From assembly GCF_009933255.1 (NCBI RefSeq), contig NZ_MAEI01000028.1, positions 1 through 49,291 on the forward strand: a DNA stretch of 49,291 nucleotides, written 5' to 3'. Origin of the DNA: Enterococcus diestrammenae. GTDB lineage: Bacteria; Bacillota; Bacilli; Lactobacillales; Enterococcaceae. The position numbers and the translations under genes were made by a program. Below the pieces are notes generated by a model. It was not told where the DNA came from and did not search any database. It saw nothing but the letters and a program-made list of their open reading frames with translations. This document shows, one piece after another, positions 1-49,291 of this stretch (position 1 is its first letter; every line of letters starts with the position of its first letter).

Positions 1-38
1 TTCATTATAAGTGCTCCTTCGTTTTCAAGACAGCGTTA

Positions 39-63
39 GAGGTTCGGCAAAATTTGCCGAACC
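39..63. repeat. Near-perfect palindrome (terminator-like)
   Basis: Twelve-base arms (AGGTTCGGCAAA and its reverse complement) flank a single central base, and a T-rich stretch follows on the + strand. It could be the terminator of a gene lying left of the window. It sits directly against the truncated LysR remnant, so it may also mark the rearrangement junction. Confidence 0.6.
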
Positions 64-245
64 TTATATGTTTTTTATATCGCTCTGCGGTAGTGAAGGA
101 GATTGCCAATGGTTCTTTGAAAGAATTGCACTTTGATACCCCCTTACCGGCACCGGAAATGTACTTTATCTACAAACGACCCAATGCCGCGGTGGAACGC
201 ATTTTAGCCAATTATGACTTGTTTGAAGAATCATCTTTTTTGTAA
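64..245 (+). pseudogene. LysR-family regulator, C-terminal remnant
   Basis: The open frame ending at 245 reads like the last ~55 residues of a LysR-type effector-binding domain: a VVKEIANGSLKEL stretch, then FDTPLPAPEMYFIYK, then a closing ILANYDLFEE helix. LysR proteins are normally ~290-300 residues. Here nothing upstream encodes the DNA-binding domain or the rest of the effector domain, because the frame runs straight into the palindrome at 39-63. There is no convincing ribosome binding site or start codon. I read it as the 3' scar of a deleted regulator. Family assignment rests on the general look of the LysR C-terminus, so it is moderate. Confidence 0.55.
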
Positions 246-477
246 GTGAAAAACTTGCTTGACTGAAATCCAGTGACGCGGGTCTGTGTAAGCTAGTCAT
301 TCTTAGTCCCACTACTAGTGAAAGGCGATCCGTTTTTTTCAGCGAAACCACGAAGAATTCTCGGTGAGAGTTGGGTTGTTTTTTCCTAGTTAGTGGACGT
401 TTGCGCATTTTTGTTGCACACTAGACCTAGCAAAAATTGGTTAAGTATGGTAAATCGATAAAAGAGGAGCATTCAAA
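246..477. other. Intergenic region upstream of proC
   Basis: No credible gene is seen. Minus-strand frames here lack ribosome binding sites and family character. An AAGAGGAGCATTCAAA stretch immediately before the proC ATG supplies its ribosome binding site. No strong promoter was identified. Confidence 0.4.
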
Positions 478-1302
478 ATGGCAAAAATTGGTTTTATCGG
501 AACGGGGAATATGGGACGTGCGATGGTGAAGGGGTTGGCCCAATCAGGGTTGTACCAGCAACAGGATTTGTATATTTATGATCGGAACCTCGCCGTCGCC
601 AAAGAATTGGCGCAAGATTTAGGGATTCAAAGTACGGAGACCCCACAAGCATTAGTAAAAGCCTGTGACCGGATCATCTTTGCAGTCAAGCCCAACGTTT
701 TACCGGCTGTTTTAAGAGCACTAGTCCCTGAAGTCACAGCGGATAAAGTGGTGATTTCTGTGGCTGCAGGGATCTCCCTCGAAAAACTGGCAAGTATCCT
801 GGGGGCGGACCACAAAATAGTACGGGTGATGCCCAATACACCGGCTTTGGTCGGCATGGGGATGTCTGCGGTGACGCAAAATGACCAAGTCACACAAGCA
901 GAATTGGCCGAAGTTCTAGCAATTTTTGCTAGTTTCGGTAAAGCAGAAGCCGTCTCAGAATCCTTGATCGATGCGGTCGTCGGGGTCTCTGGCTCGGCAC
1001 CTGCCTATGTCTATCTTTTTATTGAAGCCTTAGCGGACGGCGCTGTCATGGAAGGTATGCCCCGGGCGCAAGCCTATGAGTTTGCGGCTCAAACCGTGAT
1101 GGGGTCCGCTCAAATGGTTCTAGAAACAGGCCAACATCCCGGTGAGCTGAAGGATATGGTTTGTTCACCAGGGGGGACCACCATCGCTGCGGTCAAAACC
1201 CTTGAAGAAGCCGGCTTCCGGGCAGCAGTCATCCAAGCCGTCCAAGTCGCAGCCGAAAAAAATCGGGAAATGGCCGAAAAAAACGCCGCAAGTAAAAAGT
1301 AA
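478..1302 (+). CDS. proC: Pyrroline-5-carboxylate reductase
   Basis: Catalyses the NAD(P)H-dependent reduction of 1-pyrroline-5-carboxylate to L-proline, the last step of proline synthesis, in the cytoplasm. The 274-residue length is normal. The N-terminus carries the Rossmann fingerprint GFIGTGNMGRAM (residues 5-16). The cofactor domain has IIFAVKPNVLP and VSVAAGISL, followed by the VRVMPNTPA motif near residue 115. The C-terminal dimerisation domain has VVGVSGSAPAYVY and the family signature ending in SPGGTTIAAV. The ATG at 478 follows an AGAGGAGCA ribosome binding site at good spacing. It is monocistronic, with a strong terminator 25 bp after the stop. Confidence 0.95.
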   Translation: MAKIGFIGTGNMGRAMVKGLAQSGLYQQQDLYIYDRNLAVAKELAQDLGIQSTETPQALVKACDRIIFAVKPNVLPAVLRALVPEVTADKVVISVAAGISLEKLASILGADHKIVRVMPNTPALVGMGMSAVTQNDQVTQAELAEVLAIFASFGKAEAVSESLIDAVVGVSGSAPAYVYLFIEALADGAVMEGMPRAQAYEFAAQTVMGSAQMVLETGQHPGELKDMVCSPGGTTIAAVKTLEEAGFRAAVIQAVQVAAEKNREMAEKNAASKK

Positions 1303-1326
1303 CTAAAAAGAACCGTTTGTTGTTTT

Positions 1327-1366
1327 AAAAACCCTCGCTGGCTGTGCCGTAGTCAGCGAGGGTTTT
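1327..1366 (+). terminator. Intrinsic terminator of proC
   Basis: The arms AAAACCCTCGCTG and CAGCGAGGGTTTT form a 13-bp stem with a 14-nt loop. The 3' arm ends in four T. Confidence 0.9.
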
Positions 1367-1442
1367 GCGTATGTATTTTTGAAGACTAAGTGTCGGCTAT
1401 CCCACACTGGAGACTTCGAAAATCAGATGCGGAGGAAGAAAT

Positions 1443-1751
1443 ATGAAGGAAAGCTGTCAGTTACAAATGGACTTTCAAAAAATCGAGAAGGATGCCCCTG
1501 AGTTTCAGCAGGGCTATCAACAAGAATTGTTACGCTTGGAACTTTCAGAACTTTTACAAACGTTGCGGCAGGAGCGGGGACTATGTTGGAAACACTTTGC
1601 CAGTTTGGTAGGGGAAAAGGAAGCGGTGATTGCTGATATTGAAAATGGTCTCTGGGAACCGTCTTTATTTACCATGCAAAAGCTACTCTTACCTTTAAAT
1701 CTGCGACTAAGTATCCAGGCGGTTCCCTTGTGTGCTCCAGTACTAGAGTAG
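1443..1751 (+). CDS. Orphan XRE/HigA-like HTH protein
   Basis: A 102-residue cytoplasmic protein with a helical N-terminus (residues 1-30) and a Cro/C1-type helix-turn-helix from about residue 34 to 90. The HTH is recognised from the spacing LLQTLRQERGL...FASLVG...VIADIENGLWEPSLFTMQKLLLPLNL. The layout resembles HigA-type antitoxins, which carry a leading helix before the HTH, but no toxin gene is adjacent: proC lies upstream and a 630-bp gap downstream. The recognition helix departs from the usual 'SQ..IS.IE' form, with EAVIADIE instead. A GGAGGAAGAAAT ribosome binding site precedes the ATG. Function is unassigned beyond probable DNA binding. Confidence 0.65.
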   Translation: MKESCQLQMDFQKIEKDAPEFQQGYQQELLRLELSELLQTLRQERGLCWKHFASLVGEKEAVIADIENGLWEPSLFTMQKLLLPLNLRLSIQAVPLCAPVLE

Positions 1752-1791
1752 GAATAAGATACGCTAAGGCAGGTAATCAAGTCCGCCAAAG

Positions 1792-1822
1792 AAGCCATCT
1801 TCCTAGTGGGAGGTGGCTTTTT
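1792..1822 (+). terminator. Intrinsic terminator after the HTH gene
   Basis: AAGCCATCTTCC pairs with GGGAGGTGGCTT around a TAGT loop, followed by TTTT. One stem position is a wobble pair. Confidence 0.85.
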
Positions 1823-2180
1823 AGCTGATGCAGCAGGAATTAAGAAACAAAGCTAATCAATCGATTATCGATAAAGTACGTCTGCCCGCTTTTCATAGAG
1901 ATTAAAAGAATTAAGGTTGTCTTAGTTTTTATTTGCTGCCCTAGAAAAAATTGAACAAACTTCGTGGCGCGTCACGGGTAGCCGGTTCAGCTTGCAATCT
2001 TTTTTGAGTAAAGAAAAAAGGGGATAAGGAAGGCATTTAAGGAATTAAACTAAAACAATTTTAAAGAGAAGCGCTTCGATAATCGTTAGGATTTAGCGTC
2101 TGTTTCATGTCTTTTATTTCACAAGTGGGAGCTTTCGCGATAAATTCTGATTAAAGGAAGCTAATAATAAGTTCAACACA
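1823..2180. other. Long gap upstream of the suf promoter
   Basis: About 360 bp without a credible gene on either strand. An AAGCGCTT core near 2070 resembles part of a CcpA site but scores poorly over the full consensus. Nothing else is recognised. Confidence 0.4.
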
Positions 2181-2220
2181 TTGCTTATCATTCTCAATTA
2201 GCGTAAAATGAGTGAGAATG
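2181..2220 (+). promoter_or_regulatory. suf promoter with Fur-box-like operator
   Basis: TTGCTT (2181-2186), a 17-bp spacer and TAAAAT (2204-2209) form a good sigma-A promoter. In reverse complement, 2182-2196 reads TGAGAATGATAAGCA. That matches 12 of 14 defined positions of the 7-1-7 Fur consensus TGATAAT-N-ATTATCA. The site fills the -35/spacer region, where binding would block RNA polymerase. A second TGAGAATG (2213-2220) near the expected +1 makes an inverted repeat with CATTCTCA (2189-2196). Fur is the best guess; PerR recognises similar sequences. Confidence 0.6.
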
Positions 2221-2302
2221 AGAAGGAAGAATTACTTGGTGGATGCTTCACCGGAATACTTCTTTTTTGGAAGGCTGCGATAAATTGCAAGCAAGGGTTC
2301 AA

Positions 2303-2328
2303 CAAGAAATGAGCTGACTCAGTTCTTG
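2303..2328 (+). promoter_or_regulatory. Hairpin in the suf 5' leader
   Basis: CAAGAA-a-TGAG / CTCA-g-TTCTTG forms a ten-pair stem with one mismatch and a CTGA loop. It lies in the ~165-nt untranslated leader, 55 nt before sufC, and no T-run follows. It may stabilise the leader. Confidence 0.4.
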
Positions 2329-2383
2329 GCAATCTCGCTTTCAGCTAAAGACGCCTTAACACGCATTTTATGGAGGGAAATTT

Positions 2384-3154
2384 ATGTCAACGTTAGCAAT
2401 CAAAAATCTGCACGTATCCATCGAAGGCAAAGAAATCTTAAAAGGGGTGGACTTAACCCTTAAGACTGGCGAAATCCATGCCATCATGGGACCAAACGGC
2501 ACTGGGAAATCCACGTTATCGGCAGCCATCATGGGCAATCCGAACTATGAAGTGACAGAAGGGGAAATCTTATTAGATGGCGAAAATGTCTTGGAAATGG
2601 CTGTCGATGAACGGGCTCGGCTGGGCTTGTTCTTGGCGATGCAATATCCGTCAGAAATTCCTGGAATCACCAATGCGGAATTTATGCGAGCAGCCATCAA
2701 TGCCAAACGAGAAGAAGATGACAAACTCAGTGTGATGCAATTTTTGAAGAAACTAGATAAGAAGATGGCCTTGTTAAACATGCCAGAAGAAATGGCGGAA
2801 CGTTACTTGAACGAAGGCTTTTCTGGCGGTGAAAAGAAACGCAATGAAATCCTGCAATTATTGATGTTAGAACCTAAATTTGCCATCTTGGATGAAATCG
2901 ACTCAGGTCTTGATATTGATGCCTTGAAAGTGGTTGCCAAAGGGGTTAATGAAATGCGCGGGGACAATTTTGGCGCCTTGATTATCACCCATTACCAACG
3001 TTTGCTAAACTACATCACCCCAGACGTCGTGCATATCATGATGGAAGGGCGGGTTGTGATGACAGGCGGCGCTGACCTTGCAAAACGTCTGGAAGCAGAA
3101 GGCTATGCCGGCATCAGTGAAGAATTAGGTATCGAATACAAAGAAGAAGTGTAA
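2384..3154 (+). CDS. sufC: Fe-S cluster assembly ATPase SufC
   Basis: Cytoplasmic ABC-type ATPase that drives the SufBCD scaffold on which Fe-S clusters are built. The 256-residue length is standard. Walker A is GPNGTGKST (around residues 36-44). The Suf-specific signature FSGGEKKRNEI lies near residue 145 and Walker B FAILDEIDSGLD near 167. The start is fixed by a TGGAGGG ribosome binding site. It is the first gene of sufC-D-S-U-B; sufD begins 15 bp after its stop. The order differs from E. coli sufABCDSE and matches Gram-positive operons. Confidence 0.97.
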   Translation: MSTLAIKNLHVSIEGKEILKGVDLTLKTGEIHAIMGPNGTGKSTLSAAIMGNPNYEVTEGEILLDGENVLEMAVDERARLGLFLAMQYPSEIPGITNAEFMRAAINAKREEDDKLSVMQFLKKLDKKMALLNMPEEMAERYLNEGFSGGEKKRNEILQLLMLEPKFAILDEIDSGLDIDALKVVAKGVNEMRGDNFGALIITHYQRLLNYITPDVVHIMMEGRVVMTGGADLAKRLEAEGYAGISEELGIEYKEEV

Positions 3155-3168
3155 GGGAGGCATTTGAC

Positions 3169-6159
<2,991 letters not shown>

Positions 6160-6267
6160 ATTTCAAAAATAGCGGTTGATGATTGGCGATAAAGAACGTT
6201 GAAATCAACCCGAGAAAGCAAATGACAGACAGTTAAGCCGTCGTTTATTGAAGGAGTGAAACAGCAC

Positions 6268-7668
6268 ATGGCTGACATGATTTTACCTGAATCAGAAGAA
6301 TACAAATATGGTTTTCACGATGATGTCACACCGGTCTTTACTACTGGTGATGGCTTATCAGAAGAAGTCATCCGCCAAATTTCCGCCGCAAAAGGCGAAC
6401 CTGAGTGGATGCTAGACTTCCGTTTGCAGTCCTTAGAAGCTTTTAATGAAATGGCTATGCCTAAATACGGTCCGGATCTCAGTGAATTGGATTTCAATAA
6501 AATCAATTACTTTATCCGTTCCTCTGAAAACAAAGCCCGTAACTGGGAGGATGTACCGGAAGATATCAAAAACACTTTCGAACGTTTGGGGATTCCTGAA
6601 GCTGAGCGGGCCTATCTCGCTGGGGCTTCTGCCCAATACGAATCGGAAGTGGTCTACCATAATATGAAAGAAGAGTTTGAAGAATTAGGGATCATCTTTA
6701 CCGATACGGATTCGGCCCTCAAAGAATACCCGGAACTCTTCAAAGAATACTTTGGCACATTAGTTCCTCCCCGAGACAACAAACTAGCTGCCTTGAACTC
6801 CGCAGCTTGGTCTGGTGGTACCTTCATCTATGTACCAAAAGGTGTCCGCACTGAAATCCCGATTCAATCCTATTTCCGGATTAACTCTGCCAACACGGGA
6901 CAGTTTGAACGGACCTTGATTATCGTCGACGAAGGTGCCAGCATCAACTATGTCGAAGGATGTACAGCGCCAACTTATTCCAGCGATTCACTCCATGCCG
7001 CTGTGGTGGAAGTCTTTGTTAAAAAAGACGGCTACATGCGTTATACTACTATCCAAAACTGGTCCAATAACGTCTACTCCCTTGAAACAAAACGTGGCGT
7101 GGCCTATGAAAACGCCACGATGGAATGGGTGGACGGCAACCTCGGTTCTAAAGCAACCATGAAATACCCAAGCGTTTATATGAACGGTCGCGGTGCTCGT
7201 GGGACCATGTTGAGTATCGCAGTAGCCGGTAAAGGAATTGTTTTGGATAACGGTGCCCGGATGATCCATAACGCTGAAGACACTTCTTCCACCATTATTT
7301 CTAAATCAATTTCCAAAGATGGGGGCGAGGTGGACTATCGTGGGGAAGTCCGCTTTGCTGAAAATTCAGCTGGCTCAAAATCTCACATCGAGTGTGACAC
7401 CATCATTATGGATGATCTATCGAAATCAGATACGATTCCTTATAACAAAATTTTGAACCACGATGTGACCTTGGAACACGAAGCCAAAGTCTCTAAGATT
7501 TCCGAAGATCAACTTTTCTATCTCATGAGTCGCGGCCTCAGCGAACAAGAAGCCACTGAAATGATTGTCATGGGCTTTGTGGAACCCTTTACGAAAGAAC
7601 TACCGATGGAATACGCAGTCGAGATGAATCGGTTGATAAGTATGGAGATGGAAGGTAGCGTGGGCTAA
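6268..7668 (+). CDS. sufB: Fe-S cluster assembly scaffold SufB
   Basis: Main scaffold subunit of SufBCD, where the nascent cluster forms. ATG 6268 ([10 protein letters not shown]) is preferred over GTG 6256 because AAGGAG ends immediately before the GTG; this gives 466 residues, the usual length. Conserved SufB blocks are visible: [50 protein letters not shown], and the C-terminal [21 protein letters not shown]. It is the last gene of the operon, followed by a terminator near 7745. Confidence 0.97.
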
Positions 7669-7744
7669 TTAGCTTATTAACCTTCACATTAATATAAAAT
7701 AACGATGTTAAAAAGTTTAGTATTAAAAATATTAAATCTGAAGT

Positions 7745-7775
7745 ACCGTCTAGATAGGCGGTCTTTGGATTTTTT
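7745..7775 (+). terminator. Intrinsic terminator of the suf operon
   Basis: ACCGTCT pairs with AGGCGGT (one T-G wobble) around an AGAT loop. A run of six T (7770-7775) follows after a short CTTTGGA spacer. It also marks the left edge of the AT-rich CRISPR island. Confidence 0.75.
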
Positions 7776-7822
7776 GTTTTAATAACAATTAAATAGAAAG
7801 CTTAACTAAACAAATGTTAACG

Positions 7823-7855
7823 TTTACATTATAGCCGTATTTGATATACTATAAT
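7823..7855 (+). promoter_or_regulatory. Promoter upstream of the HTH gene
   Basis: TTTACA (7823-7828), a 16-bp spacer and TATACT (7845-7850) with an extended TG at 7842-7843. An overlapping TATAAT (7850-7855) is less well spaced. It would transcribe the HTH gene and, by read-through, the cas9 leader. Confidence 0.7.
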
Positions 7856-7986
7856 TAAGGGGATGCTAGAAGGCATGTAATTTTAAAAATGGATTAGGTT
7901 ATAAACTATTTCCGTATTTTTTGTTATTAGAAAACTAAATATTTGAGAGAAAGGAGAATAGCGAACGAAAAAATTTAAAGAAGGTG

Positions 7987-8271
7987 ATGCAATTACGTAG
8001 ATATCCAGAAAGCTTCAAGACAAAAATTGTAGACTTACGCAGTGATGGCCACAGAGTATCAGAGCTAGCTAAAATTTTTGAAATATCGGAATCAAGTATC
8101 TACCGATGGGTCAAAACTTTAAGAAGTACTGAACCTGAAAACCTGCTAGAGTGTAAATTGATGTTAGAAGCCCTCATCGAATTAAATAAAAGGCAAAAAG
8201 TGTTGGAAAACATGTCTTTAAAAATCAAAAAAATTTTTATTATTGATCTAGAGCATCCCCGATTAATTTAA
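7987..8271 (+). CDS. Orphan transposase-type HTH protein
   Basis: A 94-residue protein (95 if GTG 7984 is used) that looks like OrfA of IS3-type elements. It opens with RRYPESFKTKIVDLRSDG and has a helix-turn-helix VSELAKIFEISESSIYRWV at residues ~24-42. The usual leucine-zipper tail is poorly matched. No orfB, no inverted repeats and no target duplication are visible, so it is not a complete insertion sequence. It has its own promoter and lies 245 bp upstream of cas9 in the same orientation. It may be an IS fossil or a recruited regulator. A stretch of its HTH-coding DNA (8067-8091) matches the guide-like sequence at 8312-8335 in inverted orientation. The ribosome binding site is poorly spaced, so the start is uncertain. 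Confidence 0.6.
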   Translation: MQLRRYPESFKTKIVDLRSDGHRVSELAKIFEISESSIYRWVKTLRSTEPENLLECKLMLEALIELNKRQKVLENMSLKIKKIFIIDLEHPRLI

Positions 8272-8297
8272 ATGGGTTTTTTCTGTTTGTATTATCA

Positions 8298-8306
8298 TGC
8301 TAAAAT
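8298..8306 (+). promoter_or_regulatory. Extended -10 promoter of the cas9-leader RNA
   Basis: TG-C-TAAAAT forms an extended -10 box. No good -35 is present, which extended -10 promoters tolerate. Initiation would fall near 8313, about 23 nt before the repeat-like sequence, a sensible guide length. Confidence 0.5.
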
Positions 8307-8335
8307 ATCTGTTCCAATTTCAGAAAATTTTAGCT

Positions 8336-8375
8336 GTTTTTGTAATTTCTGGGAATAATATAGTAATGGCAAATC
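8336..8375 (+). repeat. Degenerate CRISPR repeat upstream of cas9
   Basis: This 40-nt sequence shares both ends with the 36-nt array repeat, in the same orientation. It begins GTTTTTGTA and carries AGTAATGG at 8362-8369. It lies 6 kb from the array and is not followed by another repeat. Confidence 0.65.
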
Positions 8376-8450
8376 AATAAGCGTAGTAGTAATAAACCGA
8401 ATAAAAAGTAGATGGAGTTTTTGAGTTTCCTTCCTGTAACAAATTACAGC

Positions 8451-8484
8451 AAAAACTATTGAAGCCCCTCTTCGATAGTTTTTT
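8451..8484 (+). terminator. Strong terminator just before cas9
   Basis: AAAAACTATTGAAG pairs with CTTCGATAGTTTTT (14 bp, one wobble) around a CCCCT loop and ends in six T. It lies between the leader RNA and the cas9 ribosome binding site (GAGGAGG, ~8505-8511). Transcripts starting upstream must read through it to express cas9, unless a promoter I did not find lies between. Confidence 0.85.
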
Positions 8485-8516
8485 GGTAGAAGGAAATTCA
8501 TTTTGAGGAGGTAACT

Positions 8517-11500
8517 ATGGGTAAACTTGAAAAGATAGATACCAAAGTAAATATTGGTTTTGATATGGGAATCGCTTCGGTCGGATGGTCGGTTTTAGAT
8601 AACCAAACGGGAAAGATTCTTGAAACTGGCGTTAGTATTTTTCCGAGTGGATCAGCATCACGGAATGTGGAAAGACGAGGATATCGCCAGTCCCGCAGAC
8701 TTTTGCGACGGCGGAAGAATCGTATTGCTGATATGGATCGTTTTCTAGCTGCACATGGTTTTCCTTTTGACAATCCATACCCAAGGGAAAATCCATATCT
8801 GATTCGAGTAAAAGGCCTGAAAGAGAAACTCACTAGAGAAGAGCTTGCCATCGCTTTACATCATATGGTTAAACGGAGAGGGATTAGCTATGATTTAAAG
8901 GATTCGGAAGATGAAACAGCGAATGGTTCAAATTATCAAGAAAGTATTGCTATCAATCAACAATTACTTCGAGACAAAAGTCCGGCCGAAATTCAATTGG
9001 CCCGCTTGGAAGAGTTTGGCAAAGTTCGTGGTCAAGTCAAGAATTTATCAGAAGATACGTCAACAACTCTGTTAAATGTTTTTCCAAATTCCGCATATAA
9101 AGAAGAACTCCTTAGCATTTTGAATGAGCAGCAAAAGTATTATCCAGAAATAGATGATAGCTTTATCAATGATGCGAGTGCTATTTTGACCCGAAAACGG
9201 GAATACTACATCGGACCTGGCTCGAAAAAGTCGCGAACAGACTATGGTATCTATCGAAGGGATGGCACAACTTTAAAAAATTTATTTGAATTGTTAATCG
9301 GAAAGGATAAAATTTTTCCTGAAGAATATCGGGCCTCTGGGAATAGTTTTACTGCACAAATGTATAACTTGTTAAATGATTTGAATAATTTAACCGTTGA
9401 TTCCACAGAAGATGGTAAATTAACTACCGAGCAAAAAGGGCAAATCATTGAGGAATTAATGGAAACGACCGCAAAGGTCACAAATGTCACTATGATTAAG
9501 ATTATTGCCAAAGCAGCTGGGACCGATGCTAAAGGCATCAGCAAATATCGAGTGGATCGCGATGGTCAACCAGAATTTCATTCCATGGCGATTTATCGAC
9601 GATTGCATAAGAAATTTCTGGAAACAGGGATTGATATCACTACCTGGCCAGCAGAATTTTTTGATGCGTTTGGACCGATTGTTACGCTTAACTCGGAGAA
9701 TGGTGAATTACGGAAATGGTTGGAAGATGAAGGGCGCAACAACTATGAATTTTTGAATGAGGCAATTATTGATGCCATCATCGCTAAGAAAGCTGCTTTT
9801 AATGTGGTGGGAAAAAATAAATGGCACCGTTTTTCTTTAAAGACGATGCATTTGCTCATCCCAGAGCTATTGAATACCTCAAAAGAGCAAATGACCATTT
9901 TATCCGATATGGGATTACTTCATGCCCATAAGAAGGATTACTCCAAGCAAGCAAAAGTTGATGTGAAGTATCTTACAGAAAATATCTTTAATCCTGTTGT
10001 TCGAAAATCAGTCAAACAAGCGATGGATATTTTTAATGCGCTTTTTGAAAAGTATACCAACATTGCTTATCTTGTGATTGAAATGCCACGAGATGATGCC
10101 GAGGATGAGGTTGAAGAAAAGAAACAATTCCAAAAATTTCAGTTGGAAAACGAAAAAGAAAAGGAACGCTCCTTGAAAGTGTTTCAAGAACAAGCGGGTA
10201 TTTCTGATGCACAGCTTTATGGTCAACTGCGACAGCACAAAAAGTTACGACAAAAAATTCGGATGTGGTATCAACAAGAAGGGAAATGTCCCTATTCGGG
10301 TAAGACGATAGCCGCAGTCGATTTGTTTTATCGGGATAATTTATTTGAAGTTGATCATATTATTCCGTTATCGGTATCTTTTGATGATGGGCAAAATAAT
10401 AAAGTGCTCTGTTACTCTGAGGAAAACCAAGAAAAAGGCCACCAGACACCCTATAGTTATATGAGTCGAGGCGGGGGGCAAGGTTTTCCGGCGCTACAAG
10501 CTTATGTTAGAACGAATAAGCTTTTAACAAATGCGAAAAAGAAAAATTTACTGTTCACCGATGACATCAATGATATTGAAGTCCGTAAACGATTTATCGC
10601 TCGCAATTTAGTAGATACTAGATACGCTTCACGAATTGTTTTAAATGAATTGCAGCAGTTTGTTCGGAGCAAGAATTTATCAACGAAAGTCACAGTAATC
10701 CGTGGCAAGCTAACTAGTAAGCTTCGCGAACGTTGGCACCTGAATAAATCGAGAGATACACATCATCATCATGCGGTTGATGCTGCTGTTATAGCAGTCT
10801 CGCCAATGCTTAATATGTGGGAGAAAAATGCCGAAATTATTCCTCTTAAAGTAGATGAAAATACTATTGATTTAAAAACTGGGGAAAGTATTACGGATGC
10901 GCAATATGCTGAGCAAATGTATGAATTACCATATGCTCGTTTTCTCGAACAGATGCCAACACTATTTGAAAAAATAAAATTTCATCATCAGGTAGATAAA
11001 AAAATGAATCGCAAAGTCAGTGATGCGACTTTGTATTCTACCCGTAAAGCGAAAGTTGGCAAAGATAAAGTAGAGGAAGATTATGTTCTTGGCAAAATTA
11101 AGGATATCTATAATTATGAAAATTATAAAAAATTCAAGAAGATCTATGATGCGGACAAAACAAAATTTTTGATGCAACGAATTGATCTACAGACGTTTGC
11201 TAAACTTGAACAAATTATTAGTGACTATCCCGCCAAAATCGAAATCACCCAACCTAATGGGAAAGTTAAACCGATGGATATTAGTCCGTTTGAATTATAT
11301 CGTCGGGAACACGGACCAGTGACAAAGTATGCAAAGAAAAACAATGGACCAGCTATTAAATCTTTGAAGTTTTATGACAGTAAAATGGGGGATGATCCAA
11401 TAAAGATTACCCCTGAAAATGCTAATGGGAAAGAAGTGATCCTACAGTCTCTTAAACCTTGGCGGACAGATGTCTATTATAATCAAGAAACTGATGAATA

Positions 11501-11924
11501 TGAAATTATGGGGATTAAGTATGCTGATTTGAAGTATATAAAAGGAAAATACGGTATTCCGAAATCTAAATATCAATCACTCATGGTTTCGGAGGGGGTA
11601 GATACTAAGTCTGAATTTTTGTTCTCACTTTATAAATATGATCGTATTTGTGTCAGTGATGATACTAAAGAAAAGATTGAATTGCTTTTCGTTTCAAGAA
11701 CGATGCCCAAGAAAAAAGGGTATGTTGAACTAAAACCAATAGACAGAAATCAGCTGGATGGGAAAGAAGTAGTTTCAGTTTACGGGGCTGCGTCTAATGG
11801 ACGCTTAAAAAAGCGGTTGACAAGAAAAGGCTATACTCTGTACAAAGTCAACACAGACATTCTAGGGAATCCTTTCTATATCAAAAAGGAAGGAAATTCA
11901 CCGAAAAATATCCTTGACCTGTAA
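8517..11924 (+). CDS. cas9: CRISPR-associated endonuclease Cas9 (type II-A, compact)
   Basis: RNA-guided DNA nuclease that cleaves invading DNA with a crRNA:tracrRNA guide. At 1135 residues it belongs to the compact branch near S. thermophilus CRISPR1 Cas9 (~1120), not the ~1370-residue SpCas9 type. RuvC-I is GFDMGIASVGWS with D16. The arginine-rich bridge helix (NVERRGYRQSRRLLRRR) lies near residues 50-70. RuvC-II is VIEMPRDDAED with E522. HNH is EVDHIIPLSVSF with H614 and an asparagine near 628. RuvC-III is THHHHAVDAAVIA with D755. All catalytic residues are present, so it should be active. The C-terminal ~300 residues are the PAM-interacting region; the PAM cannot be read from sequence alone. 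The ATG follows GAGGAGG. Confidence 0.97.
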   Translation: MGKLEKIDTKVNIGFDMGIASVGWSVLDNQTGKILETGVSIFPSGSASRNVERRGYRQSRRLLRRRKNRIADMDRFLAAHGFPFDNPYPRENPYLIRVKGLKEKLTREELAIALHHMVKRRGISYDLKDSEDETANGSNYQESIAINQQLLRDKSPAEIQLARLEEFGKVRGQVKNLSEDTSTTLLNVFPNSAYKEELLSILNEQQKYYPEIDDSFINDASAILTRKREYYIGPGSKKSRTDYGIYRRDGTTLKNLFELLIGKDKIFPEEYRASGNSFTAQMYNLLNDLNNLTVDSTEDGKLTTEQKGQIIEELMETTAKVTNVTMIKIIAKAAGTDAKGISKYRVDRDGQPEFHSMAIYRRLHKKFLETGIDITTWPAEFFDAFGPIVTLNSENGELRKWLEDEGRNNYEFLNEAIIDAIIAKKAAFNVVGKNKWHRFSLKTMHLLIPELLNTSKEQMTILSDMGLLHAHKKDYSKQAKVDVKYLTENIFNPVVRKSVKQAMDIFNALFEKYTNIAYLVIEMPRDDAEDEVEEKKQFQKFQLENEKEKERSLKVFQEQAGISDAQLYGQLRQHKKLRQKIRMWYQQEGKCPYSGKTIAAVDLFYRDNLFEVDHIIPLSVSFDDGQNNKVLCYSEENQEKGHQTPYSYMSRGGGQGFPALQAYVRTNKLLTNAKKKNLLFTDDINDIEVRKRFIARNLVDTRYASRIVLNELQQFVRSKNLSTKVTVIRGKLTSKLRERWHLNKSRDTHHHHAVDAAVIAVSPMLNMWEKNAEIIPLKVDENTIDLKTGESITDAQYAEQMYELPYARFLEQMPTLFEKIKFHHQVDKKMNRKVSDATLYSTRKAKVGKDKVEEDYVLGKIKDIYNYENYKKFKKIYDADKTKFLMQRIDLQTFAKLEQIISDYPAKIEITQPNGKVKPMDISPFELYRREHGPVTKYAKKNNGPAIKSLKFYDSKMGDDPIKITPENANGKEVILQSLKPWRTDVYYNQETDEYEIMGIKYADLKYIKGKYGIPKSKYQSLMVSEGVDTKSEFLFSLYKYDRICVSDDTKEKIELLFVSRTMPKKKGYVELKPIDRNQLDGKEVVSVYGAASNGRLKKRLTRKGYTLYKVNTDILGNPFYIKKEGNSPKNILDL

Positions 11925-11942
11925 GCGCAATCTTGGTATCAT
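11914..11942 (+). promoter_or_regulatory. tracrRNA promoter
   Basis: TTGACC (11914-11919), a 17-bp spacer and TATCAT (11937-11942). The -35 lies in the last cas9 codons. Initiation is expected near 11949, at the foot of a hairpin that leads into the anti-repeat. Confidence 0.65.
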
Positions 11943-11948
11943 AATGGT

Positions 11949-12044
11949 GCGAGCGACGGCTCGCTACCATTACTGATTCCTTGAGAATCTACAAAAATAA
12001 GGCTTTATGCCGAAATTCCCACTCTATGCGGAGTGGGTTTTTTA
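11949..12044 (+). ncRNA. tracrRNA
   Basis: Trans-activating RNA that pairs with crRNA repeats and anchors them in Cas9. The anti-repeat starts at 11965. TACCATTACTGATT is an exact complement of the 3' half of the array repeat, followed by TTGAG and then TACAAAAA complementing the 5' half, with a small central bulge. Next comes AAGGCTTTATGCCG (a nexus-like stem as in S. thermophilus CRISPR1 tracrRNA) and a terminator hairpin CCCACTC-TATGCG-GAGTGGG (12018-12037) with T-rich tail. Position between cas9 and cas1 and + orientation match the CRISPR1 arrangement. A 6-bp hairpin GCGAGC-GACG-GCTCGC (11949-11964) would form its 5' end. The exact 5' end is inferred. Confidence 0.9.
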
Positions 12045-12065
12045 TTTTCTTGAGGAGGTGTAGCG

Positions 12066-12968
12066 ATGACGTGGCGTATCGTACATGTAAAAGACAGTGA
12101 AAACATGCGATTGAAATTAGATAATTTAGAGATTTTGAAACGGGGGCAACGGTTTTTAGTTCCTTTATCTGACATCAGTATGGTGGTTATTGAAGGAAAG
12201 ACAACAGTAACCACTAGTGTCTTATCGCAGTTTACGAAATATAACATTGTTTTAGTTATTTGTGACAATCATTATTTACCAACAGGGATGATGCTTAACT
12301 ATGGAAATTATCATCATTGCGCAAAGCGTGTTATGGAACAAGTGGCGTGGTCTGATGAAAATAAGCAACAGGTTTGGCAGCAAATTGTGGGCCAGAAAAT
12401 AAAAAATCAAATTGCTTTTGCCGAACTTAAGCAAACATCCGTTGATCGAATTGCTGTAATGGAAGAGTTATTGGGACAATTGACCCCAGGGGATGTAACC
12501 AATCGCGAAGGACATGTTGCTAAAGTTTATTTTAATTCGCTTTATGGAATGGATTTTACACGGGATGACGATTCTTTAGTTAATAGCGCGATGAATTATG
12601 GTTATGCCATTGTACGAGCGGCGATGGCAAGAATTGTTGTAGGTCAGGGATTGATGTCCATGATTGGTATTTTCCATCACAATGAATTCAATTCTTTTAA
12701 CTTAGTAGACGATCTAATGGAACCTTTTCGTCCAGTAATGGATTATTGGATTGATAAACAGGTTATGTCAGAATATGAATACTTGACGTATGAAGCGCGG
12801 TTACAAATTATCGATTTTATGAATCAACCGATGCGTTATGGTTCAATCAAGAGTAGTGTCGACCAAGTTATGCAGAAATATGTTGGCAGTTTTATGAAAG
12901 CCATCAAAAATCCCGATTTACCAGTTCATGAAGTGTTGCTGCGAGATTTTGTGGAGGTAGAAAGATGA
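12066..12968 (+). CDS. cas1: CRISPR adaptation endonuclease Cas1
   Basis: Integrase subunit of the Cas1-Cas2 complex that inserts new spacers at the leader end of the array. The 300-residue length is normal for type II. Likely metal ligands are E148 (NREGHVAKVYF), H204 or H205 (GIFHHNEFNSF) and E219 (DDLMEPFRP), all in the usual contexts. The start follows GAGGAGGTG at good spacing, just after the tracrRNA terminator; some read-through or a separate promoter is needed for its expression. It overlaps cas2 by 4 bp. Confidence 0.96.
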   Translation: MTWRIVHVKDSENMRLKLDNLEILKRGQRFLVPLSDISMVVIEGKTTVTTSVLSQFTKYNIVLVICDNHYLPTGMMLNYGNYHHCAKRVMEQVAWSDENKQQVWQQIVGQKIKNQIAFAELKQTSVDRIAVMEELLGQLTPGDVTNREGHVAKVYFNSLYGMDFTRDDDSLVNSAMNYGYAIVRAAMARIVVGQGLMSMIGIFHHNEFNSFNLVDDLMEPFRPVMDYWIDKQVMSEYEYLTYEARLQIIDFMNQPMRYGSIKSSVDQVMQKYVGSFMKAIKNPDLPVHEVLLRDFVEVER

Positions 12969-13288
12969 GGTACCAACAAATGAGAGTGCTTTGCATGTTC
13001 GATTTACCGATGGAAACGAAGGCGGATCAACGGGATTATCGAATTTTTCGAAAAGAGTTATTATCAAATGGATTCGTGATGCTCCAATATTCAATTTATT
13101 ATCGAACCGTCCCCAATCGTCCAGCGGGTAAAAAATATGAAACGATTCTAAAACGATTGATACCTAAAGCTGGGGAAGTGAGACTTCTTTATGTCAGCGA
13201 GAAACAGTTTGAAGAAATGCAACTTTTAGTGGGAACGAAGGGGTATCAAGAAGAAGTGATTGGTAGTCAAAAATTGGTGGTGATTTGA
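12965..13288 (+). CDS. cas2: CRISPR adaptation protein Cas2
   Basis: Small ferredoxin-fold protein (107 residues) that forms the structural core of the Cas1-Cas2 integrase. The N-terminal strand MRVLCMFDLPMET carries the aspartate typical of Cas2, and the FRKELLSNGFVMLQYSIYYR stretch is the type II form. The start lies within the cas1 end (ATGA) and its stop overlaps the csn2 ATG (TGATG), so cas1-cas2-csn2 are translated as a coupled unit. Confidence 0.95.
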   Translation: MRYQQMRVLCMFDLPMETKADQRDYRIFRKELLSNGFVMLQYSIYYRTVPNRPAGKKYETILKRLIPKAGEVRLLYVSEKQFEEMQLLVGTKGYQEEVIGSQKLVVI

Positions 13289-14334
13289 TGGAAATAGCAT
13301 TGGAATATGAGTTTGGTAAATTCCTGGAGTGTGACAATGAAGGAATCTCTTTTATATTAGGAGGAGATTCTGCCGTGAAGTGGAAACTGTATCGTGGATT
13401 AAAGCGCTTTGCTACTGGCAAAATGTTATCTGAATTAGAAGAGCATGTTTACGGGGATGATGGAATTGTTATCCGCGCTGATGGGAGACAAATCAAAGCT
13501 AAGGATATTCAATTGCTTATGATAGATCATCGAGAAAGCTTTTTTGAGCAATTGCGGGTGAGCAAAGGTACCATGATGAATGGATTTGTTGAAACACTTC
13601 AGGATAACTTTGAAGTAATAAAGAAAATGGATGAGTTGAATGATGATTTGCTACGGCTGGAGATACTGATTCAAGAGAAATTTTCAGATTCCTTTACCAC
13701 TGTCGTCCCTTTAATCAAGAATTTTACTTTCAATGACTTGATGAAAAATTTTCTAGGATTGAGTTATTATGAAGAGAATAAGGAATTTCCTCTTGAAATG
13801 ATGGATGTTGCAACTGTTATCGATGACTATTGCGATATCTTAGAGCACAACTTGTCGAGTACTTCTAAAGAGACTTGGCTCTGGTTGTTTAATCCAAATT
13901 CATTTGTCAATAATGTGGTTCTCCAGCAGCTACTGGAACGATTGAAAGTAATCTGCTCTGAAAGTGATTTATTACGAGTTTTTGTTCTGAGCGATGACTG
14001 TCTTGGGATTAGTCATGCTGAGGAAGATATCGCTAAAACTGTTCTAGTTTATCAAAATCAACAACAGCAACTACCAGAATTATCTGAGTTGATAAAATCT
14101 ATCGAACGATACTATCCGGATGATTTTAGGTATGATACAGAGCAACTTGTTGATTCACTTTATCGAATTTTCCCAAGTGTTGGTCAAGAGGATGCAAAAA
14201 TCTATCTCAAGCCTAAGGATATGCTATTATTAAAGGTAGTCAGTCAGTTAGTAGATTGTCCTAGCAAAGAAAAATGTAAGGATTTTAGTGATGAATTGAC
14301 AACTTTGGAGAAGAAATTTCTCCAAAAAGAATGA
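13288..14334 (+). CDS. csn2: Adaptation protein Csn2, long form
   Basis: Type II-A marker protein that forms ring-shaped DNA-end binding multimers and works with Cas1, Cas2 and Cas9 in spacer capture. At 348 residues it is the long form found beside CRISPR1-type Cas9, not the ~220-residue form of SpCas9 loci. The N-terminal ~200 residues follow the Csn2 fold pattern (EYEFGKFLECDNEGISFILGGDS at the start is split here only by reading). The C-terminal ~120 residues are the extension. ATG 13288 is chosen over TTG 13285. Its 3' end carries a 9-bp hairpin (14304-14326), and the array begins 37 bp after the stop. Confidence 0.9.
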   Translation: MEIALEYEFGKFLECDNEGISFILGGDSAVKWKLYRGLKRFATGKMLSELEEHVYGDDGIVIRADGRQIKAKDIQLLMIDHRESFFEQLRVSKGTMMNGFVETLQDNFEVIKKMDELNDDLLRLEILIQEKFSDSFTTVVPLIKNFTFNDLMKNFLGLSYYEENKEFPLEMMDVATVIDDYCDILEHNLSSTSKETWLWLFNPNSFVNNVVLQQLLERLKVICSESDLLRVFVLSDDCLGISHAEEDIAKTVLVYQNQQQQLPELSELIKSIERYYPDDFRYDTEQLVDSLYRIFPSVGQEDAKIYLKPKDMLLLKVVSQLVDCPSKEKCKDFSDELTTLEKKFLQKE

Positions 14335-14364
14335 AAAGACGAAAATTTCGAACCGGAGACGTCC

Positions 14365-14371
14365 ATTTGAG
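14365..14371 (+). promoter_or_regulatory. CRISPR leader-anchoring sequence
   Basis: ATTTGAG directly abuts the first repeat. This heptamer is the known leader-anchoring sequence of type II-A arrays, read by Cas1-Cas2 to direct insertion. It fixes the leader end next to csn2. The whole leader outside csn2 is only 37 bp. Confidence 0.85.
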
Positions 14372-16519
14372 GTTTTTGTACTCTCAAGAAATCAGTAATG
14401 GTAAAACTTGGTACAGGCTTGCAGACAGCAACTAATGGTTTTTGTACTCTCAAGAAATCAGTAATGGTAAAACGTTCTGAAGTCGGTGCTAATGCATTGA
14501 TTAGTTTTTGTACTCTCAAGAAATCAGTAATGGTAAAACTTTATCCCCTGTGAAGTCCCTGTTGTACCTGTTTTTGTACTCTCAAGAAATCAGTAATGGT
14601 AAAACCGATACCATGTTGATCTATGACAATATCAGTTTTTGTACTCTCAAGAAATCAGTAATGGTAAAACTTTGTGTCTACTGACCAAAAAATGGCAGAG
14701 GTTTTTGTACTCTCAAGAAATCAGTAATGGTAAAACGTGACTTTTTAAACGAACGCTATTCAGACGGTTTTTGTACTCTCAAGAAATCAGTAATGGTAAA
14801 ACGCGAGCATACGAAAAAAGGGACATGACGTCGTTTTTGTACTCTCAAGAAATCAGTAATGGTAAAACTCAAAGCGTGTTATGGATGCCACAGAAGCCGT
14901 TTTTGTACTCTCAAGAAATCAGTAATGGTAAAACATTTTAAGTGCGATGCCGACAACTGACGTAGTTTTTGTACTCTCAAGAAATCAGTAATGGTAAAAC
15001 GATTCTTTCAATGGTCAGCTTAGGCTATTCGTTTTTGTACTCTCAAGAAATCAGTAATGGTAAAACAAATGGTGATTGATGCAGAGTCCTATCAACGTTT
15101 TTGTACTCTCAAGAAATCAGTAATGGTAAAACTGCATACTTTTCGCGTACGTGCCCATGATCGTTTTTGTACTCTCAAGAAATCAGTAATGGTAAAACCT
15201 GTCAGAGCCTTCTCTGTGTGGCCTGTCGTTTTTGTACTCTCAAGAAATCAGTAATGGTAAAACGGCACGAGGCAAGATGCTCGCTGATGAATGGTTTTTG
15301 TACTCTCAAGAAATCAGTAATGGTAAAACGGATACATAGCCGACAACCCTATGGCTGATGTTTTTGTACTCTCAAGAAATCAGTAATGGTAAAACTCCAG
15401 AATCGAGGCGGACTCATACGTTGTAGTTTTTGTACTCTCAAGAAATCAGTAATGGTAAAACAATCATCTCATCAGTCCAAAAACCGCCCGAGTTTTTGTA
15501 CTCTCAAGAAATCAGTAATGGTAAAACCAGTCCAAGGCAAGGTGACTACGGTAGCGGGTTTTTGTACTCTCAAGAAATCAGTAATGGTAAAACCAAACGA
15601 ATTTTCAATCGAGATCAGTCCAGTGTTTTTGTACTCTCAAGAAATCAGTAATGGTAAAACTTGCTATCCACGAGCCAAATCTATATCTATGTTTTTGTAC
15701 TCTCAAGAAATCAGTAATGGTAAAACTGTGGTCGTCCAAAAGACTTGCTTTACCGCGTTTTTGTACTCTCAAGAAATCAGTAATGGTAAAACAAAGAAGA
15801 TTTAATCGCACTTGGTGTTGACGTTTTTGTACTCTCAAGAAATCAGTAATGGTAAAACGCTGGAAGCGATTGGAGAGCGACCACTGTTGTTTTTGTACTC
15901 TCAAGAAATCAGTAATGGTAAAACTCAAAAAGAATCAGATGGTGTCAGAAGCTTGTTTTTGTACTCTCAAGAAATCAGTAATGGTAAAACACCTACAAAA
16001 TTCCGATTTACAAACTTTCTGTTTTTGTACTCTCAAGAAATCAGTAATGGTAAAACGTAGTCTCTGTTAGCATACCCCTTGCCTGCGTTTTTGTACTCTC
16101 AAGAAATCAGTAATGGTAAAACGAAAACACTAAAATTGTGAATACCGAAACTGTTTTTGTACTCTCAAGAAATCAGTAATGGTAAAACACTCGCAACTTA
16201 AAAACCACTGCTGCACGTGTTTTTGTACTCTCAAGAAATCAGTAATGGTAAAACTTAGGTTGGTTTTATCCGTTCCGAGAAAAGGTTTTTGTACTCTCAA
16301 GAAATCAGTAATGGTAAAACTTGATTCACTAATGAGGGCCCCAGCAAGCAGTTTTTGTACTCTCAAGAAATCAGTAATGGTAAAACTCGGCGGAACCTAC
16401 GCCATCGGTAACGCTCGTTTTTGTACTCTCAAGAAATCAGTAAAGGTAAAACCAAACGAATGCTCCTCTCATCGGCCAGTCAGGTTTTTATACTCTCAAG
16501 AAATCAGTAATAAGAACAC
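14372..16519 (+). CRISPR. CRISPR array, 33 repeats and 32 spacers
   Basis: The 36-nt repeat begins GTTTTTGTACTCTCAAG and ends CAGTAATGGTAAAAC. Its 5' half matches the S. thermophilus CRISPR1 repeat. Repeats are identical except the last two: the one at 16417 has TAAAGG for TAATGG, and the terminal one at 16484-16519 is degenerate at its 3' end (TAATAAGAACAC) with one further change near its 5' end. Spacers are 30 nt, except numbers 4 and 13 (29 nt) and 19 and 32 (31 nt). I saw no duplicate spacers among those I read. Degeneracy at the right end puts the leader at the left and transcription on the + strand, the orientation that pairs with the tracrRNA. The array promoter was not identified and may lie in csn2. 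Apparent open frames across this stretch are repeat artefacts. Confidence 0.99.
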
Positions 16520-16591
16520 GTCATATGTAGTTAAACGAACTTATAAGCTAGTACAGTCATACGAATGTTAGTAAATAGAAGGGATTCCAAA

Positions 16592-16786
16592 ATGGATTTT
16601 TATCAGATTTTTTAGAAAGCCGTCTTCGAATTTCTCAATGAGATTAAGGCTGCTAAACCTTCTGACCTGACCATGGTCAATCCAAAACTAGTCGTTGAAT
16701 TAACGATCCTTTATCTAGGGCTTTCCAGTGGGAGAAAAAAACGCTACAATGAAACTATCTTAATGAAAGTAGGGATTAATCAGTGA
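16592..16786 (+). pseudogene. 64-codon gene broken by one TAG
   Basis: ATG 16592 follows AGAAGGG by 8 nt. The frame runs for 64 codons to TGA 16784-16786, with a single in-frame TAG at 16613-16615 (codon 8, just after MDFYQIF). The rest reads as a plausible soluble protein (KAVFEFLNEIKAAKPSDL... to MKVGINQ). One C-to-T change from CAG would explain the stop. It overlaps the next gene by 4 bp (GTGA), so the two were probably translationally coupled. I do not recognise the family. Read-through or recoding is possible but not indicated. Confidence 0.55.
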
Positions 16787-17214
16787 GACCAAATTTGGGC
16801 TACTATGTACAGACCATCAATGATATTGTTCAAGATACCGAAAAGATCGGCGAAACTATGAATCCAGACTACGAAGTGATTCGCCAAGCCATTGATGAGA
16901 ATAAACTGCAAGAGCTGACTTCTGAACAAATGGCACAGACGTTAACCACTTTCCGTGAAGGTACGGATAAATATCAAGCGATGCTGGAAAAAATTACCCG
17001 CTTACGACCACCAGCAAAAGTATTGGGTATCCATAAAAAATTCGAGCGTTCGTATCAGAAGTATGTGGCTGGCTGCGAAGAGATGATTGCCAGTTTGCAA
17101 GGTGAAACAATTGATATCACAAGTTTTGATGCTTCTGAAAAAAAACAAGATGATGCGACAGATGAAATCAGTTTTGCAATTCAACGGATGACAAAATTGT
17201 TGCTTGGTCGTTAA
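16783..17214 (+). CDS. Uncharacterised helical protein
   Basis: A 143-residue cytoplasmic protein starting at GTG 16783, overlapping the stop of the broken upstream gene. It is predicted mostly helical and acidic: NDIVQDTEKIGETM, EQMAQTLTTFREGTDKYQAMLEKI, then FERSYQKYVAGCEEMIASLQG. No signal peptide or membrane segment is seen. I do not recognise a family. Because it has no strong ribosome binding site and seems coupled to the broken gene, its expression may be reduced. It is followed by two terminators. It borders the array, so a CRISPR link is possible but nothing in it suggests one. Confidence 0.6.
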   Translation: MRPNLGYYVQTINDIVQDTEKIGETMNPDYEVIRQAIDENKLQELTSEQMAQTLTTFREGTDKYQAMLEKITRLRPPAKVLGIHKKFERSYQKYVAGCEEMIASLQGETIDITSFDASEKKQDDATDEISFAIQRMTKLLLGR

Positions 17215-17254
17215 AACGAGAGTTATCTAATTTAAATATAACGTTATTTTTATG

Positions 17255-17313
17255 AAAAAAAGGTGGTTGCCGGTTATAGTAGATACATAACCAACAACAA
17301 CCTTTTTATTTTT
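17255..17313 (+). terminator. Intrinsic terminator
   Basis: A-rich arm AAAAAAAGGTGGTTG pairs with CAACAACCTTTTT, with an inner GGTTAT/ATAACC stem, then a T-rich tail. Confidence 0.75.
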
Positions 17314-17348
17314 CATTTTACTCCGTTAAAGAGTAATTACTCCTTTTT

Positions 17349-17380
17349 CCACCGGACCTAACCAACCCGGTGGTTTTTTT
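17349..17380 (+). terminator. Second intrinsic terminator
   Basis: CCACCGG / CCGGTGG, 11-nt loop, followed by seven T. It backs up the terminator at 17255. Confidence 0.9.
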
Positions 17381-17448
17381 GTGTCCAAAAAAACTTACAC
17401 TAGATATGTTCAGAGCGTATGGGGCTTTATTTGGATAAGAACAACAAG

Positions 17449-17478
17449 TTGACTCGATAGCGAGATGAAAAATATATA
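17449..17478 (+). promoter_or_regulatory. Promoter with no obvious gene
   Basis: TTGACT (17449-17454), an 18-bp spacer and TATATA (17473-17478). The next terminator on this strand is at 17694-17728, so it would make a transcript of ~240 nt. The only frame is an unsupported 18-codon hydrophobic peptide starting in the 17540s, with no ribosome binding site. Confidence 0.4.
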
Positions 17479-17693
17479 ATTACAAAAATTACTGGAATAT
17501 ATTACGGGAAAGAATTTTTTATTAGTTTTATAAATGTTATTCATGTGGATAATAAATGATTTTTTTATGCTTTTTATGTTTTATCTTTAGCAATTCTATT
17601 TACTTGTTAGAAAAAGATAAAAAAACGTTTTTACATAAAATACAACCATCTGAAGAAAGCTGCGGGATCTAAAATAATTGTCTAGTAAAAAGT

Positions 17694-17728
17694 AAAAAGG
17701 ACAAGTCATCTGGGGACTTGTCCTTTTT
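17694..17728. terminator. Bidirectional terminator
   Basis: AAAAAGGACAAGTC pairs perfectly with GACTTGTCCTTTTT around a 7-nt loop. It can serve the minus-strand genes starting at 18055 and any + transcript from 17449. Confidence 0.85.
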
Positions 17729-17893
17729 AGGTTCGAACTAGGATGGACTTCACAAACTTCTTCTTTCTGCATTCATACAAAATCGTCTCATGGTATCGTG
17801 CATCATGTGTCAAGTATCTATGAATTTTTGAAAGCAGAAGGAGTTTTTTCAGCCTTTCTTCTTTGGTCGGGTAACCAAATAGAAAAGTTTCGT
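17729..17893 (-). other. Unexplained open stretch, possible gene remnant
   Basis: A minus-strand frame of about 70 codons runs from inside the next gene to a TAA near 17730. It includes LFGYPTKEERLKKLLLLSK and ARYHETILYECRKK. It has no start codon or ribosome binding site. It could be chance, or the tail of a lost gene. Confidence 0.25.
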
Positions 17894-18055
17894 TTAATGT
17901 TCGGTATCGTGGATATAATCTTTGAAGTACTGGAGTAAATCAGCTTTTAACTTTTGGTATTCTTCTTCGGTATACTCTTTGTCTTCCAGCTTTCCTTCAA
18001 AGCGAGGAATACCCAAGTCTTCTTTTAGTCGTTGGCGGATTTCTGTTTGATCCAT
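17894..18055 (-). CDS. Small acidic protein, 53 residues
   Basis: Starts MDQTEIRQRLKEDLG and ends DYIHDTEH. An AGGTGA ribosome binding site is correctly placed before the ATG at 18055, which is the main support for a gene this short. It is highly charged and helical with no membrane segment. I do not recognise the family. It follows the 114-residue gene at 18113-18457 on the same strand with a 57-bp gap and may be co-transcribed with it, ending at the terminator near 17728. Confidence 0.6.
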   Translation of the reverse strand: MDQTEIRQRLKEDLGIPRFEGKLEDKEYTEEEYQKLKADLLQYFKDYIHDTEH

Positions 18056-18112
18056 AGTGCTTCACCTCATCTTTGGTTTATCCTTTTTTGGAACGGACAA
18101 TCATAGTTTAAA

Positions 18113-18457
18113 TTAGCTAAAAACTGCCGTCAAGGTTTCATATTCTCGCTGCATCAGTTCGAGGCTGGTACGGAAAGTCTCAAAGTCATCATTGTCATGA
18201 AAGAGGATTTGTTTTAGTTCAAAGTAAAACTCATCGAAGGCGTTGACAAAGCTTGCAACTTCTTTGGTTTGAAGTTCTAGGTTTTGGTCACAACGAATGT
18301 AGGCTTTTTCCGCGAGAGCATAGGCTTCAGCTGTGGTTAAGATGGCCAAATATTGGTTGTAGCGACGATTGGTGACCAAATCATAGCAAGATTGACATTT
18401 ATTCAGTAGGTTGGAAAAATCTTTCAATAACAATTCGCTAGGTGTTTTTGTAAACAT
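18113..18457 (-). CDS. Uncharacterised helical protein
   Basis: A 114-residue cytoplasmic protein beginning MFTKTPSELLLKDFSNLL. It contains a CQSC pair near residue 22-25, a long helix TTAEAYALAEKAYIRCDQNLELQTKEV, and a second VNAFDEFYFELKQIL. AAAGGAGGAAGTCC before the ATG is a strong ribosome binding site. No family is recognised. It lies downstream of the lactonase gene on the same strand, 57 bp away, so it may be its operon partner. Confidence 0.65.
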   Translation of the reverse strand: MFTKTPSELLLKDFSNLLNKCQSCYDLVTNRRYNQYLAILTTAEAYALAEKAYIRCDQNLELQTKEVASFVNAFDEFYFELKQILFHDNDDFETFRTSLELMQREYETLTAVFS

Positions 18458-18514
18458 GGACTTCCTCCTTTATTGGATGATACAAGTTTTCTCTAGAGAT
18501 ATCAGCAGAGGCAA

Positions 18515-19540
18515 TCAGACTTTGGGAACATAGACGCAGACAGCTTCGGGAGCGAAAACATCTTTTTCCAAGAGAGCTAACTGACCGGTTTCTGGATTGC
18601 GGCGATAAAGAGTTAGGTTGTCGCTATTTTGATTGGCACAGATGAGGAAGTTTTCTGTTTGATCCAAGTTGAAATCCCGTGGGAAATCCCCTTCTGTGGC
18701 GATCAATTGTTGTAATTCCAAGTGGGTGCCGTCAGCGTTAGTGGCAAAGACTGCGATGGAGTTGTGACCACGGTTTGATGCATAGACGAAGCGTCCGTCA
18801 GAAGACACCCGTATTGCCGCACCACCATTGAAGTCGTTAAAATCACTTGGTAAGGTGGAAATTTTTTGTAATTGGGTGAAACTACCAGTGGCAGCTTCAT
18901 AGCGTAAGACTGTCACGGTGCTGTCGAGTTCCCCGAAGAGATAGGCGATGTCATGGTTAGGATGAAAGGCCAGGTGTCGCGGTCCAGTACCATCCTCAGC
19001 GATATAAACGGCGACTTCGGTCAGTTTGCCTTCAGAAGAAACATCGTAGGTATAGACGCGATCAGTTCCCAAATCGCAAACGGCAAGGCGATCATCTGGT
19101 GTTAAGTCGGTGTAATGAACGTGTGGCTTGTCTTGGTTTTCATGACTGCCACAAGGTTCATCATGATACAACGAGTCAGCAGCGACTAAGCGGCCGTCTT
19201 CCATTAGTTTGTAGACATTGACTTCACCTTTGTGGTAATTGGCGCCATAGACCAGGTGACGTTTGTCATCAACGGCGACATAACACAAGGGGGCGCCGTC
19301 TTCAGTGACCGCATTTAAAAAATGCATATCTGTGTCGTAAGCTGAGCAGCCGCCTTTATCCTCCACAGAGGTGACGGAGTAGAGGCGACCAGCGGTACTT
19401 TTCGTCAAGTAAGTAGGACTTGTTTCTGGTACGACTAACTGAAGGTCAGTCAGTGTTTCAGCGTCAGTATCCAAGGTGATTTGATAAATTCCTTGACTTT
19501 TACGGCGGGTATAGGTGCCCAAAATCAGAGTCTGTTTCAT
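18515..19540 (-). CDS. pgl: Lactonase-family beta-propeller, probable 6-phosphogluconolactonase
   Basis: Seven-bladed beta-propeller of 341 residues, the YbhE-type Pgl length. This type hydrolyses 6-phosphogluconolactone in the oxidative pentose phosphate pathway. Repeated blades are visible: LILGTYTRRKSQGIY at the N-terminus, VHYTDLTPDDRLAVCDLGTDRVYTYDV, GTGPRHLAFHPNHDIAYLFGELDSTVTV, and IRVSSDGRFVYASNRGHNSIAVF. The FHPN and SNRGHNS elements are typical of the family. An AAGGAGC ribosome binding site precedes the ATG. It is divergent from the PTS-like gene; a TACAAT -10 (minus strand, 19679-19684) may belong to it. Confidence 0.85.
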   Translation of the reverse strand: MKQTLILGTYTRRKSQGIYQITLDTDAETLTDLQLVVPETSPTYLTKSTAGRLYSVTSVEDKGGCSAYDTDMHFLNAVTEDGAPLCYVAVDDKRHLVYGANYHKGEVNVYKLMEDGRLVAADSLYHDEPCGSHENQDKPHVHYTDLTPDDRLAVCDLGTDRVYTYDVSSEGKLTEVAVYIAEDGTGPRHLAFHPNHDIAYLFGELDSTVTVLRYEAATGSFTQLQKISTLPSDFNDFNGGAAIRVSSDGRFVYASNRGHNSIAVFATNADGTHLELQQLIATEGDFPRDFNLDQTENFLICANQNSDNLTLYRRNPETGQLALLEKDVFAPEAVCVYVPKV

Positions 19541-19722
19541 ATTGAGAAGCTCCTTTTTAATGTCATTGAAAATTCTTGTAAGAGTTGGAGAAAATCTTTG
19601 AAAGCGTCTTAGCTGAAGGTATAGCCAACTAAGTGACGTTGCTTCAAAAACAAGAACTTTCGGTTGTTTTCTTCCATTATTGTAACATAATTAGCTGAAA
19701 ACGCCGGATATAAGTGTCCTTG

Positions 19723-19731
19723 TGCTATACT
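19723..19731 (+). promoter_or_regulatory. Extended -10 promoter of the PTS IIA-like gene
   Basis: TG-C-TATACT without a clear -35. A second candidate begins with TTGACA at 19751-19756 but lacks a good -10. The ~150-nt leader to the start codon has no other recognised structure. Confidence 0.5.
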
Positions 19732-19892
19732 AAAAATAGCAAGAAAAACGTTGACATAATTGCTTATGGCAAAATAAGAATTATCGTCAGAGGCTACTTA
19801 CTAGAAACGAAGGAGCAGCAGCCATTTTTATAAAGGTGCAATGACGATAAAGTGGGAAAAACGAGATAACGCGCAACAAAGGAGTGTCGTGC

Positions 19893-20267
19893 ATGATTGA
19901 GGCAAAAATTATTGAAATCGGCAATGAGGCGTATCAGCCAGAAGATAACATGTTGATTCTTTTCGGACCGAAAGCGACAGCTGGTTTGAAACCATACGCT
20001 ATTATTCAGGAAATACCTGATCGATATGGAATTTCACTAAAAGAGGGGGATTCCTTGGTATTGGGAGAGCAGACCTATACGATTGAACACGTGGGACGAC
20101 TGGCAGCAAAAAATCTGCAAGAAATCGCCCATACGGTATTGCTTTTTGCACCGGTACCCGGAGAAGTGAATATCCCTAATGGTATCTATCTTTTCCCTTA
20201 TGCATTGCCACAATTGAAGGCGGGGGACCAGATTATTTATCCAGGAGGTGTGAATCATGGAGCGTAA
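19893..20267 (+). CDS. Orphan sorbitol-type PTS IIA domain protein
   Basis: A 124-residue protein resembling the glucitol/sorbitol-specific PTS EIIA (GutA/SrlB family), which carries phosphate from HPr to the sugar-specific EIIB. The family element VGxLAxxNLxExxH is present as VGRLAAKNLQEIAHTVLLF, keeping the candidate phospho-accepting histidine. ATG 19893 is chosen because AAAGGAG lies 8 nt upstream; GTG 19884 is too close. No EIIB or EIIC gene is nearby. Instead it overlaps an AI-2E-family transporter gene by 11 bp. This suggests a role as a regulatory phospho-acceptor or a relic. Confidence 0.75.
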   Translation: MIEAKIIEIGNEAYQPEDNMLILFGPKATAGLKPYAIIQEIPDRYGISLKEGDSLVLGEQTYTIEHVGRLAAKNLQEIAHTVLLFAPVPGEVNIPNGIYLFPYALPQLKAGDQIIYPGGVNHGA

Positions 20268-21444
20268 GCCACGAGAAGGATTAGGAGCTCGCAAAAATTC
20301 CTGGTTCTGGAAATGGTTTTTGAACAATCAAGTAGTGACAGCGTTATTGATTATTTTGCTGGTGCTCTTAATTTTGAATGCCTTTACGAAAGTCTCTTAT
20401 CTGTTTGATCCAATCTGGCAGTTTATGGCAGTAGTGGCCTTGCCAATCGTTTTAGCAGGTATTTTCTATTACCTGTTGAATCCAGCGGTGGATTATCTAG
20501 AGAAAAAAGGGCTGAAGCGGATTTATGGCATTATCCTATTGTTTCTAGTGGTTATCGGGCTGATTGTCTGGGGAGTAGTGGTCATCGTGCCAAAAATCCA
20601 AGAGCAAAGTGTCAGTTTTGCCAATAATTTACCAGACTATTTGGATACCATTGATGAGAAAGCGCGGGAGATTCTCAGCGATCCAATTTTTTCACAGTTT
20701 CAGACGCAAATCGAAAGTTATTCTGATCGTTTGATGAGTTGGTTGACGGACTTCATCCAAAACTTTTCCAAGAGTACCATCAGTGGCATTGGTCGCTTTG
20801 TTGGTGCCGTAGCTTCTGTGGTGGTAGCAATTATGACCTTCCCCTTCATCTTATTTTATTTGTTGAAAGATGGGCGGAAATTAGCGCCTTATGTGGTACA
20901 GTTTTTACCAAATAATTGGCGCAAACCGACTCTAAACGTGATCACCGAGATGAATGGGCAAGTCTCTTCTTACATTCGCGGGCAACTGACCGTCGCTTTT
21001 GCGGTAGCTCTAATGTTCATTTTGGGCTTTTCAATTATCGGTTTGGATTATGCAGTGACCCTCGGCATTGTGGCGGGAATTTTGAATTTGATTCCGTACT
21101 TGGGGTCGTTTCTGGCGATGGTTCCGGCAGTCTTTTTAGCGATTGTGGCAGGACCGTTTATGATCTTGAAAGTCGCGATTGTTTTTGTGATCGAACAGAC
21201 TCTGGAAGGTCGGTTTATTTCACCGTTAGTATTAGGCAGTCAGTTGGCCATTCATCCGGTGACCATCCTATTGGTATTATTGACTTCTGGCAAGTTGTTT
21301 GGCTTGGTGGGTGTGGTCTTTGGGATTCCCGTCTATGCAGCAGCCAAAGTGTTAGTTACCCATCTTTTTGAATGGTATCAAGAAGTTTCCCAGTATTATT
21401 ACAAAGAAGAGGAAGAAACCCCTCCGCTGAAAGAAGAGCAATAA
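20257..21444 (+). CDS. AI-2E family transporter (PerM/YtvI-like)
   Basis: Integral membrane protein of 395 residues. Pairs of hydrophobic helices near residues 25-80 and 85-115 are followed by an extracytoplasmic/soluble stretch (NLPDYLDTIDEKAREIL). A C-terminal bundle includes the family block FAVALMFILGFSIIGLDYA, then GIVAGILNLIPYLGSFLAMVP and the HPVTILLVLLTSGKLFG element. Members have been linked to autoinducer-2 export and to sodium/proton exchange, so substrate is open. AGGAGG precedes the ATG inside the upstream gene, and the two genes overlap by 11 bp. Confidence 0.9.
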   Translation: MERKPREGLGARKNSWFWKWFLNNQVVTALLIILLVLLILNAFTKVSYLFDPIWQFMAVVALPIVLAGIFYYLLNPAVDYLEKKGLKRIYGIILLFLVVIGLIVWGVVVIVPKIQEQSVSFANNLPDYLDTIDEKAREILSDPIFSQFQTQIESYSDRLMSWLTDFIQNFSKSTISGIGRFVGAVASVVVAIMTFPFILFYLLKDGRKLAPYVVQFLPNNWRKPTLNVITEMNGQVSSYIRGQLTVAFAVALMFILGFSIIGLDYAVTLGIVAGILNLIPYLGSFLAMVPAVFLAIVAGPFMILKVAIVFVIEQTLEGRFISPLVLGSQLAIHPVTILLVLLTSGKLFGLVGVVFGIPVYAAAKVLVTHLFEWYQEVSQYYYKEEEETPPLKEEQ

Positions 21445-21449
21445 AAATC

Positions 21450-21501
21450 GACCGCAAGCATCCTTTGACTGAGATCTAAGTCAGGATGCTTGCGGTCTTT
21501 T
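21450..21501 (+). terminator. Intrinsic terminator of the AI-2E transporter operon
   Basis: A 15-bp perfect stem GACCGCAAGCATCCT / AGGATGCTTGCGGTC with an 18-nt loop, followed by four T. Confidence 0.9.
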
Positions 21502-21566
21502 GATTATTAAGTGGATCGATGGGTGTACTTAGTTAAGGCAGAGTAATAGGCTAAGACTGCGTATGC

Positions 21567-21720
21567 CTAGCCAAGATCGCAGTCCTGAAATACCGACTCA
21601 ATTATGGAATAATCAGTCAGTTGTGTAGCTGGTCCAGCATCTGATATTGCTAGACTAAGGGAAAGTCGAGTGCTGTCGTAGCCCAGCTGCCTAGCCTCAG
21701 CGATAATGGCTTCCCCATTT
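21567..21720 (-). pseudogene. GNAT acetyltransferase remnant (possible)
   Basis: A minus-strand frame reads NGEAIIAEARQLGYDSTRLSLSL followed by SDAGPATQL. This recalls the GNAT core 'G.ALI.EAR.LGY..MRLDTLP...AA..LY'. The acceptor-binding N-terminus and the LYxxxGF end are missing and no start is present. It lies just downstream of the rhodanese gene and seems to be a decayed fragment. Confidence 0.4.
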
Positions 21721-21726
21721 GTTGAT

Positions 21727-22029
21727 TTAGGCCACTGTGGCGGCAACGTGACGGTAAGCTCGCATACCACCAATCACGTGCACAGCGTTAAAGCCGTTAT
21801 CTGTCAAAAAGTTTGCCAAGATTTCTGAACGGCGGCCGGAATGACTCAAGATAAAATATGTTTTGTCTTTGTCTAGTTCTGATAACCGATTTGGTAAACT
21901 TGTCGCTGGCATAGAAACTGCCTGTGGCAAATGATTTTCTTCAAAAGCACCATGGTCGCGAGTGTCCAAGATGACCACGTCTGGATTGTTCATTTGCAAT
22001 GCGAAGTCCTGCACTGAAATTGAATTCAT
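21727..22029 (-). CDS. Rhodanese-like protein without catalytic cysteine
   Basis: A single rhodanese domain of 100 residues. It shows the family order: VVILDTRDHGAFEENHLPQAVSMP (CH2A-like), then LDKDKTYFILSHSGRRSEILANFL, then a glycine-rich GGMRAYRH. In active sulfurtransferases the loop is CxxGxRS. Here the first position is serine (SHSGRRS), so persulfide chemistry is unlikely. Such inactive forms often act as binding or regulatory modules. The minus-strand region before the ATG holds a GAAAGTTGGGAATAAA stretch with only a weak ribosome binding site. Confidence 0.8.
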   Translation of the reverse strand: MNSISVQDFALQMNNPDVVILDTRDHGAFEENHLPQAVSMPATSLPNRLSELDKDKTYFILSHSGRRSEILANFLTDNGFNAVHVIGGMRAYRHVAATVA

Positions 22030-22484
22030 TTTATTCCCAACTTTCTTCTCATATGATGACCAAATCTTATTTCAGATTGGCAAATATTTCAATTGTTTTG
22101 ATGCATTCTAATAAATCGATGGCAAGCTTTATCATCATATCTTATTATTTTTTTGATAAAAAATGGTTAAAAATAAACGAAAGGGGTTGTCTTAAACAGC
22201 TATCGAAAATGAAAATAGTGATAAGCACACCATTGTAAACGCTATGATATGCCTACGAGTGTTTTACACAATTTTTTAGATTCTGCAATATTTGAATTAC
22301 GATCCTGTCATTGGGGTTAAGGAATTTTTAAAATCCCCACCCTTCCTATAAGTGGTCTGGGACGTTTTTTCTCTTTGATGAGGAGCAGGTCAGAAGGAGG
22401 CTATTTTTAGTAAAAAAGGCAAGGGATTTTTGGTTGAGGTCTTTTATGGAATAGACCAACTGTTTAAATATAGAAATAAAAAAA
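22030..22484. other. Intergenic region, no gene seen
   Basis: About 450 bp between the divergent rhodanese and ArAE-type genes. A + frame at 21999-22238 is unsupported. No terminator or RNA is recognised here. Confidence 0.4.
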
Positions 22485-22563
22485 ATGAAAGCGCTTGTAA
22501 ATTTCTGTTCATCAACCTAAAAATCGAGTACACTAGAAGTAGACCTATGTAACCTTTGTTACA
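22485..22563 (+). promoter_or_regulatory. CcpA-type cre site, promoter and inverted repeat
   Basis: ATGAAAGCGCTTGTAA (22485-22500) fits the CcpA cre consensus well. A TACACT -10 (22529-22534) lies downstream, with TGTTCA 17 bp upstream as a weak -35. The expected transcript start is followed by TGTAAC-N4-GTTACA (22548-22563), either an operator or an mRNA hairpin. This implies catabolite control of the exporter gene. Confidence 0.55.
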
Positions 22564-22610
22564 AGTTGTTCTAGACGCCGGCGACCCCCAAGAAATGGAG
22601 GCCTTTTTTG

Positions 22611-23666
22611 ATGATGTTTTTACGACGTTTAACGATTGATAATCACCTGTGGTATGCCTTGAAGATTGGAATTGGCAGTGGCTTATCCATCTATTTAGCG
22701 GAATTACTGCAATTGGAATATTCTTCTTCGGCAGGGATTATCACCTTACTAACCATTGCTAGTACCAAAAGAGAAACGTTGCGCCTTGGCTTATATCGGA
22801 TCGTGACTTTTCTGGCGACGGTTTTCCTCTGTTGGCTGATGCAAGGGCTTGTGGGTTCTGAGTGGATTAGCTACGGGATTGTCATGGTGGTGGTCACTTT
22901 TTTCTTGAATGTGCGCAATTTACTAGCCACCCTTTCAGTCAATGCGGTGGTGGTAAGTCATTTGTTGCATAATCCTGAGCGCACCATCAATAATGAGGCG
23001 ATTCTCAATGAACTGTTACTCTTGGCGATTGGTTTGGTGATTGCGATTGTGGTGAATTATTTTCAAAATTATGAATCCCAAAAGAAATACCTAGAGCAGT
23101 CGGTCAAAGCTATAGATTTGAGGATGCAGCGGGTTTTGACTAAATTAGCTGCTTATTTAAGGGATCCTGAGCTGGATAATCACGTTTGGGAAGACATCAT
23201 TCAATTGGAAAAAGACCTCCTGACCTATGCTAAATCAGCTTTTGACTATCAACAAAATCGGCGCCCGCTAACAGATGATTTTTATGTTGATTATTTTGAA
23301 ATGCGTTTGCAACAATGTAGTGTCTTGCACAATCTACACTACGAAATAAAGAGGATTCGCGTATTTCAAAGTGATTCGCAAATTATCGCTGATTTTTTAG
23401 GAGAAATAAACGAACATCTCCCTGTGGTGGCGGCACCCAAAGCGCAGCTGCATCACTTGGATGATTTGGTCTTAAAAATTCAAGAGGAAAACTTACCAGA
23501 ATCCCGGGAAGAGTTTGTTAGTAAAGCGCGGTTGTATCATATTTTGATGGACTTGGAAGAGTTTTTGAAATTCAAACAGCGATTTGTAGCTGGCTTAGAG
23601 ACTCCGCAACAACAGCAACAAGAAAGCAGTGGGTTGTCATCCTTGCGGGAAAAAGTACCCAATTAA
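22611..23666 (+). CDS. Aromatic acid exporter family (ArAE_1/DUF939-like) membrane protein
   Basis: A 351-residue protein with four or more N-terminal membrane helices (residues ~18-145, for example IGLVIAIVVNYFQNY at the end) and a long soluble C-terminal helical domain. The N-terminal IGIGSGLSIYLAELLQLEYSSSAGIITLL is the family hallmark: a glycine-rich first helix followed by an S-A-G-I segment. Members are thought to export aromatic acids or unknown metabolites, but no substrate is known for this branch. ATG 22611 is chosen because GGAGG lies 9 nt upstream. A bidirectional terminator follows. Confidence 0.8.
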   Translation: MMFLRRLTIDNHLWYALKIGIGSGLSIYLAELLQLEYSSSAGIITLLTIASTKRETLRLGLYRIVTFLATVFLCWLMQGLVGSEWISYGIVMVVVTFFLNVRNLLATLSVNAVVVSHLLHNPERTINNEAILNELLLLAIGLVIAIVVNYFQNYESQKKYLEQSVKAIDLRMQRVLTKLAAYLRDPELDNHVWEDIIQLEKDLLTYAKSAFDYQQNRRPLTDDFYVDYFEMRLQQCSVLHNLHYEIKRIRVFQSDSQIIADFLGEINEHLPVVAAPKAQLHHLDDLVLKIQEENLPESREEFVSKARLYHILMDLEEFLKFKQRFVAGLETPQQQQQESSGLSSLREKVPN

Positions 23667-23686
23667 GCAACTGTATTTATAAAAAA

Positions 23687-23742
23687 ACAACCAGGTTTCA
23701 GCAAAGGAAAACGTTCCTTCGACTGAAGCCTGGTTATTTTTC
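23687..23742. terminator. Bidirectional terminator
   Basis: AACCAGGTTTCAG pairs with CTGAAGCCTGGTT across a 21-nt loop. T-runs on both sides serve the convergent genes; the minus-strand gene ends inside it. Confidence 0.85.
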
Positions 23743-24258
23743 GGTTTGATACAGCTTTTTGATTTTTGCAAGGGCTTCTGGATGGGGGGCGTGAGGCATG
23801 GTCCGACCAACGTAGGTTTTACCATCCTGTTGAAAAGTCAGGTCACTTGCCGATACGTTGTCGGTATCGTAACGGCTAACAAAATCAGTCACAAGACTTT
23901 CTTCCATCCAAATGATATCAAATTCTTGGGCCGCCAGTTGATTGGCGAAGACTTGATTGCTTTGGACATCATCGATATTGGTGTACTCAACTGTGACCTG
24001 CTCTTTGCCTACTGGTTGCAATAAACTGTCGTAACTTTCTTGTAAAGCAGGAACTAAGGAAGCATCCTTACTGGCTTCGGTGATGACTCTTGCATTGAAA
24101 ATCGTGACGGGTTTTGTGGCATAGCTATAGACGATAAACCCAACTGCCAATAAGACACCAATAATGGCGATAAATACGCCTTTATAAGCGTAGAAAAAAT
24201 AGCTCACTTTATCTTTGCCTTGCTTTTGGGCAAGGGTTTCTTTAATGACGGTTTTCAT
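23734..24258 (-). CDS. Membrane-anchored protein, unknown function
   Basis: A 174-residue protein with a short cytoplasmic N-terminus rich in Lys, one transmembrane helix (GVFIAIIGVLLAVGFIVYSYA, ~residues 31-51) and an extracytoplasmic domain of ~120 residues. The domain (ARVITEASKDASLVPALQESYDSLL, VEYTNIDDVQSNQVFANQLAAQEFDIIW) resembles the start of a substrate-binding-protein lobe, but it is too short to be a complete one. ATG 24258 follows AAGGAATC; an upstream ATG at 24294 lacks a ribosome binding site. Family not recognised. Confidence 0.7.
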   Translation of the reverse strand: MKTVIKETLAQKQGKDKVSYFFYAYKGVFIAIIGVLLAVGFIVYSYATKPVTIFNARVITEASKDASLVPALQESYDSLLQPVGKEQVTVEYTNIDDVQSNQVFANQLAAQEFDIIWMEESLVTDFVSRYDTDNVSASDLTFQQDGKTYVGRTMPHAPHPEALAKIKKLYQTEK

Positions 24259-24623
24259 TTTTGATTCCTTCTTCCGGATGTATGGATGATTCAATGTAGA
24301 AAACTCAGGCCACCTGGCAAGGCGGTCCTGATTTTACTTTACTGTCAATTAACCGAGCTATTGGCTCCACCGCTGTAGCTTTTCCCAAATTAGGACGTTA
24401 TTGCCAATCATAGGAAAAAAGCAGGGCAAACAGGTTTGATTTCCTCAAAGCGGTCTCTTCATTTTACCATTGCCCAAGAGAAATGCAATTGCCAAGGGAG
24501 GAGAAAGCGTGAATAAAGTTGGGAACTTTGATGAAATTTATGGGGAGCAGCAGGCGCTTTTTCATGGAGGGACTGGCTCTTTTGCAAGCTTTTGAGTACA
24601 ATAACCAAAAAGGAGGGGAGTCC
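24259..24623. other. Intergenic region before the lipoprotein
   Basis: About 365 bp between divergent genes. No RNA element or clear promoter is recognised. Frames here lack ribosome binding sites. Confidence 0.35.
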
Positions 24624-25025
24624 ATGAAAAGAAAAACACGATTTGCGGTAGCAAGTTTGTTGGTGCTTAGCGTCTTATCTGCTTGTAGTACCGGGGGAAG
24701 TCCACAAACAACGGAAGTTACCAGCAATACAAGCCAGCGATCTCAAGAGTTGGCGGTCACGTTGACATTGCAAGTAGAAGGTAAAGAATTCGCTAGCAAG
24801 CAAGTGACAGTTACCACTGGAACCTCGGTTTATCAAGCTTTATCAGCTAATTTTGAAATCCAGGATAACGAGGGCCTCATCACTGAAATCGATGGGGAAA
24901 GTCAAAATGCCGATGAAGGGAAGTATTGGCTTTACCAAGTCAATGGCAAAGACGCGGTCGTAGGGGCCAAAGACTATCTTTTAAAAGCTGGTGATCAAGT
25001 CGTCTTTGATTTGAAAAAAATGTAA
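24624..25025 (+). CDS. DUF4430-type lipoprotein
   Basis: Surface lipoprotein of 133 residues. The signal peptide MKRKTRFAVASLLVLSVLSA is followed by the lipobox cysteine (LSAC, C21) and a Ser/Thr-rich linker. The domain from ~residue 45 matches the DUF4430 (transcobalamin C-terminal-like) pattern: VTVTTGTSVYQALSANFEI, then GKYWLYQVNGKDAVVGAKDYLLKAGDQVVFDL. Such proteins often accompany ECF or cobalamin-type uptake genes, but none is adjacent. ATG 24624 follows a strong GGAGGGGAG; upstream in-frame starts are ignored. Confidence 0.85.
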   Translation: MKRKTRFAVASLLVLSVLSACSTGGSPQTTEVTSNTSQRSQELAVTLTLQVEGKEFASKQVTVTTGTSVYQALSANFEIQDNEGLITEIDGESQNADEGKYWLYQVNGKDAVVGAKDYLLKAGDQVVFDLKKM

Positions 25026-25092
25026 AAAAACACTAGTTCACCTGTTAAGATGACGTCTTAGGCGCTATCTTAACAGGGGCTAGTGCTTTTTT
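25024..25092 (+). terminator. Intrinsic terminator of the lipoprotein gene
   Basis: Long stem: CACTAG/CTAGTG outside and CCTGTTAAGAT/ATCTTAACAGG inside, ending in a T-run. The A-rich left side makes it likely bidirectional. Confidence 0.9.
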
Positions 25093-25387
25093 ATAGATAA
25101 AGAACTTATAAAAAATTAAGCTCCAAAAAGCCTGATGTATCAGTAATTAAGTGGTCTATCATGCCGACATTGTGAAGCCCGAAAAAGGTAAAATTTAGCG
25201 ACCTAGGAATTGGATTGACGGTAGCTAGACCGGCCGGCTTGCTTATAGTCTATGTTTTATAACGTTACAATCTCCCAAAAGACTAATGTACCAAAAATCA
25301 CAGGGAGGCATTTCTGAAAGTAAGCTCGTTCTACTTTTTAGACTAGGGTATTATGTTTGGCTTTACGAACGAGTCTAGCTTTTGTGG
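25093..25387. other. Intergenic region, nothing recognised
   Basis: About 295 bp. No gene, repeat or RNA element is seen on either strand. Confidence 0.4.
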
Positions 25388-25777
25388 CTAAGGAACAAAG
25401 TGAATATAAAGTTCTATCACTATCCAACCGGCGACATATGCTACTACTCCATAGGCAAAATAACTGATCGGTATAACGTTGGTGCCTTGATTCGCTACCA
25501 TGACCAAAAGCCACGTCGCAATGGTGAGAGCGGTCAGGGTCCAATAAGTCAACAATTGATTACTCTTTTGCACATAGCGCTCATCTTGGGAACGTGGAGG
25601 CTTGACAGGATTTTTCCGCTGACGGAAGGCGACTAAAAAAGCGGATATCAATAGAGCAATCCAATAGAACGGATTTAAGAAAAAACGACTGTTTGGCTGG
25701 AAAAGTATGTAGGCAATCCCCGCACCTAATACTACTGGATAGAGTCGACTTACCATAGTTTGAATTATTTTCATCAT
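25388..25777 (-). CDS. Small multi-pass membrane protein
   Basis: A 129-residue protein with four predicted membrane helices: LYPVVLGAGIAYILF, NPFYWIALLISAFLVAF, YWTLTALTIATWLLVMVA and FAYGVVAYVAGWIVIELYI. A basic loop (RQRKNPVKPPRSQDERYVQK) sits in the middle. It follows the HTH gene at 25827-26030 by 49 bp on the same strand. An HTH regulator with a small membrane protein is a common Firmicute pair in which the membrane protein's own operon is autoregulated. AGGAG precedes the ATG. Specific function is unknown. Confidence 0.75.
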   Translation of the reverse strand: MMKIIQTMVSRLYPVVLGAGIAYILFQPNSRFFLNPFYWIALLISAFLVAFRQRKNPVKPPRSQDERYVQKSNQLLTYWTLTALTIATWLLVMVANQGTNVIPISYFAYGVVAYVAGWIVIELYIHFVP

Positions 25778-25826
25778 GAATACTCCTTGTCTAATCTTTA
25801 TTTGGTTTTAGTTATCTTGCGAATGG

Positions 25827-26030
25827 TTATTCATCTTCTAGTTTGAACAAAGCTTCGACAGTGACGCCAAAAAAACGGGCTAACCCTAAGGATAGTTCCA
25901 GGCTAGGATTGTATTTCCCTACTTCGATGGCGTAAATGGTCTGGCGGGAGACATTTACAGCAAGGGCCAATTCTTCTTGCGAGAGCTCAAGTTCTTTGCG
26001 GTATTCTTTAATGAAATTAATAACAGCCAT
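25827..26030 (-). CDS. XRE-family regulator (YozG-like)
   Basis: A 67-residue single-domain Cro/C1-type DNA-binding protein. The helix-turn-helix covers RKELELSQEELALAVNVSRQTIYAIEVGKYNPSLELSLGLARFF, with the textbook SQEELA...SRQTIYAIE pattern. AGGAAGACAG precedes the ATG. It likely represses its own operon with the downstream membrane-protein gene through the two palindromes at 26105-26168. Confidence 0.9.
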   Translation of the reverse strand: MAVINFIKEYRKELELSQEELALAVNVSRQTIYAIEVGKYNPSLELSLGLARFFGVTVEALFKLEDE

Positions 26031-26104
26031 CTGTCTTCCTCTCCAATTACATGCAAGCTAGTTTCAAAGTTGGTGATGCTTTTACTATACGTGTGAATTT
26101 TGAT

Positions 26105-26168
26105 TGCAAAGATATCTTTACAAAAAAAGCATAACATAACAAAAAAGCGGTGTAAAGATATCTTTACA
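26105..26168. promoter_or_regulatory. Twin palindromic operators of the HTH operon
   Basis: Two copies of an 18-bp palindrome: TGCAAAGATATCTTTACA at 26105-26122 (one arm mismatch) and TGTAAAGATATCTTTACA at 26151-26168 (perfect). They are 46 bp apart centre to centre. The first overlaps the -35 region of a minus-strand promoter whose -10 is TATAGT near 26085. They are the probable sites for the 67-residue regulator. Confidence 0.75.
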
Positions 26169-26270
26169 AAATAACTTTCGTTGTCGATTGCTAGTCGCTG
26201 CCTGGAGAGCGAGGGTTTAAATTTGCCGGAATGGGAAATTGTCATGTAGAATGAAGGCAGAGGAGCGTGG

Positions 26271-27107
26271 ATGACCGTGGAATTTAAATTGGGGAAGGAA
26301 ACGCAGCTTGAAACAGTTGCAGTACGTGTAAAAAACCGTGATCAGATGATTGATTTTTATCGGAATATCATCGGATTCACGTTGAAACGAGAAGAAAATG
26401 AGCTAGCCATCATGGGCAATAGCGCAGCCAAAAATGAAAGTTTATGGCTTGAAGAAAGCCCCCGGGCCGAGGACCATTTTGGCGAAGTGAAAAAATTACG
26501 CCGCTTCTGTTTGGTAATCCCTACTGAAGCAGAATTAGCGGATATTTTAGGCCGTATTAAACAAGCGGATTACCCGATTCAAAATGCTTTGTATGATGAA
26601 GGGGTGATGGGGATCTTGTTGGAAGATCCTGAAGGGAATCAGTTGGAATTATACTACGGGGCTGAGCAAGAGCAAAACACGGTGATTAACCCCGAACCTT
26701 TGGATGTGGCTAAGCTTATGACCAAGGCTACTGGTGAATACCCAGTCTTATCCGAAGCGGTTTATTTCGATAAAGTACACTTGAATACTGCTGATTTGGC
26801 AGAGGAAGGCCACTTTTTAGCAAATATCTTAGGCTTTGCGATTCGGGATGAGAGTCGGGGAATCCATGTGCTGAACGAAGGGCGTTTTCATGTAGGTTTG
26901 AGTGAAGCCCATGGTGGTACGGTGGAGCTACCAACGGATCAAGTCTTGGGTTTGGACTTTTTGAAGTTTCGTGTGACGGCAGCAGACATTGAAATACTAG
27001 CGCAACATTTAACTGCCGCTGGTCAACCTTTTTATAAAGACAAAAAAGGGTCAATCGTCACTGTTTATGATCCTACGGGTGTTGAATGGTGGTTTGTAAA
27101 TAACTAA
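26271..27107 (+). CDS. CppA-like VOC-superfamily protein
   Basis: A 278-residue cytoplasmic protein with two glyoxalase/VOC-like halves. The N-terminal half (VAVRVKNRDQMIDFYRNIIGF...LWLEESP...LEDPEGNQLELYYG) matches the CppA N-terminal domain seen in streptococci and enterococci. The second (VHLNTADLAEEGHFLANILGF...VYDPTGVEWWFVNN) repeats the fold. VOC proteins usually bind a metal through H/E residues (for example H at VHLNT, E at GNQLELY). CppA was named as a C3-degrading proteinase, but the fold does not look like a protease. GAGGAGCG precedes the ATG. Confidence 0.8.
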   Translation: MTVEFKLGKETQLETVAVRVKNRDQMIDFYRNIIGFTLKREENELAIMGNSAAKNESLWLEESPRAEDHFGEVKKLRRFCLVIPTEAELADILGRIKQADYPIQNALYDEGVMGILLEDPEGNQLELYYGAEQEQNTVINPEPLDVAKLMTKATGEYPVLSEAVYFDKVHLNTADLAEEGHFLANILGFAIRDESRGIHVLNEGRFHVGLSEAHGGTVELPTDQVLGLDFLKFRVTAADIEILAQHLTAAGQPFYKDKKGSIVTVYDPTGVEWWFVNN

Positions 27108-27267
27108 TCAAAGACTTGGCATACTGATGAAAAGGGCAGAACTCACCGTGTTTAACAGTTTACGGTAGTTTTGCCCTTTGATGCTGGCTAAGTTTTTTTT
27201 GATAACGAAGGGCTAACGTTTTAAACGTCAAGAAGATAAGTGAAGAAGAATCAAAGGAGCAAAGACG

Positions 27268-28317
27268 ATGTATCCAGAAACCAGAAAACAAATAACTGAC
27301 AAGCGGTTACGTGGCGTCTATCCAGGTGTCGTCTATGGTTTTATCAATGGCGCTGGTGAAGAGGTGGTAGCAGAAGGTCTGGCTCAGGTATTAGAACAAG
27401 AAGTCACCATGACGGCGGCTAAACGCTTCGATGTGGCCTCATTAACGAAGGTCATCTGTACGACAACAGTCTTATTGAAATTGTGGGAAGCGGGAATGAT
27501 TGATTGGGATCAGCCCTTGCGACATTATTTGCCAGCTTTTGGTAATGACCAGATTACGATTCGTCATCTGCTAACGCATACTTCTGATATTTGGACTTGG
27601 ATTCCGCAGCGGGATCAGCTGGATAAAAGGGGCTTGCGGGCAGCCTATTTGCAGCTGGAACCAGGAGCAGATCTGGGTCAAAAAGTTGTTTACACGGATG
27701 CTGGGACGATTTTGCTGGGCTTTATGTTGGAGGAAATCTTTGGTGGATTACCGGTAGTTGAGATTTTTCGTCAGGAAGTGTTGCAACCGTTGGGGATGCA
27801 TCATAGTGGCTTTTTACCAACCGCTGAGGAACTAGCAGATGTGGTGCCGACTGCGCTGTTGGCAGATGGCCGCTTGCTAAAAGGTGTGACCCATGATCCC
27901 AAAGCTCGCGTTTTAGAAGAACATGCTGGCAATGCGGGACTGTTTACTGATGTTGGCGATTTGTTGATTTTTAGTCGGATGCTTCTGGCTAAGGGGGCGT
28001 TGCCAGATGGGACGCAGTTTTTAAAACCTGAGACCATCCAAATGTTGTTACAAGACCAAACACCTGATGGGCGAGGCCATCGTAGCTTAGGATGGGATTT
28101 GCGAGCTGGTGGAGCGGCTACTGGTCAGGCGGCGTTATTTCACACCGGCTATACTGGTACTTTTTTGCTGGTGGATGTCGCTAGTGGTGAAGCATTTGTT
28201 TTTCTGAGCAATCGCGTCCACTTGCAAGACCAACGAGAGGCCTATATTGTTCAACGGGATGAAATAATTGCCCAGTATCAAAAAGAACGGGGTGCATTTA
28301 GCGAAAAAGTGCTATAA
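27268..28317 (+). CDS. Serine hydrolase of the class C beta-lactamase family
   Basis: A 349-residue penicillin-binding-protein-like hydrolase. The nucleophile motif SxxK is SLTK (in FDVASLTKVICTTTVLL). The YxN-type motif appears as YTDAG, and the third motif as HTGYTGT near residue 290. No signal peptide or membrane segment is seen, so it is probably cytoplasmic and not a classical PBP; many such esterase-type members have unknown substrates. AAAGGAG precedes the ATG. manA follows 69 bp downstream and may be co-transcribed. Confidence 0.85.
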   Translation: MYPETRKQITDKRLRGVYPGVVYGFINGAGEEVVAEGLAQVLEQEVTMTAAKRFDVASLTKVICTTTVLLKLWEAGMIDWDQPLRHYLPAFGNDQITIRHLLTHTSDIWTWIPQRDQLDKRGLRAAYLQLEPGADLGQKVVYTDAGTILLGFMLEEIFGGLPVVEIFRQEVLQPLGMHHSGFLPTAEELADVVPTALLADGRLLKGVTHDPKARVLEEHAGNAGLFTDVGDLLIFSRMLLAKGALPDGTQFLKPETIQMLLQDQTPDGRGHRSLGWDLRAGGAATGQAALFHTGYTGTFLLVDVASGEAFVFLSNRVHLQDQREAYIVQRDEIIAQYQKERGAFSEKVL

Positions 28318-28386
28318 TGGACTGGATTTGTTTAACGAGAAAAAGTCGTAGTTTGCGGCGTTATTTTGAAAGGGGTTTTTAAGCAC

Positions 28387-29340
28387 ATGGAACCATTATT
28401 TATGAAACCTGTTTTCCAAGAAAAAATCTGGGGAGGCAACAAACTTCATACGGTTTTTAACTTTGATTTGCCTTCTGAAAAAATTGGTGAAGATTGGGCA
28501 ATTTCTGCTCATCCTCATGGGGTCAGTGTCATCGAAAATGGGGAGTTTGCCGGCCAACGCTTGGATGATTTGTGGAAGAATCATCAAGAACTTTTTGGCA
28601 ACCAACCTGAAGCAGTCTTTCCATTGTTAATCAAGATTTTGGACGCGGAAGATGAACTATCGGTACAAGTTCACCCAGACGATGCCTATGGTCAACAACA
28701 TGAAGGAGAACTTGGCAAGACTGAATGCTGGTATATCATCGACGCTGAGCCGGGTGCTGAAATCGTTTATGGCCACAATGCAAAGACCCGAGAAGAGTTG
28801 GCAGCCATGATTGAAGAAGGGCGTTGGGATGATTTGTTGACCCGCGTGCCAGTCAAAAAAGGCGATTTCTTCTACGTGCCATCTGGAACAATCCATGCTA
28901 TCGGCAAAGGGATCATGATTTTGGAAACGCAACAAAGTTCTGATACGACTTACCGCGTGTACGACTATGATCGGCGGGATGATCAAGGCAATCTACGGGA
29001 ATTGCACATCCAACAATCCATCGACGTAACGACAGTTCCTGCTCGCACCCCTGAGCTGAACATCAGTGAAGTCAAACACGGGGCTTCTTCAGTAGTGACT
29101 TATTTACAAACTGACTTCTTCAATGTCTACGAATGGCAAGTGCGGGGGAGTTTGGATTTGAAAGCTGGGGCACCTTACACTTTGATGACTGTGGTTGATG
29201 GGTTTGGTAAATTAGTCATTGACAGTCAAAGCTACGATATGGCAAAAGGGACGAGTTGCATCATTCCTAATGGCATTGCTAACTGGAAAATCGAAGGCAA
29301 TTGCGACATTATTGCTTCAGAACCTGGTATGAAAGCATAA
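28387..29340 (+). CDS. manA: Mannose-6-phosphate isomerase, class I
   Basis: Zinc enzyme interconverting mannose-6-phosphate and fructose-6-phosphate. The 317-residue length fits the short Gram-positive form. Zinc ligands appear in SVQVHPDDAYG (Q and H), in the GKTECWYII block (E) and in YVPSGTIHAIGKG (H). The N-terminal WGG signature is present as EKIWGGNKL. ATG 28387 is preferred over TTG 28366 because the AAAGGGG site lies between them. Confidence 0.95.
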   Translation: MEPLFMKPVFQEKIWGGNKLHTVFNFDLPSEKIGEDWAISAHPHGVSVIENGEFAGQRLDDLWKNHQELFGNQPEAVFPLLIKILDAEDELSVQVHPDDAYGQQHEGELGKTECWYIIDAEPGAEIVYGHNAKTREELAAMIEEGRWDDLLTRVPVKKGDFFYVPSGTIHAIGKGIMILETQQSSDTTYRVYDYDRRDDQGNLRELHIQQSIDVTTVPARTPELNISEVKHGASSVVTYLQTDFFNVYEWQVRGSLDLKAGAPYTLMTVVDGFGKLVIDSQSYDMAKGTSCIIPNGIANWKIEGNCDIIASEPGMKA

Positions 29341-29353
29341 TTTTCTATTATTC

Positions 29354-29410
29354 TAAAAAAACTCGTCTCACCTAGGCTTGCGTAAGCGTTTAGGTGAGAC
29401 GAGTTTTTTA
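29354..29410. terminator. Bidirectional terminator
   Basis: AAAAAACTCGTCTCACCTA pairs with TAGGTGAGACGAGTTTTTT. It serves the convergent manA and MFS genes. Confidence 0.9.
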
Positions 29411-29426
29411 TTGTGTTTAGCCATTC

Positions 29427-30788
29427 TTAGCGAGGATCTTTATGAAATTGTATGGTAACTAGGAGTAAAACTAGTAGTAACAAGACCAATAAGCTGCCTA
29501 ATACGAGTTGTGAGCCGAAAATCGTTCCTTGCTGGAAGTCTGTGGCATGGCGTTGTGCTTGATTGATGACGGTAGCAGCGAGGGCAGTAGCTACTGCACC
29601 GGCAAACTGTTGTAAGGTATTGAAGATGGCATTGCCGTCTGTATACGCAGCTTGTGGCAAGGCACTTAAACCGGTGGTCATCAGATTGCTATAGGAAAGG
29701 CCAATTCCGATCATATAAAAGACATGACCTGCTACAAACCCCAGCAAGACAGGACTGCCGACGAGCCAAAGCAAGCCGAACCAACCGATAGCTGCCAAAA
29801 GCAAGCCACTAATAATCGGCTTTTTGGGGCCGATATGGTCTAACAGACGACCGGAGAGAGGCGCTAAGATGGCGCCTACAGCAGCACCAGGCAACATCAT
29901 TAAACCAGCTGTAAAGGCATCTTTTTTTAAGACGATTTGTACGAAGTTTGGTAAGACAAAACTGATGGCTAATAATAAGCACTGGCAAAGGAGAAAGCCT
30001 AGCAAGAAACGACGATAGGCGGCATTTTTCATGACTTGCAAATGAATCAGGGGATTGCGTGCGCTGACAGACCGCTGATAAAAGAGAATGAAGCCGCCAA
30101 TCCCAACCAGTAGAGCGACGATTCCGGTCAAACTTGTCAGTTGCTCTAAAAATAGTAAGAAGCCACTGAACATCAAAGCGATGCCTAAGAGACTGAACCA
30201 GTCCATGGTGCTAGTTTTGCTGACGGGTAGTGAGGGAATCGCTTTTAGACCGACTACTAAAGCCAGTAAAAGAATCGGAATCAAAAAAAGGAAGATTGCC
30301 TTCCACCCTGTCGTGGAGGTCAGGATGCCACCATATGTCGGGCCAATTGCTGGCGCTATCGAAGTGGTCAAGTTTCCGAGACCAATCATGGCACCCCGTT
30401 TTTCTAAAGGGGAATAGGTCAAGATGATATGAAACATCAACGGTAAGGCAATCCCTGTGCTGATTCCCTGGGCTAAACGGCCAATCAGCAAAAAGGCAAA
30501 ATTCGGTGAACGATAATCAATCACCAAACCAAGGATGAAAAACAGGTTAGCTGTGAGGAATAAATGCCTTAGGGAAATATTTTTTAAGAGATAGGTGGAC
30601 AAAGGGACGATGATGGAAATCACCAGTAGATAAATCGTCGTGACCCATTGCACCCCACTGGTAGAGATTTTAAATTCGGTCATCAAGGTGGGGAAGGTGA
30701 CATTCATGGCGGTTTCAATCAAAACCCCAGCGAAGGCCATGATTCCTGTGGCCAACACAGCCGGGAGAAGTTTTAGTTCTTTGTTCAT
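29427..30788 (-). CDS. MFS drug exporter, DHA2-like
   Basis: A 453-residue multi-pass proton-driven exporter. The N-terminal LIETAMNVTFPTLMTEF and the WVTTIYLLVISIIVPLSTYLL segment are the 'D..IV..ALP' and 'W..t.Y.L' blocks of EmrB/QacA-type transporters. The later RGAMIGLGNLTTSIAPAIGPTYGG is the antiporter motif C region. About 14 helices are expected. ATG 30788 is taken because GGAAGTGG lies just upstream; ATG 30806 is an alternative. It is preceded by an attenuator-like leader. Substrate cannot be read from sequence. Confidence 0.9.
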   Translation of the reverse strand: MNKELKLLPAVLATGIMAFAGVLIETAMNVTFPTLMTEFKISTSGVQWVTTIYLLVISIIVPLSTYLLKNISLRHLFLTANLFFILGLVIDYRSPNFAFLLIGRLAQGISTGIALPLMFHIILTYSPLEKRGAMIGLGNLTTSIAPAIGPTYGGILTSTTGWKAIFLFLIPILLLALVVGLKAIPSLPVSKTSTMDWFSLLGIALMFSGFLLFLEQLTSLTGIVALLVGIGGFILFYQRSVSARNPLIHLQVMKNAAYRRFLLGFLLCQCLLLAISFVLPNFVQIVLKKDAFTAGLMMLPGAAVGAILAPLSGRLLDHIGPKKPIISGLLLAAIGWFGLLWLVGSPVLLGFVAGHVFYMIGIGLSYSNLMTTGLSALPQAAYTDGNAIFNTLQQFAGAVATALAATVINQAQRHATDFQQGTIFGSQLVLGSLLVLLLLVLLLVTIQFHKDPR

Positions 30789-30863
30789 AGTTCCACTTCC
30801 GTTCATAGAAAATTTCGCGTTCAGATAACCAGCCTCAAAGTCAGTAGCAGGAGGTGAAGACGC

Positions 30864-30936
30864 AAAAAAGAGAGGAAGGCTTCTATTTTCATAGAAACCG
30901 CCTCTCTCTCGACACCAACTGCTAAGGCAGCGGTGT
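30864..30936 (-). promoter_or_regulatory. Attenuator-like leader of the MFS gene
   Basis: Two hairpins occur in order on the minus strand. The first is ACACC..CTGC/GCAG..GGTGT (30936-30912). The second is an intrinsic terminator, GAGAGAGG..TTTCTAT paired with ATAGAAG..CCTCTC around GAAA and followed by six T (30908-30864). A 23-codon frame starting at ATG ~30892 (MKIEAFLSFLRLHLLLLTLR...) follows an AGAGAGG site and begins in the terminator loop. Translation of it could open the terminator. This arrangement suits ribosome-mediated induction of a drug exporter. Confidence 0.55.
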
Positions 30937-30958
30937 TATCTGTACGATTACGTTAGCT

Positions 30959-30987
30959 ATTTTAAAAGAATTTTTTGCTGAGGTCAA
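30959..30987 (-). promoter_or_regulatory. Promoter of the MFS gene
   Basis: On the minus strand TTGACC (30987-30982), a 17-bp spacer and TAAAAT (30964-30959). Transcription should start near 30952, giving a ~160-nt leader. Confidence 0.75.
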
Positions 30988-31032
30988 GAAGGACTGTGGA
31001 GATTACGTTTAAATACCTTAAACGTTACTCCT

Positions 31033-32052
31033 TCAATTGGTTTCCTCATTTTCAATGACTGTCTCACGAATGATGAGTTTGTGAGGGACGATGACTTTGA
31101 TTCCGTCTGTCAGTTGATGGTTGATTTGGTCCATCAGTTTTTGCGTGGCCAGTTTTCCTAGGCGAGCCACGTCCACATCGATACTGGTGATATAAGGGTG
31201 GGTCAAGGTAGAAAAGATGGAATTATTGAAACTGATAACGGATAAATCCTCAGGGACGCGGTAGCCATACATCGTAGCAAGTTGCATGATACGCATGGCA
31301 AATAAGTCGTCAATGACCACTAAAGCAGTGGGTTTAATCTTGTGTAAAATCTCTTCAAAATCGATAAAGTCCGTGGGTTCTTCAAATTTTACCGCCGGAT
31401 AAGTGGTTAAACCAGCCATCATCAACGCTTTTTGATAACCAAAATAGCGCTCGAAGTAGAGATTTTCGCGAGTGGTGTTGGTGGCAAATAAAATGCGTTG
31501 ATGCCCCCGCTGAATCAAAAACTCCGTGGCTTGTTTTCCTAATAATTGGTTGTCGTTGTCCACGAAGACAATTTTTTCTTCGTGCATATAGGGTTGCCCA
31601 ATCAAGGTAAACGCTATCTTATTGGCGTATAAATAATCAATCACTGGGTCATGGTTATCAGAGTAGGTCAAAATAAAGCCATCGATTTGTTTTTGCAAGT
31701 GCATCCGTTTGACGTTTTTCAAGAGGGTTTCGAAATTGGGCGCCGAAGCAACAGCCACTGACATTTGAAAAAGACTTGCTTCTTCGTTGATCGCTTCGAT
31801 GGTTTCCAAGTAAAAAGGATTTCCCAGGCGCTCTTTGGAGTTTAACGGGGGCAAGATGACCCCGATAGAGCTCGCTTGTTGTTTACCCAGATTACGGGCA
31901 GCAACATTGGGTACATAACCCAATTCTTCCATCACTTTGCGAACTTTCCGTTTGGTTTCCTCGGAAATACTAGGGTGGTCATTGATTACCCGGGAGACGG
32001 TGGAGGTGGCAACCCCCGCTTTTTTTGCAACATCTTTGACAGTGATACTCAT
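31033..32052 (-). CDS. malR: LacI-family repressor, probable MalR
   Basis: A 339-residue transcriptional regulator. The N-terminal HTH (VKDVAKKAGVATSTVSRVINDHPSISEETKRKV) and hinge (LGYVPNVAARNL) are canonical, followed by a periplasmic-binding-like effector domain. The gene is directly downstream of maltose phosphorylase, which points to maltose control. Its sequence resembles lactic-acid-bacterial MalR. The operator at 34605-34620 is the likely target. Confidence 0.85.
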   Translation of the reverse strand: MSITVKDVAKKAGVATSTVSRVINDHPSISEETKRKVRKVMEELGYVPNVAARNLGKQQASSIGVILPPLNSKERLGNPFYLETIEAINEEASLFQMSVAVASAPNFETLLKNVKRMHLQKQIDGFILTYSDNHDPVIDYLYANKIAFTLIGQPYMHEEKIVFVDNDNQLLGKQATEFLIQRGHQRILFATNTTRENLYFERYFGYQKALMMAGLTTYPAVKFEEPTDFIDFEEILHKIKPTALVVIDDLFAMRIMQLATMYGYRVPEDLSVISFNNSIFSTLTHPYITSIDVDVARLGKLATQKLMDQINHQLTDGIKVIVPHKLIIRETVIENEETN

Positions 32053-32180
32053 GAAAGTTCACCTCTTTTCAAAAAAAGTATGAAAACTTGTATCTAAGGG
32101 GTAGAAAACACCAAGAGATGCAAGCGGATTTCATCAGATTGTTCTTATCATAGCAAAAACTTCTTCCAGATACCACGGGT

Positions 32181-32234
32181 AAAAATAAAAATAACGCAGT
32201 CTTGGATGGTTGCCCAAATTTGGCAAGACTGCGT
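32181..32234 (-). terminator. Terminator of the maltose phosphorylase gene
   Basis: ACGCAGTCTTG / CAAGACTGCGT, 19-nt loop. On the minus strand it is followed by a T-rich run (32193-32181). malR therefore probably needs its own promoter or read-through. Confidence 0.8.
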
Positions 32235-32246
32235 AAACAAAGTGAG

Positions 32247-34517
32247 TTACCGGTTTTGATTAGCGAATTTTAGGGTATCAGTTAAGGTCACTGCTTCATC
32301 ATAAAGCTGCAACTCCAACGCTTCTCCGGTGACTAATTGGAGGGAAACTTCGGCCGGTGTCACTTGAATGAATAACAGCCGTCCGCGGTAATTGATATGG
32401 AAGCTGTAGCCCGACCAAGCTTTTGGTACAAATGGAGCAAAGCGCAACTGGCCATGATCAGTTTTCATTTGGGCGAAACCTTGAACAATCGCCAGCCAAC
32501 TGCCGGTCATGGAAGTAATGTGGAGGCCGTCTTCGGTATCGTTATTGTAATTGTCCAAATCTAAGCGAGCAGTACGTTCGTACATTTCCATCGCCTTTTC
32601 TTCCAGGCCAAGATCTGCTGCCAAAATAGCGTGAATACAAGCAGAAAGGGAAGACTCATGCACGGTCATGGGTTCGTAAAATTCAAAGTTGCGGCGTTTT
32701 TCTTCTTCGGTAAATTCGTGGCTTAGGAAGTAAATCCCTTGCATAACATCCGCTTGTTTGATAAAGCAAGAGCGCAAAATCCGATCCCAAGACCAGTTCT
32801 GGTTTAATGGCAAGTTCGCTGGATCGAGGTCAGTGACCGGCATCAAATCTTTGTCTAAGAAAGTATCGTGTTGCACGAAAATGCCCCGTTCTTCATCTTT
32901 CGGGAAGTACATATGGGCGATGATATCTTGCCATTTGGCTTGTTCCTCTTCGGAAATTGTGACAGCGGTGCTATCTTTGAATTTCTCATAATTTTCTAAG
33001 GTATAACGCAAGACCCAAGTGGCCATGGTGTTGGTATACCAGTTGTTGTTGACGTTGTTTTCATATTCGTTAGGACCAGTGACGCCGTGAATCATGTACT
33101 GGCCTTTCGCTTGGGAAAAATGAACCCGATCCGCCCAGAAGCGGGAAATCGCCGTCAACACTTCCAAGCCTTCTTTTTGAATGTAACTCTCGTCGCCGGT
33201 GTAGTTGGTGTAGTTGTAAATCGCATAAGCAATCGCGGCGTTTCGATGAATCTCTTCAAAAGTGATTTCCCATTCATTGTGGCATTCAATCCCGGTGAAG
33301 GTCACCATAGGATAAAGGGCGCCTTTTAAACCTTGTTTTTGGGCGTTGATATGAGCTTCTGGCAACTGGTTGTGGCGATATTTCAGCAAGTTGCGAGTGA
33401 CTGTTGGATCCGCTAAGGCTAAATACAAGGGCACGCCATAAGCTTCTGTATCCCAATAGGTTGCGCCACCGTATTTTTCGCCGGTAAAGCCTTTTGGTCC
33501 GATGTTCAAGCGCTCATCTTCACCGTAGTAGGTGGAGAAAAGTTGGAAAAGGTTAAAGCGAATGGCTTGTTGGCCAGCTGGATCCCCATCAATCACCACG
33601 TCAGCCAAGGCCCACCGTTGTTTCCAAGCAGCGATTTGTTCTGCTTTTAAAGTATCGTAATCCGCGTTATATGCGGCGTAAAGTTCACTGATTTTCGCCA
33701 GTTGGTCAGCGGATGCGATATCACGACTGGTGACGATGATGACTTTTTTGATGAGTTCGACAGTTTCGCCGGCTTGAGCCTGTAAGGTGAAGGTTTCTGA
33801 CACTTTTAGCGGGGCTTTTTCGTAGCTTGCGCCGCTGATGGTGTGGGTCATAGCTGCTGTCACAGTGAAGCGTTCGATACCAAAATTATTAGGGATTGTG
33901 CGGACGGTTAAGTAGTCGTATTCCTCGGACTGACCTGCGTCGATTTCTTCCCAAAAAAGTTCATCGTAGTTGCTATCTTCATTGGTTACGTGTGAATCCA
34001 AGGCACTCTCGACAATGATTTCTGCTGTGCCAGTGAGGACTTCGGCAGCCATCTTAATCAAGCCTAGTTCTTTTTTGACGATGGAGAGGAAGCGCTGGAA
34101 GCTGAAGCGTACCGTCGCGCCACCAGCTGTCACGGTAAAGCTACGGCTAAGGATCCCTGTTTGCATATCCAATTCTAAATAGAAATCTTGATAGGGAATT
34201 TTGGCTAGGTCAAGGCGTTCTCCGTTAACTGTGATATCCATTGCAATGAAGTTGACGGCGTTAATAACTTTACCGAAATAGTCGGGATAGCCATTTTTCC
34301 ACCAGCCCACACGCGTTTTGTCGGGATACCAAACGCCCGCCAAATAAGTGCCTAGATGATGATCACCAGAGTAACGCTCCTCAAAATTACCTCGCATCCC
34401 CATGTAGCTGTTGCCAATGGATGTCAAGGACTCTTGTAGTCGCCGGTTTTCTTGATCTAGTTTGGTTGTGGTGATTTTCCATGGATCGATGTCGAAAAGG
34501 CGTTGAATATGATTCAT
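32247..34517 (-). CDS. Maltose phosphorylase (GH65)
   Basis: Intracellular glycoside hydrolase family 65 enzyme that phosphorolyses maltose to glucose and beta-glucose-1-phosphate. The 756-residue length is typical. The catalytic acid lies in [20 protein letters not shown] (the E of NEYE). The [42 protein letters not shown] and [11 protein letters not shown] blocks mark the (alpha/alpha)6 core of bacterial maltose phosphorylases. Trehalose or kojibiose phosphorylase activity cannot be excluded from sequence alone. AGGAGG precedes the ATG. It is controlled by the operator at 34605-34620 and is followed by malR. Confidence 0.9.
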
Positions 34518-34597
34518 AGTGAATACCTCCTGATTTTTAGGCGTTTTGGTAGTGTTCAGGCAAACCGACTGTGCGGTAAACCGTTTTCGTCATCTCC

Positions 34598-34627
34598 ATA
34601 ATAAACGCAATCGATTGCGTAAGTCAA
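34598..34627 (-). promoter_or_regulatory. Maltose phosphorylase promoter with MalR-type operator
   Basis: On the minus strand TTGACT (34627-34622), an 18-bp spacer and TATTAT (34603-34598). The spacer contains the 16-bp perfect palindrome ACGCAATCGATTGCGT (34605-34620), with the central CG typical of LacI-family operators. A weaker cre-like stretch GTAAACCGTTTTCG lies at 34576-34589. Confidence 0.8.
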
Positions 34628-34785
34628 GTTAATTGTTGCAGAAAATCTGAGCGGATGCAAAAAACAAGTGGAAGAAACTGATAAGACAGAGTATTTAGAT
34701 GATTTTTTATCGATTAATAATCAGGATAGTACAAATGATTCTGAGACTTCAGATATAAGAACTTAAAAAATCACTGACACATCTG

Positions 34786-34810
34786 GAACCGATTGCGTTG
34801 ATGCTACAAT
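34786..34810 (+). promoter_or_regulatory. Promoter of the endonuclease gene with operator half-site
   Basis: TG-C-TACAAT (extended -10, 34805-34810) with CGATTGCGT (34790-34798) in the spacer region. The half-site equals one arm of the maltose phosphorylase operator, so MalR may control both divergent genes. Confidence 0.5.
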
Positions 34811-34878
34811 TTTTGTGCAAAAAGGCGGCTTCTGGTAAGATGAGTGAAGGTAAAGAGTTGAGAGAAGAGGATGACGCG

Positions 34879-35727
34879 ATGAAAATTTTGACGTTAAACA
34901 CCTATAGCTGGGTGGAAAATATCGGGGAGCAACAAATTCATGATTTGGCCGCCAAGATTGCTGAGGAAGATTATGATTTGGTGGCTTTGCAGGAAGCCAA
35001 CCAAACCTTTGGTGCCTATCAAGCGGTGTTAGACGGCTTCTTTTGCCCACCCACTACCGATCAGGAGATCAAAGCAGATAATTTTGCCCTGAGACTGGTG
35101 GAAGCCTTGCAAGTAAAAGACGTGGAGTATTACTGGACATGGGCTTTCACCCATGTCAGCTACGGTCGTTTTGAAGAAGGAGTCGCTCTTTTGAGTAAAC
35201 AACCGCTGATTGCTGAAGACCATAGTGTGGCACCAGTGGCAGCCTCAGACCCCGTGAAGGACAATGTTCGCCGGATCCTATTGGGATTGACCGAGGCGGA
35301 TGGTCAACTGGTAAAATTAGTCAGCGCCCATTACAATTGGTGGGATCGCGGTTTTATTGACGAATGGCAAAAGACGGAAGCGCTACTTCAGGCTAGCAAT
35401 CAAGGCCATACCAAGGCCCCTCTGATTTTGTGTGGGGATTTCAATCAACCAGCCGAGACAGCGGGGTATCAATTGATTGCCGATTCGGCATTAAACCTGG
35501 TAGATGCCTACCAGATTGCTGAAACCCATCGAGGAGGTACGGCGACGGTTCCTGGTGCCATTAATGGTTGGAATGATAGTGATACGCCAAAGCGAATCGA
35601 CTATATCTGGTTGGACCCAACTTTCAAAGTCAGTGAATATGCTGTAACCTTTGATGGCAAAAACGGGCCAGTGGTAAGTGATCATTTTGGAATCACAGTG
35701 CTAGCCGAATTAGCGGAATCTAAGTAA
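34879..35727 (+). CDS. Endonuclease/exonuclease/phosphatase-family protein
   Basis: A 282-residue EEP-fold protein. Metal and catalytic residues are visible in MKILTLNTYSW (N), LVALQEANQ (E), LVSAHYNWWD (H), ILCGDFNQP (D and N) and GPVVSDHFGITV (D-H). ATG 34879 begins the conserved first strand; ATG 34798 lacks support. No signal peptide is present, so it is probably cytoplasmic. Substrate could be nucleic acid, sugar phosphate or another phosphodiester. Its position opposite maltose phosphorylase, with a shared operator half-site, hints at a sugar-related role. Confidence 0.8.
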   Translation: MKILTLNTYSWVENIGEQQIHDLAAKIAEEDYDLVALQEANQTFGAYQAVLDGFFCPPTTDQEIKADNFALRLVEALQVKDVEYYWTWAFTHVSYGRFEEGVALLSKQPLIAEDHSVAPVAASDPVKDNVRRILLGLTEADGQLVKLVSAHYNWWDRGFIDEWQKTEALLQASNQGHTKAPLILCGDFNQPAETAGYQLIADSALNLVDAYQIAETHRGGTATVPGAINGWNDSDTPKRIDYIWLDPTFKVSEYAVTFDGKNGPVVSDHFGITVLAELAESK

Positions 35728-35776
35728 CAAACAGGAGCAACCTGAAGGATAAACTTCAGATTGCTCCTGTTTGTTT
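35728..35776 (+). terminator. Intrinsic terminator
   Basis: AACAGGAGCAA-c-CTGAAG pairs with CTTCAG-a-TTGCTCCTGTT, followed by TGTTT. Confidence 0.85.
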
Positions 35777-35836
35777 ACGTCTCATGTATCGTACATGTTT
35801 GATTCAGAGGTCCAAGCGAAAAATTTTGTCACGACC
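35775..35836 (+). repeat. Dispersed repeat, copy A
   Basis: Shares about 75% identity by eye with 48367-48427. Shared blocks in order: TTACGTCTCA, TAT-GTA, ATGTT-GATTC-GAGG-C-AA and TTTTGTCAC. It lies after a gene end. Confidence 0.6.
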
Positions 35837-35845
35837 TAATTTTTA

Positions 35846-36583
35846 TTAGTGAGTTGGACTAGTTACCCCTTGCTGTGTCTGATCGGCAATCCTTTCATAA
35901 CTAGGTAAGTCCGTTAGCTTGTCGGCACCGTATTTTTTGGCCAAGGCTGTTTTTAACAGGCGGTAAGCCAGGATTTCGTTACGGGCGAGGATTGGTCCAT
36001 GGAAGTATGATCCGAAGACGTTTTTGTAGATGACCCCTTCTGAGCCGTCTTCATTGTTATTGCCATGCCCTTGTTGGACTTTGCCAAGGGGGCGTTCACC
36101 AGCTCCTAAGAAGGTGCGACCATTATGATTTTCAAACCCGTAGTAAGTTTCGTCAAATTCTTCATTGTGAATCACGATATCGCCGATGTAGCGATTGTTG
36201 TCTTGGCTTAACGTGTAGTGATCCAAGGCGCCAATACCGGCGATTTTTTCGCCACCGGCTCCCATATAGTAATGGCCCAGCAGTTGGTAACCGCCACAGA
36301 TGGCTAGCATCACGCCGTCATTTTCGATATAGCGAGTGATGTCGGCTTTCTTGTCTTGGATATCTTCTGAGACGATCAATTGTTCAAAATCTTGGCCACC
36401 ACCGAAAAAGACCAAGTCGTATTTTTCTGGAATAAACGCTTCGTGAATGCTGACGATTTCAGTGGTGAGGTCGATGCCCATTTTTTTGGCTAAGTATTTG
36501 AGCATCAACAAGTTGCCGTTGTCGCCGTACGTGTTTAAGAGATTGCCGTAAAGATGGGCCAAATGCATCGTATAGTTAGCCAC
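35846..36583 (-). CDS. gatD: Lipid II isoglutaminyl synthase, glutaminase subunit
   Basis: Class I glutamine amidotransferase of 245 residues that supplies ammonia to MurT for amidation of D-Glu in lipid II. The nucleophile lies in [14 protein letters not shown] (the C). [12 protein letters not shown] and [10 protein letters not shown] (by sense, [11 protein letters not shown]) are conserved blocks of GatD. It starts inside the murT 3' end (8-bp overlap), so the two subunits are translationally coupled. The chain is cytoplasmic. Confidence 0.93.
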
Positions 36584-37928
36584 GAGTCATGCCTCCTTTG
36601 ATATAGCCTTTGTCCGCTAGTTTTTTTCGTAGTTGTAAGACAGCGGTATAGGTAGCGAGAATATAAACGTGTTGGGTAGGTAATTTAGCGATTTCTGAAA
36701 TAACGGTATCTAAATCAGGTACTTCTGTCAGTTTTTCTTCAGCAATGCCAGCAACCTTCAAGCGCAATGCCATATCCGTATGACGATCGCCACCAGCGAT
36801 TACAGCCGGAATAGCCATCTCCGCAAAGGCTTCGTGATTGCCATCCCAAATCCAGCTGACATCCACGCCGTCAGCATAGTTGGCATTTAACAACGCGACG
36901 AGGGAGAAAGGATAGGGGGACAGGCCAATCATGTCGATCACTTGATTGAGACCCACTGGATTTTTTACTAAAACGAGGGTGCATTGTTTGCCATCGATAT
37001 CGATGATTTCTTGACGGCCAAAAACTTTTTCATCATAAGCCAGGCCAGCGCGAATTTTTGCAGGAGGAACATTGTACATTTCGGCTACGGCTGTCGCAGC
37101 GAGGGCGTTGTAGACATTGTACATGCCACCGACTTCAATCCCGTAGCTTTCACCATCAATGACAAACTGAGCAGAGGTATTATCCATTTCTCGCATTTCT
37201 GTCAATTTGTAATCTAGTTCAGGACGGCTAAAGCCACAGTTAGGACAGTAGTACTTGCCTAGGTTGGCGTAAGTGATCATCTTATAGTGAAGAATATGGT
37301 GACATTCGGGGCATAAGACGCCGTCTGTATTATAGTGGGCCATCTGTTCATGGTCCGGTTGATGATCAAAGCCATAGTATTTCCGTGGATTGACAGTCGC
37401 TAAGGAATTGAAAATGGGCGAGTCACCATTGGCTAAGATCGTGGCAGCTGGCGCTTTAGCCGCACCTTCGACGATTAAGCGATAGGTGGTGTAAATCTCA
37501 CCATAGCGGTCCATCTGATCGCGGAAAATATTGGTAAAGACGAAAAGCTCAGGCTTGATATATTCCGTCACTTTGGCAAGGCTGGCTTCGTCGATTTCTA
37601 GCACAGCAAAGTTTTTTTGATTTTTCTTGGGTTTAGCCGAAAGAAAAGTAGAAACAATCCCTTGTACCATATTGGCGCCAGTGGGGTTTGTCAGTACTTC
37701 CTCGTACTGTTGTTGCAAAATATTGACCGTCAAAGCTGTGGTTAAGGTTTTGCCATTTGTCCCAGTGACCACTACGACTTCGTACAAGTCAGAATAATGA
37801 TCGAGAATTTTCGGGTCGATTTTCAAAGCGAGCTTGCCAGGGTAACTGGAGCCGCCTTTCATAAAGGTTTTCAAAAACCACTGAGCACTTTTGCCGACAG
37901 TGATTGCGATAGTACTGCGTAAACTCAT
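36576..37928 (-). CDS. murT: Lipid II isoglutaminyl synthase, synthetase subunit
   Basis: Mur-ligase-like enzyme of 450 residues that amidates D-glutamate of lipid II with ammonia from GatD, needed for efficient cross-linking. The P-loop is [16 protein letters not shown] Cys4 zinc ribbon typical of MurT is visible as [10 protein letters not shown]...YYCPNCGF. The C-terminal DUF1727 domain follows. ATG 37928 (MSLRSTIAI) follows GGAGG; ATG 38000 is not supported. It forms an operon with gatD. Confidence 0.95.
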
Positions 37929-38229
37929 CCTAGTTGAGCCTCCAATAACAAGTGTCCGGCGCAAAACAACGCCGTCTATTGCCGGCTGATAGCACGGCAA
38001 AATTCTCGTTAATCATACCATAGGAATAAAAAAACGAAAAATACCTTTGCTGATTCTTTAAATTTTCCTTGTTTAAGATAGCAGGCCAGCTAAGGAAAAT
38101 GGTGAAATTGAACGGGTTAGTTTATGAAACAATAATAATCATGGACTTTTGGAGAAACGGCATAATTGCTATTTTTAATTAAAAAAATGGCGCTGCTGCA
38201 ATCCATCAACGCCATTTTTCATATAGAAA

Positions 38230-39651
38230 CTAACCGATAATAATCTGTTCGGAAGGGTATTCGTAACCTAAATCTCGAGTTTCCTTTGGTACAAATAAGA
38301 GTAAGGTATACAACATGCCAATCCGCCCGATAAACATCAAGGCTGCGATAACCGCTTGCCCCACCCCAGATAAATCTGCGGTAATCCCAAGTGACAGCCC
38401 GGTGGTTCCGAAAGCTGAGCAGACTTCTACGATGATGGCAATCAAGGGCTCTTCTTCGGTGGCAGTCAAAAAGATAATCGCAAAAAAGCACATACTCATC
38501 GATAGCATAAAAACCACGACGGATTTGCGAATATCGATTTCAGGAATTCGGCGACCAAAAATATTGATATTTTCTTCGCTTTTTAAGAAGGCGAACATAT
38601 ACAAACCGATAATGGCCATGGTAGTGGTCCGGATACCACCACCGACAGAACTTGGAGAACAGCCGATAAACATTAAAATAGCGAAGATAATCAAGGTGGT
38701 CACCTGAAAATCAGTCAAATGATGGATTTGCAAGCCGGCATTACGAGTCGTCATGGAGTAAAAGGCACTGTTGACCCAAGCACCAAAGCCCGACAAATCG
38801 CTGAATAGGTGATTTTTTTCCAATAGCCAAATGATCACCGTTCCGCCGACGAAGAGGACCACGAAAGCCAGAACAGCGATTTTCGTAAAGAGGGAAAAGC
38901 GAAAAGGTAATCGCGCTTGGCCTTTTTTTCTTTTCAGCTTGTAATGAAGCCATTCGTGGAAATCCATCAGTACGGGAAAGCCAATACCGCCAAGAAAAAT
39001 CAAAAACATGATGCAAATCAAAAAGAAATAATCATGGGCAAAGGGGGTGATGGAATCTCCTGTGACATCAAAGCCAGAGTTGGTGACGGCGGAAATTGCT
39101 TGGTAAAAGCCGTAAAATATCGCATCTCGCCAACTTTGATAATGCCCCTGCACCATAAAGTAGATGGAGAAGAAGGCGCCAAAAATCAGCTGGGCTACTA
39201 GCAACATGGAAAAGGTAATGCGAATTAACCGGACAATACCCGAAAGTCGGGGTTGGTTCATATCAGTCATAATTAGCTGCCGTTGTTTTAAGGAAATTCT
39301 TCTTTTGGAGACGATGAAAAAGAAAGTGGAAATCATCATAATTCCTAGGCCGCCAATTTGAAAGAGGACCTCAAGTAAAATGACGCCACGATCATTGAAG
39401 ACGCTGTTGATATCAAAAGTCGACAGTCCCGTCACAGAAACCGTGGAAATCGCCATAAACAGCATGTCCATAAAGGTGACTTGACCATAAGAATCCGGCT
39501 CGCGAAACAGCGGCAAGTAAAATAAAATCAGCGAAATCACAGTCATAATCACATAATAGGTGACAATAATCTGGATTGAGCTGACATTGTTCGCAATAAA
39601 ATGACGTAACTTCCGAGCTTTCAAATCCCAGAAACGTTTATAATGATCCAT
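38230..39651 (-). CDS. ktrB: Potassium channel subunit, KtrB/TrkH family
   Basis: Integral membrane protein of 473 residues for K+ uptake, normally gated by the cytoplasmic RCK protein KtrA. The four pore loops with selectivity-filter glycines are visible: VSVTGLSTFD, TNSGFDVTGD, TRNAGLQIHH and FGTTGLSLGI. The N-terminal ~25 residues are basic and cytoplasmic. No ktrA lies nearby, so the partner must be elsewhere. No c-di-AMP riboswitch was recognised upstream. Confidence 0.92.
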   Translation of the reverse strand: MDHYKRFWDLKARKLRHFIANNVSSIQIIVTYYVIMTVISLILFYLPLFREPDSYGQVTFMDMLFMAISTVSVTGLSTFDINSVFNDRGVILLEVLFQIGGLGIMMISTFFFIVSKRRISLKQRQLIMTDMNQPRLSGIVRLIRITFSMLLVAQLIFGAFFSIYFMVQGHYQSWRDAIFYGFYQAISAVTNSGFDVTGDSITPFAHDYFFLICIMFLIFLGGIGFPVLMDFHEWLHYKLKRKKGQARLPFRFSLFTKIAVLAFVVLFVGGTVIIWLLEKNHLFSDLSGFGAWVNSAFYSMTTRNAGLQIHHLTDFQVTTLIIFAILMFIGCSPSSVGGGIRTTTMAIIGLYMFAFLKSEENINIFGRRIPEIDIRKSVVVFMLSMSMCFFAIIFLTATEEEPLIAIIVEVCSAFGTTGLSLGITADLSGVGQAVIAALMFIGRIGMLYTLLLFVPKETRDLGYEYPSEQIIIG

Positions 39652-40092
39652 ATTAAAACCTCAAATCTTAGGTAGTGGGTAAGTGGTTTGTTGACCGGCT
39701 GTTTCCAGTCAAGAAGTGTCATCATTCACCTTATCTTAAGTATATCAGAAGAAAAAGGAAAAAGAAGGTTCAAACCAAGGGCATGCTTTCTTCAAAAATA
39801 AGCACTAAGCTAAAATCATAACAAACCAACATTCCATTTTTTCCAACTTCCTTTTTCCTTTTCTCTAAAACACCTTCAATTTGCGGCGTGAAAAACCGAG
39901 AAGCGAAGGTGTTTTGTGTTGAATGGAAATAAAGGCTAAGGCAAATTTAAGTAGTTTTGAATACAGTCTTTAAAAACTTCTTATTTCTTTTCGACTATGA
40001 ATAAAGCATGTGAGCTTCCGCTTGATTAAAGCAATCCTTAACGGAGGAAAAAAACTCAAGCAAGCAGACAGGCATTGAACAGAAGATTCCTC
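39652..40092. other. Divergent intergenic region with a terminator
   Basis: About 440 bp between ktrB and tdk. It contains an inverted repeat AAAACACCTTC / GAAGGTGTTTT (39867-39915, 27-nt loop), terminator-like on both strands. A terminator here would only make sense for a small transcript, but I see no gene. Confidence 0.4.
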
Positions 40093-40121
40093 TGTAAAAA
40101 TCACGGCATTTCCGCTATAAT
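40093..40121 (+). promoter_or_regulatory. tdk promoter
   Basis: TATAAT (40116-40121) with a weak -35 TGTAAA (40093-40098), 17-bp spacing. The leader is ~22 nt. Confidence 0.65.
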
Positions 40122-40149
40122 GCTTAAGGAAGAAACGGGAGGGCAGATC

Positions 40150-40770
40150 ATGGCACAATTGTTTTTTAAATATGGCGCGATGAATAGTGGCAAGACCATC
40201 GAGATTTTGAAGGTAGCCCACAATTACGAAGAGCAAGATAAACCAGTCGTCATCATGACCAGTGGCTTGGATACGCGCTCTGGGGTGGGACAAGTCTCTA
40301 GTCGGATTGGTCTGGAACGGCCGGCGATTCCGATTTTTGAGGATACAGATATTTTCCGCATGATTGTGGAGATGGAATACAAACCTTATTGTGTGCTGAT
40401 TGATGAGGCACAGTTTTTGAAAAAAGAACATGTTTTGGCTTTTACTCGGATCGTCGATGAACTCGATATTCCTGTGATGGCTTTTGGACTGAAAAATGAT
40501 TTCCGCAATGAACTTTTTGAGGGGTCGCAGTATTTGTTGCTGTATGCCGATAAGATTGAGGAAATGAAGACAATTTGTTGGTTTTGCCACAAAAAGGCCA
40601 GCATGAACCTCCACTATATCGATGGTCAGCCCGTTTACGAAGGGGATCAGCTGCAAATTGGTGGCAATGAAGCTTACTATCCAGTCTGTCGTAAACACTA
40701 TTTCCATCCAGAGCTTAAGACCGAAGCCACCACCGGACATTCGGAAGACTGCACGTGTGTCCATCATTAG
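40150..40770 (+). CDS. tdk: Thymidine kinase
   Basis: TK1-type enzyme phosphorylating thymidine in pyrimidine salvage; 206 residues. P-loop GAMNSGKT near residues 9-16, Walker B-like VLIDEAQFL near 84 and zinc ligands in CWFCHKKA and the later CRKHYF are all present. ATG 40150 follows GGAGGGCAG; the upstream in-frame start at 40075 is rejected. prfA follows 85 bp downstream, a common Firmicute neighbourhood. Confidence 0.96.
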
Positions 40771-40855
40771 CTGATGTGACCGGTTGCTGTCTGTCCCTAA
40801 AGGAAGCAAAGCATACGAAGGCCTTGCTTTTGAGTCACTATAGAAAGGATTTACT

Positions 40856-41932
40856 ATGTACGATCAATTACAATCTATCGAGGACCGCTATGAAGAGCTG
40901 GCGGAATTATTAAGCGATCCGGATGTTGTTTCGGATACCAAGCGTTTTATGGAGTTGTCTAAAGAAGAAGCCAATACCCGGGAAACGGTGGCAGTCTACC
41001 GCCGTTACAAAGAAGTCATCCAGGGGATTGCCGATGCGGAAGAAATGCTCGGGGAAAATTTGGATCCAGAAATGGCAGAGTTAGCCAAAGAAGAACTGAA
41101 CGATTTGAAAAAAGAAAAAGAAGCATTGGAAGAGCAAATTAAAATCTTATTGTTACCAAAAGACCCCAATGATGACAAAAATATCATCATGGAAATCCGG
41201 GGCGCAGCTGGTGGAGATGAAGCTGCGTTATTTGCTGGGGATCTTTTCAATATGTATCAAAAATATGCTGAATCCCAAGGTTGGAAGACCGAAGTGATGG
41301 ACGCTAACGTGACTGGTATCGGTGGGTACAAAGAAGTCATCATGATGATTACCGGTGACAATGTTTACTCTAAACTAAAATACGAATCTGGGGCCCATCG
41401 TGTGCAACGGGTACCGTCGACTGAATCACAGGGGCGAATTCATACCTCGACTGCCACAGTGGTGGTGATGCCAGAAGCTGAAGAAGTCGAAATTGATATC
41501 GAGGACAAAGATATCCGAACCGATATTTATCATGCATCTGGTGCAGGTGGCCAGCACGTCAACAAAACGGCGTCGGCTGTTCGTTTGACCCACTTGCCGA
41601 CAGGGATTGTGGTAGCCATGCAAGATGAACGTTCTCAGTTGAAGAACCGGGAAAAAGCTATGAAAATTTTGCGGGCGCGGGTCTATGACCAAATCCAGCA
41701 AGAAGCCCAAAGTGCCTATGATTCTGAACGAAAATCCGCTGTGGGAACTGGTGACCGTTCCGAACGAATCCGGACCTATAATTTCCCACAAAATCGGGTG
41801 ACAGATCACCGCATTGGCTTAACCATTCAAAAATTAGATCAGATTTTAGCCGGTAAAATGGACGAAATCATCGATGCCTTGATTATTTATGATCAAACGG
41901 AAAAATTAGCGGAGATGCAAAATGGCTACTAA
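40856..41932 (+). CDS. prfA: Peptide chain release factor 1
   Basis: Recognises UAA and UAG stop codons and triggers peptide release. The 358-residue length is standard. The GGQ motif is in [18 protein letters not shown] (near residue 231), where its glutamine is methylated by PrmC. The [21 protein letters not shown] block (by sense, GAHRVQRVP) is conserved. AAAGGA precedes the ATG. It overlaps prmC by 11 bp, coupling the factor to its methyltransferase. Confidence 0.97.
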
Positions 41933-42776
41933 ACCTACCTTGCGAGAAGTCCTTGATAGGGCTTCTTCTTTTTTAGAAGAACAAGGCGTGGAAGGCGATA
42001 GCGTGTTGTATGTTTTTTTGCGCAGACAAGGTTGGACGAAGACTGACTGGCTGCTCAATATGGGGCGTGGGGCGACAGAAGAAGAGCTGGCCCAAGTCAC
42101 AGCGGATACTGCAGAGCTAGCGCTGCATGTACCAGCCCAGTACCTGCTAGGCTCTGAGGAGTTTTGTGGTCATCTTTTTAAGGTGAGCCCAGCGACTTTG
42201 ATTCCGCGTCCAGAAACGGAAGAATTGGTGATGCGGGGAGTGGCAGCATTTGACACAAGGGCAAGTCAGCCAATCCGGGTCGTGGATATTGGTACAGGGA
42301 CAGGAGCAATTGCCATCTCCATCAAATTGGCCCAACCTTCCTGGCAAGTGGTGGCGACGGATATTTCACCGGAAGCCCTGACTGTGGCCAAGGAAAATGC
42401 TGCCAAGCTACATGCCGAGGTGAGTTTTCGTTTAGGGGATGCTTTGGCACCTTTTTTGGCAGATGAGCCAAAAATTGATTTGCTCTTGTCTAATCCCCCC
42501 TATATCTCTGAAGAGGAATGGGATTTGATGGATGAAAGTGTTCGTCGTTTTGAACCGAAAACGGCTCTCTTTGCTGAGAATCATGGGTTAGCGATTTATC
42601 AGCGCCTAGCTGCCCAAGCCCCAGCGGTTCTGGCACCTGACGGGCAAATTCTTTTAGAGATTGGTTTCGCTCAAGGAAAAGCGGTACAGCGTCTGTTCCA
42701 AGAAGCTTTTCCAGAGAAGCAGGTAACTATTTTGCAAGATATGGCTGGACTGGACCGAATCATCCATGTCTACTAG
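41922..42776 (+). CDS. prmC: Release factor glutamine methyltransferase
   Basis: SAM-dependent enzyme that methylates the GGQ glutamine of release factors; 284 residues. The SAM-binding motif is [15 protein letters not shown], and the catalytic NPPY motif is in [13 protein letters not shown]. The N-terminal helical domain (residues 1-85) is present. Its start lies within the prfA end. A DnaA-box cluster separates it from sua5. Confidence 0.96.
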
Positions 42777-42875
42777 CCGAGGATAACTATTACGTCGCCT
42801 TGTGGAAAAAAAGTTTTTTATTTTGTTTCACAGCGAAAAAAGACTAACAGACTGACTGTTCCACAGAAAAAGGAT

Positions 42876-42995
42876 TTATCAACAAGGTTATACACACTTG
42901 ACAGATGAGTTATCCCCATAAAGTGGATAACTACTGCTAGATTGTTGATAAAATCCCGATTTTGCCAAAAAGGAGTGTGGATAAACTGTGGATAC
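42876..42995. promoter_or_regulatory. DnaA-box cluster
   Basis: Seven 9-mers with at most one mismatch to TTATCCACA fall in 120 bp. Forward: TTATCAACA (42876), TTATACACA (42888), TTATCCCCA (42910). Reverse: AGTGGATAA (42922), TGTTGATAA (42943), TGTGGATAA (42976, perfect) and TGTGGATAC (42987). The last overlaps the sua5 start codon. Known DnaA-box clusters occur outside oriC in Bacillus; one, as I recall, is at ywlC, the sua5 homologue. Confidence 0.8.
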
Positions 42996-44022
42996 CAAAC
43001 GATACCACGAAGATGAAATCACAGAAGCGGCCCAGCTTTTGCAAGCAGGGGAATTGGTGGCGTTTCCCACCGAAACCGTCTATGGTTTAGGAGCCAATGC
43101 ACTTTTGCCGGAAGCGGTAATGCAAGTCTTTCAAGTCAAAGGACGACCGCAAGATAACCCTTTGATCGTCCATGTGGCTGACTTTCAGCAAGTGAAAGAG
43201 TTTGTGGAAAACTTTCATCCTTTAACGGAAAAAATCGTCAAAAACTTCTGGCCTGGACCGCTAACGTTGATCTTTTCTATAAAAAAAGATAGCTTAGCCC
43301 CTGTTGTGACTGGTAGGTTGTCCACAGCTGCTTTTCGGATGCCAGACCATGAATTGACTTTGGAATTGATTCGCGAGGCTGGCGTGCCTTTGGTGGGTCC
43401 CAGCGCCAATACTTCTGGCAAACCCAGTCCTACTACCGCAGATCACGTGCTTCACGACATGAGCGGAAAAATCGCTGGAGTGCTTGATGGTGGGGCGACG
43501 CAAATTGGGGTGGAATCTACCGTGTTAGACCTTAGTGATCCTTCACAGCCACCGGTGATTTTGCGACCTGGAGCGATTACACAAGAGACTTTGATGGCAG
43601 TTTTAGAGACAACTGTCGAGGTGGATGGTCACTTGGTGTCAGAATCAGAAACCCCTCGTGCGCCTGGTATGAAGTACAAACATTACGCGCCAGATACCCA
43701 AGTTTTGATGGTACACCCGCAGGATTGGGAACAGGCTTTGCAGTGGGTCACGGAGAGTGGCATGCGCGCTGGGGTCATTGCTGGGCCAGAAATCGCTGAA
43801 TTGATGCGCTATCAAGCGGCGGCTGTCTTTATGCTACCTCAAGATACAGTAACTCAAGCGGCGAAAGGGTTATTTGCTGGGCTCCGGGCCTTGGATGAAC
43901 CGCAGTTGGCCTTGGATGTCATTTTAGTGGAAACCTTCCCGGAAACTGGCCTGGGGGTGGCGTATATGAATCGCCTTGGCAAATCAGCTGGGAAACGTTG
44001 GTTTGAAGCCAAAGCAGATTGA
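42988..44022 (+). CDS. Threonylcarbamoyl-AMP synthase (Sua5 type)
   Basis: Makes threonylcarbamoyl-adenylate from threonine, bicarbonate and ATP for the t6A37 tRNA modification. The 344-residue length shows the long Sua5 form: a YrdC-like catalytic domain (residues ~10-205, with FPTETVYGLGANA, KGRPQDNPLIVHV and SANTSGKPSPTT) followed by a linker and a Sua5 domain ending at the C-terminus. GTG 42988 is chosen because AAGGAG lies 13 nt upstream and the conserved region begins soon after. The start codon lies inside a DnaA box, so DnaA might affect expression. Confidence 0.93.
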   Translation: MDTKRYHEDEITEAAQLLQAGELVAFPTETVYGLGANALLPEAVMQVFQVKGRPQDNPLIVHVADFQQVKEFVENFHPLTEKIVKNFWPGPLTLIFSIKKDSLAPVVTGRLSTAAFRMPDHELTLELIREAGVPLVGPSANTSGKPSPTTADHVLHDMSGKIAGVLDGGATQIGVESTVLDLSDPSQPPVILRPGAITQETLMAVLETTVEVDGHLVSESETPRAPGMKYKHYAPDTQVLMVHPQDWEQALQWVTESGMRAGVIAGPEIAELMRYQAAAVFMLPQDTVTQAAKGLFAGLRALDEPQLALDVILVETFPETGLGVAYMNRLGKSAGKRWFEAKAD

Positions 44023-44043
44023 TTTTTTAAGAGATACATGGAG

Positions 44044-44080
44044 GAGCTACTGGCAATCTTAGGTTGCTGGTGGCTCTTTT
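44044..44080 (+). terminator. Intrinsic terminator of sua5
   Basis: GAGCTACTGGCAA pairs with TTGCTGGTGGCTC through several G-U wobbles; four T follow. Confidence 0.7.
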
Positions 44081-44160
44081 GTGAAAAAATAAGACGACCG
44101 ATTCGACGCTCTGAAATGTCAAACAATTTTGACTATTTATGAAAAAACTGCCAATTTTGT

Positions 44161-44428
44161 GGTACAATGCCAGTAACTAGAAGGTTCTAGCAGAAATGTT
44201 CGGATTTTACTTGAATGCTTGGCAACTCACAAGCGGATACGTTGCAAAAAACAACTTTTTTCTGCTATTCTCGGTTTTAAGGTGAAAAACAGTTCGGAAT
44301 GACTAACAAGTTTGTGTGAGGAAAGGGCTGATTTGCAATCCCTCTTAAAACCTGGCTGGACTTTTACCGACAAATCAGAAAGAACTTTCTTACCTGTGTA
44401 AACCAAAAATGTGAAGGGGTGCTTTGGA
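44161..44428 (+). promoter_or_regulatory. glyA promoter and long structured leader
   Basis: An extended -10 TG-G-TACAAT (TACAAT at 44163-44168) starts a leader of about 250 nt. The palindrome CTAGAAGGTTCTAG (44177-44190) lies near the transcript start. Interleaved arms GCTTG/CAAGC (44217-44221, 44230-44234) and GCAAC/GTTGC (44222-44226, 44241-44245) could form a pseudoknot or compete. No known riboswitch class is recognised. Confidence 0.45.
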
Positions 44429-45673
44429 ATGACTTATCGTGATTTTGATCCGGATTTGTGGCAAGCCATCGATGATGAACTAAACCGTCAACGAAATAAC
44501 TTGGAGTTGATTGCCTCCGAGAATATCGTGTCGGAAGCCGTGATGGCGGCTCAAGGAAGTGTATTGACCAATAAATACGCAGAGGGCTATCCGGGCCGAC
44601 GCTACTACGGGGGCTGTGAATTTATTGATGTGGTGGAAAACTTGGCGATTGATCGCGCAAAAGAACTTTTTGGGGCTAAATATGTCAACGTTCAGCCGCA
44701 TTCCGGATCACAAGCCAATACGGCTGCTTACTTGGCTTTGATTGAGACAGGGGATACTGTACTAGGGATGGACCTATCCGCTGGGGGACACTTGACTCAC
44801 GGCTCGCCGGTGAACTTTTCTGGGAAGACCTACAATTTTGTAAGTTATGGTGTCGATCCGAGTACGGAAGTCATTGATTACGAAGTGGTTCGGATTTTGG
44901 CTCGGAAGCATAAGCCGAAACTGATCGTCGCTGGTGCAAGTGCTTATTCACGAACGATTGATTTTGCTAAATTCCGGGAAATCGCGGATGAAGTTGGGGC
45001 AAAATTGATGGTGGACATGGCGCATATTGCCGGATTGGTGGCTGCTGGATTGCACCCATCACCAGTGCCTTATGCGGATATCACTACCACGACTACGCAC
45101 AAAACCTTACGGGGACCTCGTGGGGGGATGGTCTTGACCAATGATGAAGCATTGGCGAAAAAAGTCAATTCAGCTGTTTTCCCAGGAATTCAAGGGGGCC
45201 CTTTGGAGCATGTGATTGCGGCTAAGGCCGTTTCTTTCAAAGAGGCGTTAGCTCCAGCCTTTAAAGACTACGCCCAACAAGTCATCGATAACGCCCAAGT
45301 GATGGCCAAAGTCTTCAATCAAGCACCGGAAGCGCGCTTAGTTTCAGGAGCGACGGACAATCATTTATTGCTAGTTGATGTCCGCGGATTTGGGTTAAAC
45401 GGCAAAGAAGCTGAGGCGATTTTGGATAGCGTCAGCATTACGGCGAATAAAAACTCGATTCCTTTTGAAACCTTGAGTCCTTTCAAAACCAGTGGCATTC
45501 GGGTGGGGACACCAGCGATTACCAGTCGAGGCTTTACAACCGAGGACGCGGTGGCGGTGGCCAATTTAGTCGTACGGGCCTTGCGGGAACGGGAAGATGC
45601 TGAAGCGTTAGCACAAATTCGTAAGGAAGTTCAGACCTTAACTGAAAAGTATCCATTGTATCCAGACTTGTAA
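44429..45673 (+). CDS. glyA: Serine hydroxymethyltransferase
   Basis: PLP enzyme converting serine and tetrahydrofolate to glycine and 5,10-methylene-tetrahydrofolate. The 414-residue length is normal. The PLP lysine is in [14 protein letters not shown]. The N-terminal [21 protein letters not shown] and [10 protein letters not shown] blocks are conserved. ATG 44429 is preferred (AAGGGGTG upstream). It is preceded by a ~250-nt leader and followed by a terminator. Confidence 0.97.
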
Positions 45674-45705
45674 TTTAACTTTTGGTAAAAACTAGATTTT
45701 TAAAC

Positions 45706-45746
45706 AAACGCTGCGATCTTTTGCTATCGTAGCGTTTTTATTTTTT
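45706..45746 (+). terminator. Intrinsic terminator of glyA
   Basis: AAACGCTGCGAT pairs with ATCGTAGCGTTT (one wobble) and is followed by a T-rich run. Confidence 0.85.
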
Positions 45747-45869
45747 AGTAGTCCAGAGGCTAGACAGCCTTTGTGAAGAAGGGTACAATTGAGGCGAATT
45801 CTAGAAACCCTAAAGATTGGCGTTTCTAGGAGTAAAAGTGAACCAATGTCGAAAGTGAGGGACCCAGCA

Positions 45870-46634
45870 ATGATTGAATTTCAACATGTGACGAAAAAGT
45901 ATGATACCAAAACAGCGTTAAACGATTTGAACTTGACCATTAAAACCGGAGAGATTTTTGGTTTTTTGGGACATAATGGTGCCGGAAAATCTACTACCAT
46001 CAAGAGTTTGGTATCGGTGATTGAACCTACAGCTGGTAAGATTGTGGTGGATGGCAAAGAGCTGAGCGCCAATCGTCTTGAAATCAAAAAACGTATCGGC
46101 TATGTACCCGATACACCGGATTTGTTCTTACAATTGTCAGCTGGTGAATACTGGGATCTAATTGCTGCCGCTTATGAGATGACCGACAGTGCCAAAGCCG
46201 AACGTTTGGCGGAATTGGCGGGTCTGTTTGATATGTTGGATCACCAAGATGAAGCGATTGGAAGTTTTTCCCACGGGATGCGGCAAAAGACGATTTTGAT
46301 TGGGGCTTTGTTGCCAGATCCTGATATTTGGGTCTTAGACGAACCTATGACGGGTCTAGATCCCCAAGCGTCTTATGATTTGAAAGAAATGATGAAAAAA
46401 CATGCGGCTCGCGGCAATACCGTGATTTTCTCAACCCACGTCTTAGATACTGCACAACAGCTGTGTGATGAACTAGCTATTTTGAAAAAAGGCCAACTGA
46501 TATACAACGGCAATACGGAGGATTTATTGGCCAAATCCCCGGGAGAATCCTTGGAGGCTATTTACTTGAAGATGGCTGGCCGCCAATCCGACAGTGAAGT
46601 GGTGGCTCAATTGGAGGAGGCGCCTCATGAGTAG
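45870..46634 (+). CDS. ABC transporter ATP-binding protein
   Basis: A 254-residue ATPase of an ABC-2-type exporter. Walker A is GHNGAGKST, the signature is FSHGMRQKT (an LSxGM variant), Walker B is IWVLDEPMTGLD and the switch histidine is in VIFSTHVLD. ATG 45870 (MIEFQHV) starts the conserved fold and follows GAGGG. Its stop overlaps the permease start by 8 bp. The pair resembles ABC exporters of unknown or peptide substrate. Confidence 0.93.
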   Translation: MIEFQHVTKKYDTKTALNDLNLTIKTGEIFGFLGHNGAGKSTTIKSLVSVIEPTAGKIVVDGKELSANRLEIKKRIGYVPDTPDLFLQLSAGEYWDLIAAAYEMTDSAKAERLAELAGLFDMLDHQDEAIGSFSHGMRQKTILIGALLPDPDIWVLDEPMTGLDPQASYDLKEMMKKHAARGNTVIFSTHVLDTAQQLCDELAILKKGQLIYNGNTEDLLAKSPGESLEAIYLKMAGRQSDSEVVAQLEEAPHE

Positions 46635-48309
46635 GAAAAAACTGCTGGCGTTACTGACGACGTCCTTGCGTTTTGCCAATCCTCAATATACGGAGCAAGC
46701 GCGTAAGAAGGGAAAAGCCGGTGCCAAGCTAACCCGTTCTTTAGTATTGCAATTTGTGATGTTGGCGGCCATCTTTACAGTGATTTATGGTGGCATTTTG
46801 TTTATGATGGATTTTTCCCAGATGCCGGGCTATTTCACGATGTATGTCGGTTTATTCTCCGTCTTAGCTATGTCACAGGGAATCTCGGTGATTTACAATA
46901 TCTTTTTTGAAAGCAAAGATTTAAGTGCTTATCTGCCGTTACCTTTTCGCCAGTCAGAAATTTTCACTTCAAAAATTTTGGTCGTCATGCTGACGGTGGT
47001 GCCCTTTGTTTTGCCTTTATTGGTGCTATTTGGGCTGACTGCTTGGCAATCGGGTATTTTGATTCCCTTTGCAGTGGTGTTGGCACTGTTGGGCTTTGTT
47101 TTATTGGTGGGCATCTTATTGTTTATTTGTGCGTTAATCGTTTTGGGGCTGACCCGTACGAAACTTTTTCAAAAGCACAAAAAACTAATGACGACAGGCT
47201 TGATGTTTTTCTCCACTGGGATTGCTGTGGTGGGGGTATTAGTAATGCAAAATTCCACTGGAGACGTGTCCCATACCGCCACGGATCTTGGCTTACTTGA
47301 CCGCGGGAGCATCCTTCCCTTTTTACCGCTTTATTGGAGCCTCAATCGGCCACTGACGCTACAAGGTTTATTAGGATGGGGCAGCCTGATCGCCGTGTTT
47401 GGCCTATTGGCGTTGATTATCAAAATCTTCTTTTTACCACGTTTGTATGAGCAATTGACCGAAATCAGCACTGCGCAAGCCATCGTCACACGGAAACGTA
47501 AAAATGGGCGCACCATGAATCAATTGTTGCGGGCTTATAATCTTCAGCTGATTAAAGACCCCAATCTGGCGATGCAGGTGCTATCCAGTTCAGTGGTGAT
47601 GCCCTTAGTCATGTTGATTTCCGGTGGCGGGGCTGCGGGCAAACTAATGGGAACACAGCTGCCTGATAAACTAGTGGGTGTCACTTTTTTAGCCGGTCTT
47701 TTTCTGGCTTTTCTTTCGTGCAACGGGACTTCGTTTGTCGGCAATATCATCTCATTGGATCGAGAAAACTATGATTTTATCAGTACATTGCCGATTTCGA
47801 AAAAAGCTTACTTGAAACAGAAATTTTTGATCGGCTTTGGTGTGCAAGCGGCCATTGTCTTGGTCATGATTCTAGTAGCAGGAGTTATGTTTAAACTTTC
47901 GCCTCTGTTGTTTATTGCAGTGATTATTGGCGGTTTGTTGGGAAGCTTTGTGATGAGTTTGTTGTACTTTGCTCGAGATCACCGCTTGCTTTTGACTAAT
48001 TGGACCTCCGTGACGCAGTTATTCCAACGAGGTGGTGGGACCATCTTGATGATGATTACCCTCTTTGTTGGTTTTTTGGTTGGTTTTGCCGCGATTGCCG
48101 CTTATGCTGTAGCAGCCTTTACGTTACCATTTTTCCCACTGAATCCCATCGTCATAGGAGCTTTGCTATTGATTTGTTTGGGAATTATCTTCGGGGTAAA
48201 ACGTCTGTTTTGGGACCGATTGGATACTTTGGATTGGCAGCGTCGGGTAAGCTTAACAAAAACTGGGCGGGATCAAGAAAAAGCTTCTGACAAAAAATAT
48301 TTTCACTAA
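46627..48309 (+). CDS. ABC-2-type transporter permease
   Basis: A 560-residue membrane protein with around 12 hydrophobic helices; examples are FVMLAAIFTVIYGGILFMM, FVLPLLVLFGLTAW, ALLGFVLLVGILLFICALIVLGL and GGTILMMITLFVGFLVGFAAIAAYAVAAFTL. ATG 46627 follows GGAGGAGGCG within the upstream gene. The large size suggests a two-domain permease (fused halves), so one gene could serve the whole transporter. Substrate unknown. Confidence 0.88.
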   Translation: MSRKKLLALLTTSLRFANPQYTEQARKKGKAGAKLTRSLVLQFVMLAAIFTVIYGGILFMMDFSQMPGYFTMYVGLFSVLAMSQGISVIYNIFFESKDLSAYLPLPFRQSEIFTSKILVVMLTVVPFVLPLLVLFGLTAWQSGILIPFAVVLALLGFVLLVGILLFICALIVLGLTRTKLFQKHKKLMTTGLMFFSTGIAVVGVLVMQNSTGDVSHTATDLGLLDRGSILPFLPLYWSLNRPLTLQGLLGWGSLIAVFGLLALIIKIFFLPRLYEQLTEISTAQAIVTRKRKNGRTMNQLLRAYNLQLIKDPNLAMQVLSSSVVMPLVMLISGGGAAGKLMGTQLPDKLVGVTFLAGLFLAFLSCNGTSFVGNIISLDRENYDFISTLPISKKAYLKQKFLIGFGVQAAIVLVMILVAGVMFKLSPLLFIAVIIGGLLGSFVMSLLYFARDHRLLLTNWTSVTQLFQRGGGTILMMITLFVGFLVGFAAIAAYAVAAFTLPFFPLNPIVIGALLLICLGIIFGVKRLFWDRLDTLDWQRRVSLTKTGRDQEKASDKKYFH

Positions 48310-48366
48310 ACACAAAATAGGACTTGTGACAATCGATAATAGATAAAGCAAGGCTGCCCTGTTTTC

Positions 48367-48427
48367 TTACGTCTCACCTATAGTAATGTTCGATTCGGAG
48401 GACTAAACTGATGCTTTTGTCACAAAC
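48367..48427 (+). repeat. Dispersed repeat, copy B
   Basis: Homologous to 35775-35836, same orientation. Its first shared block is TTACGTCTCA at 48367-48376 and its last TTTTGTCAC ends near 48423. It lies between a transporter gene and the upp promoter. Confidence 0.6.
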
Positions 48428-48498
48428 CCTTTTATGGTGATTTGACAAGTTGGGAACTAGAAGTAATCGATTTCTTCAAAAGGAAAGCATTTTGTTAG

Positions 48499-48527
48499 TT
48501 GTGAGAAATGCTATCTTGCATTACAAT
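48499..48527 (+). promoter_or_regulatory. upp promoter
   Basis: TTGTGA (48499-48504), a 17-bp spacer and TACAAT (48522-48527). The leader of ~58 nt has no PyrR-type attenuator that I can see. Confidence 0.65.
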
Positions 48528-48591
48528 AAAAGAAAACTCGGGAGCGATAGAGCTTTGTGACCGTCGCAGCCCATGAAAGAGGAGCATTATA

Positions 48592-49221
48592 ATGGGAAAA
48601 TTTCAAGTAATTGATCATCCACTTATTCAACACAAACTGACAATCATTCGTGATAAAAACACTGGTACCAAAGTCTTTCGGGAAGTTGTCGATGAAATCG
48701 CGATGCTGATGGCGTATGAAGTCTCTCGGGATATGCCATTGGAAGATGTGGAAATCGAGACGCCGATCGGTAAATCCACCCAGAAAATGTTATCTGGTAA
48801 AAAAGTCGCTGTTGTACCAATTTTGCGTGCAGGAATCGGCATGGTGGACGGTATTTTGGAATTGATCCCAGCGGCCAAAGTCGGCCATATCGGTATGTAC
48901 CGTGACGAAGAAACCTTGGAACCTCATGAATACTTCTTCAAAATGCCGGATGATATCGCTAGCCGTCAATTGTTTGTGGTGGATCCAATGTTGGCGACAG
49001 GTGGTTCAGCCATCATGGCCATTGATTCATTGAAACAACGGGGAGCTTCTAACATCAAGTTTGTTTGCTTAGTTGCTGCTCCAGAAGGGGTCAAAGCATT
49101 GCAAGACGCCCATCCAGACATTGATATCTACACAGCCGCTTTGGATGACCGGTTGAATGAAAATGGTTATATCGTTCCTGGTTTAGGGGATGCCGGCGAC
49201 CGTTTGTTTGGCACCAAATAA
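48592..49221 (+). CDS. upp: Uracil phosphoribosyltransferase
   Basis: Converts uracil and PRPP to UMP in pyrimidine salvage; 209 residues, the family norm. The PRPP-binding loop is [10 protein letters not shown]. The [15 protein letters not shown] (by sense) block and the C-terminal [12 protein letters not shown] uracil-binding element are present. AAGAGGAGC precedes the ATG. In enterococci the ATP synthase operon often follows. Confidence 0.97.
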
Positions 49222-49244
49222 GTTTGCACCCAATGAATCCAAAA

Positions 49245-49278
49245 CCTCCGTTGAAGACGACTTCAGCGGGGGCTTTTT
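49245..49278 (+). terminator. Intrinsic terminator of upp
   Basis: CCTCCGTTGAAG pairs with CTTCAGCGGGGG (wobbles) around ACGA, then CTTTTT. Confidence 0.85.
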
Positions 49279-49291
49279 GTTTGCCCAGCAT

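Follow-up and report, generated by a model that had tools for sequence, protein, structure and literature searches.

A single worn copy of a CRISPR repeat stands by itself upstream of cas9 in a type II-A locus of Enterococcus diestrammenae, and it could either belong to a guide RNA that regulates its own locus or be what is left of a decaying array. The answer matters for the question of how Cas9 is kept in check in CRISPR1-type II-A systems that lack tracr-L. The stretch analysed here, called the window below, is one contig of 49,291 nt within a genome of 3.16 Mb, and its relevant features are collected in Table 1. According to an earlier, sequence-only reading, the repeat copy would belong to a dedicated guide RNA that uses the tracrRNA to aim Cas9 at its own operon. 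At 17289–17381 the window also carries Ref84 of Rfam, an Enterococcus sRNA.

Table 1. Features of the cas9 locus and of the region upstream of it (window coordinates)
Feature	Position	Strand	Remarks
cre (catabolite-response) match	7815–7828	+	perfect consensus match at the HTH promoter, next to 7823
Promoter-like site	7823–7850	+	TTTACA-16-TATACT, 10/12; best-scoring upstream of cas9; before the HTH gene
Helix-turn-helix (HTH) protein gene	7984–8271	+	95 aa; HTH_Tnp_1/HTH_28
Candidate guide target	8067–8084	−	inside the HTH gene; 18 nt, one nt bulged; flanked by AGCTCTG
Extended −10 box	8299–8306	+	TGCTAAAAT; without recognisable −35; absent from the promoter scan list
Guide-like segment (spacer position)	8313–8335	+	23 nt
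Degenerate CRISPR repeat	8336–8375	+	array orientation; alignment, shuffles; 181 nt before cas9
Hairpin	8434–8449	+	6 bp; fold
Intrinsic terminator	8451–8483	+	13–14 bp stem, then T6; fold; 33 nt to cas9 start
cas9	8517–11924	+	CRISPR1/St1-like II-A; PAM-interacting domain unlike that of the nearest relative
tracrRNA	about 11942–12046	+	5′ hairpin (loop GACG), anti-repeat 11965–11999, terminator
cas1, cas2, csn2	12066–14334	+	csn2 of the St subfamily
CRISPR array	14372–16519	+	33 repeats of 36 nt and 32 spacers; last repeat degenerate

The repeat copy and its surroundings

When aligned with the array repeat, the copy shows 28 identities and a 4-nt insertion, and both ends of the repeat are retained. 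It is the top repeat match of the window outside the array and the tracrRNA region (score 32, next 27), and none of the 14 top windows contained a second non-array match near it. When the upstream region was shuffled, 1 of 1000 sequences scored as high, and in a second shuffle test none of 500 did; a repeat likeness arising by chance is unlikely, and the earlier description of a degenerate, array-oriented copy with its ends kept holds. The 6-bp hairpin and the strong terminator that had been described downstream of it are likewise both present in the fold. The terminator is missing from the list of a consensus terminator scan, probably because the stem extends into the run of T.

The start of the unit is less well marked. 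The extended −10 box that had been pointed out is in place, but it lacks a recognisable −35 and was not listed by the promoter scan, which instead gave a 9/12 site at 8267–8295, just before the box, from which transcription would start near 8302. Promoter-like sites in the region numbered 5, as against 3.8 ± 2.0 in shuffles, and were thus not above chance; any promoter dedicated to the repeat unit looks weak.

With so short a distance between terminator and cas9, transcription of cas9 very probably starts before the terminator. The promoter-like site before the HTH gene is presumed to drive this gene and, by read-through, cas9. The cre match at this site, scored against the cre consensus, is the sole perfect one in the window (mean of 0.17 in shuffles, 17 of 100 containing one). 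The best promoter, the cre site and the 33-nt gap together point to the HTH gene as the first gene of the cas9 transcript, and we infer a shared HTH–cas9 transcript on this basis. Cre-like sites at presumed cas promoters may place the II-A system of the window under carbon-catabolite control. With one mismatch allowed, such a site was also found 21 nt before cas9 in L037 and at −422 in L038; against catabolite control, six of the nine loci scanned had none.

A candidate target in the adjacent gene

If the repeat copy is taken to work as a repeat, the segment preceding it occupies the position of a spacer. A match to this guide-like segment, absent from the earlier reading and new here, is found in the adjacent HTH gene, at a distance of about 250 nt. 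The encoded protein, possibly a transposase remnant, has a single database relative at E ≤ 0.001, which is 95% identical, and one weak relative within the genome (41% over 41 residues). The repeat-proximal 12 nt of the guide match 8067–8078 perfectly, which is the best seed match of the window (next best 9), and the gapped match extends over 18 nt with one bulge. The gapped match was equalled by 1 of 2000 shuffled regions and by none of 300 shuffled guides. Among 23-mers tiled over the window, 4 of 2048 had an inverted match this good within 425 nt and 2 a direct one; a 12-nt seed within 430 nt was found for 2 of 1233 tiled 20-mers, and the 32 array spacers gave seeds of at most 7 in the upstream region. 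By these controls the chance of the guide–HTH match is about 0.0005–0.003, the match having been found post hoc.

Elsewhere in the genome, the 12-mer seed occurs five times with the guide itself included, as against once for a reversed control pattern; the three sites other than the guide and the HTH gene lie in unrelated places and show no further match, and the 22-nt guide has no other genome site within three mismatches. Within 7600–8600 the site in the HTH ORF is the sole repeat-proximal match of at least 7, and the promoter of the cas operon is without one. As to strand, the guide would pair with the HTH coding strand, which is the orientation that blocks elongation.

Several features count against a guide. 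The sequence AAAATTTT is simple, and the target lies inside an ORF rather than a promoter. The PAM of St1Cas9 is NNAGAAW, and the flank of the target does not fit an St1-like motif.

Pairing with the tracrRNA

The changed middle of the repeat copy had been said still to pair with the tracrRNA. This is true, the predicted duplex amounting to −27.1 kcal/mol as compared with −37.1 kcal/mol for the true repeat, but it exceeds chance only marginally. Pairing this good was obtained with 3.0% of shuffled and 3.8% of random middles (5000 trials each), and after simulated decay in 4.2% of cases when the whole unit decayed neutrally and in 16% when only the middle did. In longer RNAs a crRNA-like duplex is still predicted and the guide is left free, with ddG values of −18.7 and −16.2 for the repeat unit, where spacer 1 and its repeat give −29.7. 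The predicted pairing is thus compatible with function, while being no proof of selection.

By eye, tracrRNAs start with a GACG-loop hairpin beside the anti-repeat in the window (11942–11972), in L003 and in L006–L012, and in the window this hairpin covers the tracrRNA start as well.

Cas9 and its PAM

The nearest named match of the window's Cas9 is that of Enterococcus canis (66%), and the nearest solved structures, judged by sequence, are those of S. thermophilus CRISPR1 Cas9. The proteins P0002–P0005 are 76–99% identical to it. Compared with P0003, the protein is 93% identical overall and only 66% identical over residues 985–1135, the remainder being nearly the same by eye. The pattern in this PAM-interacting part looks like the result of an exchanged domain, which may have altered the PAM, and given this divergence the PAM of the window's Cas9 may be its own.

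No protospacer from which the PAM could be read was found in phages, in plasmids or, for 7 of the 32 spacers, in viral contigs. In detail, the phage search with the window's array (E ≤ 0.1) returned only Streptococcus phage records, and the two examined match by their repeats; the same search with the array of L038 returned only S. thermophilus phage records; the plasmid search with the window's array gave no match; and the seven spacers queried singly as 20–21-mers had no match in viral contigs.

The S. thermophilus phage records that match CRISPR1-type arrays number 19 each for the window's and the L038 array, several being duplicate entries. Mini-arrays lie between terS and terL in the two records examined, at 669–837 (L068, KT717085.1) and 890–993 (L069, KY705271.1), with a promoter and a terminator by eye. 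Spacer 1 of phage 128 matches the terL start of phage P7574 at 30 of 30 positions (flank AAAGAGTT) and its own terL at 26 of 30 (flank AAAGAATT), and the other two spacers reach at most 17 of 30 against either terL stretch. It is known more generally that viruses carry mini-arrays directed at their relatives (PMC11656645).

Upstream regions of related loci

Cas9 was searched for in 10 genomes of the genus, 105 of the family and 395 of the order, the last set being sampled from a larger group and searched with a stricter cut-off. Matches were found in 2, 8 and 28 genomes, respectively, the window's own included, which gives 31 other genomes. The 600 nt before cas9 were then compared with the repeat of each locus in 17 loci, namely the window and the 16 best-scoring other genomes; the repeats of L037 and L041 had been completed by hand and were later borne out, and that of L052 is only 30 nt long.

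A forward repeat-like copy is present upstream of cas9 in 4 of the 17 loci, the window, L038, L039 and L041, with scores that none of 500 shuffles reached in any of them. No such copy was found in the other 13, among which L037 came closest (28 of 500 shuffles). Same-strand copies thus recur in relatives, but two of them, those of L038 and L039, fit broken array remnants: they lack the first bases of the repeat and read by eye like a leader fused to a repeat. In L041 (genome G044) the region before cas9 holds a true array with one spacer, made up of a leader that ends in ATTTGAG, a repeat, a spacer and a second repeat that is degenerate at its 3′ end and followed, by eye, by a terminator. These two repeats are the only ones in that genome (pattern with up to three mismatches), and none follow csn2. 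The locus as a whole, with the array at 3652–3753 in the oriented sequence, has complete cas genes, and this array of a single spacer is its only one.

The upstream regions align with each other to a limited extent. The L038–L041 alignment coincides with the repeat unit, and its score was reached by 4 of 200 shuffles. The top local alignment of L038 with L039 covers the unit and nothing else, yet 13 of 200 shuffles equalled it, and conservation of the unit beyond its repeat likeness was rejected for this pair. L038 and L040 share a 15-nt A-rich word and no repeat (1 of 200 shuffles), and each of the remaining twelve pairs was reached by at least 38 of 200 shuffles. The window's own upstream region had no alignable stretch in any of five relatives (80 to 179 of 200 shuffles).

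No conserved guide–target pair was found among the relatives compared. The segments of L038 and L039 in the position of the guide gave seeds of at most 7 near cas9, and gapped local-target scores were 24 for L038, 20 for L039 and 24 for L041, as against 31 for the window. The L041 spacer reached a gapped score of 27 against its own surroundings only; over the 14 kb searched for seeds, it gave seeds of 10 and 9 within the cas9 gene of that locus, and the L041 leader segment gave one of 7. A scan of genome contigs yielded two distant Prevotella loci and nothing else.

A hairpin of the form GGA-GACG-TCC, seen by eye, precedes ATTTGAG or a variant of it in the main-array leaders of the window, L037–L040 and L044 (6 of the 17 printed); in L038 the upstream copy is followed by GGAG-GACG-CTCC.

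Guide RNA, relic or other element

That the unit encodes an autoregulatory guide of the scaRNA or CreR kind, in a CRISPR1-type II-A system, is rated slightly ahead of a decaying array relic, at what we judge to be just under an even chance. The proposal of a dedicated guide aiming Cas9 at its own operon gains from the crRNA-like anatomy, the recurrence in relatives and the candidate target in the HTH gene; it loses by a flank that is not St1-like, a weak promoter and the failure of a guide–target pair to recur in relatives. The relic reading sees in the copy the last leader–repeat junction of a former second array upstream of cas9, decaying and functionless, the guide–HTH match then being a coincidence of AT-rich sequence. 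We hold this to be a serious possibility, if clearly short of even. The real array in the same place in L041, the leader-like junctions of L038 and L039 and the L038–L041 alignment over the unit all suit it, as do a tracrRNA pairing marginally above neutral decay and, in the window itself, the sequence CAATTTCAG just upstream of the copy, which by eye resembles the leader end CAATTTGAG. However, among Cas9 proteins of 54–73% identity a functionless copy would be expected to have been lost, whereas 4 of the 17 loci examined show one, and decay predicts neither the retained ends, nor the attached terminator, nor the local self-match.

Two further explanations dispense with guidance of Cas9. Unless it falls within the last 33 nt, the cas9 promoter lies before the terminator, and the cas9 mRNA must then read through it, which would suit a leader element or attenuator of this mRNA; alternatively, the guide could act as an antisense partner of the HTH mRNA, with which it is predicted to pair at −18.6 kcal/mol. 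We regard this pair of options as improbable. An attenuator in which the repeat copy works against the terminator was ruled out by ensemble pairing, the antiterminator formed by the copy and 8441–8458 being minor (0.27–2.45 expected pairs) against the local hairpin (4.15–5.40) at all six lengths that contain it. It is more improbable still, in our view, that the copy serves as a decoy, a Racr-like sponge titrating tracrRNA or Cas9 with no need of a guide target. The predicted duplex with the tracrRNA would fit this, as would L038, where the upper part of the repeat is retained and the first bases are lost, and solitary repeat RNAs of phages are CRISPR inhibitors (PMC10651486); but the pairing is weaker than that of a crRNA, the gain for the host is unclear and the guide–HTH match is left unexplained.

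Under the autoregulatory guide reading, an RNA of about 170 nt would be made, either from the weak promoter immediately before 8313 or as part of HTH transcripts that stop at the terminator. Its repeat copy would pair with the tracrRNA, and the hybrid would load Cas9. The match being incomplete, Cas9 would bind the HTH coding strand at 8067–8084 without productive cutting, and the bound protein would block elongation of the presumed HTH–cas9 transcript. Since crRNAs would compete for Cas9 and tracrRNA, repression would ease while immunity is in use.

The copies upstream of cas9 in relatives make it likely that the unit derives from an upstream array. What the window holds beyond a relic is a terminator-bounded unit with a local self-match sized like those of scaRNA (15) and tracr-L (11). 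It is tempting to speculate, though we are inclined to doubt it, that CRISPR1-type II-A systems of Enterococcaceae employ a tracrRNA-dependent trans guide that came from an upstream mini-array and took the role that tracr-L has in S. pyogenes, with Cas9 roadblocked in the first gene of the operon and relieved by crRNA abundance, and that in the strain of the window this guide outlived an exchange of the PAM-interacting domain. The relatives, with a true mini-array, broken repeats or none, could form a series leading from an array to a regulator or to its death. If true, a separate crRNA-like regulator would connect type II-A systems with CreR and scaRNA as a family of exapted repeats.

Comparison with known systems

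The papers found, judged by titles and the opening parts of abstracts, included none in which a crRNA-like unit precedes cas9 in Enterococcaceae; Shmakov 2023 and Workman 2021 may each report cases from type II-A already. The sequence-only reading knew of no such arrangement. However, scaRNAs of II-A systems were predicted in silico by Guzina et al. in 2018 as repeat-homologous units with promoter and terminator, and one of these, in Mycoplasma gallisepticum, lies right upstream of cas9 with expression from the reverse strand (PMC6199352), so that the idea is less new than had been thought. The window's unit is likewise repeat-homologous and upstream of cas9, on the forward strand in this case; the word 'Enterococcus' is absent from the main text of that paper.

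Ectopic degenerate repeats with partial self-matches, of 15 nt in scaRNA and 11 nt in tracr-L, characterise such guides (PMC9458426, PMC8616872). In the scaRNA of Francisella novicida (type II-B), a degenerate ectopic repeat acts together with tracrRNA and Cas9, and the guide has a 15-bp partial match to a host operon (PMC9458426). The window's unit resembles it in being an array-sense degenerate repeat outside the array, complementary to the tracrRNA, whose guide partially matches a host gene. It differs in belonging to a type II-A system and in its place upstream of cas9, and its candidate target lies in the presumed cas operon rather than in a lipoprotein operon. A scaRNA has its own promoter and terminator; the window offers the terminator together with an extended −10 box without a −35, among promoter-like sites at chance level.

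In some II-A systems, including that of Streptococcus pyogenes, the RNA tracr-L steers Cas9 to its own cas region by an 11-nt match (PMC8616872, PMC11417352), and the window's guide similarly has a short partial match in its own presumed cas operon. Unlike tracr-L, which is a single RNA from the tracrRNA locus, this guide would be a separate crRNA-like unit, and 3.6 kb separate it from the tracrRNA. Neither an anti-repeat nor a nexus is seen in it by eye, for which reason a natural single-guide RNA was rejected. Judged by eye, the promoter of the window's tracrRNA has transcription begin at the 5′ hairpin, so that a tracr-L guide could not be accommodated. CreR of types I and V-A is a crRNA-like regulatory RNA that, with the Cas effector, is aimed at the cas operon promoter (PMC12737573). 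The window's unit is crRNA-like as well and has its candidate target in the presumed cas operon, but in a type II system and within the body of a gene.
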